Shown one piece after another: positions 1-64,000 of a DNA stretch of 64,000 nt. Within the stretch, counting starts at the first letter, position 1; every line of letters starts with the position of its first letter. The notes beneath the pieces are model-generated. The model was not told the DNA's origin and searched no databases. It was given only the letters and a program-made list of their open reading frames with translations. Position numbers and translations under genes: made by a program. The stretch is from Alphaproteobacteria bacterium MarineAlpha9_Bin3. Lineage in GTDB: Bacteria; Pseudomonadota; Alphaproteobacteria; TMED109. Where the stretch lies: contig PTKH01000002.1 in the NCBI GenBank assembly GCA_002937655.1, forward strand, positions 1 to 64,000. Reading direction: 5' to 3'.

Positions 1-74
1 TGGGCCCGGTAGGACTCGAACCTACGGCCAAACCGTTATGAGCGGTTTGCTCTAACCAACTGAGCTACGGGCCC
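1..74 (-). tRNA. tRNA with CAU anticodon (tRNA-Ile2 or elongator tRNA-Met)
   Basis: Read on the minus strand, a complete cloverleaf can be drawn. It has a 7-bp acceptor stem (GGGCCCG with CGGGCCC), a D stem GCTC/GAGC, an anticodon stem AACCG/CGGTT around the loop CTCATAA, a T stem GTAGG/CCTAC with loop TTCGAGT, and discriminator A at position 1. The anticodon is CAU. That fits either elongator Met or the Ile tRNA whose C34 is modified to lysidine. The GGGCCCG acceptor makes me lean towards Ile2, but this is not decisive. CCA would lie outside the window. It sits 10 bases beyond the rpoD stop codon on the same strand, so it may be co-transcribed. Confidence 0.93.
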
Positions 75-84
75 CAAGAATTAA

Positions 85-2067
85 TTATTTTTCATCTAAA
101 AAGCTTTTTAATTTTCTTGATCTAGATGGATGCTTTAGTTTACGTAATGCTTTTGCTTCAATTTGTCTAATTCTTTCTCTAGTAACTGAAAATTGTTGAC
201 CAACTTCCTCTAATGTATGGTCTGTGTTCATACCTATACCAAAACGCATTCTCAAAACTCTTTCTTCTCTTGGCGTAAGAGATGCTAATATTTGCGTAGT
301 TTGCTCTTTTAAATTTTCATGTATTGCTGCATCTAAAGGAATAATTGCATTTGTATCATGAATAAAATCACCTAAATGACTATCCTCTTCATCACCAACA
401 GGAGTTTCTAAACTTATAGGTTCTTTAGCAATCTTCATTACTTTTCTGACTTTGTCTAAAGGCATGGCTAACTTCTCTGCCAATTCCTCAGGAGTAGCCT
501 CTCTGCCAATTTCATGTAAGATTTGTCTTGATGTTCGAACAAGTTTATTAATAGTTTCTATCATATGAACTGGAATACGAATAGTTCTAGCTTGATCAGC
601 TATAGACCTTGTTATAGCTTGTCTTATCCACCAAGTAGCATACGTAGAAAATTTATACCCTCTTCTATACTCAAATTTATCTACTGCTTTCATCAAGCCT
701 ATATTACCTTCTTGTATTAAATCTAAAAATTGCAAACCTCGATTTGTATATTTTTTTGCAATTGAAATTACTAATCTTAAATTAGCTTCTATCATTTCTT
801 TCTTTGCTTGTTCTGATTCTCTTTCTCCTCGCTCAATAGCTCTAACTAATATTTTAAACTCTGTGATACCCAAACTACAATATTCCGATATTTCTTTTAT
901 TTCTGATAATATATCTTTAATTTGAGACCTTTCCTTTTTTACAAATTCTTTGATACTTTTTTCTTTATTCAGTGACAGCTTTCTTAATAAATCCTTTTGT
1001 ATCTCTTTTCCTGTATACAATTCTAAAAATTTATCTTTTTTAATTTTATTTTTTACAGCTAGCCTAATTAACCTTCCTTCTAAAGAGGACAGCCTCTTAT
1101 TCTTTCCATATAATTCATCAATTAACTCTTCTACCCTATTAGTATCTAAACGCAAACCTCGCATAATATTGGAAACTTCATGCTGACTTTTATAAAATTT
1201 ATTTTTATCTGTATCTTTAGTTTCTTTACCAGAAATTAAATTAGTAATATTTTGTTGCCAATATTTATCCATAGATTTTGAATATTTAGACAGTTGTTTA
1301 AAAGCCAATAGAATTTGTGGTTGTAATATCTCTTCTAAAGCAGAAATTGATGGCATTCCATCATGACTATCATTTTCTTCTTCACTATTAAAACTTTCAA
1401 TATTAGAACTTTCTGATTCCTCAGACTCTATATCTTCATTAATTTCATTAGATTGAATTGTTGCAGCAACCTTTGCAGTAGCTAAAGGGTTATTAACTGT
1501 AGCACCATCTGGCCCTGAACCGTAAGTTGCTTCTAAATCTATAACATCCCTCAAAGTAATTAATTCTTTTTTTAATTCTATATTCCATTTAGATATGTTT
1601 CTTAAGGTTAACGGGTTTCTGCTAATTCCCCTAAACATTAGGTCTCTACCTGCCTCTATTCTCTTAGCAATAGCAATTTCTCCATCCCTAGATAGAAGCT
1701 CTACATTTCCCATTTCTCTTAAATACATTCTTACAGGGTCATCTGTTCTTCCTAATTCATTATCCTTAGGATTTTCCTCCTTTACTAATTGATTTTTATT
1801 ATCTAGTTCAACATCATTTAAATCATCATCTGAGTCTACTAAACTTATTCCTAAGTCTGATATCATAGCTTGTATATCTTCGATTTTTTCTGAAGAAAAC
1901 TTCTCTGGAGATAAAACTTTTGCTAATTCATCATACGTTAAATATCCTTTTTCTTTACCTTTAGAAATAAGTTTTTTAACTTCTACTTCGCTGATATCAG
2001 AACTTTGTTCATCTGCAACCGAAGAATTATCGGAACTATTAGTAATTATTTTACTTTTTTTAGCCAT
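85..2067 (-). CDS. rpoD: RNA polymerase primary sigma factor RpoD (sigma-70)
   Basis: This is the housekeeping sigma factor, which directs core RNA polymerase to -35/-10 promoters. The 660-residue product has every region in order: an acidic region 1.1 (about residues 25-80), region 1.2 beginning [11 protein letters not shown] near residue 110, a long Glu/Ser/Asn-rich non-conserved region, regions 2.1-2.4 (about 420-495, with [19 protein letters not shown] and [13 protein letters not shown]), region 3, and region 4.2 ending in the helix-turn-helix [17 protein letters not shown]. The length is normal for a proteobacterial RpoD. It is the last protein gene of the minus-strand yqeY-dnaG-rpoD block and is followed by a tRNA. 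The 93 bases between dnaG and rpoD leave room for its own promoter; I saw no convincing one. Confidence 0.98.
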
Positions 2068-2160
2068 AATCTAGTTTCTATTTAAATTTAATTAGAAATA
2101 TTATATTACTAACTATATTTTGTTTAAGCAATTATCAAGTAATAACTTATACTAAATATA

Positions 2161-3879
2161 TTATATATTTTCTTTTTTATACCACTTTTTTTGTAAATTT
2201 GCCGCATCTTTCCAGCAATCTATAACATAATTCAAATCTTCATTTTTCTTAACATAATCAGGAATAAATCTTGATGCTGCCCAATCTCTTGATTTAAATA
2301 TTTCTTCAATAATAGAATCATATTTAGAATCTTTTTTTATTTCACTTATATTTAAGTCTGTTAGCTCCCCACTTTGTTTATATATACTTAATATAGCTAA
2401 CCTCAAAGTCTCTATCTTTTTATTTGAAAAAGCTAATATAGCAAATTCTTCTTCTACTTTTGTTAAAATACTCGGATTATTAAATATAGTTTCTATAAGG
2501 TTTTTTTCTCTAAGATTTGCAGAAGAATTATTTTTTATTCTACCAGCGGGTAGTTTATCTATTTCGTTATTATTAGTTTTAAAATTTGTTTTTTTATAAT
2601 TAGAATAGTTATTTGGAAATAAACTATTATAATTAGAATAAAATGATTTTTTATATTCTTTTTGTACAATACTATCTTCTATTAAAGATATTTTTTTTTC
2701 CATATTCAATCTAAAAGCAGCCCTTTTTTCTGGAGTAGTTAAATCTAAGTTTACAGTTTCACTATCCCAAAATACATTAAACATAGGACTTGCATTTTTG
2801 ATCATATCAATTAATTTTTGCTTTTCACTTTTAAACACTAAGTTATCAGGATCATCTCCATCACTTAAAAAAGTAAATTTTAGAGATTTTCCAGGCTTCA
2901 ATATTTTCATTGCTATATTGAGCGTCCTTATAGCAGACCTATATCCAGCTTGGTCACCATCCATACATATAATAGGTTCATCTGAAATCTTCCATAATAA
3001 AAGCAACTGTTCTTCTGATAGTGCAGTTCCTAAAGGAGCTACAGCTCCGTATAACCCTATATGGTATAAAGCAATAACATCCATATAACCCTCAACTACT
3101 ATAAAAGGTATTTTATGTTTCTGAACATATTTTTTTGCTCTATGAAAATTGAACAATAACTTTCGTTTTTTAAATAGAATAGTATCGGGAGAATTAAGGT
3201 ATTTAGGTTCTGAAGAGTTTAATGACCTTCCTCCAAAAGCCACGACTTCACCTTTAGAGTTATGAATAGGAAAAATAAGTCTATTTCTAAAAAAATCATA
3301 ATATTTATCATTCTTTTTAGATTTTCTTGCTAATCCTGACTCAATAATTTTATTTATAGAGAAACCTTTACTCTCTAAAAAACTTATTAAGTTATCTGGA
3401 TTATTTTTTATATATCCTAATTCAAAATATTTACTTGCCTCTGAAGAAATTTTTCTATTTTTTAGGTAGATTTTTACCTGATTTGCAGATTCATTATTAA
3501 AATTATTATTAAAAAAAACTTTAGAAAATTCATATATATTTTTAAAGTTTTTCTCGTCTTCACTAATTTTTTTATCTTTCAACGAATAATTTTCTATATT
3601 AACTCCTATCTCTGAAGCTAAAATTTGAAGTGTTTCTTTAAAATCTATTGACTCTTTTTGCATCACAAATGAGATAATATCTCCATGTGCTCCACAGCCA
3701 AAACAATGATAAAAACCTTTATCGTTACTAACTGTAAATGATGGAGTTTTCTCATTATGAAACGGACATAAACCAATAAAGTCGTTCCCTTTTTTTGATA
3801 GATTTACCGTCCTTCCTATATACTCAGACAATATTATTTTATCATGAATTGTATTTACTAAGTTATCCGAAAAGGCCAT
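2161..3879 (-). CDS. dnaG: DNA primase DnaG
   Basis: DnaG makes RNA primers for replication together with the DnaB helicase. The 572-residue protein has an N-terminal CHC2 zinc ribbon (C38, H41, C59, C62), then the catalytic core. The core contains a TOPRIM fold with the acidic motifs VVEGYMDVIAL (about residue 260) and ICMDGDQAGYRSA (about residue 310). The C-terminal third is divergent and Asn/Lys-rich, as expected for the DnaB-binding domain in an AT-rich genome. Length is close to the E. coli protein (581). It lies 12 bases after yqeY and upstream of rpoD. This is the alphaproteobacterial form of the macromolecular-synthesis operon, with yqeY in place of rpsU. Confidence 0.98.
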   Translation of the reverse strand: MAFSDNLVNTIHDKIILSEYIGRTVNLSKKGNDFIGLCPFHNEKTPSFTVSNDKGFYHCFGCGAHGDIISFVMQKESIDFKETLQILASEIGVNIENYSLKDKKISEDEKNFKNIYEFSKVFFNNNFNNESANQVKIYLKNRKISSEASKYFELGYIKNNPDNLISFLESKGFSINKIIESGLARKSKKNDKYYDFFRNRLIFPIHNSKGEVVAFGGRSLNSSEPKYLNSPDTILFKKRKLLFNFHRAKKYVQKHKIPFIVVEGYMDVIALYHIGLYGAVAPLGTALSEEQLLLLWKISDEPIICMDGDQAGYRSAIRTLNIAMKILKPGKSLKFTFLSDGDDPDNLVFKSEKQKLIDMIKNASPMFNVFWDSETVNLDLTTPEKRAAFRLNMEKKISLIEDSIVQKEYKKSFYSNYNSLFPNNYSNYKKTNFKTNNNEIDKLPAGRIKNNSSANLREKNLIETIFNNPSILTKVEEEFAILAFSNKKIETLRLAILSIYKQSGELTDLNISEIKKDSKYDSIIEEIFKSRDWAASRFIPDYVKKNEDLNYVIDCWKDAANLQKKWYKKENI

Positions 3880-3891
3880 ATAAAAACTTTA

Positions 3892-4350
3892 TTACCCTTC
3901 TAAGCGCTCTCTAACCATTTGACTAACATCTGCAAAATCACACCTACCAGTATAATCTTCTTTAATTTTTGATATAACTTTTCCTAAATCACGAAGTGTT
4001 TTTGCATCTATTATTTTAATGGATTCCTCTATTATTTTTTCTAGTTCTAACTTCGTTAGCATTTTTGGCATAAAAGCATTAATTACTTCAATTTCTTTAT
4101 ATTCTGATTCTGCTAATTCGTTTCTTCCAGCTTTTTCATATACTTTAGCTGTTTCATTTCTTTGCTTTACCATTTTTGCTAAAATATCTAAAATATTAGA
4201 ATCAGAAATAAGATCTCCATTACCTTTTCTTTTTGATTCTAGGTCTCTATCTTTAATAGCAGCTAAAATTAACCTAACTGTTGATACCCTTATAGTATCC
4301 TTTGCTTTCATAGCGTCTGATAATTCGTTTTTAAATTTGTTTCTTAACAC
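3892..4350 (-). CDS. yqeY: GatB/YqeY domain-containing protein
   Basis: A 152-residue, all-helical protein of the YqeY family, related to the tail domain of the GatB subunit of tRNA amidotransferase. Its exact role is unsettled; tRNA or amidation-related binding is usually proposed. It is recognised by the N-terminal pattern LRNKFKNELSDAMKAKDTIR, the segment LAKMVKQRNETAKVYEKAGR, and a C-terminal half with INAFMPKMLT. The size is normal for the family. It is the first gene of the minus-strand block leading into dnaG and rpoD, an arrangement common in Alphaproteobacteria. Divergent carA starts 171 bases away, so the intergenic region should hold two opposing promoters. Confidence 0.93.
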   Translation of the reverse strand: MLRNKFKNELSDAMKAKDTIRVSTVRLILAAIKDRDLESKRKGNGDLISDSNILDILAKMVKQRNETAKVYEKAGRNELAESEYKEIEVINAFMPKMLTKLELEKIIEESIKIIDAKTLRDLGKVISKIKEDYTGRCDFADVSQMVRERLEG

Positions 4351-4445
4351 TTTTAAAGTTCCTAATTAATAATAATTATATAATACATTAAATTTTTAAA
4401 TAATTTAAATAATAATTATTACTTTTCTTGACCAAAATGTTTGAT

Positions 4446-4474
4446 TTGATTAGTGTGGATTTCCAAGAGATAAT
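4446..4474 (+). promoter_or_regulatory. Candidate sigma-70 promoter for carAB
   Basis: TTGATT (4446-4451) and GATAAT (4469-4474) are separated by exactly 17 bases. They match the consensus hexamers at 4 of 6 and 5 of 6 positions and lie 47 bases before the carA start. AT-rich DNA gives many near matches by chance, so this is only the best-looking candidate in the yqeY/carA divergent region. I saw no attenuator or pyrimidine-responsive leader. Confidence 0.4.
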
Positions 4475-4520
4475 TATAATATTTTTACAAAAATCAATAA
4501 ATATGGAATTTTATTAAAAA

Positions 4521-5729
4521 ATGAAATCATCCAGACCTAAACTCTTGAAAGATCTTATTAAACAAAAAAATGCTATTTTAATACTAGAAAATGGAAATTA
4601 TTATTGGGGTCATGGTATTGGAGCAAAGGGACAAACAATTGGAGAGTTATGTTTTAATACTTCAATGACTGGATACCAAGAAATTATAACTGACCCATCT
4701 TATGCAGAACAAATTATTACTTTTACTTTTCCTCATATTGGAAATACTGGAACAAATATTAATGATAATGAGTCTAAATTTCCTGTTGCTAAAGGAGTTA
4801 TCTTAAAAGCCAATGTAACTGTTGCATCGAATTTTAGATCTGATTTAAATTTAAATGAATGGTTAAAAAACAAAAATATTATTGGAATACAAGGTATTGA
4901 TACTAGATCTATTACATCCTTAATTAGAGAAAATGGCTATATTAATGGCATGATTATTAATGAAGTTAAAGATAACTTAAATATAAAAAAAGCAATTAAA
5001 TCAATTAAATCGTGGAGAGGATTAGAAGGAGCAGACTTAGCATCAATAGTTTCGTGCAAAAAAAAATATGTATGGAAAAATAAGAGCTATTTTAATAAAA
5101 ATTATTTTAATATTAAAAATAGTAAGTTTAAATCAAATATTAAAAAAAATGTAATAGTTATAGACTTCGGAGTTAAACAAAATATTTTAAGAATGCTTGC
5201 TGATAGAAATTTTAACGTTACAGTAGTGCCATTAACTACATCATTTGATAATATTTTAAAACTAAAACCAGATGGTATCTTTTTGTCTAACGGTCCAGGA
5301 GACCCAAAAGCAACAAGCGTTATTGTAAAAGATTTATTACTAAAATTATTTAATACTAATATTCCTATTTATGGGATATGTCTGGGACATCAGCTGATTG
5401 CATTAGCGCTTGGGGCTGAAACAGAAAAAATGAGAAATGGTCATAGAGGTGCAAATCAACCAGTAAAACATAATAAATATAATAAAGTAGAAATTACTAG
5501 TCAGAATCATGGATTTGTTGTTAAAAGAAATACTTTATCTAAAAATGTTGCCGAAACTTATACTTCCTTATTTGATGGAGTAGTAGAAGGAATAAAGGTA
5601 AAAAGTAAACCTATTTTTTCTGTACAATACCATCCAGAAGCATCTCCTGGTCCTCATGATACTTATGGTTTTTTTGATTCATTCTATAATGCCATAAACA
5701 AAATAAAGAAAAAAAATGCCAAAACGTAG
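4521..5729 (+). CDS. carA: Carbamoyl-phosphate synthase small subunit CarA
   Basis: The glutaminase subunit, which hydrolyses glutamine and passes ammonia to CarB for carbamoyl phosphate (pyrimidine and arginine synthesis). The 402-residue protein has an N-terminal CarA-specific domain ([34 protein letters not shown]). A class I glutamine amidotransferase domain follows, with the nucleophile in [14 protein letters not shown] (Cys about residue 287) and His/Glu in [11 protein letters not shown] (about 371 and 373). The triad is therefore intact. Length is slightly above the E. coli protein (382). It overlaps carB by 14 bases in a different frame, which suggests translational coupling. Confidence 0.98.
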
Positions 5730-8700
5730 TGATATTAAATCAATATTAATTATTGGAGCTGGACCTATAGTTATAGGACAAGCCTGTGAATTTGACTATT
5801 CAGGGTCACAAGCATGTAAAATATTAAGAGAAGAAGGTTACAGAATAATATTAATTAATTCAAACCCTGCAACCATAATGACAGATCCAAATTTCGCAGA
5901 TGCTACTTATATAGAGCCAATAACACCAGAAATGGTTACTAAAATAATAATTACTGAAAAACCAGATGCTATCTTGCCTACTATGGGTGGACAAACAGCT
6001 TTAAATACTGCAATGAGTTTAGCAGAATCTGGTATACTGAAAAAATATAATGTAGAACTCATAGGAGCCTCCCTTAAAGCTATTAAAAAAGCCGAAGATA
6101 GAGAACTATTTAAATCTGCTATGAAAAAAATAGGTCTAACAACTCCTAAAGGTATTTTAGCAGAAAATAAAAAAGAAGCAGATAATGCTCTTAAAGAAAT
6201 AGGACTTCCATTAATTATTCGACCTTCATTTACTTTAGGTGGAACCGGAGGAGGTATCGCTTACAATAAAGATGAATTTGATAAAATTATAACTGGAGGT
6301 TTAGATGCTTCGCCAGTTAATTCTGTTTTGATTGAAGAATCCATAATTGGTTGGAAAGAATATGAAATGGAGGTGGTAAGAGATAAAGCAGATAACGTCA
6401 TAATAATTTGTTCAATAGAAAATATTGATCCAATGGGTATTCATACCGGTGATTCTATAACAGTAGCTCCTGCATTAACCCTTACCGATAAAGAATATCA
6501 AATGATGAGAAATGCATCTATATCAATATTAAGAGAGATAGGAGTTGAAACTGGAGGATCAAACGTTCAATTTGCTATAAATCCAGAAGATGGAAGAATG
6601 GTAGTTATAGAAATGAATCCTAGAGTTTCTCGTTCATCTGCCCTAGCATCAAAAGCAACAGGATTTCCTATCGCAAAAGTTGCAGCTCGTTTGTCCGTTG
6701 GATATACTTTAGATGAAATACAAAATGATATTACTAAGAGTACACCAGCATCATTTGAACCTGCTTTAGATTATGTTGTTACAAAAATACCCAGATTTGC
6801 ATTTGAAAAATTTAAAGGAGCCCAAGATACGCTAACTTCTGCCATGAAGTCTGTAGGAGAAACAATGGCAATAGGAAGAACTTTCCAAGAATCTTTTCAA
6901 AAAGCTTTAAGGTCTATAGAGACAGACCTTGATGGATTTAATAATATTAAAATTCCAGGCTATGAAAATGGTGGTGATAAATCCTCAATATCAGCAGCTT
7001 TATCCAGACCTACACCAGAGAGAATACTTTATATTGCTCAAGCGTTCAGAGAAGGTTTCAATCTTGATGAAATTTTTGATTGTAGCAAAATAGACCCTTG
7101 GTTTTTAGGGCAAATTAAGGAGATCGTAGAAATTGAAAAAGCTATTGAACTTAATGGATTACCAAAAAATTTTGATGAACTTCATTTTATAAAATCAAAA
7201 GGTTTTTCTGATAAAAGAATAGCAACTCTTGCAAAAACCAAAACAAAAAAAATAAAATCTTTAAGATATAAATATAAAGTGAAACCAATTTTCAAAAGAA
7301 TAGACAGCTGTGCAGGCGAATTTAATTCTAAAACTCCTTATCTATATTCAACATATGAAGACACTAATAGTAAGATATATTCTAATGAATCTGAGGTAAC
7401 AGATAGAAAAAAAGTTATCATTTTAGGCGGTGGCCCAAATAGAATAGGACAAGGTATAGAATTTGATTATTGCTGTGTTCATGCTGCGTATTCATTATCT
7501 TCTAAGGGATACGAAACTATTATGATCAATTGTAATCCCGAAACAGTTTCTACTGATTATGACACATCTGATAGACTTTATTTTGAACCTTTAACTGAAG
7601 AAGATGTTCTTGAAATTATAGAGAATGAAAGTTTAAAGGGCAATTTAAAAGGATGTATAGTTCAATATGGAGGTCAAACGCCTCTTAAACTAGCTAAAGC
7701 TCTTTCAAAGGCTAATATTCCAATTATAGGTACATCTCCGGACATGATAGATTTAGCAGAAGATAGAGATAGATTTCAAAAACTTTTAAAAAAATTAAAA
7801 CTAAAACAGCCTCCAAACGGGATATGTAATTCAGCGAGTGAAGCAGTAAATATAGCTAAAAAAATTGGTTACCCGGTTCTAGTAAGACCATCATATGTAT
7901 TAGGCGGAAGAGCGATGGAAATTATTCATAATGAACAGTCATTAAATCAATATATTAATAGTATAATTTCGACTTTTGGAAAAAACCCAATTTTAATTGA
8001 TAGATTTTTATCAGATGCTATTGAAGTAGATGTTGATGTTATCGCTGATAAAAACTTATCTATAGTAGCAGGAATTATGGAGCATATAGAAGAGGCAGGA
8101 GTGCATTCTGGTGATTCAGCATGTACAATTCCTCCACATAGTTTACCTAAATCCACTATTAATGAAATTGAAAAACAATCTAATACACTTGCAAAAGCTT
8201 TAAAAGTAATAGGATTAATGAATATTCAATTTGCTATAAAAGATATAGAGTTAGGTAAACCAAAAATATATATATTAGAAGTAAACCCTAGAGCTAGCCG
8301 AACGGTTCCTTTTGTTGCGAAAGCTACAGATAACCAATTTGCAGGAATTGCAGCTAGAGTGATGGCAGGTGAAAAACTATCTTCTTTTAAAATTACGCCA
8401 TGGTATAAGACAAATAAAATATCGGTAAAAGAAGCGGTATTTCCATTCGGAAGGTTTCCAGGAGTAGATACACTTTTAGGGCCAGAAATGAAATCAACAG
8501 GTGAGGCTATGGGTTTAGCAAAAAATTTTGGACAAGCATTTGCTAAATCTCAAATGGCAGTTGGTTCAAATCTACCCAAATCTGGTACATTATTTATTTC
8601 TGTAAAGGACTCAGATAAAATAAAAATTTTACCCTTATGTAAAAAGTTACTAGGTTTAGGCTTTAAAATAATTGCTACTAAAGGTACATCAAAATATTTA

Positions 8701-8970
8701 GAAGAAAATAATATAAAAGTAATCAGAATTAATAAAGTAAGTCAAGGAAGACCTCATTTAGTAGATGCAATTAAAGATGGATTAGTTAATATAATATTTA
8801 ATACAACTGAAGGAGAACAATCAATTAAAGAAAGTTTTTCATTAAGGAGAGCTGCACTATCTGCTAATATACCTTATTATACTACTTTAGCTGGCAGTAA
8901 AGCAGCAACAGAAGCTATAATTTCTATAAATAAAGATGAATTGACAGTTAAACCTATACAATCTTATTGA
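5716..8970 (+). CDS. carB: Carbamoyl-phosphate synthase large subunit CarB
   Basis: The synthetase subunit, which uses bicarbonate, ammonia and two ATP to make carbamoyl phosphate. The 1084 residues contain two homologous ATP-grasp halves. The first starts at [18 protein letters not shown] and holds [13 protein letters not shown]. The second starts at [18 protein letters not shown] and holds [15 protein letters not shown]-terminal methylglyoxal-synthase-like regulatory domain (about residues 940-1075) includes [14 protein letters not shown] and FNTTEG. No truncation or frameshift is seen. The start lies inside the end of carA. Confidence 0.98.
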
Positions 8971-9027
8971 TTTTAATATTATAATAAATTTGTGAGTAAA
9001 TAATATATCAAATAAAGGGTAAAGCTA

Positions 9028-9501
9028 ATGGATAAAGTTCCAATGACAAATAACAGCTATAATTTACTTGAGGAAGAGCTAAAAACTCTAAAATCTGAAG
9101 ATAGGCCAAACGTAATTAAAGCTATTGCTGAAGCAAGAGAACATGGAGATTTATCTGAAAACGCTGAGTATCATGCAGCTAAAGAACAGCAATCATTTAT
9201 TGAAGGAAGAATATTAGAAATAGAGGATAAACTTAGAAGAGCAGAAGTTATTGACCCAAGTTTAATAAAATCAGATAAAATAATTTTTGGAGCAACAATT
9301 GATTTATTTGATGAAAATAGTAACTCAGAAATTACTTTTAAAATAGTTGGCGTAGATGAAACTAATGTTGAAAAAGGATTGATTTCAGTTAGTTCTCCCG
9401 TTGCAAGATCTTTAATGGGTAAAAGTGTGGGAGAAGTTGCTGAAGTTAATACACCAGGTGGAAAAACTGTGTATGAAATTTTAAAAATTGAATATAAATA
9501 A
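9028..9501 (+). CDS. greA: Transcription elongation factor GreA
   Basis: GreA rescues backtracked RNA polymerase by stimulating cleavage of the transcript 3' end. The 157-residue product has the usual N-terminal coiled coil (about 8-75), including the tip motif [20 protein letters not shown] with the acidic residues that enter the polymerase channel. A C-terminal FKBP-like domain ends [14 protein letters not shown]. Length is typical (about 158). The ATG is preceded by a purine-rich AAAGGG about nine bases upstream. The greA gene following carB is an order seen in other alphaproteobacteria. Confidence 0.97.
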
Positions 9502-9510
9502 TATTTTAAT

Positions 9511-10506
9511 ATGAACAATAAAAATAAAGAAAATACCATTTGGCTTCTTTTGGATGATAGAGCTGGTAATTGTTCCCAAGTTCTAGGAATTGAAAAAGCT
9601 TTGAATTTAAAATGTAGTAAAAAAAAAATTCAATATAATTCACTGTCGAAACTTCCAAATATATTTTTACAAAACTCTATAAGACATATTAAGTTTTCAG
9701 ATAGGAAACAATTTAAAGCTCCTTGGCCTAAGATAATAATTGGATGTGGAAGAAAATCTGCACCAATCGGACTATGGATTAAAAAACAAAGTAATAACTA
9801 TTCTAAATATATCCAAATAATGTGGCCATCTTATCCCTATAAAAATATCGACCTTATTTTTACTCCTTTACACGATGAAATTAAAAACAAAGATAATGTA
9901 ATTGAAATCCAGACATCACCTAACATTATTAATAAAAAATTTACTTTTGAATCTTATAATAAATGGAATAATAAATTTGGATCTTTAATTGCACCAAAAA
10001 TTTCTGTTATTATTGGTGGAGATACAAAAAAGCATAAATTAAAAATTAATCATATAAGAGATTTATTTAAAAATATTAATAATATTTTAAATGATAAAGG
10101 ATCTATTATGATATCTTCTAGTAGAAGAACCTCCAAAGAAAGTCTTATACAAATAAAAAAAGAAATTAAAAAACTTAAATTTAAAACTATACTTTGGAAT
10201 GTAAATGACAATACGCCAAATCCATACCACGGTTTTTTAGCCCATGGTGATTTAGTAATAGTAACAGGAGATTCAGTATCTATTTGTTCAGAAGTTTGTT
10301 CAACAGGAAAACCTCTATTAATATTTGCTCCTAAAGATATAACTATAAAAAAGCATAATAAATTTCATAAATTATTAATAAAAAAGGGTATTGCAAAATA
10401 TTTAGAAAATTTCAAAATAAAAGATTTAAAAAATTTTAATTATAAGCCTATTTACGAATCAGAAAACATAGCGCGTATTATTAAAAATAAATATTTAAAT
10501 AAATAA
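9511..10506 (+). CDS. ELM1 (DUF1022) family protein, mitochondrial-fission ELM1-like
   Basis: A 331-residue protein of the family named after plant ELM1, a mitochondrial fission factor. Family cues are the N-terminal IWLLLDDRAGNCSQVLGIEKAL, PWPKIIIGCGRKSAPIGLWI, the central SVIIGGDTKKHK, MISSSRRTSKESL, and GDLVIVTGDSVSICSEVCSTGKPL. The layout of two Rossmann-like halves with a late Gly/Ser/Glu nucleotide-sugar-like motif resembles GT-B glycosyltransferases, but no donor or acceptor can be named. There is no signal peptide and no clear membrane segment. It sits 9 bases after greA and 17 before trxB. The bacterial role is unknown; mitochondrial fission cannot be the ancestral job. Confidence 0.82.
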   Translation: MNNKNKENTIWLLLDDRAGNCSQVLGIEKALNLKCSKKKIQYNSLSKLPNIFLQNSIRHIKFSDRKQFKAPWPKIIIGCGRKSAPIGLWIKKQSNNYSKYIQIMWPSYPYKNIDLIFTPLHDEIKNKDNVIEIQTSPNIINKKFTFESYNKWNNKFGSLIAPKISVIIGGDTKKHKLKINHIRDLFKNINNILNDKGSIMISSSRRTSKESLIQIKKEIKKLKFKTILWNVNDNTPNPYHGFLAHGDLVIVTGDSVSICSEVCSTGKPLLIFAPKDITIKKHNKFHKLLIKKGIAKYLENFKIKDLKNFNYKPIYESENIARIIKNKYLNK

Positions 10507-10523
10507 ATTTAAAGGACAAAATT

Positions 10524-11474
10524 ATGACTAAAAACCATCATAAACTTATAATTTTAGGATCAGGTCCAGCAGGATGCACAGCAGCAATATATGCAGCAAG
10601 AGCCGGGTTAAAACCATTATTAATTCGTGGTTTAGAACCTGGTGGACAGCTTACTATAACAACAGACGTAGACAACTATCCTGGATATGAGAATACAATA
10701 CAAGGCCCTTGGTTAATGGAGCAAATGGAAAAACAAGCTCTTTCTGTAGGAACTCAATTAATAAGTGGTACGGTTATAAAATGTGATCTCACTAAAAATC
10801 CTATAATGTTAGAGTTAGATAATGGGGAAAATTACTTTGCTGATTCATGCATTATAGCAACTGGCGCTTCAGCACGTTGGCTAAATATTCCTTCTGAAAC
10901 AAAATATAGAGGTTTTGGTGTAAGCGCATGTGCTACCTGTGATGGGTTCTTTTATAGAAATAAAGAAGTAATGGTAGTAGGCGGAGGAAATACAGCTGTA
11001 GAAGAGGCTTTATTTTTAACTAACTTTGCATCTAAAGTTACATTAGTTCATAGAAGATCCGAGCTGAGGGCGGAAAAAATTTTACAAGAAAGGTTATTCA
11101 AAAATGAAAAAATCAGTATTATCTGGGATCATGTTTTAGAAGAAGTTTTAGGAACTGATTCACCATTAGTTGTTAATAAAGCAATCTTAAAATCTACAAA
11201 AAATGATAAAAATATGGAAATAGATATTAGTGGAATATTTATTGCAATAGGACATGACCCTAATACTAAATTATTTGTTAATCAATTAAATATGGATGAG
11301 GAAAACTATATTATAACTGCAAATGATAGTACAAAAACTAATATAGAAGGAGTTTATGCAGCTGGAGATGTTCAAGATAAGATTTACAGACAAGCTGTAA
11401 CGGCAGCTGGCCACGGTTGCATGGCAGCTTTAGAAGCAGAGAAATATCTTTCTTTAAAAGATAAATCTTTATAG
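10524..11474 (+). CDS. trxB: Thioredoxin reductase TrxB
   Basis: An NADPH-dependent flavoenzyme that reduces thioredoxin in the cytoplasm. The 316 residues show an FAD-binding GSGPAGCTAAIYAARAG near the N-terminus, the redox pair in CATC (Cys about 136 and 139) followed by DGFF, an NADPH-binding GGGNTAVEEALFL, and the C-terminal FAD motif GVYAAGDVQDK. This is the low-molecular-weight bacterial type and is of normal length. A ribosome-binding site AAAGGA precedes the ATG by eight bases. The LysR gene that follows 9 bases later is probably in the same transcript, an adjacency known from other alphaproteobacteria. Confidence 0.98.
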   Translation: MTKNHHKLIILGSGPAGCTAAIYAARAGLKPLLIRGLEPGGQLTITTDVDNYPGYENTIQGPWLMEQMEKQALSVGTQLISGTVIKCDLTKNPIMLELDNGENYFADSCIIATGASARWLNIPSETKYRGFGVSACATCDGFFYRNKEVMVVGGGNTAVEEALFLTNFASKVTLVHRRSELRAEKILQERLFKNEKISIIWDHVLEEVLGTDSPLVVNKAILKSTKNDKNMEIDISGIFIAIGHDPNTKLFVNQLNMDEENYIITANDSTKTNIEGVYAAGDVQDKIYRQAVTAAGHGCMAALEAEKYLSLKDKSL

Positions 11475-11483
11475 TATATAAAT

Positions 11484-12374
11484 ATGGATTGGGAAAAATT
11501 AAAAATATTTAGATTTGTTGCACAAGAACAAAGTTTTACTCACGCGGGTATTAAGCTTAATTTAAGTCAATCAGCAGCAAGCAGACAAATTAAAAAATTA
11601 GAAGAAGATATTGGAGTGATGCTTTTCCATAGACATGCAAGAGGTCTTTTATTAACAGAACAAGGGGAAACACTGCTAAAATATGTTAATGAAGTATTTG
11701 ATAAAATAACCTCTGCTGAAAATTCCTTAACAATTAATAAAGAAAAACCTGAAGGGTCACTTAGAGTGTCTACTACTATAACATTTGGCTCAGTGTGGTT
11801 AACTCAATATATAGATGAGTTTTTAGAAAAATATCCTGAAATTTCTCTTACCTTAATGGTGGGGGATAAAGAATTAGATTTAGGTATGAGAGAAGCTGAT
11901 ATAGCCATTAGATTATCACCTCCGAGACAACCTGATTTAATCCAAAGACATCTTTTTACTGCACACGTAGGAATATTTGCTTCTAATAAATATATTCAAA
12001 AAAATGGAACACCTACTTCTGTTAAAGATCTTTTGAATCATAAAATAGTTAGTTATGGAGACACCATTAATATGCCTTTTCCAGGAACTAATTGGCTAAC
12101 AGATATGTTAGCAAAATTAGATATTAATTTTCAGCCTGTATTTTCAATAAATAATATAGTTGGAATGATTCGAGCAGTAGAAAGTGGAATTGGAATAGCA
12201 GCTCTTCCAACTGCAATGGTTAGAGAAATAAGTTCTTGTACCCAAATTTTACAAGATATAGAAGGCCCTCCTGTAGAAGCATTTTTTGTATATCCAGCTG
12301 AACTGAGAGCTACTAGAAGGGTGACTGTTTTTAGAGATTTTATTTTAGAAAAAGTAAAAAATTTCGATTTCTAA
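11484..12374 (+). CDS. LysR-family transcriptional regulator
   Basis: A 296-residue LysR-type regulator. The N-terminal winged helix-turn-helix covers about residues 1-65 (FRFVAQEQSFTHAGIKLN, then LSQSAASRQIKKLEEDIG). A linker helix and a periplasmic-binding-protein-like effector domain follow (about 90-290, with VSTTITFGSVWLTQYI and AVESGIGIAALPTAMV). The effector cannot be read from the sequence. It is co-directional with trxB and converges on the msrP operon with only 4 bases between stop codons. A redox-related regulon is an attractive guess from these neighbours, but it is not shown. Confidence 0.93.
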   Translation: MDWEKLKIFRFVAQEQSFTHAGIKLNLSQSAASRQIKKLEEDIGVMLFHRHARGLLLTEQGETLLKYVNEVFDKITSAENSLTINKEKPEGSLRVSTTITFGSVWLTQYIDEFLEKYPEISLTLMVGDKELDLGMREADIAIRLSPPRQPDLIQRHLFTAHVGIFASNKYIQKNGTPTSVKDLLNHKIVSYGDTINMPFPGTNWLTDMLAKLDINFQPVFSINNIVGMIRAVESGIGIAALPTAMVREISSCTQILQDIEGPPVEAFFVYPAELRATRRVTVFRDFILEKVKNFDF

Positions 12375-12378
12375 ATAA

Positions 12379-13362
12379 TTATCTGTATAAAGAATCGGAA
12401 GCATCCATACTTTTATATAAATAGCTTACCCATTCTTCATAACCATTATAAATTTTTGTATCATACATTTTATTAGTACCTATATCCTTATCTCTGGCTT
12501 GGCTCCAGCGAGGATGTGCAACTTCTGGATTAACATTAGCCCAAAATCCATATTCTTTTGGCTGAATAGCTTCCCAAAATGTTTTAGGTCGTTCCTCAAC
12601 AAAATCAAATGAAACAATAGATTTTATAGATTTAAATCCATATTTCCAAGGAACTATTAACCTTAATGGTGATCCATTTTGATTAGGTAAAGGCTTTCCA
12701 TATACTCCTGTTGCTATGAAAGAAAGTTCATTTCTTGCTTCTTCTATTGTAAGAACTTCAGTGTAAGGCCATGGATACCAATCTTGTCTTTGCGAAGAAA
12801 CATTATCAGGATCAAAAAATGTTTTCATAACTAAATATTTTGCTTTTGGTTGAGGTTGTACAATTTTTAAAATTTCTTTTAAGGCAAAACCACTCCAAGG
12901 AACAACCATTGACCAAGCTTCAACACACCTAAGCTTATATATTCTCTCTTCTAATGCTACCCTCTTTGTTAAATCGTCTATGTCTATTTCAAATTCTTTA
13001 TCTATCATTCCAGTAAAAGAAATTGTCCAGGGACTTGTTAACAGTTTACTTGCACGTCTTTTTATATTTTTTGTAGTACCAAATTCATAATAATTATTAT
13101 AATTTGTTACTTTATATTCATCAGTTAATTTTCTAATACCTCCTTTAATATCATTCTCTTGAATAAAGTATTTTTTATTCTCTTTAACTGGATATAAATT
13201 ATTCCTATATAGATTTTGAGCTGCCTGAGCAGTTCGCATTAATAGATTTGTAGAAAGAGCAGCAAAACCAAGATTTTTTAATACAGATCTTCTATTAATA
13301 AATACTCTTTCCGGAGTAATATTTTTATAAATTTCCCATTCTTTATTTTTTTTTAATAACAT
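12379..13362 (-). CDS. msrP: Protein-methionine-sulfoxide reductase catalytic subunit MsrP (YedY family)
   Basis: A periplasmic molybdopterin enzyme of the sulfite-oxidase fold that repairs oxidised methionines. The 327-residue protein begins with a Tat signal (RRSVLKNLGFAAL, arginines at 24-25, then a hydrophobic stretch ending TAQAAQ). Cys145 in the segment LRCVEAWSMVVPW corresponds to the molybdenum-ligating cysteine of E. coli MsrP. Downstream motifs such as YPWPYTEVLTIEEARNE and PWKYGFKSIKSI are family-typical, and length matches (E. coli 334). It follows the 696-residue Mo-oxidoreductase gene by 8 bases, so the two form an operon. The usual partner, membrane hemoprotein MsrQ, is not encoded in this window. 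Confidence 0.94.
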   Translation of the reverse strand: MLLKKNKEWEIYKNITPERVFINRRSVLKNLGFAALSTNLLMRTAQAAQNLYRNNLYPVKENKKYFIQENDIKGGIRKLTDEYKVTNYNNYYEFGTTKNIKRRASKLLTSPWTISFTGMIDKEFEIDIDDLTKRVALEERIYKLRCVEAWSMVVPWSGFALKEILKIVQPQPKAKYLVMKTFFDPDNVSSQRQDWYPWPYTEVLTIEEARNELSFIATGVYGKPLPNQNGSPLRLIVPWKYGFKSIKSIVSFDFVEERPKTFWEAIQPKEYGFWANVNPEVAHPRWSQARDKDIGTNKMYDTKIYNGYEEWVSYLYKSMDASDSLYR

Positions 13363-13370
13363 ATTTCTCT

Positions 13371-15461
13371 CTAATGAATTATTTTAGTATTACTTTTTAT
13401 CCAAACTGCTGTATCATGAAAAGCTGCCCCTCCGTTTGGAGGAACAGGATCCGAACCTACCAGAGTATTAATACCTTCATTACCTATAAAGGCTTCACTT
13501 GGCCATATTCCCTCTACCACAACTACACCTTGCTGCAAACCTTCAAATGCTTCAGCATGTAATATAACTTTACCTCTGTCATTACCTAATATTACTTCAT
13601 CATTATCTAATAAATTTAATTTTTCTAAATCTAATGGATGTATCTTTGCTCTAGGTTTTGTTTCTTTATCTTTTGATGAAAAAGTTTCTGTAAATGAACT
13701 ATTTAAATAATTATGAGCAGGTGCTGTTACCAATCGAAAAGGACATTTTTCAGAAATACTCTCTGTAGTATTTTGGTAGTCTGGGTATTTTGGCATTTGA
13801 CTATGGTATGGTCCAATCTTTTCCCAATTAGGTTTAAAGTGAAACTTTTTATCATCATGACCAAAACCATTTATAAAATGAGAACTATTAAAGTCAGGTT
13901 GTACATCTTTCCAACCGTTCTCCTCTAAATCTAATAGACTTCCATGTTTCGAACTCTTTAAAGTAAAATCAATTATTTCTCTTTCTGTCATTTTAAAACC
14001 CTTATGATCAGCACCCAATCTTTTTGCTAACTCTACTAAAACAAAATGGTTTGATTTTGATTCCCCAACAGGAGAGATTAATTTAGGACCAAATGTGATA
14101 TGTTGATGACCTCCAGCAATATATAAGTCATCATGTTCAACAAATGTAGTAGCAGGTAATACAATATCCGCATATTTTGCCGTTTCGGTCATAAATTGTT
14201 CATGAACACAAACAAATAAATCATCTCTACTAAATCCATTTCTAACAAGTGTGCTCTCTGGAGAGACAATTAATGGATTAGTATTTTGAATAATCATGCC
14301 ATATATGTTTTCACCATTTTTTAAAGCTTCTTTATCTCCAGTTAATATACTACCTATTCTAGATTGATCTAAAACTCTAATATTTTTATCTATAACATCT
14401 AAACCTTCTATTAAAGTTTTATCAATGTTATAAATATCAGCATTTTTATAAAATGCTCCTCCTCCTTCATACTTCCATTTTCCGCAAACAGTAGAAAGAG
14501 AAACTACTGAATGCATTGCTGATGCTCCATTTCTTTGACGAGCAAACCCATAGCCCAGCCTTGTATAAACACGCTTTGTAGTTCCATATATTTTTGCTAA
14601 CTCTTCAATATTCTCTATAGACAAACCAGTTATAGAAGATGCCCACTTCGGAGTGAATTTTTTTACATGTTTTTCTAAACCGTTAGGGTCATCAGCATAT
14701 TTTTTCATATAACTTCTATTAGCATAACTATCTCTAAACATAATATGTATTAATGAACAAGCTAAAGCGCCATCAGTTCCAGGCTTAATAGTATAATGAA
14801 TATCAGCTACTTTAGCTGTTCTATTTTTATATGGGTCAATGACAATTAATTTAGCACCCCTCTCTTTTCTAGCTTTTTGTATATGCTTCATCACATTAAC
14901 TTGTGTAGATGCTGGGTTACCTCCCCACACTAAAATTACATCAGCAACTGCCATTTCTCGTGGATCCGGCCCAGTAAACCTTCCAACACCCGCTTTAAAA
15001 CCACTATCAGTGATAGTATTACATATTGTAGAATGTTGGCCAGAGTACTTTAAATTATGTCTTAATCTATTTATGCCATCTCTTTGAACTAAACCCATTG
15101 TACCCGCATAATAATGAGGCCAAATTGACTCTGAACCATATTTTTGAGTAATAGTAATGAAATTATTGGCAACTTCATCTAAAGCATTTTCCCATGTTAT
15201 CTCTTTAAAGCTATTAGATCCTTTATTGCCAACTCTAATTAGAGGTTTTTTTAACCTATCAGGATGATGAGTTCTTTCGGAGTATCTACTTACTTTCGCA
15301 CATACTACACCAGATGTATATGTATTTTTAGCGGCACCTTTAACTTTAAATATATTGCTCTTGTCATGCGTTACTTCTAAAGCACAAGTACTAGGACAAT
15401 CATGGGGACAGGCACTAACTGATAATTTATTTTGAATTTCTTGTCTCAATCTTAAAACCAC
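13371..15461 (-). CDS. Molybdopterin oxidoreductase (DMSO reductase superfamily), cytoplasmic
   Basis: A 696-residue bis-MGD enzyme. The N-terminal [4Fe-4S] motif is C18-x3-C22-x3-C26-x27-C54 (ACPHDCPSTCALEV ... GVVCAKVSRY). The MGD-binding core includes LVWGGNPASTQVNVMKHI, KPGTDGALACSLIHIMF and PATTFVEHDDLY. A C-terminal molydop_binding domain (about 575-690) includes RAKIHPLDLEKLNLLDND. Cys147 in STICNTITDSG is a plausible molybdenum ligand by position; this is my inference. There is no Tat signal, so it should stay in the cytoplasm, unlike its operon partner MsrP. The substrate cannot be named. Annotations such as thiosulfate, polysulfide or biotin-sulfoxide reductase would be guesses. Confidence 0.88.
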   Translation of the reverse strand: MVLRLRQEIQNKLSVSACPHDCPSTCALEVTHDKSNIFKVKGAAKNTYTSGVVCAKVSRYSERTHHPDRLKKPLIRVGNKGSNSFKEITWENALDEVANNFITITQKYGSESIWPHYYAGTMGLVQRDGINRLRHNLKYSGQHSTICNTITDSGFKAGVGRFTGPDPREMAVADVILVWGGNPASTQVNVMKHIQKARKERGAKLIVIDPYKNRTAKVADIHYTIKPGTDGALACSLIHIMFRDSYANRSYMKKYADDPNGLEKHVKKFTPKWASSITGLSIENIEELAKIYGTTKRVYTRLGYGFARQRNGASAMHSVVSLSTVCGKWKYEGGGAFYKNADIYNIDKTLIEGLDVIDKNIRVLDQSRIGSILTGDKEALKNGENIYGMIIQNTNPLIVSPESTLVRNGFSRDDLFVCVHEQFMTETAKYADIVLPATTFVEHDDLYIAGGHQHITFGPKLISPVGESKSNHFVLVELAKRLGADHKGFKMTEREIIDFTLKSSKHGSLLDLEENGWKDVQPDFNSSHFINGFGHDDKKFHFKPNWEKIGPYHSQMPKYPDYQNTTESISEKCPFRLVTAPAHNYLNSSFTETFSSKDKETKPRAKIHPLDLEKLNLLDNDEVILGNDRGKVILHAEAFEGLQQGVVVVEGIWPSEAFIGNEGINTLVGSDPVPPNGGAAFHDTAVWIKSNTKIIH

Positions 15462-15524
15462 TAAATTAGTATAATAATATTCTTATATTATTATGCACAA
15501 TAACGATTATAAAAAAACTAAATA

Positions 15525-16739
15525 TTAACTTAATTGCTCGCAGGCTTTTTTAATTCTTTTACATGCTTCCCTGAGAATAGAATCAGATGTAGCATAAGAA
15601 ATTCTAAAAAAAAGGTCAGCACCAAAGGCACTACCTGGCACTACTGCAACACCTTCAGATTCCAACAAATAAGAAGAAAAGTCTATAGAGTTTTCAATTT
15701 TTTTCCCATTACTGATAGATTTTCCTATAATTCCAGAACAAGATGGATATACATAAAATGCTCCTGAAGGTTTAAGACATGATAATCCATTACAATTATT
15801 TAACATTTCAACTACCATATCACGTCGAATTCTAAATTTATTATTTCTTTCCGATAAAAATTCTTCAGGTCCTGTTAAAGCTGCTAAAGCAGCTGCCTGA
15901 CTAATAGAAGAAGGGTTTGATGTAGACTGTGACTGTAATTTTGCCATTGCCGAAATTAACGGTTTAGGTCCTCCAGCATATCCAATTCTCCAACCTGTCA
16001 TAGCATAAGCTTTAGAAACTCCATTTACAGTTAAAATTCTATCTTTAAGTTCAGGAACAACCTCTGCAAGAGTATAAAATTTAAAATCATCATAAATAAT
16101 TTTTTCATATATATCATCTGACATAATAAATATATTTTCAAAATTTAATAATAAATTTCCCAAGTCTTTAAGCTCATTCTTAGTATATGAAGAACCCGTC
16201 GGATTAGAAGGTGAATTAATGATAATCCATTTAGTTTTATCAGAAATTTTATTTTTAACATCTTCAGGCATTACTTTAAAATTATTAATTTCTTTGCCTT
16301 CTACTATTATTGGTATACCCCCTGCTAAGGCAACCATATCAGGATAAGAAACCCAGTAAGGCGCAGGAATAATTACCTCATCTCCTGGATTTATTGATGA
16401 CATAAGAGCATTATATAATACTTGCTTACCTCCAACTGAAACAATTATTTCATCGATGTTATATTCTATATTATTATCTTTAGAGAATTTTTTTACTATT
16501 GCTTTTTTTAAAGCAGGCGTACCATCTACAGCTGTATATTTAGTTTCGCCATTTTTAATAGCCTCAATAGCTGCATTCTTAATATGGTTAGGTGTATCAA
16601 AATCTGGCTCCCCTGCTCCTAAACCTATGACATCTTTTCCTGCAGACTTCATTTCAGACGCTAGCTTAGTTACAGCCATAGTAGGAGAAGGTTTTATAAG
16701 TGACATCCTTTCAGCAATTAAATTTTTCATATTACTCAT
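15525..16739 (-). CDS. aspC: Class I PLP-dependent aminotransferase, aspartate aminotransferase type
   Basis: A 404-residue fold-type I aminotransferase of the Ib (thermophile/alphaproteobacterial AspAT) group. It shows GLGAGEPDFDTPNHI near residue 40, GGKQVLYNALMSSI, NSPSNPTGSSY, SDDIYEKIIYD, and the PLP lysine in GVSKAYAMTGWRIGY (about Lys241), with a C-terminal RISYA arginine motif. This group makes aspartate from oxaloacetate and glutamate, and some members also act on prephenate. It is transcribed divergently from a second aminotransferase gene 126 bases away. The gene symbol is the customary one for the activity, not proof of substrate. Confidence 0.9.
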   Translation of the reverse strand: MSNMKNLIAERMSLIKPSPTMAVTKLASEMKSAGKDVIGLGAGEPDFDTPNHIKNAAIEAIKNGETKYTAVDGTPALKKAIVKKFSKDNNIEYNIDEIIVSVGGKQVLYNALMSSINPGDEVIIPAPYWVSYPDMVALAGGIPIIVEGKEINNFKVMPEDVKNKISDKTKWIIINSPSNPTGSSYTKNELKDLGNLLLNFENIFIMSDDIYEKIIYDDFKFYTLAEVVPELKDRILTVNGVSKAYAMTGWRIGYAGGPKPLISAMAKLQSQSTSNPSSISQAAALAALTGPEEFLSERNNKFRIRRDMVVEMLNNCNGLSCLKPSGAFYVYPSCSGIIGKSISNGKKIENSIDFSSYLLESEGVAVVPGSAFGADLFFRISYATSDSILREACKRIKKACEQLS

Positions 16740-16864
16740 TATATTTTTCTCTCAAGCAAATTGATGTTTAATAAAAATTTATTTTAAGTTATAAATATAT
16801 TTATATGTCTAAATTCAATTAAAAAGTAAATAAATATAATAATAATTTAAGAAAGAGGTAAATT

Positions 16865-18049
16865 TTGTCTAATTATCAAATTTCCGAAAATATGTTAAAT
16901 TTAGGAACAGAAAATGCTTTTGTAGTGCTGGCTAGAGCCGCAGAACTTGAGAGACAGGGCCATGACGTTATAAACTTAGGAATTGGACAACCTGACTTTA
17001 AAACAGCGGATAATATAGTTGAAGCTGCAGTTAAAGCTCTAAGAGACGGTCATCATGGATATACACCTGGTAACGGCATATTAGAACTTAGAGAAGCTGT
17101 TGCCACAGATATTTTCAATAGACATAAAGTAGATATTAACCCTGATCAAGTTGTTATTGTTCCAGGTGGAAAAGTAACTATGTGGAACTGTATATTAATG
17201 TTTGGGGGAGAGGGCAAAGAAATATTATACCCTAATCCGGGATTTCCTATTTATGAAAGTGCAATAAATTTTTCTGGAGCTAAAGCTATACCAATTCCAC
17301 TGATAGAGAAAAACAATTTTTCCTTTGACCCTGAAGAAACCATTTCATTAATTAATAAAAATACTAGCTTAATAATAATAAACTCTCCTGCAAATCCAAC
17401 TGGAGGAATGATAAAAAAAGAGTTATTAGACGTACTTGTAGAGAAATTAGAAGAATTTCCGAATGTAAGCATTTTATCAGATGAAATATATTCTCATATA
17501 TTATATGATAATGATTTTTACTCAATGCTAAACTATCAATCAATATTAAACAGATTAATTATTTTAGATGGTTGGTCTAAAACCTATGCTATGACAGGAT
17601 GGAGAATAGGATATGGCATATGGCCTATTAAATTAGCTGATAAAGCTACTAGATTAAATATTAATTCTGTCTCTTGTACTAATGCTGCCACTCAATATGC
17701 AGCAATAGAAGCTTTAAGGGGTCCTCAAGACCAAGTTAAAATTATGATTGATGAATTCAATAAAAGAAAAAACTTAATAGTCGAAAAAACTAATAATATT
17801 CCTGGCATGCATTGTCAAATGCCACAAGGAGCATTTTACACTATGCCAAATATTAAAGAAACTAATTTATCTTCAAAAGAAATGGAGACACTTCTTTTAG
17901 AAAAATTGAAAATTGCTACTGTTGCAGGTACTAGCTTTGGAGAATATGGAGAGGGTTATATTAGGTTTTCATACGCAAATTCACAAAAAAATATATTAAA
18001 AGCGCTTAATAGAATACATGAATATGCTATAGAAAATAATTGGGGATAA
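16865..18049 (+). CDS. Class I PLP-dependent aminotransferase (second copy, substrate unclear)
   Basis: A 394-residue fold-type I aminotransferase, related to but clearly distinct from the divergent neighbour. Motifs are NLGIGQPDFKTADNI, GKVTMWNCILMFGG, NSPANPTGGMIKKEL, SDEIYSHILYD, the PLP lysine in GWSKTYAMTGWRIGYG (about Lys239), and YIRFSYANS. Members with this pattern are annotated as aspartate, alanine or aromatic aminotransferases, so I leave the substrate open. The start is TTG at 16865, with AAGAGG nine bases upstream; no better ATG lies near the conserved N-terminus. The end lies 14 bases before the likely uvrB start. Confidence 0.9.
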   Translation: MSNYQISENMLNLGTENAFVVLARAAELERQGHDVINLGIGQPDFKTADNIVEAAVKALRDGHHGYTPGNGILELREAVATDIFNRHKVDINPDQVVIVPGGKVTMWNCILMFGGEGKEILYPNPGFPIYESAINFSGAKAIPIPLIEKNNFSFDPEETISLINKNTSLIIINSPANPTGGMIKKELLDVLVEKLEEFPNVSILSDEIYSHILYDNDFYSMLNYQSILNRLIILDGWSKTYAMTGWRIGYGIWPIKLADKATRLNINSVSCTNAATQYAAIEALRGPQDQVKIMIDEFNKRKNLIVEKTNNIPGMHCQMPQGAFYTMPNIKETNLSSKEMETLLLEKLKIATVAGTSFGEYGEGYIRFSYANSQKNILKALNRIHEYAIENNWG

Positions 18050-18063
18050 TATATATATGCATT

Positions 18064-20052
18064 ATGGATATTTCTAAAAATTTTAAGATTATATCAAATT
18101 TTAAACCTTCGGGTGATCAGCCAGAAGCTATTAAAAAATTAAGTAAGGGTTTAGAAGATAATAATTTAAACCAAGTTTTACTAGGCGTTACAGGCTCAGG
18201 AAAAACTTTTACAATGGCAAAAACAATAGAAAAATTACAAAGACCTGCTCTTATTTTAGCACCAAATAAAACTTTAGCTGCACAGCTATATGGTGAAATG
18301 AAAACGCTATTCCCAAATAATGCCGTAGAATATTTTGTTTCTTATTATGACTATTACCAACCTGAAGCGTATGTAGCAAGGACAAACACCTATATAGAAA
18401 AAGACGCTTCAATAAATGAGCAAATAGATAGAATGAGACACTCCACTACTAGATCTTTATTTGAAAGAAAAGATGTTATAATTGTTGCAAGCGTATCTTG
18501 TATATATGGAATAGGACCAGTTGAAAATTATTCAAAAATGATAATTGATATAAGTAAGAATGATATTTACGATAGAACAAACTTAATTAAAAATTTAGTT
18601 TCTCTTCAATATAAAAGAAACGATCATAATTTTAATAGAGGTAATTTTAGAGTAATTGGAGATATTATTGAAGTTTATCCATCTCATTTAGAAGATAGGG
18701 CATGGAGAATAGATTTATTTGATGATGAAATAGAATCAATAACAGAGTTTGATCCATTGACGGGACATAAAATAACTGAACATAAGCAAATAAAAATATA
18801 TTCTAATAGTCATTATATCACTAATAGACCTACATTAGAACAAGCAATGATAAATATAAAAAATGACTTAAAATTAAGAATAAAAGAATTTAAAAAAGAA
18901 AATAAATTAATTGAAGCTCAAAGAATAGAAGAAAGAACGAATTTTGACTTAGAAATGTTAGAAATATCTGGAACATGTTCTGGAATAGAAAATTATTCAA
19001 GATATTTAACTGGCAGACTTCCTGGAAAAGCTCCACCCACCTTATTTGAATATCTACCGAATGATACAGTGTTATTTGTTGATGAAAGTCATGTTACCAT
19101 TCCTCAAATAAATGGAATGTATAAAGGTGATTATAGTCGTAAATCTAATTTATCAGAATTTGGATTTAGGTTACCTAGTTGCGTAGACAATCGGCCATTA
19201 AAATTTGAAGAATGGAATAAAATGAGGCCCGAAACTATATTTGTTTCTGCGACGCCAAGTAATTGGGAATTAGAACAAACTCAAGGTGAGTTTGTGGAGC
19301 AAATCATAAGACCTACGGGATTAACTGATCCCATTTGTAAAGTTAATCCAGCTACTAATCAAATAGACGACGTCATATATCAATGTAAAGAAACTATTAA
19401 TTCTGGTTACAGATGTTTAATTACTGTTTTAACAAAAAAAATGGCGGAAGATTTAACTGAATATATGAATGATCTTGGACTTAAAGTTCAATATATGCAC
19501 TCTGATATTGATACACTAGAGAGAATAGAAATAATTCAAAATTTAAGAAAAGGCACTTATGATATTTTAATTGGTATAAACTTATTAAGAGAAGGACTTG
19601 ATATCCCAGAGTGTGCATTTGTAGGAATTTGTGATGCAGATAAAGAAGGCTTCTTAAGGTCTCATCGATCATTAATCCAAACTATAGGAAGAGCAGCAAG
19701 AAATGTTGATGGAAGAGTAATATTATATGCAGATACTATCACCAAATCTATTGATACCGCTTTAAAAGAAACGGAAAGAAGAAGAAATAAACAAATTAAA
19801 TGGAATAAAGATAATAATATTAAACCAAAATCAATTATAAAAAATATTAATAATATTATAGATTTAAAAGACGAAGATAAAATTATAGATAATAAAAATA
19901 AATTATATACTTCTAAACATAATATTAATAAACATATAAAAGAGTTAAAAAAAGAAATGCTAGTTTTCGCTACTGAATTAAAATTCGAAAAAGCAGCTGA
20001 AATTAGAGATGAAATAAAAAAAATAGAGAATCAAGAATTAGGAATTAAATAA
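18064..20052 (+). CDS. uvrB: UvrABC excision nuclease subunit UvrB
   Basis: UvrB verifies damage in nucleotide excision repair and recruits UvrC. It has a Walker A motif GVTGSGKT (about 41-48), the beta-hairpin region YYDYYQPEAYV, RLPGKAPPTLFEYLP, helicase motif DESHVTIPQ, motif V/VI GINLLREGLDIPE and QTIGRAARN, and a C-terminal UVR domain (FEKAAEIRDEIKKIE). I start at ATG 18064 (MDISKNFKIIS), because alignment to the family begins at FKIISNFKPSGDQP. An in-frame TTG at 18040 would add eight residues and overlap the upstream gene. With uvrC at 21613, two of the three Uvr genes lie in this window. Confidence 0.97.
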   Translation: MDISKNFKIISNFKPSGDQPEAIKKLSKGLEDNNLNQVLLGVTGSGKTFTMAKTIEKLQRPALILAPNKTLAAQLYGEMKTLFPNNAVEYFVSYYDYYQPEAYVARTNTYIEKDASINEQIDRMRHSTTRSLFERKDVIIVASVSCIYGIGPVENYSKMIIDISKNDIYDRTNLIKNLVSLQYKRNDHNFNRGNFRVIGDIIEVYPSHLEDRAWRIDLFDDEIESITEFDPLTGHKITEHKQIKIYSNSHYITNRPTLEQAMINIKNDLKLRIKEFKKENKLIEAQRIEERTNFDLEMLEISGTCSGIENYSRYLTGRLPGKAPPTLFEYLPNDTVLFVDESHVTIPQINGMYKGDYSRKSNLSEFGFRLPSCVDNRPLKFEEWNKMRPETIFVSATPSNWELEQTQGEFVEQIIRPTGLTDPICKVNPATNQIDDVIYQCKETINSGYRCLITVLTKKMAEDLTEYMNDLGLKVQYMHSDIDTLERIEIIQNLRKGTYDILIGINLLREGLDIPECAFVGICDADKEGFLRSHRSLIQTIGRAARNVDGRVILYADTITKSIDTALKETERRRNKQIKWNKDNNIKPKSIIKNINNIIDLKDEDKIIDNKNKLYTSKHNINKHIKELKKEMLVFATELKFEKAAEIRDEIKKIENQELGIK

Positions 20053-20076
20053 ATACTAAATAAAGGTATAAAAAAA

Positions 20077-20847
20077 TTGAATAATAAAATTAAGAATGTT
20101 GTTATTACTGGAGCAGCAAAACGAATAGGAGCTTCTATAGCAAAATCTTTTGCCTCTAAAAACTGGAATATAGCTTTACATTATAATAAATCAAAAAAAG
20201 AAACGGAGCGGTTATCTGAAGAGCTAAAAAGAAAATATAAGATTAAAACTATATGTATACATGCAGATTTAAATGACTTTAATCAGGTTAACGATATCAT
20301 ACCATTAGCCAAAAATAATATAGGACCCATCTCATGTCTAATAAATAATGCCGCTAGTTTTGAATATGACTCAATCGAAACAGTATCTATAGATAGCTGG
20401 AATAAGCACATAAATGCAAATATAAGAGCACCACTATTTCTAAGCCAAAGCTTTACTAAAAATTTACATAAAAAATTTAAAGGAAATATTATAAATATAA
20501 TAGATCAAAGAGTATGGAATCTAACTCCTCATTTTACTACCTATACACTTTCTAAATCAGCGTTATGGACTTTAACACAGACTTTAGCACTATCTCTTAG
20601 TCCAAATATACGGGTTAATGCCATTGGTCCAGGACCAACTTTAAAAAGTAAAATGCAATCTATGAAACAATTTAAGGATCAATATAAACGTATGCCTCTA
20701 AAGGTTCCTACTAGTTTAAATGAAATTTCTTCCTTTATAGAACTTATAATTAATAGTCCTTCTATGACTGGACAAATGATAGCATTAGATGGAGGTCAGC
20801 ATCTAGGATGGGCACAAAATAAAAATAATAATTTTAAGGAAGATTAA
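20077..20847 (+). CDS. SDR oxidoreductase, FolM/pteridine-reductase-like
   Basis: A 256-residue short-chain dehydrogenase. The cofactor motif is TGAAKRIGASIA. The TGxxxRxG form, with Arg in place of the usual Gly, is typical of pteridine reductase/FolM enzymes that use NADPH. NNAASFEYDS, the Tyr-Lys pair in YTLSKSALWTLTQTLA, and NAIGPGPT complete the fold. It runs directly into folB (stop codon and next start abut at 20847/20848), which strongly suggests a job in pterin reduction, for example dihydromonapterin or dihydrofolate reduction. The start is TTG, with the glycine motif ten residues in. The family call is firm; the substrate is inferred from motif and neighbour. Confidence 0.82.
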   Translation: MNNKIKNVVITGAAKRIGASIAKSFASKNWNIALHYNKSKKETERLSEELKRKYKIKTICIHADLNDFNQVNDIIPLAKNNIGPISCLINNAASFEYDSIETVSIDSWNKHINANIRAPLFLSQSFTKNLHKKFKGNIINIIDQRVWNLTPHFTTYTLSKSALWTLTQTLALSLSPNIRVNAIGPGPTLKSKMQSMKQFKDQYKRMPLKVPTSLNEISSFIELIINSPSMTGQMIALDGGQHLGWAQNKNNNFKED

Positions 20848-21210
20848 ATGTCAGCTATTAAAATGAGTAGATGGGTAAAAGTAAATAATTTTGAGACATT
20901 AATGAAATTGGGGGTGTACGCTAAAGAGCAAATAAAGGCACAAAGAGTTATTATTGATATCTTATTAGAAGTAAATGTAAATTCTCATGATGATAATATT
21001 AAAAACGTGCTATCATATGAAAAAATTATAGAAATAATTAATAATATCTCTAAACAAAACCATAAATATTTAGCTGAAACCGTAGCTGAAAATATTGCTA
21101 TAAAATGTCTTGAACTAGACAGAGCTAAATCTGTACACGTATCATTAAAAAAACCAGATATTATTTCTGGTAAAACGGAGGTAGGTGTAGAAGTTAAATT
21201 AAATAAATAA
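20848..21210 (+). CDS. folB: Dihydroneopterin aldolase FolB
   Basis: A 120-residue FolB-fold enzyme of folate synthesis that converts 7,8-dihydroneopterin to 6-hydroxymethyl-dihydropterin and glycolaldehyde. It shows MKLGVYAKEQIKAQRVIIDI, where E. coli has the family IGVYDWE-type opening, the segment LSYEKIIEIINNI, YLAETVAENIAIKCLE with the conserved Glu, and a C-terminal VSLKKPDII with the conserved Lys-Pro. Length is typical. The ATG directly follows the stop codon of the FolM-like gene, so translation is probably coupled. A possible terminator lies about 245 bases downstream. Confidence 0.93.
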   Translation: MSAIKMSRWVKVNNFETLMKLGVYAKEQIKAQRVIIDILLEVNVNSHDDNIKNVLSYEKIIEIINNISKQNHKYLAETVAENIAIKCLELDRAKSVHVSLKKPDIISGKTEVGVEVKLNK

Positions 21211-21452
21211 TGGTGATTGAATTTCAATATTTAAATTAAATTACTGATTTGTAAGTTTTTTTTCAACAAAATATAATTATTTACTAAAATTAATTGAAAA
21301 AATATTAATTATTAAATTATTTTTGTCAAAAGTCTTACTAAAAATGTAAGTATTCCGCCATTTTTGACAGCATGATTAAAAAATAGGCAATTTATATAAA
21401 TGCCCTTAATTTCTAACAATTTTTGATACAAATACGTATGATATCCACCTAG

Positions 21453-21461
21453 TTATCCACA
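21453..21461 (+). promoter_or_regulatory. Exact DnaA-box match TTATCCACA
   Basis: A perfect match to the consensus DnaA box. ATATCCACC (21441-21449) and, on the other strand, GTATCCACC (21467-21475) are 7-of-9 matches, so three box-like sequences fall within 35 bases. A GANTC site abuts the perfect box. The caveat is that the same bases also form one arm of a terminator-like hairpin, which could explain the repeated sequence without DnaA. Confidence 0.4.
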
Positions 21462-21482
21462 GATTCGGTGGATACTTTTTTT
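21454..21482 (+). terminator. Candidate rho-independent terminator after folB
   Basis: TATCCAC (21454-21460) pairs with GTGGATA (21468-21474) around a seven-base loop AGATTCG, and is followed by C and seven T residues (21476-21482). The upstream TATCCACC (21442-21449) could compete by pairing with GGTGGATA, giving an alternative 8-bp stem with a 17-base loop. The geometry is right for a terminator on the plus strand, although it lies well beyond folB. Confidence 0.5.
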
Positions 21483-21567
21483 ATGGCAGTTTTTCAACGT
21501 TTAAAGTAAAAAACAATTGGTATTTAATAATAAAAATAGTCAATATAAAAAATAAAGATTTTTTATA

Positions 21568-21576
21568 TGTTATAAT
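21568..21576 (+). promoter_or_regulatory. Candidate extended -10 promoter for uvrC
   Basis: TGTTATAAT is a perfect extended -10 element (TGn plus TATAAT), ending 36 bases before the uvrC start. No good -35 hexamer is present at the proper distance, which is acceptable for extended -10 promoters. Confidence 0.42.
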
Positions 21577-21612
21577 TACTACTATATATTATTTATAGAA
21601 ATAGGATTTTTT

Positions 21613-23559
21613 ATGAAAATATCTTCTAGTTTTAAATACGGTTCAGAAATTGTTAAAAAGTTTTTACCTGAGGTGGGAAATTCCCCAGGCGTATATTTTA
21701 TGTACGATAAAAATAAAACTGTATTATATATTGGTAAAGCAAAAAATCTTTATAAAAGAATTAGTTCTTATACAAAACAAGTAAATATGTCTGTCAGAAT
21801 ACAAAGAATGGTCTCTCATATTGATTCAATAGATTATTTAACTACTGATCATGAAGCTTCTGCTCTAATTTTAGAAGCAAATATGATAAAAAAGCATAAA
21901 CCTAAATATAATATATTATTACGAGATGATAAATCATACCCTTATATACTATTAAGGCAAGATCATGCCTGGCAGCAAATAATTAAAGCAAGAGGAAATA
22001 AATTACCAAAAAAAGGAGACTATTTTGGACCTTTTGCATCAGTTGATGCAGTTCATAAAACATTAAATGCAATGCAGAGAGCATTTCCATTAAGAACATG
22101 TAGTGATTTTGAAATTAATAATAGAAAAAGACCGTGTATACAATATCAAATTAAAAGATGTTCAGGACCATGTGCTAAACTAATAAATGAGCATGATTAT
22201 TTAGAAATAGTAAATGATGCAAAATTATTTTTGCTAGGCAAGAATAATAATTTACAACCAAAGCTAGAAAAAGAAATGGAACTAGCATCAAGTAATATGA
22301 ATTATGAAGAAGCGGCAATGTTAAGAGATAGAATAAGGGCACTGAATTTTATTCAAAAAGCGGAAGGAGCAGATTTTAGAAACATTAAAGATGCTGATAT
22401 ATTTTCTATTACTTCCATAGATAAGAATGAATTTAATACAGATTTTATTAAAAAAAGTGATATATATTATGCTATACAAGTATTTTTCTTTAGATCAGGA
22501 AAAAATTTTGGTAATAGAACACATTTTATTAAATTTATGGATAAAACCTCCATCAACTCTATTTTAAGTAGTTTTATTCCTCAGTTTTATGTTAATCAAA
22601 CTCCCCCTTCTATGATTTTAGTAAGCCACTTACCAAACGATTATAAATTAATTGAAAAAGCTTTTTTCTTAGAACATAAAAATAAAATAAAAATTATCTG
22701 TCCCCAAAAAGGTGAAAATAAAAAAGCAATTAATATGGGGATCGATAATGCAAAACGTGCCCTTGCAAAAAGAATGTCTGAATTCACAACTCATTCTAAT
22801 TTGCTTAAATCTCTATCAAGAGAAATAAAAATGCAAAGCATTCCAAATAGGATAGAAATATATGATAATTCTCATTTAAATGGCTCAAATATGTTAGGAG
22901 TTATGGTTGTATCCTCAAACTTAGGTTTTGAAAAAAATCAATATAGAAAATTTAATTTAAAAAATAATATTAGATTATTTAAAAGTAATGATGATTATGG
23001 AATGATAGAAGAGGTTTTTTATAGAAGATTTAAAGAAAATGCTTCAATAAAAAATAAATACTTATCTTTTCCTGATTTAATAATTATAGATGGAGGAAAA
23101 GGACAAGTAAATGTGGCTTGTAATGTATTAAAAAAATTAAACATAAATAACATTATTGTAATTGGAGTGTCTAAAGGGAAAGAGAGAAATGCAGGTAGAG
23201 AAAAAATATATTTTTCAAATATTGAAACTTATAGACCTAAAAATATTGAAAATATGCCTAATTTCAATCCTCTAATTTTAGATAAAAATAACCCAGTGCT
23301 ATATTTTATACAAAGACTTAGAGATGAAGCACATAGATTTGCTATAACTTCTCAAAGAAAAAAACATTTATCAAATGTAAAAAAATCAATATTAAGTGAA
23401 ATACCAGGTATAGGTCCAAGAAAAAGAAAAGCTTTAATGATGCAATTTGGTTCAGTTAAAAGTATATCTGAAGCTCCTTTGATAGAGCTGCAAAGAGTAA
23501 GAGGTATTAGCTCTAATTTGTCAAAGGAAATATTTAACTATTTAAAATCTATAAAATAG
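21613..23559 (+). CDS. uvrC: UvrABC excision nuclease subunit UvrC
   Basis: The dual-incision nuclease of nucleotide excision repair. The 648-residue protein has the N-terminal GIY-YIG domain (PGVYFMYDKNKTVLYIGKAK, about 27-46), a cysteine-bearing stretch PCIQYQIKRCSGPC, a UVR domain that binds UvrB (MNYEEAAMLRDRIRAL), the RNase H-like endonuclease domain (IEIYDNSHLNGSNMLGVMVV and PDLIIIDGGKGQ), and C-terminal helix-hairpin-helix motifs (SEIPGIGPRKRKALM). Length is normal. It has a large upstream region with its own candidate promoter and is followed by pgsA, a pairing also common in proteobacteria. Confidence 0.98.
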   Translation: MKISSSFKYGSEIVKKFLPEVGNSPGVYFMYDKNKTVLYIGKAKNLYKRISSYTKQVNMSVRIQRMVSHIDSIDYLTTDHEASALILEANMIKKHKPKYNILLRDDKSYPYILLRQDHAWQQIIKARGNKLPKKGDYFGPFASVDAVHKTLNAMQRAFPLRTCSDFEINNRKRPCIQYQIKRCSGPCAKLINEHDYLEIVNDAKLFLLGKNNNLQPKLEKEMELASSNMNYEEAAMLRDRIRALNFIQKAEGADFRNIKDADIFSITSIDKNEFNTDFIKKSDIYYAIQVFFFRSGKNFGNRTHFIKFMDKTSINSILSSFIPQFYVNQTPPSMILVSHLPNDYKLIEKAFFLEHKNKIKIICPQKGENKKAINMGIDNAKRALAKRMSEFTTHSNLLKSLSREIKMQSIPNRIEIYDNSHLNGSNMLGVMVVSSNLGFEKNQYRKFNLKNNIRLFKSNDDYGMIEEVFYRRFKENASIKNKYLSFPDLIIIDGGKGQVNVACNVLKKLNINNIIVIGVSKGKERNAGREKIYFSNIETYRPKNIENMPNFNPLILDKNNPVLYFIQRLRDEAHRFAITSQRKKHLSNVKKSILSEIPGIGPRKRKALMMQFGSVKSISEAPLIELQRVRGISSNLSKEIFNYLKSIK

Positions 23560-23612
23560 AATTAAAATATATTTATTTGAATAAAACTAAAAGAACTTAT
23601 AGGTTATGTTTT

Positions 23613-24188
23613 ATGATAAAAACAAAAAATATTCCAAATCTTCTCACTTTCAGTAGGTTATTATTATGCCCTATATGGCTTACACTATTTTATTATAATT
23701 TTTATTATTGTTTATTGATAATCATAATATATTCTGCATTTAGTGATTACTTAGATGGCTTTTTAGCAAGAAAATTTAATTGTGAAACGATAATTGGTAA
23801 AACTTTGGACCCAATAGCAGATAAAATTTTCACTTGTACAGTTTTATTAACTTTTGTTTCAGATGGAAGAGTCAATTTTATTATTGCTGCAATAATAATT
23901 ATAAGAGAAATTGTAATATCAGGTTTCAGAGAAGCTCTTGCTAATTATAACAAGTCTAATATACTAAATGTAACATTTTTATCAAAAATTAAGACCACAT
24001 CTCAATTTATTGCTATTTTTATATTAACTTTAATGCCTTTAAGTTTAGAATACTCTTTTAAAATCAATCAAATAGGCACATTGATTTTATATATTTCGGC
24101 TATTTTGACTATATGTACAGGATATAATTATGTTATAAAAAGTATTATTACCTTAAAAAATATAGAGAAAGAAAAAAATGCAAATTAA
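23613..24188 (+). CDS. pgsA: CDP-diacylglycerol--glycerol-3-phosphate 3-phosphatidyltransferase
   Basis: An integral membrane enzyme that makes phosphatidylglycerol phosphate. The CDP-alcohol phosphotransferase motif DG-x2-AR-x8-G-x3-D-x3-D is intact in DGFLARKFNCETIIG plus KTLDPIAD. About six hydrophobic helices are visible. I start at ATG 23613 (MIKTKNIPNLLTFSR), because the family begins with IPNxLTxxR. An in-frame TTG at 23577 would add 12 polar residues. The CDS overlaps moaD by 11 bases. Confidence 0.93.
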   Translation: MIKTKNIPNLLTFSRLLLCPIWLTLFYYNFYYCLLIIIIYSAFSDYLDGFLARKFNCETIIGKTLDPIADKIFTCTVLLTFVSDGRVNFIIAAIIIIREIVISGFREALANYNKSNILNVTFLSKIKTTSQFIAIFILTLMPLSLEYSFKINQIGTLILYISAILTICTGYNYVIKSIITLKNIEKEKNAN

Positions 24189-24429
24189 ATACTTTTCATG
24201 GGTTAAAGAACAAATTGGAGTTGATGCAGAAAATATTACTCTAAAAGATAATATAGAAACTATTATTGACTTAATTAATCATCTGAAAAGCAAAAATGAA
24301 AAATATAATAGAGCTTTTAAAGATATTTCAATTATAAGATGTGCAGTTAATATGGAAGTAACTAATTTAGACGAAAAAATTAATGATAATGATGAAATAG
24401 CATTTTTTCCTCCAATGACTGGTGGTTAG
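24178..24429 (+). CDS. moaD: Molybdopterin synthase sulfur-carrier subunit MoaD
   Basis: An 83-residue ubiquitin-like protein ending PPMTGG. The double-glycine tail is adenylated and thiocarboxylated to donate sulfur for the molybdopterin dithiolene. The first strand (IKYFSWVKEQIGVDAENITL) and the late AFFPPMTGG are typical. It begins inside pgsA and is followed by moaE 4 bases later. The enzyme should serve the two molybdoenzymes at 12379-15461. Confidence 0.94.
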   Translation: MQIKYFSWVKEQIGVDAENITLKDNIETIIDLINHLKSKNEKYNRAFKDISIIRCAVNMEVTNLDEKINDNDEIAFFPPMTGG

Positions 24430-24433
24430 AAAT

Positions 24434-24874
24434 ATGATAAAAGTTCAAAAACAGGATTTTGATGTCACCACAGAAATTAAGAATATTACATCATTAAACA
24501 AAAATATTGGTGGTACAGGTGTATTTATTGGAAATGTAAGAGAAGGAAATAATTCAAACTTACAATCTATGACATTAGAACATTACCCTATAATGACAGA
24601 AAAACAGTTAGAAAAGATTAATAACGAAGCAAAAACTAGATGGAACCTGATAGATAGTTTAATAATTCATCGTTACGGAAAACTATATCCTGGTGATCAA
24701 ATAGTATTAGTAGCTACGTTTTCTGAACATAGAACAAATGCTTTAAAAGCTTGTGAGTTTTTAATAGATTGGTTGAAAACAAAGGCTCCATTTTGGAAAC
24801 TAGAAGAATCTGATAAAGGTAATATATGGGTAGAAGAAAAAACTAGTGATATAGATGCTGCTAATAAATGGTAA
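24434..24874 (+). CDS. moaE: Molybdopterin synthase catalytic subunit MoaE
   Basis: The large subunit of molybdopterin synthase, which converts cyclic pyranopterin monophosphate using thiocarboxylated MoaD. Family motifs are GGTGVFIGNVREGN, LEHYPIMTEKQLEKI, LIIHRYGKLYPGDQIVLVA, HRTNALKACEFLIDWLKTKAPFWKLEE, and the active-site lysine in the KAPFWK segment. I use ATG 24434 (MIKVQKQDFD); an in-frame GTG at 24422 would overlap moaD. It converges with ilvE with 5 bases between the stops. Confidence 0.95.
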   Translation: MIKVQKQDFDVTTEIKNITSLNKNIGGTGVFIGNVREGNNSNLQSMTLEHYPIMTEKQLEKINNEAKTRWNLIDSLIIHRYGKLYPGDQIVLVATFSEHRTNALKACEFLIDWLKTKAPFWKLEESDKGNIWVEEKTSDIDAANKW

Positions 24875-24879
24875 ATATT

Positions 24880-25749
24880 TTATGATTGTCCGGTTACCTT
24901 ATTATATTCTTCTATCATTAATTTACATATTTTATCAGGAGTAAAAGTATAATCATCAATTTTACTTACCGGTGTAATTTCTGCCGCAGTACCTGTACAA
25001 AAAACTTCACTAGCCAATGATAATTCCTCAAGCTTAATATGTCTTTCTACTAACTTTATACCTTTTTTATTAGCTATTTTTATTACTTCTTGTCTTGTAA
25101 TTCCGTTAAGGAAACAATCTGCTTTAGGTGTATGTATTTCTTCGTTAATTACTAAAAATATATTAGCACTAGTTGTTTCTGCAATATATCCTCTGTAGTC
25201 TAACATCAAGGCATCTTCACACCCATTTCTTTCAGCTTCATGTTTAGCAAGTGTACATATCATATAAAGTCCAGCAGATTTTGTAGATACTGGAGCTGTT
25301 TCAGGAGATGGTCTTTTCCATTTAGCTAATTGTAATTTAATACCTTTTAACCTTGCTTCGGGAGTATAGTAGCTAGGCCACTCCCACGCAGCAACAGCAA
25401 GATGAATTTTATTTTTTTGCGCACTTATTCCCATCATTTCGCTTCCTCTCCAAGCAATAGGACGGACATAACCATTTTTTATATTATTAGCCTCTAGTAC
25501 AATTTTTCTAATCTCAAATATTTCTTCTATGCTATATGGAATTTCAAATCCTAAGCTATTTGCTGAATGATGAAGCCTCTTAGTATGCTCTAATTCTCTG
25601 AATACTTTACCTTCATAACATCTTTCTCCTTCAAATACAGAAGATGCATAGTGTAATCCATGAGTAAGTACATGAATTTTAGTTTCTTTCCAATCTACTA
25701 GTTTTCCATCAAACCATATGAAACCTTCATTTAAACTAAAATCATCCAT
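24880..25749 (-). CDS. ilvE: Branched-chain amino acid aminotransferase IlvE
   Basis: A fold-type IV PLP aminotransferase for the last step of Ile, Leu and Val synthesis (or the first in their breakdown). It shows IWFDGKLVDWKETKIHVLTH, HYASSVFEGERCY, RPIAWRG, the PLP lysine in STKSAGLYM, RGYIAETTSANIFLV, LNGITRQEVI and CTGTAAEITPV. I start at ATG 25749, which has GGGAG eight bases upstream. An in-frame TTG at 25764 would include that ribosome-binding site inside the gene. It is divergent from the two-component system. Confidence 0.95.
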   Translation of the reverse strand: MDDFSLNEGFIWFDGKLVDWKETKIHVLTHGLHYASSVFEGERCYEGKVFRELEHTKRLHHSANSLGFEIPYSIEEIFEIRKIVLEANNIKNGYVRPIAWRGSEMMGISAQKNKIHLAVAAWEWPSYYTPEARLKGIKLQLAKWKRPSPETAPVSTKSAGLYMICTLAKHEAERNGCEDALMLDYRGYIAETTSANIFLVINEEIHTPKADCFLNGITRQEVIKIANKKGIKLVERHIKLEELSLASEVFCTGTAAEITPVSKIDDYTFTPDKICKLMIEEYNKVTGQS

Positions 25750-25898
25750 ACAAAAATCTCCCAAGGACTAGCTTACTACATATAAAAAAAATGTAGACTA
25801 TTATTTGTTAATAAATTTATCAACCAAATCATAAAAAAAATATAATTTATATTATAACTTTATGGACTTAAGATTTAAATTAAAGTTAAATTAATGCA

Positions 25899-26615
25899 AT
25901 GGAAGCAAAAAATAAAAATTTTACCGCTCATATTTTGGTGGTAGATGATGATAAAAGACTCAATAAGTTATTAGAAAAATTTCTTATTGATAACAACCAC
26001 TATGTGGATACTGCACAAAATACAAAATCTGCAAGAAAAAAAATTGCTGTAGTTTCATATGATATTATTATTCTAGATATAATGATGCCTGGAGAAAATG
26101 GCCTAGATTTTCTCAAATATATAAGACAAGAATATAATACCCCAGTACTTATGCTGTCTGCTATGAATGAAACTAAGAATAGAATAGTTGGCTTTGAAAT
26201 TGGAGCAGATGACTATCTTGGAAAACCATTCGAGCCAAAAGAACTTCTTCTTAGAATAAAAGCTATTTTAAGAAGAACCGAAGAAAATAAATTAGCTTCC
26301 AAAGATAGTAATAATTTGCTTCAATTAGGTAATATTCTATATGATGCAGAATCATCTATAATTTGGAAAAATAAAAAGAAAATTACTTTAACTTCCAAAG
26401 AAAATGAACTTTTAAATATTCTAATTAATGGTGCAGGTAAAACAATTGATAGATATATATTGATTAATAACTTAAAATTAGGCGCAAGAGGAATTGATAT
26501 AACAATAAGTAGATTAAGAAAGAAGATAGAGAACAACCCTAAGGTCCCATCATATATAATTACTGTTAGAGGAGAAGGATATACCTTACCTAGAAATTTA
26601 TTGGAAGTTAAATGA
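25899..26615 (+). CDS. OmpR-family response regulator
   Basis: A 238-residue two-component regulator. The receiver domain (about 10-125) has the acidic pocket VVDDDKR, the phosphoacceptor Asp60 in IIILDIMMPGENG, and the conserved lysine in GADDYLGKPF. A C-terminal winged-helix DNA-binding domain follows (about 140-235, with LTSKENELLNILI and SRLRKKIENNPKVPSYIITV, then RGEGYTL). The kinase gene overlaps its stop by ATGA, so the two are coupled. The stimulus is unknown. It starts 133 bases from ilvE, divergently. Confidence 0.95.
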   Translation: MEAKNKNFTAHILVVDDDKRLNKLLEKFLIDNNHYVDTAQNTKSARKKIAVVSYDIIILDIMMPGENGLDFLKYIRQEYNTPVLMLSAMNETKNRIVGFEIGADDYLGKPFEPKELLLRIKAILRRTEENKLASKDSNNLLQLGNILYDAESSIIWKNKKKITLTSKENELLNILINGAGKTIDRYILINNLKLGARGIDITISRLRKKIENNPKVPSYIITVRGEGYTLPRNLLEVK

Positions 26616-27928
26616 GACTTAGAGACGTCATGCCCAAAAGCTTATTTGGAAGATCCTTATTTATTGTTGGATTACCATTAATATTTTTACAAATTTTTCT
26701 TGGATATTTTTTCTTTGAAAGGCATTGGGATGACGTAGGTAGAAGATTAGTTTTAGCTGTAGCAGGCGAGATTGCGTTAATTTCAGAAAAAATAATATTA
26801 GCTGAAAATAATCCCCAATTAGAGAATAAAATATTTGAAGATGCTGCAAATTATTTTGGTGCTGAACTTAAAATTATTCCTGATTACAGTCTAACTAAAG
26901 ATGAGTTACTGCATCCAAAAAAATCAAGATTAGATAGAGCATTATCAAAGTCTTTAAAAGAAAGAATAAAATTTCCTCATACGTTCAATACAATTAAAAG
27001 TTTAAATAAAGTACTAATTTATGTTCAATTGCCTAATAAAGTTTTACTAACTGAAATTTCAAAGAAAAGATTGTATAGTTCGACAACTTATATTTTTATT
27101 GCTGTAATGGTTTTTTCATCATTATTTTTGCTAGGTTTAGCTGTATATTTTTTGCGAAGACAAATTAGTCCATTAAAAGAATTATCTAATGCAGCTGATG
27201 CCTTTGGTAAAGGAGATACTTTTTTTGCATTAAAACCTAGAGGAGCAGATGAAGTAAGACATGTAACTCATGCATTTTTAGATATGAGAGAAAGAATTAG
27301 ATTACATATAGAACAAAGGACTAATATGTTAGCAGGCGTAAGTCATGATTTAAGAACTCCACTTACTAGAATGAGACTTCAGATTGAAATGCTTGCAGAA
27401 AATGAAGACAAAGCTGGTTTAAAAGAGGATGTTACACAAATGGAACAAATGTTAGAAGCTTACTTATCTTTTATTAAAGAAAAAGAAATGGAAATTAGAG
27501 TCAAATCAGATCTTTCAAAACTTATAGGAAGTATAATTTTAGATGCTAAAAGAAATGGAGATATAATTATTCCAAAAAACATTCAGACAGTAGACGCAAA
27601 AGTTAGAATAAACGATCTAAGAAGAGCAATAACTAATTTAACTTCTAATGCTAGTAGAGAAAGTAAAACTGTCAAAATTTCATTAATTAAAAAAGAAAAA
27701 AATGCTCTAGTAATTATTGATGATGATGGTCCCGGTATAAAGGAAAAGGATTATTCATCAGTATTTAAAGCATTTTATAGGGTAGAAAGTTCAAGAAACT
27801 TATCAACAGGTGGTTTAGGATTAGGACTTACAATCGCAAGAGACATTGCTAGAAGCCATGGAGGAGAAATTAAATTAGAAAAATCTGATCTAGGAGGCCT
27901 AAGAGCAACTTTATCAGTACCTATATAA
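26612..27928 (+). CDS. EnvZ-like sensor histidine kinase
   Basis: A 438-residue membrane kinase. One transmembrane segment lies near residues 16-36, a periplasmic sensor stretch of roughly 120 residues follows, and the second transmembrane segment is near 155-180. A HAMP linker (ISPLKELSNAADAFGKGD) leads to the HisKA box with His245 in GVSHDLRTPLTRMRLQIEML, then an ATPase domain with the N box NLTSNASRES, DDDGPGIKEKDY and GLGLGLTIARDIARSHGG. The N box departs slightly from the usual NLLxNAxRY form but keeps both Asn residues. It pairs with the overlapping response regulator. Confidence 0.95.
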   Translation: MRLRDVMPKSLFGRSLFIVGLPLIFLQIFLGYFFFERHWDDVGRRLVLAVAGEIALISEKIILAENNPQLENKIFEDAANYFGAELKIIPDYSLTKDELLHPKKSRLDRALSKSLKERIKFPHTFNTIKSLNKVLIYVQLPNKVLLTEISKKRLYSSTTYIFIAVMVFSSLFLLGLAVYFLRRQISPLKELSNAADAFGKGDTFFALKPRGADEVRHVTHAFLDMRERIRLHIEQRTNMLAGVSHDLRTPLTRMRLQIEMLAENEDKAGLKEDVTQMEQMLEAYLSFIKEKEMEIRVKSDLSKLIGSIILDAKRNGDIIIPKNIQTVDAKVRINDLRRAITNLTSNASRESKTVKISLIKKEKNALVIIDDDGPGIKEKDYSSVFKAFYRVESSRNLSTGGLGLGLTIARDIARSHGGEIKLEKSDLGGLRATLSVPI

Positions 27929-27931
27929 ACT

Positions 27932-28501
27932 TTATATAAAAAGATGATTAATTTTTTCAGCCATAACTAACCTCTTATCTAATACGGCCATTATAGCCTC
28001 TTCATTTTTTAATTCGCCTTTACTCCATTCTCTTAGAGTGAGAAGCCAAATTAAAGTTAAAGCCTTAATTTTTATTAATCCATATGAACCTTTAGTAGAT
28101 ATATCAGAATAATCTAATATCAATTTCATACCCTTTATTGCTCTATTAAAATTAAAAGAAGAATCTACAATACTTTTTTTTGATATTTTAATTAAGGCCT
28201 TTACTTCTCTTGCTTTTGATTGAATTACATCAAATCGACACAACATTAATTCTAGCACTCTTTCTTTTTTTGAAACTAGTTTTAGTTCACTCATAGATAA
28301 ATTTTCTACCATTTCAAAATTTATATTATCAGACCAATAGTCAATTAAATTATGTTTAGAATTACATTCTAACAAAACTTTTTCTAATGGGTATTTAGAT
28401 AATTTTGATAATCTTTTCATATCTAAAACATTCCATCTATTTGCTAATAGCTCTTTTATAGCAATTGAGACTAATTTACTTCTTAATGTATTATTATTCA
28501 T
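27932..28501 (-). CDS. COQ9-like / TetR-fold protein
   Basis: A 189-residue helical protein. The N-terminal half is TetR-like (LVSIAIKELLANRWNVLDMKRLSKLSK-type layout). The C-terminal pattern, hydrophobic LTLIWLLTLREW followed by the acidic-turn segment and VLDKRLVMAEKI, resembles the lipid-binding end of COQ9 (the LDRRI motif). COQ9 assists the Coq7 hydroxylase in ubiquinone synthesis. Alternatively it may be a TetR-type regulator that happens to share the fold. Quinone-related company (ubiK at 30144) supports the first reading. It converges on the kinase gene with 3 bases between. Confidence 0.65.
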   Translation of the reverse strand: MNNNTLRSKLVSIAIKELLANRWNVLDMKRLSKLSKYPLEKVLLECNSKHNLIDYWSDNINFEMVENLSMSELKLVSKKERVLELMLCRFDVIQSKAREVKALIKISKKSIVDSSFNFNRAIKGMKLILDYSDISTKGSYGLIKIKALTLIWLLTLREWSKGELKNEEAIMAVLDKRLVMAEKINHLFI

Positions 28502-28577
28502 AATATTACCTTAATTATTATATACCATATAAAATACTTCTATATAAAAAAGTATCAAGTCAACTATCATAATTAAA

Positions 28578-29399
28578 TTATTTTGATAATATTATAGATT
28601 TCTTTACTGCTGAATTAATTGCTTTATCAATAGTATTTTTTAATATGTTATTTTGATTAAATTCCTTAAGGGCAGCTTCAGTTACTCCGCCAGGACTTGT
28701 AACATCTATCCTTAATTCTTCGGCTGATTTATTAGAGATAGATGCCATATAGCTTGAACCTAAAAAAGTTTCTTTAACCAACTCTATTGCTGTTTTTTTA
28801 TCTAAGCCATTGTTAATAGCAGACTTAATTAAATTTTCTATAAATAAAAACACATAAGCTGGTCCGCTTCCAGAAATAGCTGTAATTATATCCATTTCAT
28901 TTTCCTTTTTTACAGATATTACTTTTCCCACAGCTGAAAATATTTTGTTAGTTTTCTGAAAGTGTATTTTTTTTGTTTTATTACAGTGATAAATAGCGCT
29001 TATACCCATTCCATATGTCGCAGGAGTATTTGGCATCACTCGAATGATAGATGAATCTTTTCCAAAAATCTTTTTATAAAATTTTATTCGCTTTCCAGCT
29101 ACTATAGAAATTATAGGAACTTTAATATAAATATATTTTTTTATTTCTAGTGCTACCGTCTCAAGTATTTGAGGTTTAACTGCAAATATTAATGCTTTTA
29201 TTCCTAGTTTTTTAAAATTTATTTCAGCAATATTCTCAAATACAGATACACCTTTTTTTTTTAAAAATTTTCTTTGATTATTGTTAGGTTCTAATACAAA
29301 TATATCATTATTATTTAAAATATTTTTAGATAATATACCATCTAAGATCGAAGTACCCATTTTACCACAACCTATAAATAAAACTGGAAAATTAATCAC
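28578..29399 (-). CDS. proC: Pyrroline-5-carboxylate reductase ProC
   Basis: Catalyses the last step of proline synthesis, reducing pyrroline-5-carboxylate with NAD(P)H. The 273-residue protein has an N-terminal Rossmann motif IGCGKMGTSILDGIL, the central FAVKPQ, RVMPNTPATYGMGIS, SGSGPAYVFLFIE and the C-terminal signature VTSPGGVTEAALKEF. Length is typical. It lies 8 bases after the YbjN gene on the minus strand. Confidence 0.97.
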   Translation of the reverse strand: MINFPVLFIGCGKMGTSILDGILSKNILNNNDIFVLEPNNNQRKFLKKKGVSVFENIAEINFKKLGIKALIFAVKPQILETVALEIKKYIYIKVPIISIVAGKRIKFYKKIFGKDSSIIRVMPNTPATYGMGISAIYHCNKTKKIHFQKTNKIFSAVGKVISVKKENEMDIITAISGSGPAYVFLFIENLIKSAINNGLDKKTAIELVKETFLGSSYMASISNKSAEELRIDVTSPGGVTEAALKEFNQNNILKNTIDKAINSAVKKSIILSK

Positions 29400-29407
29400 A
29401 GAATATA

Positions 29408-29911
29408 CTAAGCCTCACCTTGGGTTTCTAATAATGAAGCTTCGATTGCCTGACTAGGAGTTTTATCTCCCCATAATAAAAATTGAAAAGTAGGATAATA
29501 CTTATCACAATCCGCTAATGAAGAGGATAAAATATATTCAATTTTTTCAGGAGTAATAGACGAATAATCAAAACTTATCAGAGAGTTTCTATACATAAGA
29601 TAACCTTCATCAACCCATAATTCAAAATGACCTGAGCTTATATTTAAATTTATTTTATTTAATAAAGCATATAATGTATTATATTTTTTCATTGGAACTT
29701 TAATATTATAAGTCCACGTATATTGTAATAATTTATGATCATTACTCCAAGCTAGAGTAAGTTGATAATCACACCACTCTCCTCCTACTTCAACATATAA
29801 AGTATTACTATCTGCTCTATTGTGAGGCCAGTCATTTGAGACTACAATATCTTCGATTAAATCTAATGGATTAAAGTTATTATTTTCTAAATCTGATAAA
29901 AGAGCTCTCAT
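29408..29911 (-). CDS. YbjN domain-containing protein
   Basis: A 167-residue protein of the YbjN family, found widely in proteobacteria with no settled biochemical function; it has a fold like type III secretion chaperones. Family cues are NPLDLIEDIVVSNDWPHNRA, GEWCDYQLTLAWSND, LYALLNKINLNISSGHFELW and GYLMYRNSLI. No signal peptide or membrane segment is seen. It stands just upstream of proC; the alphaproteobacterial order ybjN-proC is recurrent. Confidence 0.88.
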   Translation of the reverse strand: MRALLSDLENNNFNPLDLIEDIVVSNDWPHNRADSNTLYVEVGGEWCDYQLTLAWSNDHKLLQYTWTYNIKVPMKKYNTLYALLNKINLNISSGHFELWVDEGYLMYRNSLISFDYSSITPEKIEYILSSSLADCDKYYPTFQFLLWGDKTPSQAIEASLLETQGEA

Positions 29912-30143
29912 TAATAAACCTTATTATACTAAATATAGTACCTCATAAAAAATAACATCTATATAGAGTATATTCTCAAAAGCTGACTTAAAGTGCAAAT
30001 CAATCGTGAAATATAAAATTAAATATAAATTTATATAATATAATCAATGACTTATATGTAGATAAAATAAAAAATATTTATAAATAAAATATTATATTAT
30101 CATTTATTTTTTAATTTAGTTAGAATCAGTAAATAGCAACTGA
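29912..30143. other. 232-base intergenic region between ubiK and ybjN
   Basis: Very AT-rich, with no coding potential. A 7-bp hairpin AATCAGT/ACTGATT (arms 30124-30130 and 30139-30145) overlaps the ubiK stop and includes a GAATC site. Read on the plus strand the hairpin is followed by T-rich DNA, which is the ubiK coding end. Read on the minus strand it lacks a T tract, so it is not a classical ubiK terminator. Confidence 0.5.
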
Positions 30144-30413
30144 TTATTTTTTATTATTTTTTGTTAATAATGATAGTTTTTTTTCTAATAAATTAACTTT
30201 TTTTCTTAATTCTTCATTCTCTAATCTAGATTTTTCAACCATTTTTTTAACAGTTAAAAAATCTTTTTTATTAATCAACTCTAGTTTATATATTAATTTT
30301 TCAACTCTATCTTTTATTTTTTCTTCAATTTCTTCTTTAAATATTCCTAACGTCGAGGTAGCTCCTCCAATTAATTTAATAATATCTTCTTTTATAAATT
30401 CTTTATTAGACAT
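30144..30413 (-). CDS. ubiK: Ubiquinone biosynthesis accessory factor UbiK (BMFP family)
   Basis: An 89-residue protein of the BMFP family. The first half is an amphipathic helix region (LIGGATSTLGIFKEEIEEKI), and the second is a trimer-forming coiled coil (about 58-85, with LENEELRKKVNLLEKKLSLL). In gammaproteobacteria UbiK supports aerobic ubiquinone synthesis with UbiJ. It is divergent from hldD/lgt, and in alphaproteobacteria this gene is regularly found next to lgt. The nearby COQ9-like gene fits a quinone theme. Confidence 0.85.
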   Translation of the reverse strand: MSNKEFIKEDIIKLIGGATSTLGIFKEEIEEKIKDRVEKLIYKLELINKKDFLTVKKMVEKSRLENEELRKKVNLLEKKLSLLTKNNKK

Positions 30414-30526
30414 TTTTTATCCTTAGTTTTTTATAAAAAGTTATATATTTTTATAGTAGTATATATAATCTTTATATAATTAAGTATTTAAAAATTTAAA
30501 TAAAATAATACTAGGGTAATAATATT

Positions 30527-31495
30527 ATGATATTAGTTACAGGAGCAGCAGGCTTCATAGGCTCAAATATAGTATCAGCTTTAAATAAAAAAGGGTTACA
30601 TAAAATAATTATTTGTGACTGGTTAGATCATATTAGTAAAAATAATAATATAAATAAGCTTAGCTATGAAAAGTTAATTACTCCTGAAAGTATTTTAGAA
30701 TACTTAAATAAAAGAAATGATATAGATCTAGTCATTCATATGGGAGCGAATTCATCAACTACAGAAACTAATTTTAGACTAATCTATGATATTAATACCA
30801 GATTTACTAAAAACCTCTGGAAATGGTGCACTAAAAATAATGTTAGATTTATTTATGCTTCTTCAGCTGCTACTTATGGTGACGGTTCTAGAGGTTTTGA
30901 TGACTCAGATGATAAAACATATCAACCTCTAAATATTTATGGTCTGTCAAAATATCTATTTGATAGATATGCTATCAATCAGGCTAAAAAGAATATACAT
31001 CCTCCACAATGGGTGGGATTAAAATTTTTTAACGTTTATGGCCCTAATGAATACCATAAAGGAAATATGCAATCTGTAGTAAAACACGCATTAGACCAGT
31101 ATAATAAAATAGGTAAAGTAAAATTATTTAAATCCTATAATAATCAATTTAAAGATGGTCAACAGTCTAGAGATTTTATTTATATTAATGATTGCATCTC
31201 TTTAATTAACTGGCTTATAGACAATAAAAAAATTTCTGGCCTTTTTAATTGTGGTACAGGTATTGAAAGGACTTTTGAAGATTTAGTAAAGGCAATGTTT
31301 ACAGCAATAAATATATCTCCCAAAATTGAATATATAGAAATGCCAGAAAATATTAAGAATCAATATCAATATTATACAAAAGCCAAAATGAGTAAAATAA
31401 AGGATAAAGGATATAAAATTAAAGCATTAACTCTAGAAGAAGGTGTTTATGATTATGTTACGAATTATCTACTATCAAAAGATAAATATAAATAA
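30527..31495 (+). CDS. hldD: ADP-L-glycero-D-manno-heptose-6-epimerase HldD
   Basis: An NAD(P)-dependent extended SDR that inverts C6 of ADP-heptose for the lipopolysaccharide inner core. The 322 residues start with ILVTGAAGFIGSNIVSALNK. They continue with MGANSSTTETNFRLIYDIN, the catalytic Tyr-Lys in NIYGLSKYLFDRYA, KFFNVYGPNEYHKGNMQSV, and SRDFIYINDC, all HldD-like. Its presence implies a heptose-containing LPS. It is followed by lgt after 2 bases, so both envelope genes are probably in one transcript. Confidence 0.92.
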   Translation: MILVTGAAGFIGSNIVSALNKKGLHKIIICDWLDHISKNNNINKLSYEKLITPESILEYLNKRNDIDLVIHMGANSSTTETNFRLIYDINTRFTKNLWKWCTKNNVRFIYASSAATYGDGSRGFDDSDDKTYQPLNIYGLSKYLFDRYAINQAKKNIHPPQWVGLKFFNVYGPNEYHKGNMQSVVKHALDQYNKIGKVKLFKSYNNQFKDGQQSRDFIYINDCISLINWLIDNKKISGLFNCGTGIERTFEDLVKAMFTAINISPKIEYIEMPENIKNQYQYYTKAKMSKIKDKGYKIKALTLEEGVYDYVTNYLLSKDKYK

Positions 31496-31497
31496 AT

Positions 31498-32325
31498 ATG
31501 ATTGATGAATTTATAAGATTAACTGAGACCTCCTGTTCTCTAGGACTTACATCAGGATTTTCTTTATTTTCTATAGAAATTAGGTGGTACGCACTTTCTT
31601 ATATATTTGGACTAATATTAGGCCAAATTTATATAAAAAATATAATTAAGTCTAATGATAATAGGATTAGTGAAAAACATATCGAAAATTTTTTATTATG
31701 GGCAATGCTAGGAATTATTATAGGTGGAAGATTAGGCTATGTAATATTTTATAATTTTTCATATTATATTCTAAACCCTATGAAAATATTATATGTTTGG
31801 CAAGGTGGAATGTCCTTTCATGGAGGTCTTATTGGAATAATAATTTCTTCATATATATTTACAAAAATTAATAATTTACGTTTACTTTCACTAACAGATC
31901 TAATTTGTTCTGCCGCACCAATAGGAATATTTTTAGGTAGAATATCAAATTTTTTAAATGGAGAACTTTGGGGCAAAAAATCAGAATTACCTTGGGCAAT
32001 AATATTTAAATGCGCAGGTCCTAATACTAGACATCCTAGTCAATTATATGAAGCCTTTTTTGAGGGAGTTTTGATATTTGTAATATTATATTTTTGCATA
32101 GTAAAAAATAAATTATTAGATAAACCAGGTAAAATTTCAGGTCTATTCTGTATATTATATGGCTGCTCTAGAATTTTTATTGAATTTTACAGAGAGCCTG
32201 ATCGGCATATAGGGGCTTTATATTATAATTATACGATGGGAATGCTATTATCTATTCCTTTAATAATTTTAGGTATTTATTTGTATTCAAAAACCAACTA
32301 TAAAATAAAAAAGAATAAATCTTGA
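31498..32325 (+). CDS. lgt: Prolipoprotein diacylglyceryl transferase Lgt
   Basis: A polytopic inner-membrane enzyme that attaches diacylglycerol to the lipobox cysteine of prelipoproteins. It is 275 residues long, with about seven hydrophobic segments. It shows IRWYALSYIFGLILG, GGRLGYVIFYN, GGMSFHGGLIGI (the conserved His), and the signature GRISNFLNGELWG, then HPSQLYEAFFEG. The stop codon overlaps the start of the next gene (TTGA). Confidence 0.96.
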   Translation: MIDEFIRLTETSCSLGLTSGFSLFSIEIRWYALSYIFGLILGQIYIKNIIKSNDNRISEKHIENFLLWAMLGIIIGGRLGYVIFYNFSYYILNPMKILYVWQGGMSFHGGLIGIIISSYIFTKINNLRLLSLTDLICSAAPIGIFLGRISNFLNGELWGKKSELPWAIIFKCAGPNTRHPSQLYEAFFEGVLIFVILYFCIVKNKLLDKPGKISGLFCILYGCSRIFIEFYREPDRHIGALYYNYTMGMLLSIPLIILGIYLYSKTNYKIKKNKS

Positions 32326-33383
32326 AAGAACATTTTATAAAAAAAATAAAATTACAAGGTCCAATTACAATTGCAGATTATATGTCTGATTGTTTATTAG
32401 CTCCAAAGCAAGGTTACTATAATAGAAATGATGTGATTGGCACTAAAGGAGATTTTATTACCTCTCCAGAAATAAGTCAAATCTTTGGAGAGCTTGTGGG
32501 ATTATCTTTTGTAGACTATTGGTATCAATGTAATAAACCTGTATCTCCCATATTAGTTGATGTTGGAGGAGGTAAAGGAACCATGATGAAAGATGCATTA
32601 AGAGCAATAAAACAAGTAGATAAAATTCTTTTTAAAAAAATCCAACCTATTTTTATAGAGGCATCATTAAAATTATCACAATTACAAAAACTTAATATTC
32701 CAAAATCTGAATCATTTAACGATATTAATAAAATACCAAAAGGGTTTACTATGCTTTACGCTAATGAATTTTTTGATGCACTACCAACTCATCAATTTAT
32801 TAAAGTTAATAATAGGTGGCATGAGCGACTTATAGATATTGATTCTAATAATAATTTATGTTTTATTCATGATACAAAATCGAGCCCGTTTGAGCATATT
32901 ATACCTGAATATTTAAAAAAAAATATTATAATTGAATTTAGCCCTGCGATTATAAATATCACTACTTCAATAATTAAAAAAATTTTGGAACAGAGAGGAG
33001 CTTTTTTAATTATTGATTATGCGTTAAATGAAAAGGATGAATTTGGTTCATTCCAAGCTGTTAGAAAACACGAATATATAAATCCCCTTCTATTCCCAGG
33101 TGAATGTGATTTATCTACAAAAGTAGATTTCACACTTATAAAAAATATTGCAAGAGAACTTAATGCTCATGTTTATGGCCCAATAAAACAAAAAATATTT
33201 TTAAAAAATTTAGGTATTGATATCAGATGCAAGCAGCTTATTAAAACTAATCCTAATAAAAAAGATAAAATTTTAAATGATTATTATAGATTGATATCAG
33301 ATGAAGAAATGGGAAATTTATTTGAAGCTATAATAATAACGTCTGAAGAAAAAGTTCAACCTGCCGGTTTTCAAAATGAATAA
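32322..33383 (+). CDS. SAM-dependent methyltransferase, NDUFAF7/MidA family
   Basis: A 353-residue class I methyltransferase of the DUF185 family. NDUFAF7 is the mitochondrial member; it methylates an arginine in a complex I subunit and is needed for complex I assembly. Family cues are GPITIADYMSDCLLAPKQGYY, GDFITSPEISQIFGELVG, the SAM loop VDVGGGKGTMMKDALRA, YANEFFDALPTHQF and ALLIIDYA-type FLIIDYALNE. The start is TTG inside the lgt stop, and the end overlaps pgeF by 8 bases. The exact target in bacteria is not settled. Confidence 0.88.
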   Translation: MKEHFIKKIKLQGPITIADYMSDCLLAPKQGYYNRNDVIGTKGDFITSPEISQIFGELVGLSFVDYWYQCNKPVSPILVDVGGGKGTMMKDALRAIKQVDKILFKKIQPIFIEASLKLSQLQKLNIPKSESFNDINKIPKGFTMLYANEFFDALPTHQFIKVNNRWHERLIDIDSNNNLCFIHDTKSSPFEHIIPEYLKKNIIIEFSPAIINITTSIIKKILEQRGAFLIIDYALNEKDEFGSFQAVRKHEYINPLLFPGECDLSTKVDFTLIKNIARELNAHVYGPIKQKIFLKNLGIDIRCKQLIKTNPNKKDKILNDYYRLISDEEMGNLFEAIIITSEEKVQPAGFQNE

Positions 33384-34170
33384 TAACAAAATTAAACCAA
33401 TTTTAAGCAACAATCTAAAATTTAAAAAAATTACACATGGTTTTTTTACTAAAAATGGCGGTTATTCAAGTAATAATAATTTTAGTCTAAATTGTAGTTT
33501 TAATTCAAATGACTCGTTAGAAAACGTAAATAATAATAGAAAATTAATTTGCAACTATCACAAATTAAATATTAAAAATTTAAAGACAGTTAAACAAATA
33601 CATAGCAGCAAAGTACTTTATATTGATAATTTAAACTATGAAACATCTAAAATTGAAGCAGACTCAATAATAACTAATAAACCAAATATAGTTTTAGGTA
33701 TTCTAACTGCTGACTGTGCTCCAGTCTTATTATTTGACCCCAAAAATAATATTATTGCCGCTATACATATTGGATGGCAAGGGGCAATAAAAAATATTTT
33801 AACCAATACTATTAAAAGCTTTATAGAAATGAAATCAAAAACAACAAATATAAAATTATCTATAGGCCCTTGTATAGGGCCCAAGTCTTATAATGTTAAA
33901 GAAGATTTTTATGATAATTTTATAAAAAAAAATATTAATAATAAAAAATATTTTATTAATACTCATAATGATAGATATAAATTTGACTTACCATACTATA
34001 TTAAAGATGAAGCATTATACAATGGTTTAAATATAAAAAATATTTCTAATTTAAGAGAAGATACTTACTTGGAAGAAGAGAAGTATTTTAGTTTCAGAAG
34101 AAATTTTCAAAGAGGCATTGGAGATTGCGGCAGAATGATATCTACTATTTCTATCAATGAGATAAAATAA
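33376..34170 (+). CDS. pgeF: Peptidoglycan editing factor PgeF (YfiH/laccase-domain family)
   Basis: A 264-residue cytoplasmic protein of the YfiH family. PgeF removes mis-inserted serine-containing peptidoglycan precursors; human FAMIN is a homologue with purine activity. The zinc-binding His-Cys-His set is visible in VKQIHSSKVLY, TADCAPVLLFD, and IAAIHIGWQGAIKNI, with SIGPCIGPKSYNV following. Placement after lgt and the MidA-like gene is common in alphaproteobacteria. The next gene starts on its stop codon (TAATG). Confidence 0.93.
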   Translation: MNNNKIKPILSNNLKFKKITHGFFTKNGGYSSNNNFSLNCSFNSNDSLENVNNNRKLICNYHKLNIKNLKTVKQIHSSKVLYIDNLNYETSKIEADSIITNKPNIVLGILTADCAPVLLFDPKNNIIAAIHIGWQGAIKNILTNTIKSFIEMKSKTTNIKLSIGPCIGPKSYNVKEDFYDNFIKKNINNKKYFINTHNDRYKFDLPYYIKDEALYNGLNIKNISNLREDTYLEEEKYFSFRRNFQRGIGDCGRMISTISINEIK

Positions 34171-34982
34171 TGAAGTATTTAGTATATATATTTTGTTTAT
34201 TTATAAATACTAGTTGCTTAATCATTGATAAACCTTTTCAAAATTCAAAAACTTCACCTCCAACCAATGATTCAATTAATTCTGTAATTTATATTGAGAA
34301 TATTATTGGTGTTAATAATCAAACAAACCTCTTTTTAAAAGATAAAATTCAAAGAGAACTAATAAAAAATAATATTTTAGCTAGTTATAAATATTTTAAC
34401 AAAAACAGCTTTATAATTAAATCAACACTAATTAATTACCCACAAGAGAATTTAAAAAAAATAATTTTTAATATTTTAAATAAAGAGAAAGTTATTAATA
34501 AATTAGAAATTAAATTATCTAATAAAAATATTAAAGATAAAGCTACCCAAAATTCAATATCAATTCAATTAGCGGATTTTATTGAGATAATAGTTTTGAA
34601 ATTAAATAAAAAAAAGTATCTAAAAGTTTTAGAAATAAAAGGTTTAAAAGATTATAAAAATCTTCAGGCTGTTTTTTTCAATAAATTAGAAGAAGTTTAC
34701 TCTCAAAATTCTATTCAGCTATTAGATAAAGAAAATATTATTAATAAGAACTTTACTGATTATTCTTTTATTAAAATTATTTTTATTTTTGAAAATATTG
34801 ATAAAGAGAGAATTAAGATTAATGTAGAATGGCAAATATTAGATAAAAATCAAGATTTTATAGGGTCTATTAGGCAAGAAAATATCATTAAAAAATCAAT
34901 TTTAAAATACGCATGGAAAGAAATTTCTAATAAAATAATTGAAATGTCTCTTTCTGAGCTTAATATGTTAATAAATCTATAA
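34170..34982 (+). CDS. Putative lipoprotein of unknown function
   Basis: I do not recognise a domain in this 270-residue protein. The N-terminus (MKYLVYIFCLFINTSCLI) looks like a short signal with a lipobox-like cysteine at residue 16, although the -3 residue is not a typical Leu/Val. The body is Lys/Asn/Ile-rich, with alternating charged and hydrophobic stretches and a segment FEN IDKERIKINVEWQ suggesting beta structure. It starts on the pgeF stop codon and precedes prs by 94 bases. Several alphaproteobacteria carry an unannotated lipoprotein here, so it may be a diverged member of that group. Confidence 0.7.
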   Translation: MKYLVYIFCLFINTSCLIIDKPFQNSKTSPPTNDSINSVIYIENIIGVNNQTNLFLKDKIQRELIKNNILASYKYFNKNSFIIKSTLINYPQENLKKIIFNILNKEKVINKLEIKLSNKNIKDKATQNSISIQLADFIEIIVLKLNKKKYLKVLEIKGLKDYKNLQAVFFNKLEEVYSQNSIQLLDKENIINKNFTDYSFIKIIFIFENIDKERIKINVEWQILDKNQDFIGSIRQENIIKKSILKYAWKEISNKIIEMSLSELNMLINL

Positions 34983-35076
34983 AAATAGATAGATTTAAAA
35001 TATGTATTATAATATATATTACGCCAATTTATGTTTATAATATTTTTATTATTATTAAATTTATAAAGGCTTAGAT

Positions 35077-36009
35077 ATGCACATTATTTCAGGAAATAGT
35101 AATCCAATTCTTGCAAATCAAATAAGCAATGAATTAAAAGTTAAAATTATTGATGTAACTGTTACTAGGTTTTCAGATCAAGAAGTATTTGTTGAGATAA
35201 ATGAAAATATTAGAGGTAAAAATATATTTTTAATTCAATCAACATCTATGCCAGCAAATGATCATATAATGGAATTATTAATAACAATTGATGCGTTAAA
35301 AAGAGCCTCAGCTAATACAGTCACAGCCGTTATTCCATATTTTGGGTATGCTAGACAAGATAGAAAAGTTGGGCCTAGAACGCCTATATCAGCTAAATTA
35401 ATTGCAGATATTCTTACTACTGCAGGTATAGATAGACTTTTAACCATAGATTTACACGCAGGACAAATTCAAGGTTTTTTTGATATACCTGTGGATAATT
35501 TATATGCTGCACCAGTTATTACAAAAGATATTTTAGAGAATTACAAAAATAAAGATCTAGTTGTTATTTCTCCAGATGTAGGAGGAGTTGTCAGAGCCAG
35601 AGGTATTGCTAAAAGAATTAATGGTGATCTCGCAATAGTGGATAAACGAAGAGATAAAGCTAACGAATCAGAAGTCATGAATATTATAGGTGATATAAAT
35701 AATAGAGATTGTATTATAGTTGATGATATTGTTGATACAGCTGGAACATTATGTAATGCAGCAGAGGCCTTAATTAATGCAGGAGCGAAGAGTGTTTCAG
35801 CTTATATTACTCATGGAGTTCTATCTGGTCCAGCTATTGAAAGAATAAAAAATTCTAAATTAAATGAGTTGGTAATTACAGATAGTATTGCTCCAAGTAA
35901 ATTAATCCTTGACGCGAGTAACATACGTATATTAAACCTAGCTCCACTGATAGCGGAAGCTATAAGGAGAATTAGTTCAGATAGTTCAGTTTCTAGCTTA
36001 TTTGACTAA
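35077..36009 (+). CDS. prs: Ribose-phosphate pyrophosphokinase Prs
   Basis: Makes PRPP from ribose-5-phosphate and ATP for nucleotide, His and Trp synthesis. The 310-residue protein shows [27 protein letters not shown], the divalent-cation site [36 protein letters not shown], and the PRPP-binding loop [14 protein letters not shown]. Length is normal (315 in E. coli). The 94-base upstream gap contains two TATAAT sequences (35008 and 35036), so it probably has its own promoter. rplY follows 51 bases later. Confidence 0.98.
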
Positions 36010-36060
36010 TGTTAATTTTTTAAATTAAAAGTATTTATTTTATTATTATAGGAGTAAACA

Positions 36061-36756
36061 ATGGTAACGACATCTAACCTTTCTGCAGAAACTAGAAAAT
36101 CTGTAGGAAAAGGTAAATCAAGAGCATTAAGAAGAGAAGGCAGAATACCAGCTATTGTTTATGGTAATAAAATAGATCCAGTAGCTGTCTCAATAAATGA
36201 GAGAGATTTAAATGCTGAGCTAAGAAAAGAAGGTTTTTTTAATAGATTGTGTAATCTTGAAATAGAAAAAGAAAATATAAAAGTTTTACCTCAAGAAATT
36301 TCTATACATCCAGTCACCGATAAAACTGAACATATAGATTTTTTAAGAGTTAGTGATAACACCAATGTTACAATAGAAGTTCCAGTAAAATTCGAAAATG
36401 AAGAAGAATGCCCAGGAATAAAAAAAGGGGGAATATTAAATATAGTAAGATATAATATAGAGGTTTCCTGTCCTGCATCAAATATTCCAGAACTTTTTAT
36501 TATAGATCTTACAGGTCTTGAATTAGGAGATTCAATTCGTTTTAGTAATATTAAAGATGTTTCAGAGGGAGTTACTCCTACAATTACAGATAGAGATTTT
36601 ATTATTGCAAGTGTCGTAGCACCAGCAGCCCTTACTTCAGAGGAAGAAGAAGAAGAAAGTGCTGAAGGAGAAGAAGGTGAAGAAGATATAGCTGAAACAG
36701 AAACTAGTTCTAGTGAAGAAAAACCTGCAGAAGAAAATGATAAAAAAGAAGAATAA
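36061..36756 (+). CDS. rplY: Ribosomal protein bL25 (general stress protein Ctc type)
   Basis: A 5S rRNA-binding large-subunit protein in its long two-domain Ctc form (231 residues). The N-terminal L25 domain runs about 5-95 (GKGKSRALRREGRIPAIVYG; VHPVT-like IHPVTDKTEHIDFLRV). The C-terminal beta domain runs about 100-190. A very acidic Glu-rich tail (about 195-231) resembles the charged tails seen on other alphaproteobacterial copies. A strong ribosome-binding site AGGAG lies 7 bases before ATG. It forms a cluster with pth and ychF. Confidence 0.96.
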   Translation: MVTTSNLSAETRKSVGKGKSRALRREGRIPAIVYGNKIDPVAVSINERDLNAELRKEGFFNRLCNLEIEKENIKVLPQEISIHPVTDKTEHIDFLRVSDNTNVTIEVPVKFENEEECPGIKKGGILNIVRYNIEVSCPASNIPELFIIDLTGLELGDSIRFSNIKDVSEGVTPTITDRDFIIASVVAPAALTSEEEEEESAEGEEGEEDIAETETSSSEEKPAEENDKKEE

Positions 36757-36782
36757 TTAATTTATAGAATGGAAGTAAACTA

Positions 36783-37355
36783 GTGTTAGTCTTAGTTGGA
36801 CTAGGTAATCCAGAAACTAAGTATAGTATGAATAGACATAATGTTGGATTTATGACTATTGATAATATAATAAAAAAATATTCTTTTTCTCCACTTAAAA
36901 ATAAATTTCAATCACATATTATTAAAGGGCATATTAATGATAACCCTTTAACTCTAGTAAAACCTCAAACCTATATGAATTTATCCGGTCTAAGTTTAAG
37001 TCTAATAAAAAAATTTTATAAGCTTAAAAATGAACAAATTATAGTAATTCATGACGATTTGGACTTAAAAGTTGGAGATATTAGAACAAAAATTGGAGGA
37101 AGTTCTGGCGGACACAAAGGATTAAAAAGCATAGATTCTCATATAGGTAAAGATTATATTCGAATAAGAATAGGTATAGGTCATCCTGGAGATAAGCAAC
37201 TAGTGAATAACTACGTTTTAGGAAATTTTAATAAAGAAGACTTATTTATAATAAGTACTTTAATAAATAATATAAGTTCAAATTTGAGTTTTATTTTTGA
37301 AAATATAAATAATTTATCTCAAACACTCTCAGAAATTATAGGAAAAGGAAAATAA
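36783..37355 (+). CDS. pth: Peptidyl-tRNA hydrolase Pth
   Basis: Recycles tRNA by cleaving peptidyl-tRNA released from stalled ribosomes. The 190 residues show VGLGNPETKYSMNRHNVGFM (with the catalytic His), KPQTYMNLSG, the catalytic-type Asp in VIHDDLDL, and GGSSGGHKGLKSI. The start is GTG at 36783. The gene ends one base before ychF. rplY-pth-ychF is a widely conserved bacterial cluster. Confidence 0.97.
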   Translation: MLVLVGLGNPETKYSMNRHNVGFMTIDNIIKKYSFSPLKNKFQSHIIKGHINDNPLTLVKPQTYMNLSGLSLSLIKKFYKLKNEQIIVIHDDLDLKVGDIRTKIGGSSGGHKGLKSIDSHIGKDYIRIRIGIGHPGDKQLVNNYVLGNFNKEDLFIISTLINNISSNLSFIFENINNLSQTLSEIIGKGK

Positions 37356-37356
37356 A

Positions 37357-38457
37357 ATGGGGTTCAATTGTGGTATAGTAGGCTTGCCTAATGTAGGAAA
37401 ATCAACTCTATTTAATGCCCTTACAGAAACAAATTCAGCAAATGCAGAAAACTATCCTTTTTGCACTATAGAACCAAATATAGGACGTGTGGCTTTAGTT
37501 GATAAGAGATTAGACGAATTGGCCAAAATAAATAATCCCAAACAAATTATCCCTACGTTTGTTGACTTTGTTGATATAGCAGGCCTAGTGAAAGGCGCAA
37601 GTAAAGGGGAAGGATTAGGCAACCAATTTTTGGCAAATATCAGAGAAGTCGATGCTATTTGTCATGTAATTAGATGCTTTGATGATAATGATATAACTCA
37701 TGTTAATAATAGAATAGATCCTCTTCATGATATTGAAGTTATAGAAACGGAACTGATGCTTTCCGACTTAGAAAGTCTTAATAAAAGAATAAACTCTGTA
37801 GAAAAAAAAGCTAAAGGTGGAGATAAAGAAGCAATAACAACTATAGAATTAATGAAAAAAATTATTATAAAACTTGAAAATGGAATTCCTACCAGAGAAA
37901 TGGAATTTGCTAAAGAAGATTCTATACTTGTTAAAAATCTAAATTTATTAACAATAAAACCAGTTTTATTCGTAGCTAATGTTGATGAAAATGCATCAGT
38001 TGAAGGAAATAATTACTCTCATAAGTTAAATGAATTGGGTCTTTCTAAAGGAATAAAAACAATTACAATGTCCGCTAAATTAGAATCTGAAATATCTGAA
38101 ATATCTGATAAAGAAGAAAGAAAAGAGTTTTTAAATGCAATGAACTTAAATGAGTCTGGTTTAGAGAAATTATCAAAAGCTGGCTATAATCTTTTAGACT
38201 TAATAACATATTTTACTGCCGGACCCAAGGAAGTCAGGGCATGGACTATTAAAAAAGGTACTATTGCAAAAGAGGCTGCAGGAAAAATTCATAATGATTT
38301 TTCTAGAGGTTTTATTGCTGCTGAAACTATTTCTTTTAAAGATTATATTACAATTGGTGGAGAACAACAAGCTAGAGAAAATGGTTTCATAAGAACAGAG
38401 GGAAAAGAATATGTTGTAATAGACGGAGATATTATTGTATTTAGATTTAACGTATAA
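37357..38457 (+). CDS. ychF: Redox-responsive ATPase/GTPase YchF
   Basis: An Obg-family P-loop protein with ATPase preference that associates with the ribosome and influences stress responses. The 366-residue product shows G1 GLPNVGKSTLFNAL, PFCTIEPNIG, G3 DIAGLVKGASKGEGLGNQFL, the atypical G4 region NVDEN, a coiled-coil insertion, and a C-terminal TGS domain (TIKKGTIAKEAAGKIHNDF and VVIDGDIIVFRFNV). Length matches E. coli (363). It follows pth with a 1-base gap. Confidence 0.97.
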   Translation: MGFNCGIVGLPNVGKSTLFNALTETNSANAENYPFCTIEPNIGRVALVDKRLDELAKINNPKQIIPTFVDFVDIAGLVKGASKGEGLGNQFLANIREVDAICHVIRCFDDNDITHVNNRIDPLHDIEVIETELMLSDLESLNKRINSVEKKAKGGDKEAITTIELMKKIIIKLENGIPTREMEFAKEDSILVKNLNLLTIKPVLFVANVDENASVEGNNYSHKLNELGLSKGIKTITMSAKLESEISEISDKEERKEFLNAMNLNESGLEKLSKAGYNLLDLITYFTAGPKEVRAWTIKKGTIAKEAAGKIHNDFSRGFIAAETISFKDYITIGGEQQARENGFIRTEGKEYVVIDGDIIVFRFNV

Positions 38458-38476
38458 AAGAATATAGGAATATAAT

Positions 38477-39157
38477 ATGAGCAATAAAATAAAAATTAAA
38501 TCTGCCGATGATAAGGATATCCCAGTATATATTTATGAACCATCTATTGAGAGGATTGGGGCAGTAGTTTTAATTCAAGAAATTTTTGGAGTAAATGAAC
38601 ATATTAAAGATGTTGCAGAAATATTTTCAAAAGAAGGATTTGTTACATGGGTGCCTGATATTTATTACAGGATTGAAGATAATGTTAATCTTGGATACTC
38701 AAATGCTGATATAGAAAAAGGTAAAAGTCTAAAGGATAAATCAGGTTGGGAATTACCCACCATGGATATATTAAGCTGTATTGCTAACCTTAAAGTAAAT
38801 TACAACGTAGCTACTATTGGTTTTTGTTATGGAGGCTCATTATCATGGAGAGCCGCCTGCTTAGCTTACGGTTTAGATGCCTCTGTATGTTTTTATGGAT
38901 CACAAATTTCTAGTTTCTTAGATAAAAGCCCTAGATGTCCTACTTTAGTTCATTTAGCTGAAAAAGACCCTACAATAAATAAAGATGAGCAAAATAAAAT
39001 AATAAAATTTTCTAAAGACAAAGAACCAGCTATCACAATACATAATTATAAAAATGTAGATCATGGATTTTTTTGCGACAAAAGAGAGAGTTTTGATAAA
39101 GAAAGTAGAGATTTGGCATATATGAAGACAATAGAATTTTTAAAAGAATCGTTATAA
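38477..39157 (+). CDS. Dienelactone hydrolase family protein
   Basis: A 226-residue alpha/beta hydrolase. The nucleophile elbow is GFCYGGSLSW with Cys (about residue 117), as in true dienelactone hydrolases. The C-terminal His is in VDHGFFCDKR, and the acid lies in AEKDPTI. The opening VVLIQEIFGVNEHIKDVAE is diagnostic of the family. No other chloroaromatic genes are present, so its natural substrate is open. It sits between ychF and an FKBP gene. Confidence 0.92.
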   Translation: MSNKIKIKSADDKDIPVYIYEPSIERIGAVVLIQEIFGVNEHIKDVAEIFSKEGFVTWVPDIYYRIEDNVNLGYSNADIEKGKSLKDKSGWELPTMDILSCIANLKVNYNVATIGFCYGGSLSWRAACLAYGLDASVCFYGSQISSFLDKSPRCPTLVHLAEKDPTINKDEQNKIIKFSKDKEPAITIHNYKNVDHGFFCDKRESFDKESRDLAYMKTIEFLKESL

Positions 39158-39178
39158 TAATATAGATAGGAGCTACAA

Positions 39179-39640
39179 ATGAAACTTAATTTAATATTTA
39201 AACCATATAACTTACTTTTATTTATTACTTTAATTTTAATTACAATATGTAATAATATATATGCTATGGATGAACCAAAAGAACTAATAATTACTGATTT
39301 AGAAGTAGGTAATGGAAGAACAGCTGTAAAAGGCAAAGAAGTTGCCGTTCACTATACTGGCTGGTTGTTTGATTCAAAAAAAGAAGCTACAAATTATTGT
39401 GATGCTAAAGGAAATCAATTTGACTCTTCAGTAGAGCGAGGTATGCCATTTCAGTTATCTTTAGGCCAAGGTATGGTAATTCAGGGATGGGAAGAAGGTT
39501 TAATTGGAATGAAGGAAGATGGCAAGAGATGTTTAGTAATTCCTCCCTCAATGGGATATGGTAATAGAGCTGTAGGAAATGGATTAATTCCAGCCAATTC
39601 CACGCTGATTTTTGAAATTATTTTATTAGGTGTAAGATAA
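39179..39640 (+). CDS. FKBP-type peptidyl-prolyl isomerase, exported
   Basis: A 153-residue FKBP with an N-terminal signal peptide (hydrophobic 12-28, probable cleavage after IYA near residue 29), so it should act in the periplasm. The FKBP domain (about 40-150) contains VAVHYTGWLFD, QFDSSVERGMPFQLSLGQGMVIQGWEEGLIGMKEDGKR (shown here only as family pattern; core QGWEEGLIGM), and PPSMGYGNRAVGNGLIPANS. A short insertion with one cysteine lies between the first two strands. A ribosome-binding site AGGAG precedes it. Confidence 0.94.
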   Translation: MKLNLIFKPYNLLLFITLILITICNNIYAMDEPKELIITDLEVGNGRTAVKGKEVAVHYTGWLFDSKKEATNYCDAKGNQFDSSVERGMPFQLSLGQGMVIQGWEEGLIGMKEDGKRCLVIPPSMGYGNRAVGNGLIPANSTLIFEIILLGVR

Positions 39641-39643
39641 TAA

Positions 39644-40516
39644 ATGCAAATAAAAAAACCTTATTTAGGAATTATAGGTGGAAGCGGCATATATGATTTA
39701 GATAATATCTCAAATGTAAAATGGCTTAATATATCTTCAAAATTTGGAAAGCCATCTGATAAAATTCTAACAGGTATTATAAATGATATAAATATTGCAT
39801 TTCTACCTAGACACGGAAAAAGTCATAATCTACTTCCATCCAATATAAATTATAGAGCAAATATTGATTGTTTGAAATCATTAGGAGTAACAGATATAAT
39901 ATCATTATCTGCTGTAGGAAGTCTTAAAGAAAATATTAAGCCTGGAGACTTTGTAATTATTGATCAGTTTATAGATAGGACATTTGCAAGAAGTAAAACT
40001 TTTTTTAATGATGGAATTGTTGCACATGTATCAATGGCCAAGCCTACATCCGAAAACCTTCGTAATATTATATTTGAATCAGCTCCTGATAATATAAATA
40101 TTCTTAATGGTGGAATATACATCGCTATGGAGGGACCTCAGTTTTCGACATTAGCAGAATCTAATCTGTATAGATCATGGAACTGTGATGTCATAGGTAT
40201 GACTAATATGCCAGAGGCAAAGCTAGCAAGGGAAGCAGAGATCGCTTATGCTACCATTGCAATGGTGACAGATTATGATTGTTGGCATCCTGATCATGAT
40301 GCAGTTACTGTTGATAGTATAATTAAAGTACTCAATACAAATTCTTTAAATGCTAAAAATTTAGTAAAAAATATCGTAAAAAAAATAGCTACAGTTGATT
40401 GGAACTGGGATGACCCAGCATACAGTGCTTTGGATTATGCTTTAATTACTCCTGAGGAAGCAAGGCCTGAAGAAGCAAAAAATAAATTACAAAATATTTT
40501 AAAAAGATTTAATTAG
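39644..40516 (+). CDS. mtnP: S-methyl-5'-thioadenosine phosphorylase MtnP
   Basis: A purine-nucleoside phosphorylase family II enzyme that splits methylthioadenosine (a polyamine/AHL by-product) into adenine and methylthioribose-1-phosphate. The 290-residue protein has GIIGGSGIYDL at the N-terminus, LPRHGKSHNLLPSNINYRAN, LSAVGSLKENIKPG, YIAMEGPQFSTLAES and GMTNMPEAKLAREAEI, all MTAP-like. It ends in a convergent 4-base overlap (TTAG) with petC. No further methionine-salvage genes are visible here. Confidence 0.95.
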   Translation: MQIKKPYLGIIGGSGIYDLDNISNVKWLNISSKFGKPSDKILTGIINDINIAFLPRHGKSHNLLPSNINYRANIDCLKSLGVTDIISLSAVGSLKENIKPGDFVIIDQFIDRTFARSKTFFNDGIVAHVSMAKPTSENLRNIIFESAPDNINILNGGIYIAMEGPQFSTLAESNLYRSWNCDVIGMTNMPEAKLAREAEIAYATIAMVTDYDCWHPDHDAVTVDSIIKVLNTNSLNAKNLVKNIVKKIATVDWNWDDPAYSALDYALITPEEARPEEAKNKLQNILKRFN

Positions 40517-41289
40517 CCTTTTATTTTCTTCCAAATTTTTCTGTAAGAAAGAAATAAAACACTTGTCATAAAAACTAAAAAAAGAAAAACCCTAAATCCC
40601 ATAGATTTTCTATCATTAAGTTCCGGTTGTGCAGTCCATGCAAGAAATGAAACTAAATCTATAATTTCTTGTTCCATAGTAGCTTCCGTCCCATCCTCAT
40701 ACTCTACATCATCACCATATAGTGGTTGAGGCATAGCTATTACATTTCCTGGATAAGCTATATTATAGTAACCATTTATTGGCTCCTTATCTTCAGGAAC
40801 ATCTTCGTATCCTTTTAAAAGACTATAAAAATAGCTAGCTCCTCCTGCCCTCGCCTTAATAATTAGAGATAAATCTGGAGGAATGGCACCATTATTATAA
40901 GCCTTAGCCTGATTATCATTTAGATATGGACTTACAAATCTATCTGATGGAATAGCAGAGCGCATGTTTACTTCACCATCTGAGTCTGGCTCTCCCATAA
41001 CTTCAAATTGTGAAGCAAATTCCTTTACTTGATCGCTAGAAAAACCAATATCTAATAGGTTTCTATATGCAACATGTTCTAGGCTGTGACACCCTGCACA
41101 TATTTCGTTATAAACTTGTAGACCTCTTCTTGCAGAAGCTTTATCAATGACGCCAAAAATACCATCAAATGAAAAATTCATTTTTGTAATTTTAGCATCA
41201 GGACCAGCAGCAAAAGCCTTACAGAAAAATGTATTAATAAAAATAAAAGATATAAAAAATATTTTAATAATTTGATAATAATTTTTCAT
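40513..41289 (-). CDS. petC: Cytochrome c1 of the bc1 complex
   Basis: The heme c subunit that passes electrons from the Rieske protein to cytochrome c. The 258-residue protein has an N-terminal signal (hydrophobic 9-27), the heme site CAGCH (Cys64, Cys67, His68) followed by SLEHVAYRN, the axial methionine region VIAMPQPLYGDDV (about Met190), and a C-terminal transmembrane anchor (about 230-250). It is the last gene of petA-petB-petC on the minus strand. Its stop overlaps the mtnP stop. Confidence 0.97.
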   Translation of the reverse strand: MKNYYQIIKIFFISFIFINTFFCKAFAAGPDAKITKMNFSFDGIFGVIDKASARRGLQVYNEICAGCHSLEHVAYRNLLDIGFSSDQVKEFASQFEVMGEPDSDGEVNMRSAIPSDRFVSPYLNDNQAKAYNNGAIPPDLSLIIKARAGGASYFYSLLKGYEDVPEDKEPINGYYNIAYPGNVIAMPQPLYGDDVEYEDGTEATMEQEIIDLVSFLAWTAQPELNDRKSMGFRVFLFLVFMTSVLFLSYRKIWKKIKG

Positions 41290-41297
41290 AGCTATGT

Positions 41298-42521
41298 TTA
41301 ACCTTTAATCGGTTTATTTAATACTGATTCAGATATACTATTAGGGAGCGGCCTAGGAGTTTCTATTATGCCTATAATAGGCATAAGTATAATAAAATGC
41401 GCAAAATAGTATATTGTAGCTAATTGTCCAATTAAAATAAAGTGTCCTTCTGCTGGACTGCCTCCTACCCATGTTAAAATAATCACATCGATAAATAATA
41501 GCCAAAAGAATTTTTTATAAATAGGACGAAATGTAGCAGATCTAACTTTTGAAGTATCTAGCCATGGAAGTGCAAATAAAATTAAAATGGCACTGATCAT
41601 AGCAATCACACCACCTAATTTATCTGGAACTGCTCTTAGAATTGCATAAAAAGGCAAGAAATACCATTCAGGCACAATATGCGCTGGAGTTTTTAATGGA
41701 TCAGCAGGTATGTAATTATCAGGATGTCCTAAAAAATCAGGAGCATAAAAAACAACTGCGGCAAATATAGTTAATACAAAACTAAGTCCAAATAAATCTT
41801 TAATAGTATAATAAGGATGAAAAGGTATAGAATCCTGAGGTCCTTTTCTGTCTATGCCTAACGGGTTATTAGATCCGTGCGTATGAAGAGCTACAATATG
41901 TAAAATAACGACACCAACAATTAAAAATGGAAAAAGATAATGCAATGCAAAAAAACGATTTAAAAGAGCATTATCTACTGCAAATCCTCCCCAGAGCCAT
42001 TCTACTACAGCTGTTCCAACCACAGGTACAGCAGAAAATAAATTTGTAATCACTGTTGCACCCCAAAAACTCATTTGACCCCAAGGTAAAACATAACCCA
42101 TAAAAGCAGTAGCCATCATAAGTAATAGTATTATTAAACCTAACCACCATAAAACTTCACGAGGAGATTTATATGATCCATAATATAAGCCTCTAAATAT
42201 ATGTATATAAACAACGATAAAGAAAAATGACGCCCCATTCATATGAATATATCTAATCAACCAACCATAATTTACATCTCGCATAATATGCTCGATACTT
42301 GCAAAAGCTCCTTCAACGCTTGGGGTATAGTGCATTGCAAGAACAATACCTGTAACAATTTGAATCATTAAAAATATTCCTGCTAAAGATCCAAAGTTCC
42401 ACCAATAATTTAAATTTTTAGGTGTAGGGTAATCGACTAGAGTATGTTGTAGTGTGCTAAATATAGGTAATCTATAATCTATCCAACCTATAACACCTTT
42501 ACCATTTTTAGTATTACTCAT
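41298..42521 (-). CDS. petB: Cytochrome b of the bc1 complex
   Basis: The membrane core of ubiquinol:cytochrome c oxidoreductase, carrying hemes bL and bH and the Qo/Qi sites. The 407-residue protein shows eight hydrophobic helices, the N-terminal [47 protein letters not shown], the helix D histidines in [20 protein letters not shown], and the Qo-site motif [13 protein letters not shown]. Length is typical for the alphaproteobacterial form. It is 20 bases after petA and 8 before petC. Confidence 0.98.
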
Positions 42522-42541
42522 AAAAAAAGCCTTTCATCTAA

Positions 42542-43063
42542 TTATCCTATTTTAATAGTAGTTTCATCTAAAAAAACATAAGGAGGTATTTCTAAGTTTG
42601 TAGGGGCTGGCCCCTTTCTAATTCTTCCCGAGGTATCATAATGAGATCCATGACATGGACAGAACCATCCGCCATATTCTCCTTCCTGACCAAGAGGTAC
42701 ACAACCTAAATGTGTACACACTCCTATCATAACTAAATATTTTGAATTTTGCGCTCTATCTTTATCTAGCTGTGGATCTTTTAAAGAATTAACATCTATA
42801 TCTTCTGCTTTAGAAATTTCTTCATCTGTTCTATATCTAATAAATAATGGCTTACCTCTCCAAAGTACACTTATCGATTGTCCAGGTTGTAATGGTTCTA
42901 GATCAACTTCTACAGTGGCTAATGCTAATACATCAGCAGAAGGATTCATTTGATCTATCAAAGGCCAACCTGCCGCTACTAAGCCAGTAGCTACAGTCAC
43001 TCCTGAAGTTATATGAATAAAATCTCTTCTGGTCTTTTTTTCATCAGTTGGATTATTTTTCAA
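42542..43063 (-). CDS. petA: Rieske iron-sulfur protein of the bc1 complex
   Basis: The [2Fe-2S] subunit that accepts electrons from ubiquinol. The 173-residue protein starts with a Tat-type anchor ([11 protein letters not shown], arginines 12-13, hydrophobic to about 35). The cluster ligands sit in VCTHLGC (Cys116, His118, Cys121) and [10 protein letters not shown] (Cys135, Cys137, His138). The order petA-petB-petC is that of the alphaproteobacterial fbc operon. hemF lies divergently 198 bases away. Confidence 0.98.
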
Positions 43064-43134
43064 TTTATTTACCTCTATTAAAAAAAATAAAATGATATTT
43101 ATCTATAATACTGAAAGTACACTCGCTTATAATT

Positions 43135-43162
43135 TTGACATTTTTTAAAATTAAATTAAATT
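43135..43162 (+). promoter_or_regulatory. Possible promoter for hemF
   Basis: A perfect -35 hexamer TTGACA (43135-43140) is followed after 16 bases by TAAATT (43157-43162), a 4-of-6 match to the -10 consensus. It would leave a leader of about 95 bases before hemF. The 198-base divergent petA/hemF region also contains a short AGCTT/AAGCT dyad near 43200; I assign no function to it. Confidence 0.3.
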
Positions 43163-43261
43163 AATTACTTACTATAGATTAAAATATTATTAGACAAGCT
43201 TTTTTCAAGCTAAATTTTAAATTAAATTATGGATATAAATTTACCTATATAAATGTGAGCT

Positions 43262-44143
43262 ATGATTAAAAATAAAAGTAATTACAATAAATATAAATTT
43301 ATAGAAAAAAATTTTTATAATCTAAGGAATCAAATTTGTTCCGAATTTGAAAATATAGAAAATAGTTTGTCATATTCTTCCAATAATAATTCAAATATAG
43401 GAAAATTTAAAAAAAAAGCTTGGAAAAGAAAACCAGATAAAGGTTTTTCATCAGGTGGTGGCGGAGTAATGTCATTAATGTATGGAAGAGTCTTTGAGAA
43501 AGTAGGTGTAAATATTTCTACTGTTATGGGCTCCTTCTCTGAAGAAATGAAAAATAAAATACCTGGTGCTAAATTTAATCCAAATTTTTATGCAACAGGC
43601 ATTTCCTTAGTTGCTCATATGCACTCTCCCTTAATTCCTGCAGCACATTTTAATACTAGATTTATTAGAACGACCAAAAACTGGTTTGGAGGTGGAGCTG
43701 ATCTTACTCCTACTTATCTAAATAAATCAAAATCTATCAGTAATTTCTTTCATAAAAACTTAAAAAAGACATGTGATGATTACAATCCAAAATATTATCC
43801 TGAATATAAAAAATGGTGTGATGAATATTTCTACTTACCTCATAGGAAGGAAAAAAGAGGATTAGGTGGAATATTTTTTGATTATCTTGAAGATGATTTT
43901 GATAAAGATTATGAATTTGTAAAAGATATAGGACAGACCTTTTTAAGGACTTACTCTAAAATAATATCAGATAAAATTAATTTATCTTGGACTAATAAAC
44001 AAAAAAAAGATCAACTCATTAAAAGAGGACGTTATGTGGAATTTAACTTACTATATGACAGAGGAACTGCATTTGGACTAAAAACTGAAGGTAATATTGA
44101 TGCTATATTTATGTCTTTACCTCCTCAAGTTTCATGGAAATAG
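43262..44143 (+). CDS. hemF: Oxygen-dependent coproporphyrinogen III oxidase HemF
   Basis: Performs the aerobic oxidative decarboxylation of coproporphyrinogen III in heme synthesis. The 293-residue protein shows AWKRKPDKGFSSGGGGVMSLM, VAHMHSPLIPAAHFNTRFI, the signature WFGGGADLTPTYL, and KKWCDEYFYLPHRKEKRGLGG with the late motif GRYVEFNLLYDRGTAFGLKT. It needs molecular oxygen, so the organism is at least facultatively aerobic. It is divergent from petABC, an apt neighbour because cytochromes b and c1 need heme. Confidence 0.97.
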   Translation: MIKNKSNYNKYKFIEKNFYNLRNQICSEFENIENSLSYSSNNNSNIGKFKKKAWKRKPDKGFSSGGGGVMSLMYGRVFEKVGVNISTVMGSFSEEMKNKIPGAKFNPNFYATGISLVAHMHSPLIPAAHFNTRFIRTTKNWFGGGADLTPTYLNKSKSISNFFHKNLKKTCDDYNPKYYPEYKKWCDEYFYLPHRKEKRGLGGIFFDYLEDDFDKDYEFVKDIGQTFLRTYSKIISDKINLSWTNKQKKDQLIKRGRYVEFNLLYDRGTAFGLKTEGNIDAIFMSLPPQVSWK

Positions 44144-44169
44144 ACTTAAAATACTATTTATATATTTAA

Positions 44170-45423
44170 TTAAGAGTGAAATTTTTTAATACTATTTAAA
44201 CATTCAGTGTAAGATGGTTTGCAATCTTTACTAATCCACCAGTCTTTGATTTTATCAAGTAATTGCCCTACTTCTTCTCCCTCTTTTACCCCTTTTTTTA
44301 TTAAATCATTTCCAGAAATTGGAAATTTAGGAGGAGCTTTATCAAAAGCACTCTTTAAATCTTTCTTTATATTAATATTATTTATTAACAAAATATCCTT
44401 CAAATCCATTACATCTAATTCTTCATTATCAATCCAAAGATTTATTATTGTAGTTTTATTAATATTTTTTATATTTAAAAGCCAATTAACATTTCTTTTT
44501 AAGAGTCTTTTGTCATTTTTAGATAATTTAAATTTTTGAGTAACTATTGATATAATTTTATTTTTGTCAGTCTCTTTTTGAGGTAAAAAGGAAATTAAAA
44601 AAGAAACATAAATTATGAAAGGATAATTAATTCTATTTTTATACTTACTTAATTTTATTGATACGTTTTTTAATAAGTTTTTATTTAACTGATAATTATT
44701 AATTGAAACAGGTTCAAATATATTAGTTAAAACATCATTTTTTATTATTTTATTAAGAATAATAACAGAGTTTTTACTTGTTAAAATTTTATTAAATTCT
44801 AACAATAATCTTTCAGCAGATAATAAATTAAGTTTTTTTGCTAACTTAACACATGCATTCATTGAGTCATTATCAATATTATCTAAAAACCTTGATAAGA
44901 ATCTAAAATATCTCAGCAACCTTAAGTAATCTTCCTCTAATCTTTTACTTGGATCGCCTATAAACCTTAGCTTTTTATTTTCTAAATCCTTAAAACCATT
45001 CCCTGTAAAATCTAATATTGATCCAAATTCATCTGAATACAAAGCATTAATAGTAAAATCTCTACGATATGCATCTTCTTCCCATGTTCCTCCATAAATT
45101 ACTTTTGCATGCCTGCCATCGGTATGAATATCTTTTCTTAAACTAGTTATTTCATAAGATTTATTGTCATAATAAACAGTAATAGTGCCATGCTCTATTC
45201 CCGTAGGTTTAACATTAAAGCCAGAATCTAATAATATTTTCATAGCTTCTTCTGGTAATAATTTTGTCGCAAAATCAATATCTTCCACTGGTTCATCACA
45301 TAACCAATCTCTAACAGCCCCCCCTACAACCATAGTTTTATCTGACCCACCTAAAATCTTTAATATTTTAAGAGGCGCTCCCGATGACCAGGGAGGGTTT
45401 GTATTTAAATTAACGCTCAACAT
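44170..45423 (-). CDS. cca: CCA tRNA nucleotidyltransferase / poly(A) polymerase family protein
   Basis: A class II nucleotidyltransferase. The 417-residue protein has the head motif VVGGAVRDWLCDEPVEDIDFAT (core GGAVRD ... DIDFAT with the two catalytic Asp), YEITSLRKD, DAYRRDFTINALYSD and the RNA-binding RLEEDYLRLLRYFRFLSRF-type segment (EDYLRLLRYFRF). The alphaproteobacterial members following a Nudix/DUF6111 pair are normally CCA-adding enzymes. Poly(A) polymerase activity cannot be excluded by sequence alone. It overlaps the upstream DUF6111 gene by 14 bases. Confidence 0.92.
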   Translation of the reverse strand: MLSVNLNTNPPWSSGAPLKILKILGGSDKTMVVGGAVRDWLCDEPVEDIDFATKLLPEEAMKILLDSGFNVKPTGIEHGTITVYYDNKSYEITSLRKDIHTDGRHAKVIYGGTWEEDAYRRDFTINALYSDEFGSILDFTGNGFKDLENKKLRFIGDPSKRLEEDYLRLLRYFRFLSRFLDNIDNDSMNACVKLAKKLNLLSAERLLLEFNKILTSKNSVIILNKIIKNDVLTNIFEPVSINNYQLNKNLLKNVSIKLSKYKNRINYPFIIYVSFLISFLPQKETDKNKIISIVTQKFKLSKNDKRLLKRNVNWLLNIKNINKTTIINLWIDNEELDVMDLKDILLINNINIKKDLKSAFDKAPPKFPISGNDLIKKGVKEGEEVGQLLDKIKDWWISKDCKPSYTECLNSIKKFHS

Positions 45424-45673
45424 GACCAGGTTTTATTCCATCTTCTGTAAGTTTTGGAGGTATATATTTACCGCCTGGTTCTTCCCCAAATTGAATAAAC
45501 CTAAATGAAACTAAAATTATTCCAAATGCAATTATTGCAATGATAATGAAAATAAACCAAGGAGCTTTTTGGCTATCATTAACCTTCTTACTTTTTCTAG
45601 TAAATAAAAACCAAAGTAAAAGTAAAAATAAAAATATTATTATTGGTAAAAATCTGATAATAAATACACTCAT
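45410..45673 (-). CDS. DUF6111 family small membrane protein
   Basis: An 87-residue protein with two transmembrane helices (about 4-24 and 38-60) and a soluble tail GEEPGGKYIPPKLTEDGIKP. The tail pattern, PGGxYxPPxxxxGxIxPG, is the mark of DUF6111, a family I know only from alphaproteobacteria and without known function. It stands between the Nudix gene and cca and overlaps cca by 14 bases, a conserved arrangement. The tail probably faces the cytoplasm or periplasm with both ends on the same side. Confidence 0.82.
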   Translation of the reverse strand: MSVFIIRFLPIIIFLFLLLLWFLFTRKSKKVNDSQKAPWFIFIIIAIIAFGIILVSFRFIQFGEEPGGKYIPPKLTEDGIKPGHVER

Positions 45674-45699
45674 TTAATTTTTTCCTTTATGCTTTTATT

Positions 45700-46308
45700 C
45701 TAGTATACTTTCATTATTTCGCAAAAATTAACAATCATTCTTGCTGTAGAACCCCATATTCTTTTATCTTCCCAATTATATTCATAATATGAGTAATTCT
45801 TTCCTTTATACTCAGCATTTTTATTTTTTAGATTATTTTTATTAAAAAAAAATTCTAAGGGAACCTCAAATATATCTGCAACTTCTGACGCTTGAATTTT
45901 AGGGATAAAATTATTGCTAATAGAACCAATTATTGGTGTAACTTTAAAATTTGTTCCAGTAATACATTGATCTATTTGTCCTAAAATTTTTATATGCCTG
46001 TCTTCAATACCAATTTCTTCATAAGCTTCTCTTTTTGCACAATTTATTAAGCTTGTATCATTTTTTTCAAGTTTCCCTCCTGGAAAGCAAACCTGTCCAG
46101 GATGTGATCCAACATTTTCAGACCTTGTGGTTAAAATTACATTAATTTTTTCTTTTTTTTGAATTAGAGGAAATAAAACTGCTGCAATTTTATATTTTTT
46201 ATCATCTTCAATTCTTTTCATATTATTGTTAGTTAATGACATATCAGCTATCAGCAATTCTTCTCTATTTAAAAGAGTCTTCTCAATTTTTAAGTAGAAA
46301 TTATTCAA
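45700..46308 (-). CDS. Nudix hydrolase, CoA pyrophosphatase-like
   Basis: A 202-residue Nudix protein of the NUDT7/8-YeaB group. The Nudix box is in FPGGKLEKNDTSLINC followed by AKREAYEEIGI, and the upstream signature VGSHPGQVCFPGGK matches the CoA-pyrophosphatase-type UPF0035 motif. It is expected to hydrolyse CoA or its derivatives to 3',5'-ADP and phosphopantetheine. It lies between DUF1285 and DUF6111 genes in the minus-strand block ending at cca. Confidence 0.9.
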   Translation of the reverse strand: MNNFYLKIEKTLLNREELLIADMSLTNNNMKRIEDDKKYKIAAVLFPLIQKKEKINVILTTRSENVGSHPGQVCFPGGKLEKNDTSLINCAKREAYEEIGIEDRHIKILGQIDQCITGTNFKVTPIIGSISNNFIPKIQASEVADIFEVPLEFFFNKNNLKNKNAEYKGKNYSYYEYNWEDKRIWGSTARMIVNFCEIMKVY

Positions 46309-46321
46309 AGTTATAATCCAA

Positions 46322-46813
46322 TTATAAATATTTATTTCTAGATTTAGGTTTATCTAAAAAGAAAAAATCTTTTCCACTATATACTCCATAATGTGAAACA
46401 TTTTTAATTATTTTTAGTTCTAATAAATCTACTAACTGATAGTATACAACCCTAGACAGTTTTGCTATTAATCCTTTTTTTACTAAAACATAAGGAATTA
46501 ATTCATCAGAATTATTTTTTTTTTCCAACCAAAGAGGATTTTTTTTATTAAGCATGAAGTCATAATCAACATTTGTTTTAAAATAGATATATGGAAGTCT
46601 ATCTTTTTGTTTTAAATACATTTCCTTGATTAAATAAGGGGCATCTAATACCTCAATTAAAACATCTTCTACAGGAGTTCTTAAATGAAAAGTATTATCC
46701 TCATCACGAACAAGAATTGTAGAAAATAGTTTTACCATGGAATGACGAGTAATTTTAGATTTATTATAATACCAATCACCATTCTGATCTATTAAAAAGG
46801 GCGCTTCATTCAT
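46322..46813 (-). CDS. DUF1285 domain-containing protein
   Basis: A 163-residue protein of the DUF1285 family, of unknown function. It is recognised by FLIDQNGDWYYNKSKITRHSM (core DQNGDWYYNKSKI), LVKLFSTIL-like MVKLFSTILVRDEDN, and HLRTPVEDVLIEVLDAPYL, and ends with SHYGVYSGKDFFFLDK. I start at ATG 46813; an in-frame TTG at 46819 adds only two residues. It is divergent from MoxR with 129 bases between. This link of DUF1285 with MoxR/DUF58/DUF4159 genes on the other side recurs in alphaproteobacteria. Confidence 0.87.
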   Translation of the reverse strand: MNEAPFLIDQNGDWYYNKSKITRHSMVKLFSTILVRDEDNTFHLRTPVEDVLIEVLDAPYLIKEMYLKQKDRLPYIYFKTNVDYDFMLNKKNPLWLEKKNNSDELIPYVLVKKGLIAKLSRVVYYQLVDLLELKIIKNVSHYGVYSGKDFFFLDKPKSRNKYL

Positions 46814-46942
46814 AATCAATATCTAACCAAAACTTTATAAAAAATCTATAATATAATTTTTAATTTAATTTCATCTAAAACTATGATAACAAACGTATAA
46901 AATGATTGATCTTTAAAACTATACATATTGGGATAGTACAGA

Positions 46943-47932
46943 ATGGTAAATAAATCACCGAAAGAAATTAAAGCCGTAGAAAAACTCAATAGCGACCTTG
47001 CTAAAGTTAGAAACCATGTAAAAGAAATTATTTTTGGTCAAGATGAGGTTATAGATAAAATTATTATTACATTATTATCAGGTGGACACACACTTTTAGT
47101 TGGCCTTCCTGGTCTAGCTAAAACTAGATTAGTTAGAAGTCTAGGAACAATAATGGGTTTAACTAGAAAAAGAATTCAATTTACTCCTGACCTTATGCCT
47201 ACTGATATTCTTGGATCAGAAATTCTAGAAGAATCTTTGAAAGGTAAAAGAAGTTTTAAGTTTATAGAAGGACCTGTTTTTTCACAATTTCTTCTTGCTG
47301 ATGAAATAAATAGAGCTAGCCCTCGAACACAATCAGCACTTCTTCAAGCAATGCAAGAGAGAAAAGTTACAGTAGCAGGAAAAAATTATGATTTGCCAGA
47401 ACCGTTCCATGTTTTAGCAACACAGAACCCAATAGAACAGGAAGGTACATATCCCCTACCAGAGGCTCAATTAGATAGATTTTTAATGCAAGTTAACATT
47501 ACTTATGCTGATAAAAAAGCAGAAAAACAGATGCTAATTGCCACTACAGGTGTAAATGAAATGGAACCTAAAAAGTTAATGACGGCAAAACAGCTAATTG
47601 CAGCACAAAATTTAATTAGATCAATTCCAGTTGGAGAGCAGGTCATAGAAGCCATCTTAACTTTAGTTACAAATGCTAGGCCTGAAACATCAAATATAAA
47701 AACAATTAAAAATAGTCTAGCTTGGGGTCCTGGTCCTAGGTCTAGTCAAGCCATGATGATTGCTTGCAGATCAAGAGCTGTTCTTCAGGGAAGACTATCT
47801 CCTTCAGTTAATGATGTTATAGCTTTAGCAGAACCTATATTAAAACATAGAATGAATCTTAACTATTCCGCTAGAGCAGACGGCAATTCTCTTAATAAAA
47901 TTGTAGATGAATTAACTCAACTTATAAAATAA
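46943..47932 (+). CDS. MoxR-family AAA+ ATPase
   Basis: A 329-residue AAA+ ATPase of the MoxR group, which usually acts as a chaperone for VWA-domain partners. Walker A is GLPGLAKT (54-61), Walker B is LLADEINRASPRTQSALLQ, with sensor/arginine-finger region LPEAQLDRFLMQV. The lid domain lies at the C-terminus (about 255-325). It is the first gene of a four-gene plus-strand run with DUF58, DUF4159 and VWA-like genes, 14 bases apart from the next. The target of its remodelling activity is unknown. Confidence 0.95.
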   Translation: MVNKSPKEIKAVEKLNSDLAKVRNHVKEIIFGQDEVIDKIIITLLSGGHTLLVGLPGLAKTRLVRSLGTIMGLTRKRIQFTPDLMPTDILGSEILEESLKGKRSFKFIEGPVFSQFLLADEINRASPRTQSALLQAMQERKVTVAGKNYDLPEPFHVLATQNPIEQEGTYPLPEAQLDRFLMQVNITYADKKAEKQMLIATTGVNEMEPKKLMTAKQLIAAQNLIRSIPVGEQVIEAILTLVTNARPETSNIKTIKNSLAWGPGPRSSQAMMIACRSRAVLQGRLSPSVNDVIALAEPILKHRMNLNYSARADGNSLNKIVDELTQLIK

Positions 47933-47946
47933 GCTAGTATATAAAA

Positions 47947-48822
47947 ATGCAATTAAAAGCCGAAGAATTATCAAGTCAAATTTCCTCTTTATATATAAAA
48001 GCTGATAGAATAGCTAATACTATTTGGGAGGGATTCCATAATAGAAATAAAGATGGTGTAGGAGATAACTTTTGGCAATTTAGAAAATATGAATATGGAG
48101 ATCCCGCTCATTTGATTGACTGGAAGAAAACTGCAAAATCTAATGAAACATTTATTCAAGAAAAAGAATTACAAACTCTTCAAAATTTTTTTATTTGGAG
48201 AGACACTTCCGAATCAATGAATTTTAGCTCTTTAGATAAAGTTAATACAAAACTTTATAGAGCAAACTTACTTACATTAACATTAACTATAATTTTATCT
48301 AAATCCGGAGAAAATATTGCTTTAAACGGCATAAACTCAAAATTATTTAAAGGAAAAGAGGCAATTAACTTTATTTCAAACCAAATTACTGAAAAAGTTA
48401 TAGATAATTATAAATCCGTACCAAATCTAAATGATATAAAAAATAATTCTTATGTAATTTTAATTGGAGATTTTTTAAATAATATAAAAGATACTGAAAA
48501 AACCGTTAAAGAATTATCTAATAGAGGTATAAATGGTATAATTATTCATATACTTGATCCAGCTGAGGTAAATTTTCCTTTTAAAGGAAGAATAAATTTT
48601 AATGGTTTAGAAGATGAAAAAGAAATTCTTATTGGAAAAGCGGAGTCAGTAAGGAGTGATTATAAAAAAACTATAAAATTTCATATAGAAAAATTAAAAA
48701 AATTAACAAATTCATATTCCTGGAAATATTTCCTGGATATATCAGATCAAGAACCAAGTATTTCATTAAATAAAATATATAATTTATTGGCTAATATAAA
48801 TACAACAGAATTAAGGTCTTAA
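47947..48822 (+). CDS. DUF58 domain-containing protein
   Basis: A 291-residue protein with the DUF58 signature FRKYEYGDPAHLIDWKKTAKS and ETFIQEKELQTLQNFFIW. The remainder looks like a divergent VWA fold (RDTSESMNF in place of DxSxS; YVILIGDFLNN). There is no transmembrane helix, so it should sit at the cytoplasmic side. DUF58 proteins nearly always follow MoxR ATPases and are thought to be their substrates or adaptors. It ends 2 bases before the DUF4159 gene. Confidence 0.92.
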   Translation: MQLKAEELSSQISSLYIKADRIANTIWEGFHNRNKDGVGDNFWQFRKYEYGDPAHLIDWKKTAKSNETFIQEKELQTLQNFFIWRDTSESMNFSSLDKVNTKLYRANLLTLTLTIILSKSGENIALNGINSKLFKGKEAINFISNQITEKVIDNYKSVPNLNDIKNNSYVILIGDFLNNIKDTEKTVKELSNRGINGIIIHILDPAEVNFPFKGRINFNGLEDEKEILIGKAESVRSDYKKTIKFHIEKLKKLTNSYSWKYFLDISDQEPSISLNKIYNLLANINTTELRS

Positions 48823-48824
48823 AT

Positions 48825-51578
48825 ATGACTTTTTTAACAGCATTGTCATTTGGTAGCCCACTAGCACTTTGGGGTTTACTGTCTATACCAGGTATATGGC
48901 TATTATTAAAAATATATCCGCCAGCACCAAAAAAAATTTATTTCCCAGCTATAAGTTTTCTAAATAACATTAACAATGATGAAGAAACAGCGGGAAATAC
49001 TCCTTTATGGTTATTATTATTTAGAATTTTATTAGTTATAATATTAGTATTGGCTTTTTCACAGCCAGTATATAATGCCAAACCAAAATTTTTAAATGAT
49101 GGACCTTTAGTTTTAATTATAGATAATGGGTGGTCCTCTTCCATTAATTGGGAAAAAAGAAAAGAAAATTTAATAGAACATATAGACAGAGCTGAACAAC
49201 AAAAAATACCGATAATAATTCTTCCTACTGCTCCAAAAAGTGAAGCTTTAAAAGATGAATTATTACTTCTAGACCCTGCAGATGCTAAATCTTATGTAGA
49301 ACTTTTAACTCCCAATCCTTGGCCTTCAGATTATAAATTACTCAATAATAAATTAGAGGAATTAACTAATAATAATGATTATAATATTGTCTGGTTATGG
49401 GATGGTATTGATCATGAAAATGATGATAGTTCGCAAGTATTTTCTAAAAAATTAGAAAACATTGGAAATCTTAATGTTATAGATTTTTTAAATAATTCTC
49501 CCATTAAGATAATAAATAAGATAAGCAACACCTCTAATAATAATTTAATAGTTGAAGTACAAAGAAATATTGGATCAATAGAAGAAACAATTTTTATAAG
49601 GGCAAGTGGTAATAATGGTAAATTACTTAATAGAAAAAAAGCTTTTTTTAAAGAAAATGAAAGAGTTATCAATATAGACCTCTTAATACCAAATGAATTA
49701 AGAAAAGAATTAGTATCTATTTCAATTGAAAATACTAATAACGCAGGAGCAACATATTTATTTGATGAAAAATGGAGAAAAAGAAATGTTGGTATTTATG
49801 GTGATAAAGAAGCGTTTAGAACACAACCATTATTATCTCCAGCTTATTATTTAGATAGAGCTATTAATTCATTTCATAAAGTTGAAATCTCTCAAATAGA
49901 GGAACTTATTCAAAAAGAGCTATCTGTAATAATTTTACCTGGTGTTGGAACAATTAGTAATGATATTAATTCAAAATTAAAGAATTGGATAAAAAATGGA
50001 GGAGTTTTAATAAGGTTTGCAGGACCAAACTTAGAGGGATCTAATACCGATCTTCTTCCCGTAAAATTAAGATCTATTGATTCTAGATCATTTGGAGGAG
50101 CTTTAAGTTGGTCAAAACCAGTAAATATTAAGGAATTTTCTAAAGAATCTCCTTTATTTGGAGTAAATATTGATAGCGATATTCTTATTCAAAAACAAGT
50201 TATTGCAGAGCCTTCAACAGATTTAATTTCTAAAACTTGGGCGACACTTGAAGATGGAACACCACTGATTACCGGAGAAAAGTACGATAAAGGTTGGAAT
50301 GTTTTTTTTCATATAACTGCTAATGCAGATTGGTCAAATCTGCCCTTAACTGGAACTTTTGTTGAAATATTAGATAAAATTATTAACATGTCATCTGGAA
50401 AAATTGATAGTACCGATATAGTTCCATTATCACCTTATAAATTATTAGATGGATTTGGAAGATTAGTTGACCCAACCAGCGATGCACTTCCCACTGATTT
50501 TAGTAATGAAAACCTAAAGCCTTCTTCAGGACACGCACCTGGTTTTTATGGAAATGAATTATATATGAGATCACTAAATTTAGGTAATTCATTAGCATCA
50601 TTATCACCTCAAACTATTACCTTCTCTGAAGATACTATTCTTGAAGATTTTTCTTCTAAAGATACATTAGAGTTTAAGTCATATTTATTAATTTTATTTT
50701 TAATTTTAGTATTTCTAGATTATCTAATAAGCTTAAATATTAGAGGAAGAATTAATATTAATAAAATATTTAGTTTATCAAAATTAGTAATTTTATTATC
50801 AATTCTTCATATGTCTTTCAATATAAATATTGCTGATGCTAATACTAAGGTATCTGCCCTAGAAACACATTTAGCATATGTTATGACACTTAATGAAGAG
50901 ATAGATGCCACTTCTTATTTAGGTTTATTGGAACTAACAAAAATATTAAAAGAGAGAACGTCTGTTGAGGCAGGACCCCCAATAGGTATAAATATTATTC
51001 AAGATGATATCTCTTTTTATCCAATAGTTTATTGGCCAATAGTACCAAACAATAGTATTTTATCAGATGAAACAATAAAAAAAATCCAACTTTATATGAA
51101 GAATGGCGGTTTAATAGTTTTTGATACAAGAGACCAAAGTCCTAATAATATAATAACTAAAAAAGTTAGCCAGGAACAAATATATTTAAAAGAGATATTA
51201 AAATCTCTAGACTTACCCGCTTTAATAGAAGTTCCTGATAATCATGTATTAAGAAGGTCATTTTATCTACTTAATGAGCTTCCTGGAAGATATACAGGAG
51301 GAAGTGTCTGGGTAGAAGCAACGGCAAGAAATTCTAAAGATGGAGTATCTTCAATAATAATAGGAGGCAATAACTGGGCAGCAGCTTGGGCAAAAGATAG
51401 TTCTAATAAACCTATTTATACAGTTATACCCGGAGGAGAAAAACAAAGAGAATTTTCCTATCGCTTTGGGATAAATTTAGTTATGTATTCTATGACAGGT
51501 AACTATAAAGCAGACCAAGTGCATATTAAATCTATATTAAAAAGACTCAATAACAATAGCCAAGAAAATAGCGAGTGA
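48825..51578 (+). CDS. DUF4159 protein with BatA-type N-terminus
   Basis: A 917-residue membrane protein. The N-terminus is BatA-like (LALWGLLSIPGIWLLLKI, then PKKIYFPAISFL) with helices near 8-27 and 58-78. A large extracytoplasmic region follows, with a VWA-like start (LVLIIDNGWSSS) and a class I glutamine-amidotransferase-like segment (SVIILPGVGTIS; WIKNGGVLIRFAGPNL). Two hydrophobic stretches occur near 620-640 and 655-675. The C-terminal DUF4159 domain (about 690-905) shows YPIVYWPIVPNN, GGLIVFDTRDQ and LPGRYTGGSVWVEA. I see no catalytic cysteine in the amidotransferase-like part. Function unknown. Confidence 0.87.
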   Translation: MTFLTALSFGSPLALWGLLSIPGIWLLLKIYPPAPKKIYFPAISFLNNINNDEETAGNTPLWLLLFRILLVIILVLAFSQPVYNAKPKFLNDGPLVLIIDNGWSSSINWEKRKENLIEHIDRAEQQKIPIIILPTAPKSEALKDELLLLDPADAKSYVELLTPNPWPSDYKLLNNKLEELTNNNDYNIVWLWDGIDHENDDSSQVFSKKLENIGNLNVIDFLNNSPIKIINKISNTSNNNLIVEVQRNIGSIEETIFIRASGNNGKLLNRKKAFFKENERVINIDLLIPNELRKELVSISIENTNNAGATYLFDEKWRKRNVGIYGDKEAFRTQPLLSPAYYLDRAINSFHKVEISQIEELIQKELSVIILPGVGTISNDINSKLKNWIKNGGVLIRFAGPNLEGSNTDLLPVKLRSIDSRSFGGALSWSKPVNIKEFSKESPLFGVNIDSDILIQKQVIAEPSTDLISKTWATLEDGTPLITGEKYDKGWNVFFHITANADWSNLPLTGTFVEILDKIINMSSGKIDSTDIVPLSPYKLLDGFGRLVDPTSDALPTDFSNENLKPSSGHAPGFYGNELYMRSLNLGNSLASLSPQTITFSEDTILEDFSSKDTLEFKSYLLILFLILVFLDYLISLNIRGRININKIFSLSKLVILLSILHMSFNINIADANTKVSALETHLAYVMTLNEEIDATSYLGLLELTKILKERTSVEAGPPIGINIIQDDISFYPIVYWPIVPNNSILSDETIKKIQLYMKNGGLIVFDTRDQSPNNIITKKVSQEQIYLKEILKSLDLPALIEVPDNHVLRRSFYLLNELPGRYTGGSVWVEATARNSKDGVSSIIIGGNNWAAAWAKDSSNKPIYTVIPGGEKQREFSYRFGINLVMYSMTGNYKADQVHIKSILKRLNNNSQENSE

Positions 51579-51583
51579 ATGTG

Positions 51584-53626
51584 ATGAATAGTCTATATTT
51601 TTATCCGCTAATAAATACATATTTATTAATCACTGTATTTATTATAAGTTTGATTGTTATATTTATTGGTTTTAGATTAAAGGTTCCTGGAAATATTTTC
51701 AAAACTATATTATTATTGATTATTATCTTATCTATGGCTAATCCTACCGTTATATCTGAAAATAGAGAAAATATTCCTGATACAGTTGCAGTTCTATTAG
51801 ACCTAAGTCCTAGTCAAGATATAAATAATAGAAAAGATATTGCTCAAAAAGCCTATAACACAATCAAGAATGAGCTTGAAAAAATTGATAGCTTGGATAT
51901 TAGGTTTAAGACAATTAATGGAAAAAAAGGTTCAAAAATATTTGAACCCTTAAAATCGATGGTTGGGGATATTCCCCACGATAGATTAGCTGGTGCTATA
52001 ATAATTACAGATGGCCAGATTATAGATGTGCCAGATAATCAAGAGAATCTTAATTTTAAAGCTCCTATTAATGTTTTGCTTACAGGAGAAAAAGAAGAGA
52101 AAGATAGAAGACTAATTATAGAATCTGCTCCTAGATTTGGCATTGTAGGAGAAGAAATTAATATTGATATTAAAGTAGAAGACATATCAGCAAATACACC
52201 TAATGCTTTAGTAACTATAAATATGAATGATGAAATAGAACAGTCTAGATCTATACCTCTAGGTGAAATTGTTACAATAACAATGCCTTTAGAGAGAGCA
52301 GGAATAACCTCTCTAAATATTGAAGTTGAGCCTGGAAAAGAAGAATTGACTCTTCAAAATAATAAATCTGTTGTAGAAATTAATGCTATTCGCGAAAGAT
52401 TAAAAGTAATGTTAGTATCTGGAGAGCCTAATATGGGCTTAAGAAGCTGGAGAAATCTTCTTAATTCGGACCCATCTGTTGATTTAGTTCACTTCACAAT
52501 ATTGAGACCTCCCAATAAACAAGATTTAACTCCAGTTGGAGAACTCTCACTTATTCCATTCCCATCTCGCGAATTATTTCAAGCAAACTTAAATGACTTT
52601 GATTTAATTATATTTGATCAATATCATCTTAGAGGTATTTTACCTCAATTTTATATACAGAATATTGTGGAATATGTAGTAAATGGAGGCGCACTTTTAG
52701 ACGTATCTGGTCCTGCATATGCAGGTCCTTATAGTTTATCTCTATCACCATTGCAAAATATATTACCAACTGAACCCACTGGAGAAGTAATAGTTCAGGA
52801 ATTTAGTCCAACTATGACATCATATGGGGAAAGACATCCTGTAACAGCAAACCTAAAAGATAATAATAGTAATTCTAACTGGGGATCATGGTATAGAATG
52901 GTAGAGGGCTTAACAATTGATGGAGACGTTTTGCTAGAAGGACCGGATTCAAGACCATTGCTAGTTCTTAATAGAGTCGGACAAGGTAGAGTAGCTCAAA
53001 TACTCTCTGACCAATCATGGGTATGGACAAAACCTGGCTCAAATAAGGGTCCTCAAGCAGACCTTCTAAGAAGATTAGTTCATTGGTTGATGAAAGAGCC
53101 AGAATTAGAAGAAAATGAGTTATCTGCAAGAATAGATAATGATACTATATTAATTACTAAGAACTCCCTAACTTTAGACAAAAAAGCAATTATAAGTATA
53201 TCTCCAGATAACGTTAAAAAAGAAATTTTCTTAGAAGATATTGGTAACGGAAAACAAATAGGTAAAATTTTATTTCCAGAAGAGGGTACATGGAAGTTTT
53301 CTTCTGGTAACTCTAAAATCTCACTAATAGTCGGAAACAACAACTCATCAGAATATATAGATGTAAGAACCACAGATAATTTAATTAAACCAATAGTTAA
53401 TCTCACTTCTGGGTCAATAAATTGGATAAATAATGATAAAGAAATACCTAATATTAAATATTTACCCATAAATAAAATATCTAAAAATAGTAATAATTTA
53501 AAACTAGTGCAAAATGAAAAATATTTTATTAAAAGTCTTCAACAATCCTCTTTGTTACCATGGTATTTAGTTCTAATTCTAAGTTTAATTCTTCTTTTCT
53601 TATCATGGTACAGAGAAACAAAATAA
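51584..53626 (+). CDS. Large membrane protein with VWA-like and amidotransferase-like domains
   Basis: A protein of about 680 residues with two N-terminal transmembrane helices (about 10-30 and 38-55), a long extracytoplasmic part and one C-terminal helix (about 658-676) followed by WYRETK. After helix 2, AVLLDLSPSQDI and AGAIIITDGQIID resemble the VWA metal-site and beta-strand segments. FDLIIFDQYHLRG, YVVNGGALLDVSGPAY and LVLNRVGQGRVAQILSDQSW look like a class I amidotransferase fold without nucleophile. I take ATG 51584 as start; GTG 51575 and 51581 are alternatives. It is translationally coupled to the DUF4159 gene. Confidence 0.82.
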   Translation: MNSLYFYPLINTYLLITVFIISLIVIFIGFRLKVPGNIFKTILLLIIILSMANPTVISENRENIPDTVAVLLDLSPSQDINNRKDIAQKAYNTIKNELEKIDSLDIRFKTINGKKGSKIFEPLKSMVGDIPHDRLAGAIIITDGQIIDVPDNQENLNFKAPINVLLTGEKEEKDRRLIIESAPRFGIVGEEINIDIKVEDISANTPNALVTINMNDEIEQSRSIPLGEIVTITMPLERAGITSLNIEVEPGKEELTLQNNKSVVEINAIRERLKVMLVSGEPNMGLRSWRNLLNSDPSVDLVHFTILRPPNKQDLTPVGELSLIPFPSRELFQANLNDFDLIIFDQYHLRGILPQFYIQNIVEYVVNGGALLDVSGPAYAGPYSLSLSPLQNILPTEPTGEVIVQEFSPTMTSYGERHPVTANLKDNNSNSNWGSWYRMVEGLTIDGDVLLEGPDSRPLLVLNRVGQGRVAQILSDQSWVWTKPGSNKGPQADLLRRLVHWLMKEPELEENELSARIDNDTILITKNSLTLDKKAIISISPDNVKKEIFLEDIGNGKQIGKILFPEEGTWKFSSGNSKISLIVGNNNSSEYIDVRTTDNLIKPIVNLTSGSINWINNDKEIPNIKYLPINKISKNSNNLKLVQNEKYFIKSLQQSSLLPWYLVLILSLILLFLSWYRETK

Positions 53627-53636
53627 ACTAATAAAA

Positions 53637-54242
53637 ATGTCTAAAATCTTACCTAATATTGATATTGAGAAATCTTATGAGAATAAAATCAATGGTTATA
53701 TATGTGGAATTGATGAGGTTGGAAGAGGTTGCCTAGCAGGACCAGTAGTAGCTGCAGCAGTAATTTTAAACTTTAATGAAATACCTATAGGAATAAATGA
53801 TTCAAAAAAATTATCAAAAATTAAAAGAAAGTTAATTAATGAAGATTTAAAAATTAAAGCAATAGATATTGCAATTGGAGAGGCCACTAATATAGAAATT
53901 GATGAAGCAAATATATTAAATGCAAGTTTATTAGCCATGAAAAGAGCTTATGAAAATTTGACAACTCCAATTAAGCTTGCACTAATAGATGGCATTCATT
54001 CCCCACAAATCAACTGTAAAACTATTAATATAATAAAAGGTGACTCTAAAAGTCTTTCAATAGCCGCTGCTTCAATTATTGCAAAAACATATAGAGATAA
54101 TCTTATGGAAGATATTGGAAAGAAATATCCAAAATATAATTTTAAAAATAACTCTGGATATGGTACAAAAGAACACTATCAATCAATAAAATTAAATGGT
54201 TTAACCAAATATCATAGAAAATCTTTTAAATTATTTAAATGA
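53637..54242 (+). CDS. rnhB: Ribonuclease HII
   Basis: Removes RNA primers and misincorporated ribonucleotides from DNA. The 201-residue protein shows the active-site motif GIDEVGRGCLAGPVVAAAVI, NDSKKLSKIKRK, LIDGIHSP, and KGDSKSLSIAAASIIAKTYRD, with SGYGTKEHYQSI near the end. All four acidic residues of the family appear present. It follows the VWA-like gene by 10 bases and precedes the CcrM methyltransferase by 37; rnhB-ccrM adjacency is common in alphaproteobacteria. Confidence 0.96.
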   Translation: MSKILPNIDIEKSYENKINGYICGIDEVGRGCLAGPVVAAAVILNFNEIPIGINDSKKLSKIKRKLINEDLKIKAIDIAIGEATNIEIDEANILNASLLAMKRAYENLTTPIKLALIDGIHSPQINCKTINIIKGDSKSLSIAAASIIAKTYRDNLMEDIGKKYPKYNFKNNSGYGTKEHYQSIKLNGLTKYHRKSFKLFK

Positions 54243-54269
54243 AATTAGTTTATAAAAATATAAAGTAAA

Positions 54270-54274
54270 GAATC
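54270..54274. promoter_or_regulatory. GANTC (CcrM) site immediately upstream of ccrM
   Basis: GAATC ends 5 bases before the ccrM ATG. CcrM methylates the adenine of GANTC. In Caulobacter, GANTC sites in the ccrM leader take part in feedback on its promoter. Here the site falls in the 37-base rnhB-ccrM gap. By its position it could equally affect nothing. Confidence 0.4.
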
Positions 54275-54279
54275 AGCAT

Positions 54280-55359
54280 ATGGAAAAACTTATAATAGGA
54301 AACTGTGTTAAAGAAATGTCTAAAATGAATGACAAGTCTGTAGATATGATATTTGCAGACCCTCCATATAATTTACAGCTATCTAAAAAATTATTAAGAC
54401 CCGACCAAACGAATGTGGAAGGCGTGAATCATGAGTGGGATAAATTCAATAGTTTTGATGCTTATGACAAGTTTACAACTGAATGGCTTAGTGAATGTAA
54501 AAGAGTATTAAAAGATGACGGAACTATATGGATTATAGGCTCTTACCATAATATATTTAGAGTTGGATCCCAAATACAAAATTTAGGTTTTTGGATTTTA
54601 AACGATGTAATATGGAACAAAACTAACCCTATGCCTAATTTTAAAGGCAACAGATTTACAAATGCACATGAAACTTTAATTTGGGCGAGTAAAAGTAAAA
54701 ATTCTAAGTACACTTTTAACTATAAAGCTATGAAGGTGGCAAATGATGATAAGCAAATGAGATCAGACTGGTCCTTACCAATTTGTTCTGGAAATGAAAG
54801 AGTAAAAAAATTAGGTAAAACTCTGCATCCCACTCAAAAACCTGAATCATTACTTCATAGAATTATTATTTCTTCCACCAAAAAAAATGATTGCATTTTA
54901 GATCCATTTTTTGGAACTGGCTCAACTGGAGTTGTAGCTAAAAGGCTATCTAGAAAATTTATAGGAATAGAACAAAATAAAGAATATATGCAATATGCTA
55001 AAAAAAGAATAGAAAAAACAAAGGTTTTAAAGGATAAAGAAATTACTATTACCAAAGACCTTAAAAGTGAAGTTAAAGTCCCTTTTGGTAATTTACTGGA
55101 TAGTGGGATGCTTAAAATAGGAAGCAAACTACATGATATTAATAAAAAACATAAAGCTGTAGTGAGAGCAGATGGAAGCTTACTAACAGATCAGAAAGTT
55201 GAGGGATCTATTCACTCAGTTGGGGCAAAAATACAAGGACATAATGCTTGTAATGGTTGGCAATTTTGGTATTTTGAAAAAAATGGTGAACTCATATCTA
55301 TTAATAAACTTAGAGAAAAAATAAGAAGAAATAAAACAAATAAAGTTAATACTAATTAG
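54280..55359 (+). CDS. ccrM: Cell-cycle DNA adenine methyltransferase CcrM (GANTC)
   Basis: A beta-class N6-adenine methyltransferase. The 359-residue size equals Caulobacter CcrM (358). Motif IV is DPPYNLQL (Asp27-Tyr30), and the SAM-binding motif DPFFGTGSTGVVAKRLSRKF lies near residue 208, giving the IV-to-I order of the beta class. A C-terminal RAMA domain (about 265-355) contains GSIHSVGAKIQGHNACNGWQ, used for DNA target recognition in CcrM. No cognate restriction enzyme is present. It ends in a 4-base convergent overlap with mutY. Confidence 0.95.
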   Translation: MEKLIIGNCVKEMSKMNDKSVDMIFADPPYNLQLSKKLLRPDQTNVEGVNHEWDKFNSFDAYDKFTTEWLSECKRVLKDDGTIWIIGSYHNIFRVGSQIQNLGFWILNDVIWNKTNPMPNFKGNRFTNAHETLIWASKSKNSKYTFNYKAMKVANDDKQMRSDWSLPICSGNERVKKLGKTLHPTQKPESLLHRIIISSTKKNDCILDPFFGTGSTGVVAKRLSRKFIGIEQNKEYMQYAKKRIEKTKVLKDKEITITKDLKSEVKVPFGNLLDSGMLKIGSKLHDINKKHKAVVRADGSLLTDQKVEGSIHSVGAKIQGHNACNGWQFWYFEKNGELISINKLREKIRRNKTNKVNTN

Positions 55360-56378
55360 ACTAAATTAGCTACTTTTTTCATTAAAGAAGGAAGTTGCCC
55401 TTTAGCTTTATTAAGATCAATCCACTCACCTTCAATATCTATTCTATCAATAATTTTAATATTGTATACATTGAGTATAAGGTTAAAATGACTAAAAGTA
55501 TGATGGATAGGACCTTTTATACTGTCATTTGTAATAAGGTCATCAAATAATTTGCTAGTTGGAATATTTTTTTTATCAATAACCCATAAGGAAGATGGAA
55601 AAGATAACATTCCTCCAAGCAATCCTTTGCTGGGTCTTCTGATAAAAAGAAACTTATTATCATCTTTTCTCTTAATTAAATAGCAATTACCATATTTGAT
55701 AATTTTTTCTTTAATTGGTTTTTTCTTATTAATTTCAATTAGAGCATTTTTATTATATTTAAAAGTTTTACAAATTTTGTTTATTGGGCAAATAGAACAT
55801 TTTGGAAATTTTGACTTACAATATTTTGAACCAATATCCATAATTGCTTCATTAAAATCACCTGGCCTATCTTCAGATAATATATTTATAGCAAGTTTTT
55901 TAATTGATATATTGCATAAGTTATGTTTGTTATTTATTCTAGAAATAACTCTTTTAACATTTACATCTAAGGCTACTTTATGCTGATTGTAAGCGATAGC
56001 ACAAATAGCAGAGGCGGTATAATCTCCAATTCCAGGAAGTTTAATTAATATTTCTTCTTCCCTAGGAAATACACCATTAAATTTTTCGATAATTTGCTTT
56101 GAGCACTCATGTAAATTTCTTGCTCTTGAATAATAACCCAATCCTGCCCAATAAGTTAATACTTCTTCTATATCTGACTCAGCTAATATATTTATATTTG
56201 GAAATCTAGTAATAAATTTTTTAAAATAAGGAATGACAGCCATAACAGTTGTTTGTTGTAACATAATTTCGCTAATCCAAACCTTATAAACGTCAATTTT
56301 ATTTTTATCTGGCTCCCTCCAGGGTAAATTTCTTTTTTCTGAATCATACCAGTTTAAAATAATTTCATTTGTATCCAA
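55356..56378 (-). CDS. mutY: A/G-specific adenine glycosylase MutY
   Basis: Removes adenine mispaired with 8-oxoguanine. The 340-residue protein shows the catalytic Glu38 in SEIMLQQTTV, a helix-hairpin-helix LPGIGDYTASAICA, the conserved Asp in VALDVNVKRVISR, and the [4Fe-4S] ligands in CKSKFPKCSICPINKIC (C-x6-C-x2-C-x5-C). A C-terminal NUDT1/MutT-like domain for 8-oxoG recognition follows (about 230-335, with HHTFSHFNL). Length is typical. Its stop overlaps the ccrM stop (TTAG). Confidence 0.97.
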   Translation of the reverse strand: MDTNEIILNWYDSEKRNLPWREPDKNKIDVYKVWISEIMLQQTTVMAVIPYFKKFITRFPNINILAESDIEEVLTYWAGLGYYSRARNLHECSKQIIEKFNGVFPREEEILIKLPGIGDYTASAICAIAYNQHKVALDVNVKRVISRINNKHNLCNISIKKLAINILSEDRPGDFNEAIMDIGSKYCKSKFPKCSICPINKICKTFKYNKNALIEINKKKPIKEKIIKYGNCYLIKRKDDNKFLFIRRPSKGLLGGMLSFPSSLWVIDKKNIPTSKLFDDLITNDSIKGPIHHTFSHFNLILNVYNIKIIDRIDIEGEWIDLNKAKGQLPSLMKKVANLV

Positions 56379-56429
56379 AGCTGAGATCTTTCATAATCAA
56401 ATAAATAACTTTACTTAGAAATTATAGAT

Positions 56430-56891
56430 ATGAATTCAAGAAAAATAAATAACCCAAGAAGAATAAGTTATATTTCAAAAAGTATTACAAAAGATATTTT
56501 TAAACAAAGAGGCTTCAAGGAACAAAAAGTTATAACTAATTGGAAAGATATTGTTGGGGAAGAAATAAGTTTATATACTTTACCAGAATCTTTAACAAAA
56601 AGTAGATTACTTGTTATAAAATGCGAAAGCTCAAATGCCCTAGAATTTCAGTATCATATTCCAAAAATAATTGAAAGAATCACTACAATGATGGGATATG
56701 CTGCAGTTAAAAATATTCGAATAAAACAAGGTAATGTTATAAGTAAAAATAAAACTATAAATAGAAAAAAAAATACCCTATCTAATAAACATAATGAGGA
56801 ATTACAAAAAATTTTATCAAAAATAAAAAATAAAAATTTAAAAAATAAATTAATTAACTTTTCTAAATCTTTTTTCTCAAATATAGATTAG
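56430..56891 (+). CDS. DUF721 (DciA-like) protein
   Basis: A 153-residue protein with the DUF721 core (about 20-105), recognised by ITNWKDIVGEEISLYTLPES, LLVIKCESSNALEFQYHIPKI and MMGYAAVKNIRIKQG. Related proteins called DciA load the replicative helicase in bacteria lacking DnaC. The alphaproteobacterial copies next to mutY/dsbA are usually given only the DUF721 name. The C-terminal 40 residues are Lys/Asn-rich and disordered-looking. It is divergent from mutY and 23 bases ahead of the DsbA-like gene. Confidence 0.85.
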   Translation: MNSRKINNPRRISYISKSITKDIFKQRGFKEQKVITNWKDIVGEEISLYTLPESLTKSRLLVIKCESSNALEFQYHIPKIIERITTMMGYAAVKNIRIKQGNVISKNKTINRKKNTLSNKHNEELQKILSKIKNKNLKNKLINFSKSFFSNID

Positions 56892-56914
56892 AGAAAATAT
56901 ATAAGGAGCTTAAA

Positions 56915-57508
56915 ATGAAAATATTTACCCATATATTAATTCTATTTAGTTTAATACTTCCTATGTATGCTTTTTCTGAGGATAATGCAGAACCCCTTCC
57001 TGGAAGAACATTAGGTAATGAGTCTGCCCAAATAATAATAGAAGAATATGCTTCTATGTCATGTGGACATTGTGCAAGTTTTCATAACAATTCTCTAAAT
57101 AAAATTAAAAAAGAATTTATAGATACAGGTAAAGCTAAACTTATTTTTTATGATTTTCCGCTAGATAGGGGAGCTATGATAGGTTCGATGATAACACAAT
57201 GTATGAATGATAAACAGTTTTTTCCTGTATTAAGTATTCTCTTCCAAAAACAAATAGAGTGGACTCAGAGTGATAACCTATTGGAATCAATAAATAATAT
57301 TTTAGCTCCTATTGGATTAGATAAAGAAAGGATCTTATCATGTTTAGAAGAAAATGAAATTAACCAAAATAGATGGAAATCCTTATTAGCAGGAAGAAAA
57401 TACGCAATTGATATTAAAGGTGTAGAAGCCACCCCTACTTTCTTTCTTAATGGAGAAAAAATAGAGGGTAAATTTGATATAAAAAAATTAAAAGAACTTT
57501 TGAAATAA
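56915..57508 (+). CDS. DsbA-family thiol oxidoreductase, exported
   Basis: A 197-residue periplasmic thioredoxin-fold protein. A signal peptide (hydrophobic 8-20) ends near AFS. The redox site is CGHC (Cys50, Cys53), preceded by EEYASMS, and the cis-proline loop is EATPTFFLNG. The helical insertion between them places it in the DsbA/thioredoxin_4 group found in alphaproteobacteria rather than classical CPHC DsbA. The CGHC pair is the one used by protein disulfide isomerases. A good AAGGAG precedes the ATG. Confidence 0.92.
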   Translation: MKIFTHILILFSLILPMYAFSEDNAEPLPGRTLGNESAQIIIEEYASMSCGHCASFHNNSLNKIKKEFIDTGKAKLIFYDFPLDRGAMIGSMITQCMNDKQFFPVLSILFQKQIEWTQSDNLLESINNILAPIGLDKERILSCLEENEINQNRWKSLLAGRKYAIDIKGVEATPTFFLNGEKIEGKFDIKKLKELLK

Positions 57509-57592
57509 TTAAATAAATAAAAAGAATATTTTGTATATTAAAAATAATATAATACAGTATATAGTATCATTCTATTTTTTTATGGCTTCTTA

Positions 57593-60500
57593 ATGAAATT
57601 TACTAAACTTAAAATAACTGGCTTTAAATCCTTTGTTGATACTACCTTATTAGATATCAAACAAGGTCTTACAGGTTTAGTCGGGCCTAATGGCTGTGGA
57701 AAATCTAATATTGTTGAGGCTATTAAATGGAATATGGGCGAAGCAGGTCCTTCAAGGCTTAGAGCAGGAGAGATGAATGATTTAATATTTGCTGGAACAA
57801 AAGGTAGAGCCTCTCGAAACTCAGCTGAAGTCATTCTTACTATTGAAAATATTGATAACTCATTACAATCATATGAAAATAATGTTGAATTAGAGGTATC
57901 CAGAAAAATAGAGAAAGATGGGGGGTCCACCTATACAATTAATAATAGAGAAGTAAGACAGCGAGATGTACAGATTTTATTTGCAGATTTAGCTATAGGT
58001 TCTAGATCAAATGCTATTGTAGACCAAGGACAAGTAGGTCAAATTATAAATTCTAAACCTCAAGAAAGAAGAAAAATTCTAGAAGAAGCGGCAGGAATTT
58101 CTGGTATTCATGCCAGAAAACATGAAACAGAATTAAAATTAAAAGCTACTGAATCAAATTTAGAAAAAATTGAGGAAATTATATATAATGATCAATTAAG
58201 ATTAAAAGAATTATCCCGACAAACTAAACAAGCTAAAAGATATAAAAATATTTCTGAAAATATTAGAAAAATTGAAGCTATTATACTTTATCAACGTTGG
58301 AATGATTTAATTGAATTTATTGAAACAAATAAAGAGAAATTAAATTTATACATAGAAAAGGTAAATGATATTTCCAGAAATATTTCTAAAAAAGAACTAT
58401 TAAAAAATGAATTAGGTGAAGACCTACCTGCTCTAAGGTCAGAGCAACAAAATCGTTCTAATTTATTAAATAAATTTCAAGTTGAATACAATAGCCTTAT
58501 AAATAAAGAAGACAATTTATTAATAGAGCAAAAAAATCAAAAAGAAAATATTATATATATTGATAGAGAAATTTTAAATGATAATAAAATATTTAAAGAA
58601 CTTAGATTGCAATCATATCAATTATCTAAAGAAATAGAACAATTAAAAGATAATAACGATAAATCTAATCTCAATAAACTTAAGTTAAGCTTAGAAAAAG
58701 CAAAGAATGAGGAATATACAATTACAGAAGAGCTTAAAAATGCTGAGAGAGATTTAAATATTAATATATCTCAAAGAAAGAATTATAAAAATGAAATAAA
58801 TAAACTACAATTAGAAAAAGAAGAAAATATTTCTTTTATAGAACAGGCTAAGAAAGAATTAGAAATTTTAAAAAAAGAAAATTTTAAAAAAGAAAATAAA
58901 AACACATTTATAAATCAAATAAACAACTTAAAAACTGACTTACAAAAATTAGATGACGAAGAACAAGCCATTTTTAAAAAATTAAATTTAGTTAATGCTA
59001 AAATCAAAGAATATGAAAATAGTATAAATAAGCAAAATATAAATTTACAAAATAGTTATAGAAATATTGAACAATATAACGCATCAAAAAATATTTTGAC
59101 TAAATTATTTGAAAGTGAAAATGATAATATTGTAATAAATTCCTTAAAGTTTCCTATAGGATATGAGAAAGCTATAGAGGCAAGTTTAGGACATGGGCTT
59201 AAAGCGTCTTTAGAAAAATCAGATATTGAATGGAGAAATATTGAACAAAAATCACTATTCAGTCTTCCTGGAAATATAAATAGTTTAAGTAAATATGCTA
59301 AAGGAGTTCCAGAGGTTGAAAATATATTAAAATTAACTGGGATTGTGAATTCAACTTCTGAAGGTGATGAACTTCAAAATAAACTTAAGCCAGGACAACA
59401 ATTAGTTACTAAGAATGGCGGGTTATGGCGTTGGGATGGTTATACTCATAATGAAAAAGCTGAAACGCCAGCTAATCAAATATTACAAAATAAGGCTAAC
59501 CTTATAGAGATTAATTCTAGAATTAAGAAAACTCAGAATAATATTGATAACAATAAAAAAAATATTGAAAGTTTTGAAATTAAAATAAAAAATGAAGAAA
59601 AGATTAAAAATAAATATAGTGCAGACATATTAAATATAAATAATAAAAAAGTAACTGCGAGAGATAAAATAGAGCATGTACAGAACAATTTAGCAATTTA
59701 TATTGAAAATAATAGTGAAGAGAACACAAAAGTTGCTCTTTTAGAGTCATCTATCGAAAAATATAATCAAACTAATAAAATATTGGTAAACTCACTTAAT
59801 CAAATTAAAAAGCAAGAAAAGTTATTGATAAAAGAGGATTTATTAAAAAATACTATTGAAAAAATTTCTCTTAATAATAGTAATAAAAGAGAAAATTTAA
59901 CTAATCAAATATCTATTTATCAAAAAGAGTTAAGTTTTATAGAAAATATAGAAAATCAAATAGAGCAATTTAATAATGAAAAAAATAGACTATTAAATCA
60001 AACAGATAATATTACTGAAAGATTGAGAAAATTAAAAAATAGAAAAAAAGAATTAAATAAAAATCTTAAAAATTTAGAATTAAAACCCAATCAAATAAAA
60101 AAGAGTAAAAAAAATATTTTAGAGCAAATAGATAAGAATAAAAAAGAATTATCTGAAATTGAAAGTCGGCTTTCAGTTAAAGAAAATAATAATAAAGAAA
60201 TTAATTACGAACTTAAAACTTTTAATGAAGAATTAATTAATCAACGAGAAAATAAAGCAAGAATAGAAGCTTTACTTGAACAAGCCTACGAAAAACAGAA
60301 AGAAGATAAAGCCACAATCTCAGACAAACTTAACATTGACCCAAATAATTTTCATAAATTAATAGATATTAGTGAAAATATACCTAACACAGAGCAAGCA
60401 AATTTAGATTTAGAAAAATTACTATTACAAAGAGAACGAATCGGGCCAGTAAACTTAGTTGCAGAAGAAGACTCAGAAAAATTAATTGAGAAATTAAACA

Positions 60501-61066
60501 ATATTGAAAAAGAAAAAGAAGATTTGGTAAATGCTATAGGTAAATTGAGAACTAGTATCAGGTCAATTAATAAAGAAGCTAAAATTAGACTTATGGAAGC
60601 ATATACAAATGTAAATACTAATTTCAAAATGTTATTTACTGAGTTATTTGGAGGAGGAGAGGCTTATTTAGCTTTAACTGATTCAGAGAATCCTTTAGAT
60701 TCAGGTCTAGAATTAATGGCATCTCCTCCCGGTAAGAAGTTACAACAAATGAGCTTACTTTCTGGAGGAGAACAAGCCTTAACGGCAATGGCATTAATTT
60801 TTTCAGTTTTTCTTTCTAAGCCTTCACCGATATGTATATTGGACGAGGTGGATGCACCTCTAGATGAATCAAATGTGGATAGATTTCTAGATCTAATCGA
60901 ATCAATTTCAGAGAAATCAAAAACTAGGTTTTTAATAGTTAGTCATAACAGATTAACAATGGCTAGAATGCACAGATTATATGGGGTTACAATGCAAGAA
61001 CCCGGTGTCTCACAGTTAGTTTCCGTGTCTTTGAAAGAAGCAGTAAAATTTGATAATGTTGAATAA
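57593..61066 (+). CDS. smc: Chromosome segregation protein SMC
   Basis: The ATPase core of bacterial condensin. The 1157-residue protein has the N-terminal Walker A GPNGCGKSNIVEAIKWNMGE (31-50 region), a long first coiled coil (about 170-500), a hinge around 520-640 (LKASLEKSDIEWRN; TGIVNSTSEGDEL), a second coiled coil (about 670-960), and the C-terminal head with LLSGGEQALTAMALIF, Walker B CILDEVDAPLDESNV and the switch VSHNRLTMARM. Length is typical. It follows the DsbA-like gene by 84 bases and precedes the atp cluster by 94. scpA and scpB are not here. Confidence 0.98.
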   Translation: MKFTKLKITGFKSFVDTTLLDIKQGLTGLVGPNGCGKSNIVEAIKWNMGEAGPSRLRAGEMNDLIFAGTKGRASRNSAEVILTIENIDNSLQSYENNVELEVSRKIEKDGGSTYTINNREVRQRDVQILFADLAIGSRSNAIVDQGQVGQIINSKPQERRKILEEAAGISGIHARKHETELKLKATESNLEKIEEIIYNDQLRLKELSRQTKQAKRYKNISENIRKIEAIILYQRWNDLIEFIETNKEKLNLYIEKVNDISRNISKKELLKNELGEDLPALRSEQQNRSNLLNKFQVEYNSLINKEDNLLIEQKNQKENIIYIDREILNDNKIFKELRLQSYQLSKEIEQLKDNNDKSNLNKLKLSLEKAKNEEYTITEELKNAERDLNINISQRKNYKNEINKLQLEKEENISFIEQAKKELEILKKENFKKENKNTFINQINNLKTDLQKLDDEEQAIFKKLNLVNAKIKEYENSINKQNINLQNSYRNIEQYNASKNILTKLFESENDNIVINSLKFPIGYEKAIEASLGHGLKASLEKSDIEWRNIEQKSLFSLPGNINSLSKYAKGVPEVENILKLTGIVNSTSEGDELQNKLKPGQQLVTKNGGLWRWDGYTHNEKAETPANQILQNKANLIEINSRIKKTQNNIDNNKKNIESFEIKIKNEEKIKNKYSADILNINNKKVTARDKIEHVQNNLAIYIENNSEENTKVALLESSIEKYNQTNKILVNSLNQIKKQEKLLIKEDLLKNTIEKISLNNSNKRENLTNQISIYQKELSFIENIENQIEQFNNEKNRLLNQTDNITERLRKLKNRKKELNKNLKNLELKPNQIKKSKKNILEQIDKNKKELSEIESRLSVKENNNKEINYELKTFNEELINQRENKARIEALLEQAYEKQKEDKATISDKLNIDPNNFHKLIDISENIPNTEQANLDLEKLLLQRERIGPVNLVAEEDSEKLIEKLNNIEKEKEDLVNAIGKLRTSIRSINKEAKIRLMEAYTNVNTNFKMLFTELFGGGEAYLALTDSENPLDSGLELMASPPGKKLQQMSLLSGGEQALTAMALIFSVFLSKPSPICILDEVDAPLDESNVDRFLDLIESISEKSKTRFLIVSHNRLTMARMHRLYGVTMQEPGVSQLVSVSLKEAVKFDNVE

Positions 61067-61098
61067 AATATTGCTAAAATTAAATTTAATTAGCATTA

Positions 61099-61127
61099 TT
61101 GACAGTGGTGAATGTATACTTTATGTT
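61099..61127 (+). promoter_or_regulatory. Candidate sigma-70 promoter of the atpI-B-E-F'-F operon
   Basis: A perfect TTGACA (61099-61104) and TATGTT (61122-61127, 4 of 6) are separated by 17 bases, in the only gap between smc and atpI. This is one of the two best -35 matches in intergenic DNA of the window, and its spacing is ideal. Transcription would start near 61134. A 14-bp perfect palindrome AATTAAATTTAATT (61078-61091) lies just upstream of the -35. Confidence 0.6.
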
Positions 61128-61131
61128 TTGC

Positions 61132-61147
61132 AAAAATCATGATTTTT
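61132..61147. promoter_or_regulatory. 16-bp perfect palindrome over the predicted atp transcription start
   Basis: AAAAATCATGATTTTT reads the same on both strands, and with one bulged C the pairing extends by TTTG/CAAA. It covers the predicted +1 position and ends 13 bases before the atpI ATG. It could be an operator for a dimeric repressor, a 5'-end hairpin protecting the transcript, or a chance AT palindrome. No T tract follows, so it is not a usual terminator for smc. Confidence 0.45.
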
Positions 61148-61160
61148 CAAAGTTTTTAAT

Positions 61161-61472
61161 ATGGCCAAACAAAAAAAAATAAATGATTTAGGTGATTCTT
61201 TAAATAATTTATCTAAAAAAATAGATAATATTAAAGCAAAAAAAGTTAGTGAGGAGCATAACAATAAAAACAAAAAATTTACTGGTTTTGCTCATGCGTT
61301 TAAGATTGTTTCGGAATTATTTGCAAATATTTTAGTAGGAGGTTCTATAGGTTGGACTTTAGATTATTTTTTTAGTACAAAACCAATTTTTATAATATTA
61401 TTTTTGATTATTGGATTTATTTCAGGTATTTACACTTCATATAAATCGTCAAAAAAATTTGCAAAATTTTGA
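61161..61472 (+). CDS. atpI: ATP synthase assembly protein AtpI
   Basis: A 103-residue membrane protein with a Lys-rich N-terminal 45 residues and two transmembrane helices (about 50-68 and 75-95). GFAHAFKIVSELFANILVGG and GWTLDYFFSTKPIFII are typical of the AtpI/AtpQ subfamily. AtpI helps c-ring assembly and magnesium supply. As the first gene of the F0 cluster it directly follows the candidate promoter. atpB starts 42 bases later. Confidence 0.93.
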   Translation: MAKQKKINDLGDSLNNLSKKIDNIKAKKVSEEHNNKNKKFTGFAHAFKIVSELFANILVGGSIGWTLDYFFSTKPIFIILFLIIGFISGIYTSYKSSKKFAKF

Positions 61473-61514
61473 ATTACATATTATTACTTTTTAAGCATAA
61501 AATAAGGATATAAA

Positions 61515-62249
61515 TTGTCAGAAAAACACTCTCCACTAGACCAATTTTCTATAAATAGAATCTATGAAATGAAGATTGGAGATATTGATGTATCCCTTAC
61601 AAACTCATCTGTTATGATGATTGCAGTTTTAGTTATTTTAAATATTTTTCTAATATACTCTACAAGGAAAAAGTCTGTTATACCTGGTAGGCTTCAGTCT
61701 TTAGCAGAGATGAGTTACGAAATGATTTATAATACCACTAGAGATAATCTAGGAAAAGAGGGTGTCAGATTTTTCCCATTAGTATACTCATTGTTTATGT
61801 TTATTTTACTATGTAATATGTTAGGTCTAGTTCCTTATAGCTTTACTGTAACAAGTCATATAATCGTTACATTTGCTCTAGCCTTTGGAATATTCTTACT
61901 TGCTACAGTTTTAGGTTTTATACTTCACGGTCATAAATATTTAAGACTTTTTCTTCCTAAAGGAGTACCTATCTTTTTGGCTCCTCTTCTTGTTCCAATA
62001 GAAATTGTCTCTTATATTTCAAGACCTATAAGCCTTGCTGTTAGATTAGCTGCAAATATGATGGCCGGACACACAATGATAAAGGTTTTTGCAGGATTTG
62101 TAGTTGCCTTAGGTATTTTTGGAATAGCACCATTTTTATTCATAGTTTTATTATATATTTTAGAAACTTTAATAGCATTTTTACAAGCTTATGTATTTGC
62201 AGTATTAACCTGTTTATATTTAAGCGATTCATTTCACCCAGAACATTAA
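61515..62249 (+). CDS. atpB: ATP synthase F0 subunit a
   Basis: The stator subunit holding the proton half-channels. The 244-residue protein has five to six transmembrane helices. The essential arginine lies in PISLAVRLAANMMAGHTMIK (about Arg177), and the C-terminal helix shows ETLIAFLQAYVFAVLTCLYL. The N-terminal SPLDQFSINRIYEMKIGDI is the alphaproteobacterial type. The start is TTG at 61515, with AAGGA nine bases upstream. Confidence 0.97.
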   Translation: MSEKHSPLDQFSINRIYEMKIGDIDVSLTNSSVMMIAVLVILNIFLIYSTRKKSVIPGRLQSLAEMSYEMIYNTTRDNLGKEGVRFFPLVYSLFMFILLCNMLGLVPYSFTVTSHIIVTFALAFGIFLLATVLGFILHGHKYLRLFLPKGVPIFLAPLLVPIEIVSYISRPISLAVRLAANMMAGHTMIKVFAGFVVALGIFGIAPFLFIVLLYILETLIAFLQAYVFAVLTCLYLSDSFHPEH

Positions 62250-62261
62250 AAAAGGAGATAA

Positions 62262-62489
<228 letters not shown>

Positions 62490-62530
62490 GACGAAAACAC
62501 CAATTTTATAATTAGAAGGTTAAGAATAAT

Positions 62531-63121
62531 ATGTTCTATCAAAGATATATAAAAATTTTTACATTATTAATTAGTAGTGTATTATTTTTTACTTACCCTT
62601 CTATTGCAGCTGAGGGAACGGGTATGCCTCAAATGGTCATACCCGATTTTATGCCACAACTTGTATGGTTATTAATTATATTTACTGTATTATATTTTTC
62701 AATGAAGTATGTTGCCTTACCAAGAATAACAGAAATTATTTCTAGCCGAGATCTAAAAATTGTAAATGATCTAGAAAAAGCAGAAGAAATAAAAAATGAA
62801 ATTGAAAAAACTAATAAAGAGCATCAAATTGCTATAGAAGATACTAATAATAAAATTCAGATTATAGTGAATGAAATAAATCAAAAAAGTAATCAAGAAT
62901 CAGAAATAAAGTTAGAAGAATGTCAAAATAATATTAATAAAAAAATTGAAGAAGAAAAAATTAAGCTTGAGAAAGAAATACAACAGTTTAATAAAAGTAT
63001 TGAAAAGATCTCTAGCGAAGCTGCAGAATCAATAATAGAAAAGATGTATTATGTAAAACCTGATAATGCTAATTTAAAAAAAATTATAAATAAATATTCA
63101 GAAAGCTATAAAAATGAATAA
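62531..63121 (+). CDS. atpG: ATP synthase F0 subunit b'
   Basis: One of two different b-type stator subunits, b and b', as in alphaproteobacteria and photosynthetic bacteria. The 196-residue protein has a signal-like hydrophobic N-terminus (about 8-26), then MPQLVWLLIIFTVLYFSMKYVALPRI as the membrane anchor (about 42-60), and a long charged coiled coil to the end that reaches F1. It overlaps the b gene by 8 bases. Naming follows alphaproteobacterial usage (atpG or atpF2); it is not the gamma subunit. Confidence 0.92.
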   Translation: MFYQRYIKIFTLLISSVLFFTYPSIAAEGTGMPQMVIPDFMPQLVWLLIIFTVLYFSMKYVALPRITEIISSRDLKIVNDLEKAEEIKNEIEKTNKEHQIAIEDTNNKIQIIVNEINQKSNQESEIKLEECQNNINKKIEEEKIKLEKEIQQFNKSIEKISSEAAESIIEKMYYVKPDNANLKKIINKYSESYKNE

Positions 63122-63707
63122 ATTTATAGATAGAAATTTTAACTGTATAACAATATTTTTGTTATTTTTATCGACACCAGCACTAAGTGCGGATGGGTCT
63201 AACTATAAACATTTTCTAGGTATTACTTTAGATGAAAAATTCTGGGTACTAATTGCATTCATACTTTTTATATTATTAATAGGTAAAAAAGCTACTCATG
63301 CCGCTAATACTGCCTTAGACAACAGGTCTAATATTATTAAAGAAAAAATTAGCAATGCCGAAGATACTTTAAGCGAAGCTAAGCAATTATTAAAAGAGAG
63401 CCAGCAATCTCTAATTCTTCATAAAAATGAGGCTAATGATATAATAAATAAGCAAAAAGATTTAGCTGAAAAACGTGCGGTTGATTATGCAAATAAAATT
63501 AAAGAAGAAATAAAAAGAAAAAATATTTCTGCAGAAAGAGAAATACAATATATGCATACTGAAGCTGCCTCGTTAATTAAAAACAAAATTACTAGTATCA
63601 CCATAAAAACTGTTGAGGATATAGCTAGGAACGAATTAAAGGATGCCAAATCAGAAAAAATATATCAAAACTTTATAAAAAACATACCTAAAGCTCTAAA
63701 AGAATAA
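63114..63707 (+). CDS. atpF: ATP synthase F0 subunit b
   Basis: The second peripheral-stalk subunit. The 197-residue protein has a hydrophobic leader (about 11-26, ending ALSA), a membrane segment FWVLIAFILFILLIGKK (about 43-59) and an extended coiled coil (about 70-185) with the b-type heptad of Ala/Lys/Glu. The F1 genes (atpHAGDC) do not follow, since the next gene is convergent. That split between F0 and F1 operons is usual in alphaproteobacteria. Confidence 0.94.
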   Translation: MNKFIDRNFNCITIFLLFLSTPALSADGSNYKHFLGITLDEKFWVLIAFILFILLIGKKATHAANTALDNRSNIIKEKISNAEDTLSEAKQLLKESQQSLILHKNEANDIINKQKDLAEKRAVDYANKIKEEIKRKNISAEREIQYMHTEAASLIKNKITSITIKTVEDIARNELKDAKSEKIYQNFIKNIPKALKE

Positions 63708-63709
63708 AT

Positions 63710-64000
63710 TTAATCTTTTATATTCTTATAGAAACCTATTAGTAACTTATGATTGTATATTCCATCTCTGCTATTTCTTACTTTAATATTTATTAAACCT
63801 TCTTTATTTTGAATTATTTCACTTTTTGACTTACTCAAGAAGGAACGATTAAATTTCTCTTTAGAAATAATTTCATTATTTTCGTTAAGCAGGGCTACAA
63901 GAAAGCTAAAATTTTCAGTCTGGAATTCATTAACCTCATCAATATAATTAACTTGAAAACTTAAAAAAAGATCAATATTATCTGTATTTCTTTCTGAGCT
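63710..64000 (-). CDS. Partial hypothetical protein (C-terminal 96 residues; runs off the right edge)
   Basis: An open frame continues without a stop from the window edge to a TAA at 63710-63712 on the minus strand, 2 bases from the atpF stop. The visible part has the pattern IDLFLSFQVNYIDEV, FSFLVALLNENNEIISKEKF, GLINIKVRN and HKLLIGFYKN. A strand-rich layout with LVALL-x-N-E and a closing LIGF is reminiscent of a small lipoprotein family I recall from alphaproteobacteria, but the similarity is weak. The start and any signal lie outside the window. Confidence 0.7.
   Translation of the reverse strand, partial: SSERNTDNIDLFLSFQVNYIDEVNEFQTENFSFLVALLNENNEIISKEKFNRSFLSKSKSEIIQNKEGLINIKVRNSRDGIYNHKLLIGFYKNIKD

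Follow-up and report, generated by a model that had tools for sequence, protein, structure and literature searches.

A three-box element upstream of uvrC as a probable DnaA-reactivating (DARS-type) site in an alphaproteobacterial genome

In a 1.62-Mb alphaproteobacterial draft genome assembled in 72 contigs, a 402-base gap of 20% G+C (21211-21612) separates the folB stop from the uvrC start and carries an exact DnaA box, which raises the question of what this locus does. The gap lies in the window, i.e., the 64,000-bp stretch of DNA that was analysed (C12:1-64000), where its neighbours are uvrB and a pteridine-reductase-like gene on the upstream side and pgsA, moaD and moaE on the downstream side. 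A sequence-only reading of the locus had called it the largest intergenic gap, and it is the widest one between open reading frames of at least 80 aa, provided that the 89-aa open reading frame at 30144-30413 is counted as a gene. That reading had proposed a candidate replication origin, a DnaA-responsive control region ahead of uvrC, or a small RNA with a terminator, a simple competing alternative being a terminator hairpin that contains the box by chance. The motifs to which it had pointed, namely the exact box, a 7/9 box-like copy on each side of it, the abutting GATTC and an extended -10 ahead of uvrC, were all confirmed in the letters (Table 1).

The three boxes form a 35-bp element at 21441-21475, ATATCCACC-TAG-TTATCCACA-GATTC-GGTGGATAC, with spacers of 3 bp and 5 bp and with the third box inverted. 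When the gap was shuffled 3000 times (first order), 19 of the resulting sequences held an exact box, and exact boxes displayed no genome-wide enrichment, with 23 copies of TTATCCACA compared to 26 of the reversed word. Taken by itself, the exact box says little; what stands out from chance is the box triple with its spacing, which has one match in this genome. Separately, a 17-bp motif in the flank, TGATTAAAAAATA[AG]GCA, lies about 50 bp before the core (21373-21389); it is invariant in 7/7 family members, occurs once in the window, and is possibly a promoter or protein site.

Table 1. Positions in the window of the features of the folB-uvrC gap and of its two flanking genes.
Feature	Positions	Strand	Evidence
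folB-like gene (dihydroneopterin aldolase)	20848-21210	+	TIGR00525, 57.6 bits, under its cut-off of 72.15
DnaA box III-like, ATATCCACC (7/9)	21441-21449	+	sequence; 21442-21450 invariant in 7/7 family members
DnaA box II, exact TTATCCACA, 3 bp from box III	21453-21461	+	21453-21474 invariant in 7/7 family members
Hairpin of terminator-like form with its T tract, extending across boxes II and I	21454-21482	+	prediction; T tract not conserved class-wide
GATTC (GANTC) in the 5-bp spacer	21462-21466		7/7 in the family; family-level only
DnaA box I-like, inverted, GTATCCACC read from 21475 to 21467 (7/9), 5 bp from box II	21467-21475	-	spacing and orientation controls
Extended -10-like TGTTATAAT, possible uvrC promoter	21568-21576	+	sequence only
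uvrC	21613-23559	+	TIGR00194, 513 bits

The arrangement of this element is that of the E. coli DARS cores. According to PMC5742627 and PMC10380432, DARS1 and DARS2 have equal box spacing with box I opposite to boxes II and III, and the head-to-head arrangement of boxes I and II is essential for ADP release. Read in reverse, the K-12 sequence before uvrB (DARS1, in the bioD-uvrB intergenic region of NC_000913.3 at ~813.1 kb) is TAATACACA-TGG-TTATCCACA-GGAAT-AGTGGATAA, and the DARS2 core (near mutH, ~2.969 Mb) is TTCTTCACA-ACT-CTATCCACA-GAAAA-GGTGAATAA. The window element likewise has three boxes, of which box I runs against the other two, and spacers of 3 and 5 bp; its 9-3-9-5-9 geometry and its orientations are identical to those of both cores. 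It also shares the exact middle box with DARS1, and both adjoin a nucleotide-excision-repair gene, although this gene is uvrB in E. coli and uvrC here. Dissimilar from DARS1, the window element is in the opposite orientation relative to the gene, and its box III contains CACC rather than CACA; moreover, DARS1 overlaps the uvrBp3 promoter, which PMC6015884 describes as repressed by DnaA in E. coli, whereas no promoter overlap is visible here. DARS2, by comparison, carries extra boxes and requires IHF and Fis sites. Its core, like Fis, is conserved among gammaproteobacteria related to E. coli (PMC4245941), and a review describes conservation of DARS-like sequences across many species of proteobacteria (PMC10380432).

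E. coli also carries double boxes outside the DARS loci, and PMC11317965 presents direct double boxes 3 bp apart as the preferred binding arrangement of E. coli DnaA. By that account, the polA, purH and datA double boxes resemble the window element in that the exact box is preceded, at 3 bp, by a weaker one; however, they have no good inverted box at +5. A control was performed on the K-12 sequence at 11 of the 13 positions in the ChIP table of PMC11317965, with rne and rpoH left out. The inverted box at +5 scored 7/8 in DARS1 and DARS2, whereas none of the remaining nine double-box sites scored above 5.

A DNA search with positions 21311-21500 as the query against 97 relatives found the core just before uvrC in distant genomes. 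To define these occurrences, the 91 genomes with a uvrC match were reduced to 87 by the removal of G008, G026 and G034, which have no 5' end, and of G024, which has 23 bp upstream; 30 genomes from families missing in the first set, hand-picked and not random, were then added to give 117 uvrC upstream regions. Up to 900 bp upstream of uvrC were scanned with a 24-point score against TTWTNCACA, and a score of at least 19 was called a core. Cores were present in 56 of the 117 alphaproteobacterial regions, on the uvrC strand in every case, at 37-635 bp before the start of the uvrC match (median 143). Across these 56 class-wide cores, box II is nearly invariant and box III is degenerate but CAC-rich.

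Both spacing and orientation of the boxes were found to be specific. Scores of at least 19 were reached by 49 of the 87 uvrC upstream regions, compared to none in 20 rounds of first-order shuffles. When spacings of 0-12 by 0-12 were examined in all eight orientations over the 87 regions, at a threshold of at least 20, the cell with gaps (3,5) and orientation ++- held 37 of the 87 regions, the next cell in the same orientation held 6, and the other orientations held at most 8. Furthermore, when no more than one mismatch was allowed, 138 of 299 genomes sampled from the phylum contained the full pattern, compared to 7 for the pattern with one extra spacer base and none for the reversed pattern. 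Among the 97 relatives, TTATCCACA-N6-GTGGATA with at most one mismatch was present in 43, compared to 1 in the reversed control, and 36 of these 43 carry it just upstream of uvrC (positions compared by hand). The signal thus vanishes once spacing or orientation is altered.

The core is not universal within the class, and several large families lack it before uvrC. No clear core was found in 61 of the 117 uvrC upstream regions; in families f64, f71, f72 and f73 none of the tested members has one, and the strict pattern occurs in just 6 of the 86 alphaproteobacteria of the phylum sample. In g7, a genus of the window's own family, a TTTTCCACA double box with 3-bp spacing is kept at a fixed distance and a good inverted box I is missing. 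Four of the seven g7 members reach 19 solely through their two strong boxes, and the count of 56 therefore includes some cores that have no real box I. The sequence upstream of uvrC in the g7 genomes (G012, G015, G018, G021, G023, G025 and G027) is possibly a decayed or altered site. Two further observations concern the spread of the pattern: genome G082 has no uvrC match, yet a core-like pattern is found on its contig C33, and some non-alphaproteobacterial genomes, of family f88, contain many copies of the pattern (e.g., 8, 5 and 5 matches in G130, G165 and G197).

The core is separable from uvrC. In G033, G047 and G051 the region upstream of uvrC lacks a core and a full core (scores 22-23 of 24) occurs at a different place: in G033 it stands between pgsA and ndk, and in G047 and G051 it has other genes as neighbours; the core is thus not merely part of a uvrC promoter. 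In G087, a core with a score of 20 follows folB, with uvrC about 110 kb off. A Pseudomonadota survey provided at least 118 stretches from named genomes (L154-L271), a sample among the matches listed. Sorting by nearest gene left 95 of the 118 listed stretches outside the query gene list, and clustering was then applied. Among these 118 matches listed, the three-box geometry occurs at clade-specific places: 12 stretches are at uvrB, 5 at uvrC, 21 in a cluster that contains a PriA gene, 10 at xseA together with a TolQ/ExbB-like gene, and further ones at other places, and one representative of each clade-specific neighbour gene was confirmed by HMM. Four of the uvrC stretches carry what we take to be alphaproteobacterial or Rickettsiales names, and the fifth is titled Alphaproteobacteria. 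The sole actinobacterial title among the 118 matches listed is Candidatus Planktophila lacus (L172); its neighbour genes are common to a Woeseiaceae group, so this contig may be misbinned.

The exact DnaA box, the AT-rich DNA and the GANTC site had made a replication origin conceivable, and exact boxes in AT-rich DNA are indeed shared with the alphaproteobacterial oriC beside hemE. The usual origin address in the alphaproteobacteria is the hemE side, at hemE-ppsR, and the window element is located elsewhere. In this genome the hemE region is on another contig, C56, where two exact DnaA boxes lie 87 bp apart, one at the hemE 5' end and one in the hemE-ppsR-type gene gap (L061:7631-7726, G000:C56); these two boxes mark the likely origin. 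When hemE is taken to stand in for oriC, the distance between hemE and the core is 0.65-1.2 Mb in three relatives whose genomes are closed or nearly so (the genome of the window is a draft), which would put the core mid-arm at 0.31-0.57 of the half chromosome; DARS1 and DARS2 lie at 0.66 and 0.41 of the half chromosome from oriC. Among the 118 pattern matches listed, just 2 are next to dnaA, rpmH or rsmG and 3 are next to hemE. The proposal of an origin in the gap was therefore rejected, and the gap is almost certainly not where this chromosome begins to replicate. A terminator hairpin or small RNA that contains the box by chance is very improbable as well. The hairpin with its seven Ts is predicted to be terminator-like (1 found compared to 0.1 in shuffles); however, a stretch of five Ts lies 14 nt or less from the core in just 10 of 56 cases, and among 57 changed arm cells in these cores 45 break the pair, 6 compensate and 6 still pair after a one-sided change. 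Within the family the arms are identical throughout, which leaves covariation at zero. Neither a covarying stem nor a T tract kept in relatives was found, and the rarity of the T tract together with the lack of arm covariation indicates that DNA boxes, not RNA pairing, are conserved. A search of Rfam at the gathering score returned no family in the gap, the one match being at chance level (E 4.1) and on the other strand. The three dyads described upstream of the core are present as letters and fold weakly better than shuffles (z -1.96 with the core removed); they show no conservation in the family alignment, and a structured RNA from them was rejected. The GANTC site is invariant in the family, but it occurs in 17 of the 56 cores, 7 of which come from the window's own family, and as a class-wide part of the core it was rejected. 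The sequence-only reading had stated that it would fall if a DnaA-box cluster lay elsewhere and relatives lost the motif while keeping the hairpin and T tract; an origin candidate with DnaA boxes does lie elsewhere, and the other half came out reversed, as the motif stays and the T tract is lost in relatives.

The proposal of a DnaA-responsive region ahead of uvrC fared better, in that geometry and conservation support a DnaA-box array, although the geometry argues more narrowly for a site of the DARS type. DnaA-dependent control of uvrC transcription, by repression or timing and with no nucleotide exchange, is a less likely reading, although the pattern usually lies just upstream of uvrC and always on its strand, and in E. 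coli the DARS1 region is where DnaA acts as a repressor of uvrB (PMC6015884). The distance between core and uvrC varies more than tenfold, full cores are found away from uvrC in four genomes, other clades keep the geometry beside other genes, and in the window about 90 bp separate the end of the core from the best -10. Transcriptional control, or simple inheritance, would also account for the constant strand and for the position next to uvrC. Titration, in which the boxes would merely sequester DnaA in the manner of datA, has a small chance of being correct: in its favour, E. coli DnaA binds preferentially to direct double boxes with a 3-bp spacer (PMC11317965), but sequestration has no need for an inverted third box at exactly +5, where E. 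coli datA scores 4/8.

Altogether, these comparisons argue that the 35-bp element is probably an alphaproteobacterial DnaA-reactivating core of the DARS type. Counting against this reading are the regions and families that lack a clear core and the imperfect boxes III and I of the window (7/9 each). In its favour, this genome encodes a DnaA that shares 40% identity with the E. coli protein and has an E. coli-like box-binding region; the GRDHTTV stretch is kept, and in the alignment the residues opposite Asp269 and Arg285 are conserved and Leu290 is replaced by Ile. A shorter DnaA-like match on contig C1 may be a relative of Hda. By analogy with E. coli, we infer DnaA binding, nucleotide exchange, and effects on initiation or on uvrC. 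DnaA would bind the direct pair of boxes III and II, 3 bp apart, as well as box I, which is inverted and lies 5 bp past box II; the molecules on boxes I and II would thereby face head to head. ADP-DnaA so held would lose its ADP, leave as apo-DnaA and rebind ATP, and the pool of ATP-DnaA would rise before initiation at the separate hemE-side origin. The position before uvrC may also let DnaA modulate this gene, and the element perhaps controls uvrC as DARS1 does uvrB at its promoter in E. coli.

On a wider scale, it is possible, though we hold this only tentatively, that the Pseudomonadota as a whole share an ancient device, the DARS-type core, and that each clade keeps it at an address of its own, often by DNA-repair or replication-restart genes, which would wire DnaA reactivation to repair. 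The addresses would be uvrC in many Alphaproteobacteria, as in the window, uvrB and mutH in the E. coli group, and priA and xseA in other gamma- and betaproteobacteria. The recharging of ADP-DnaA outside the E. coli group is little described, as far as the literature search showed; that search, which covered papers other than the founding DARS one, found no description of an alphaproteobacterial DARS, and novelty is not claimed. The analysis corrects the reading of the gap as a possible origin, and the element allows the head-to-head rule of DARS to be checked by evolution, beyond E. coli. In the alphaproteobacteria, a class in which replication control is a model topic, a 35-bp element of strict geometry, which the genomes of these relatives usually carry as a single copy, provides a testable address, and its conservation suggests that core-bearing bacteria, too, may recharge DnaA at a fixed site.
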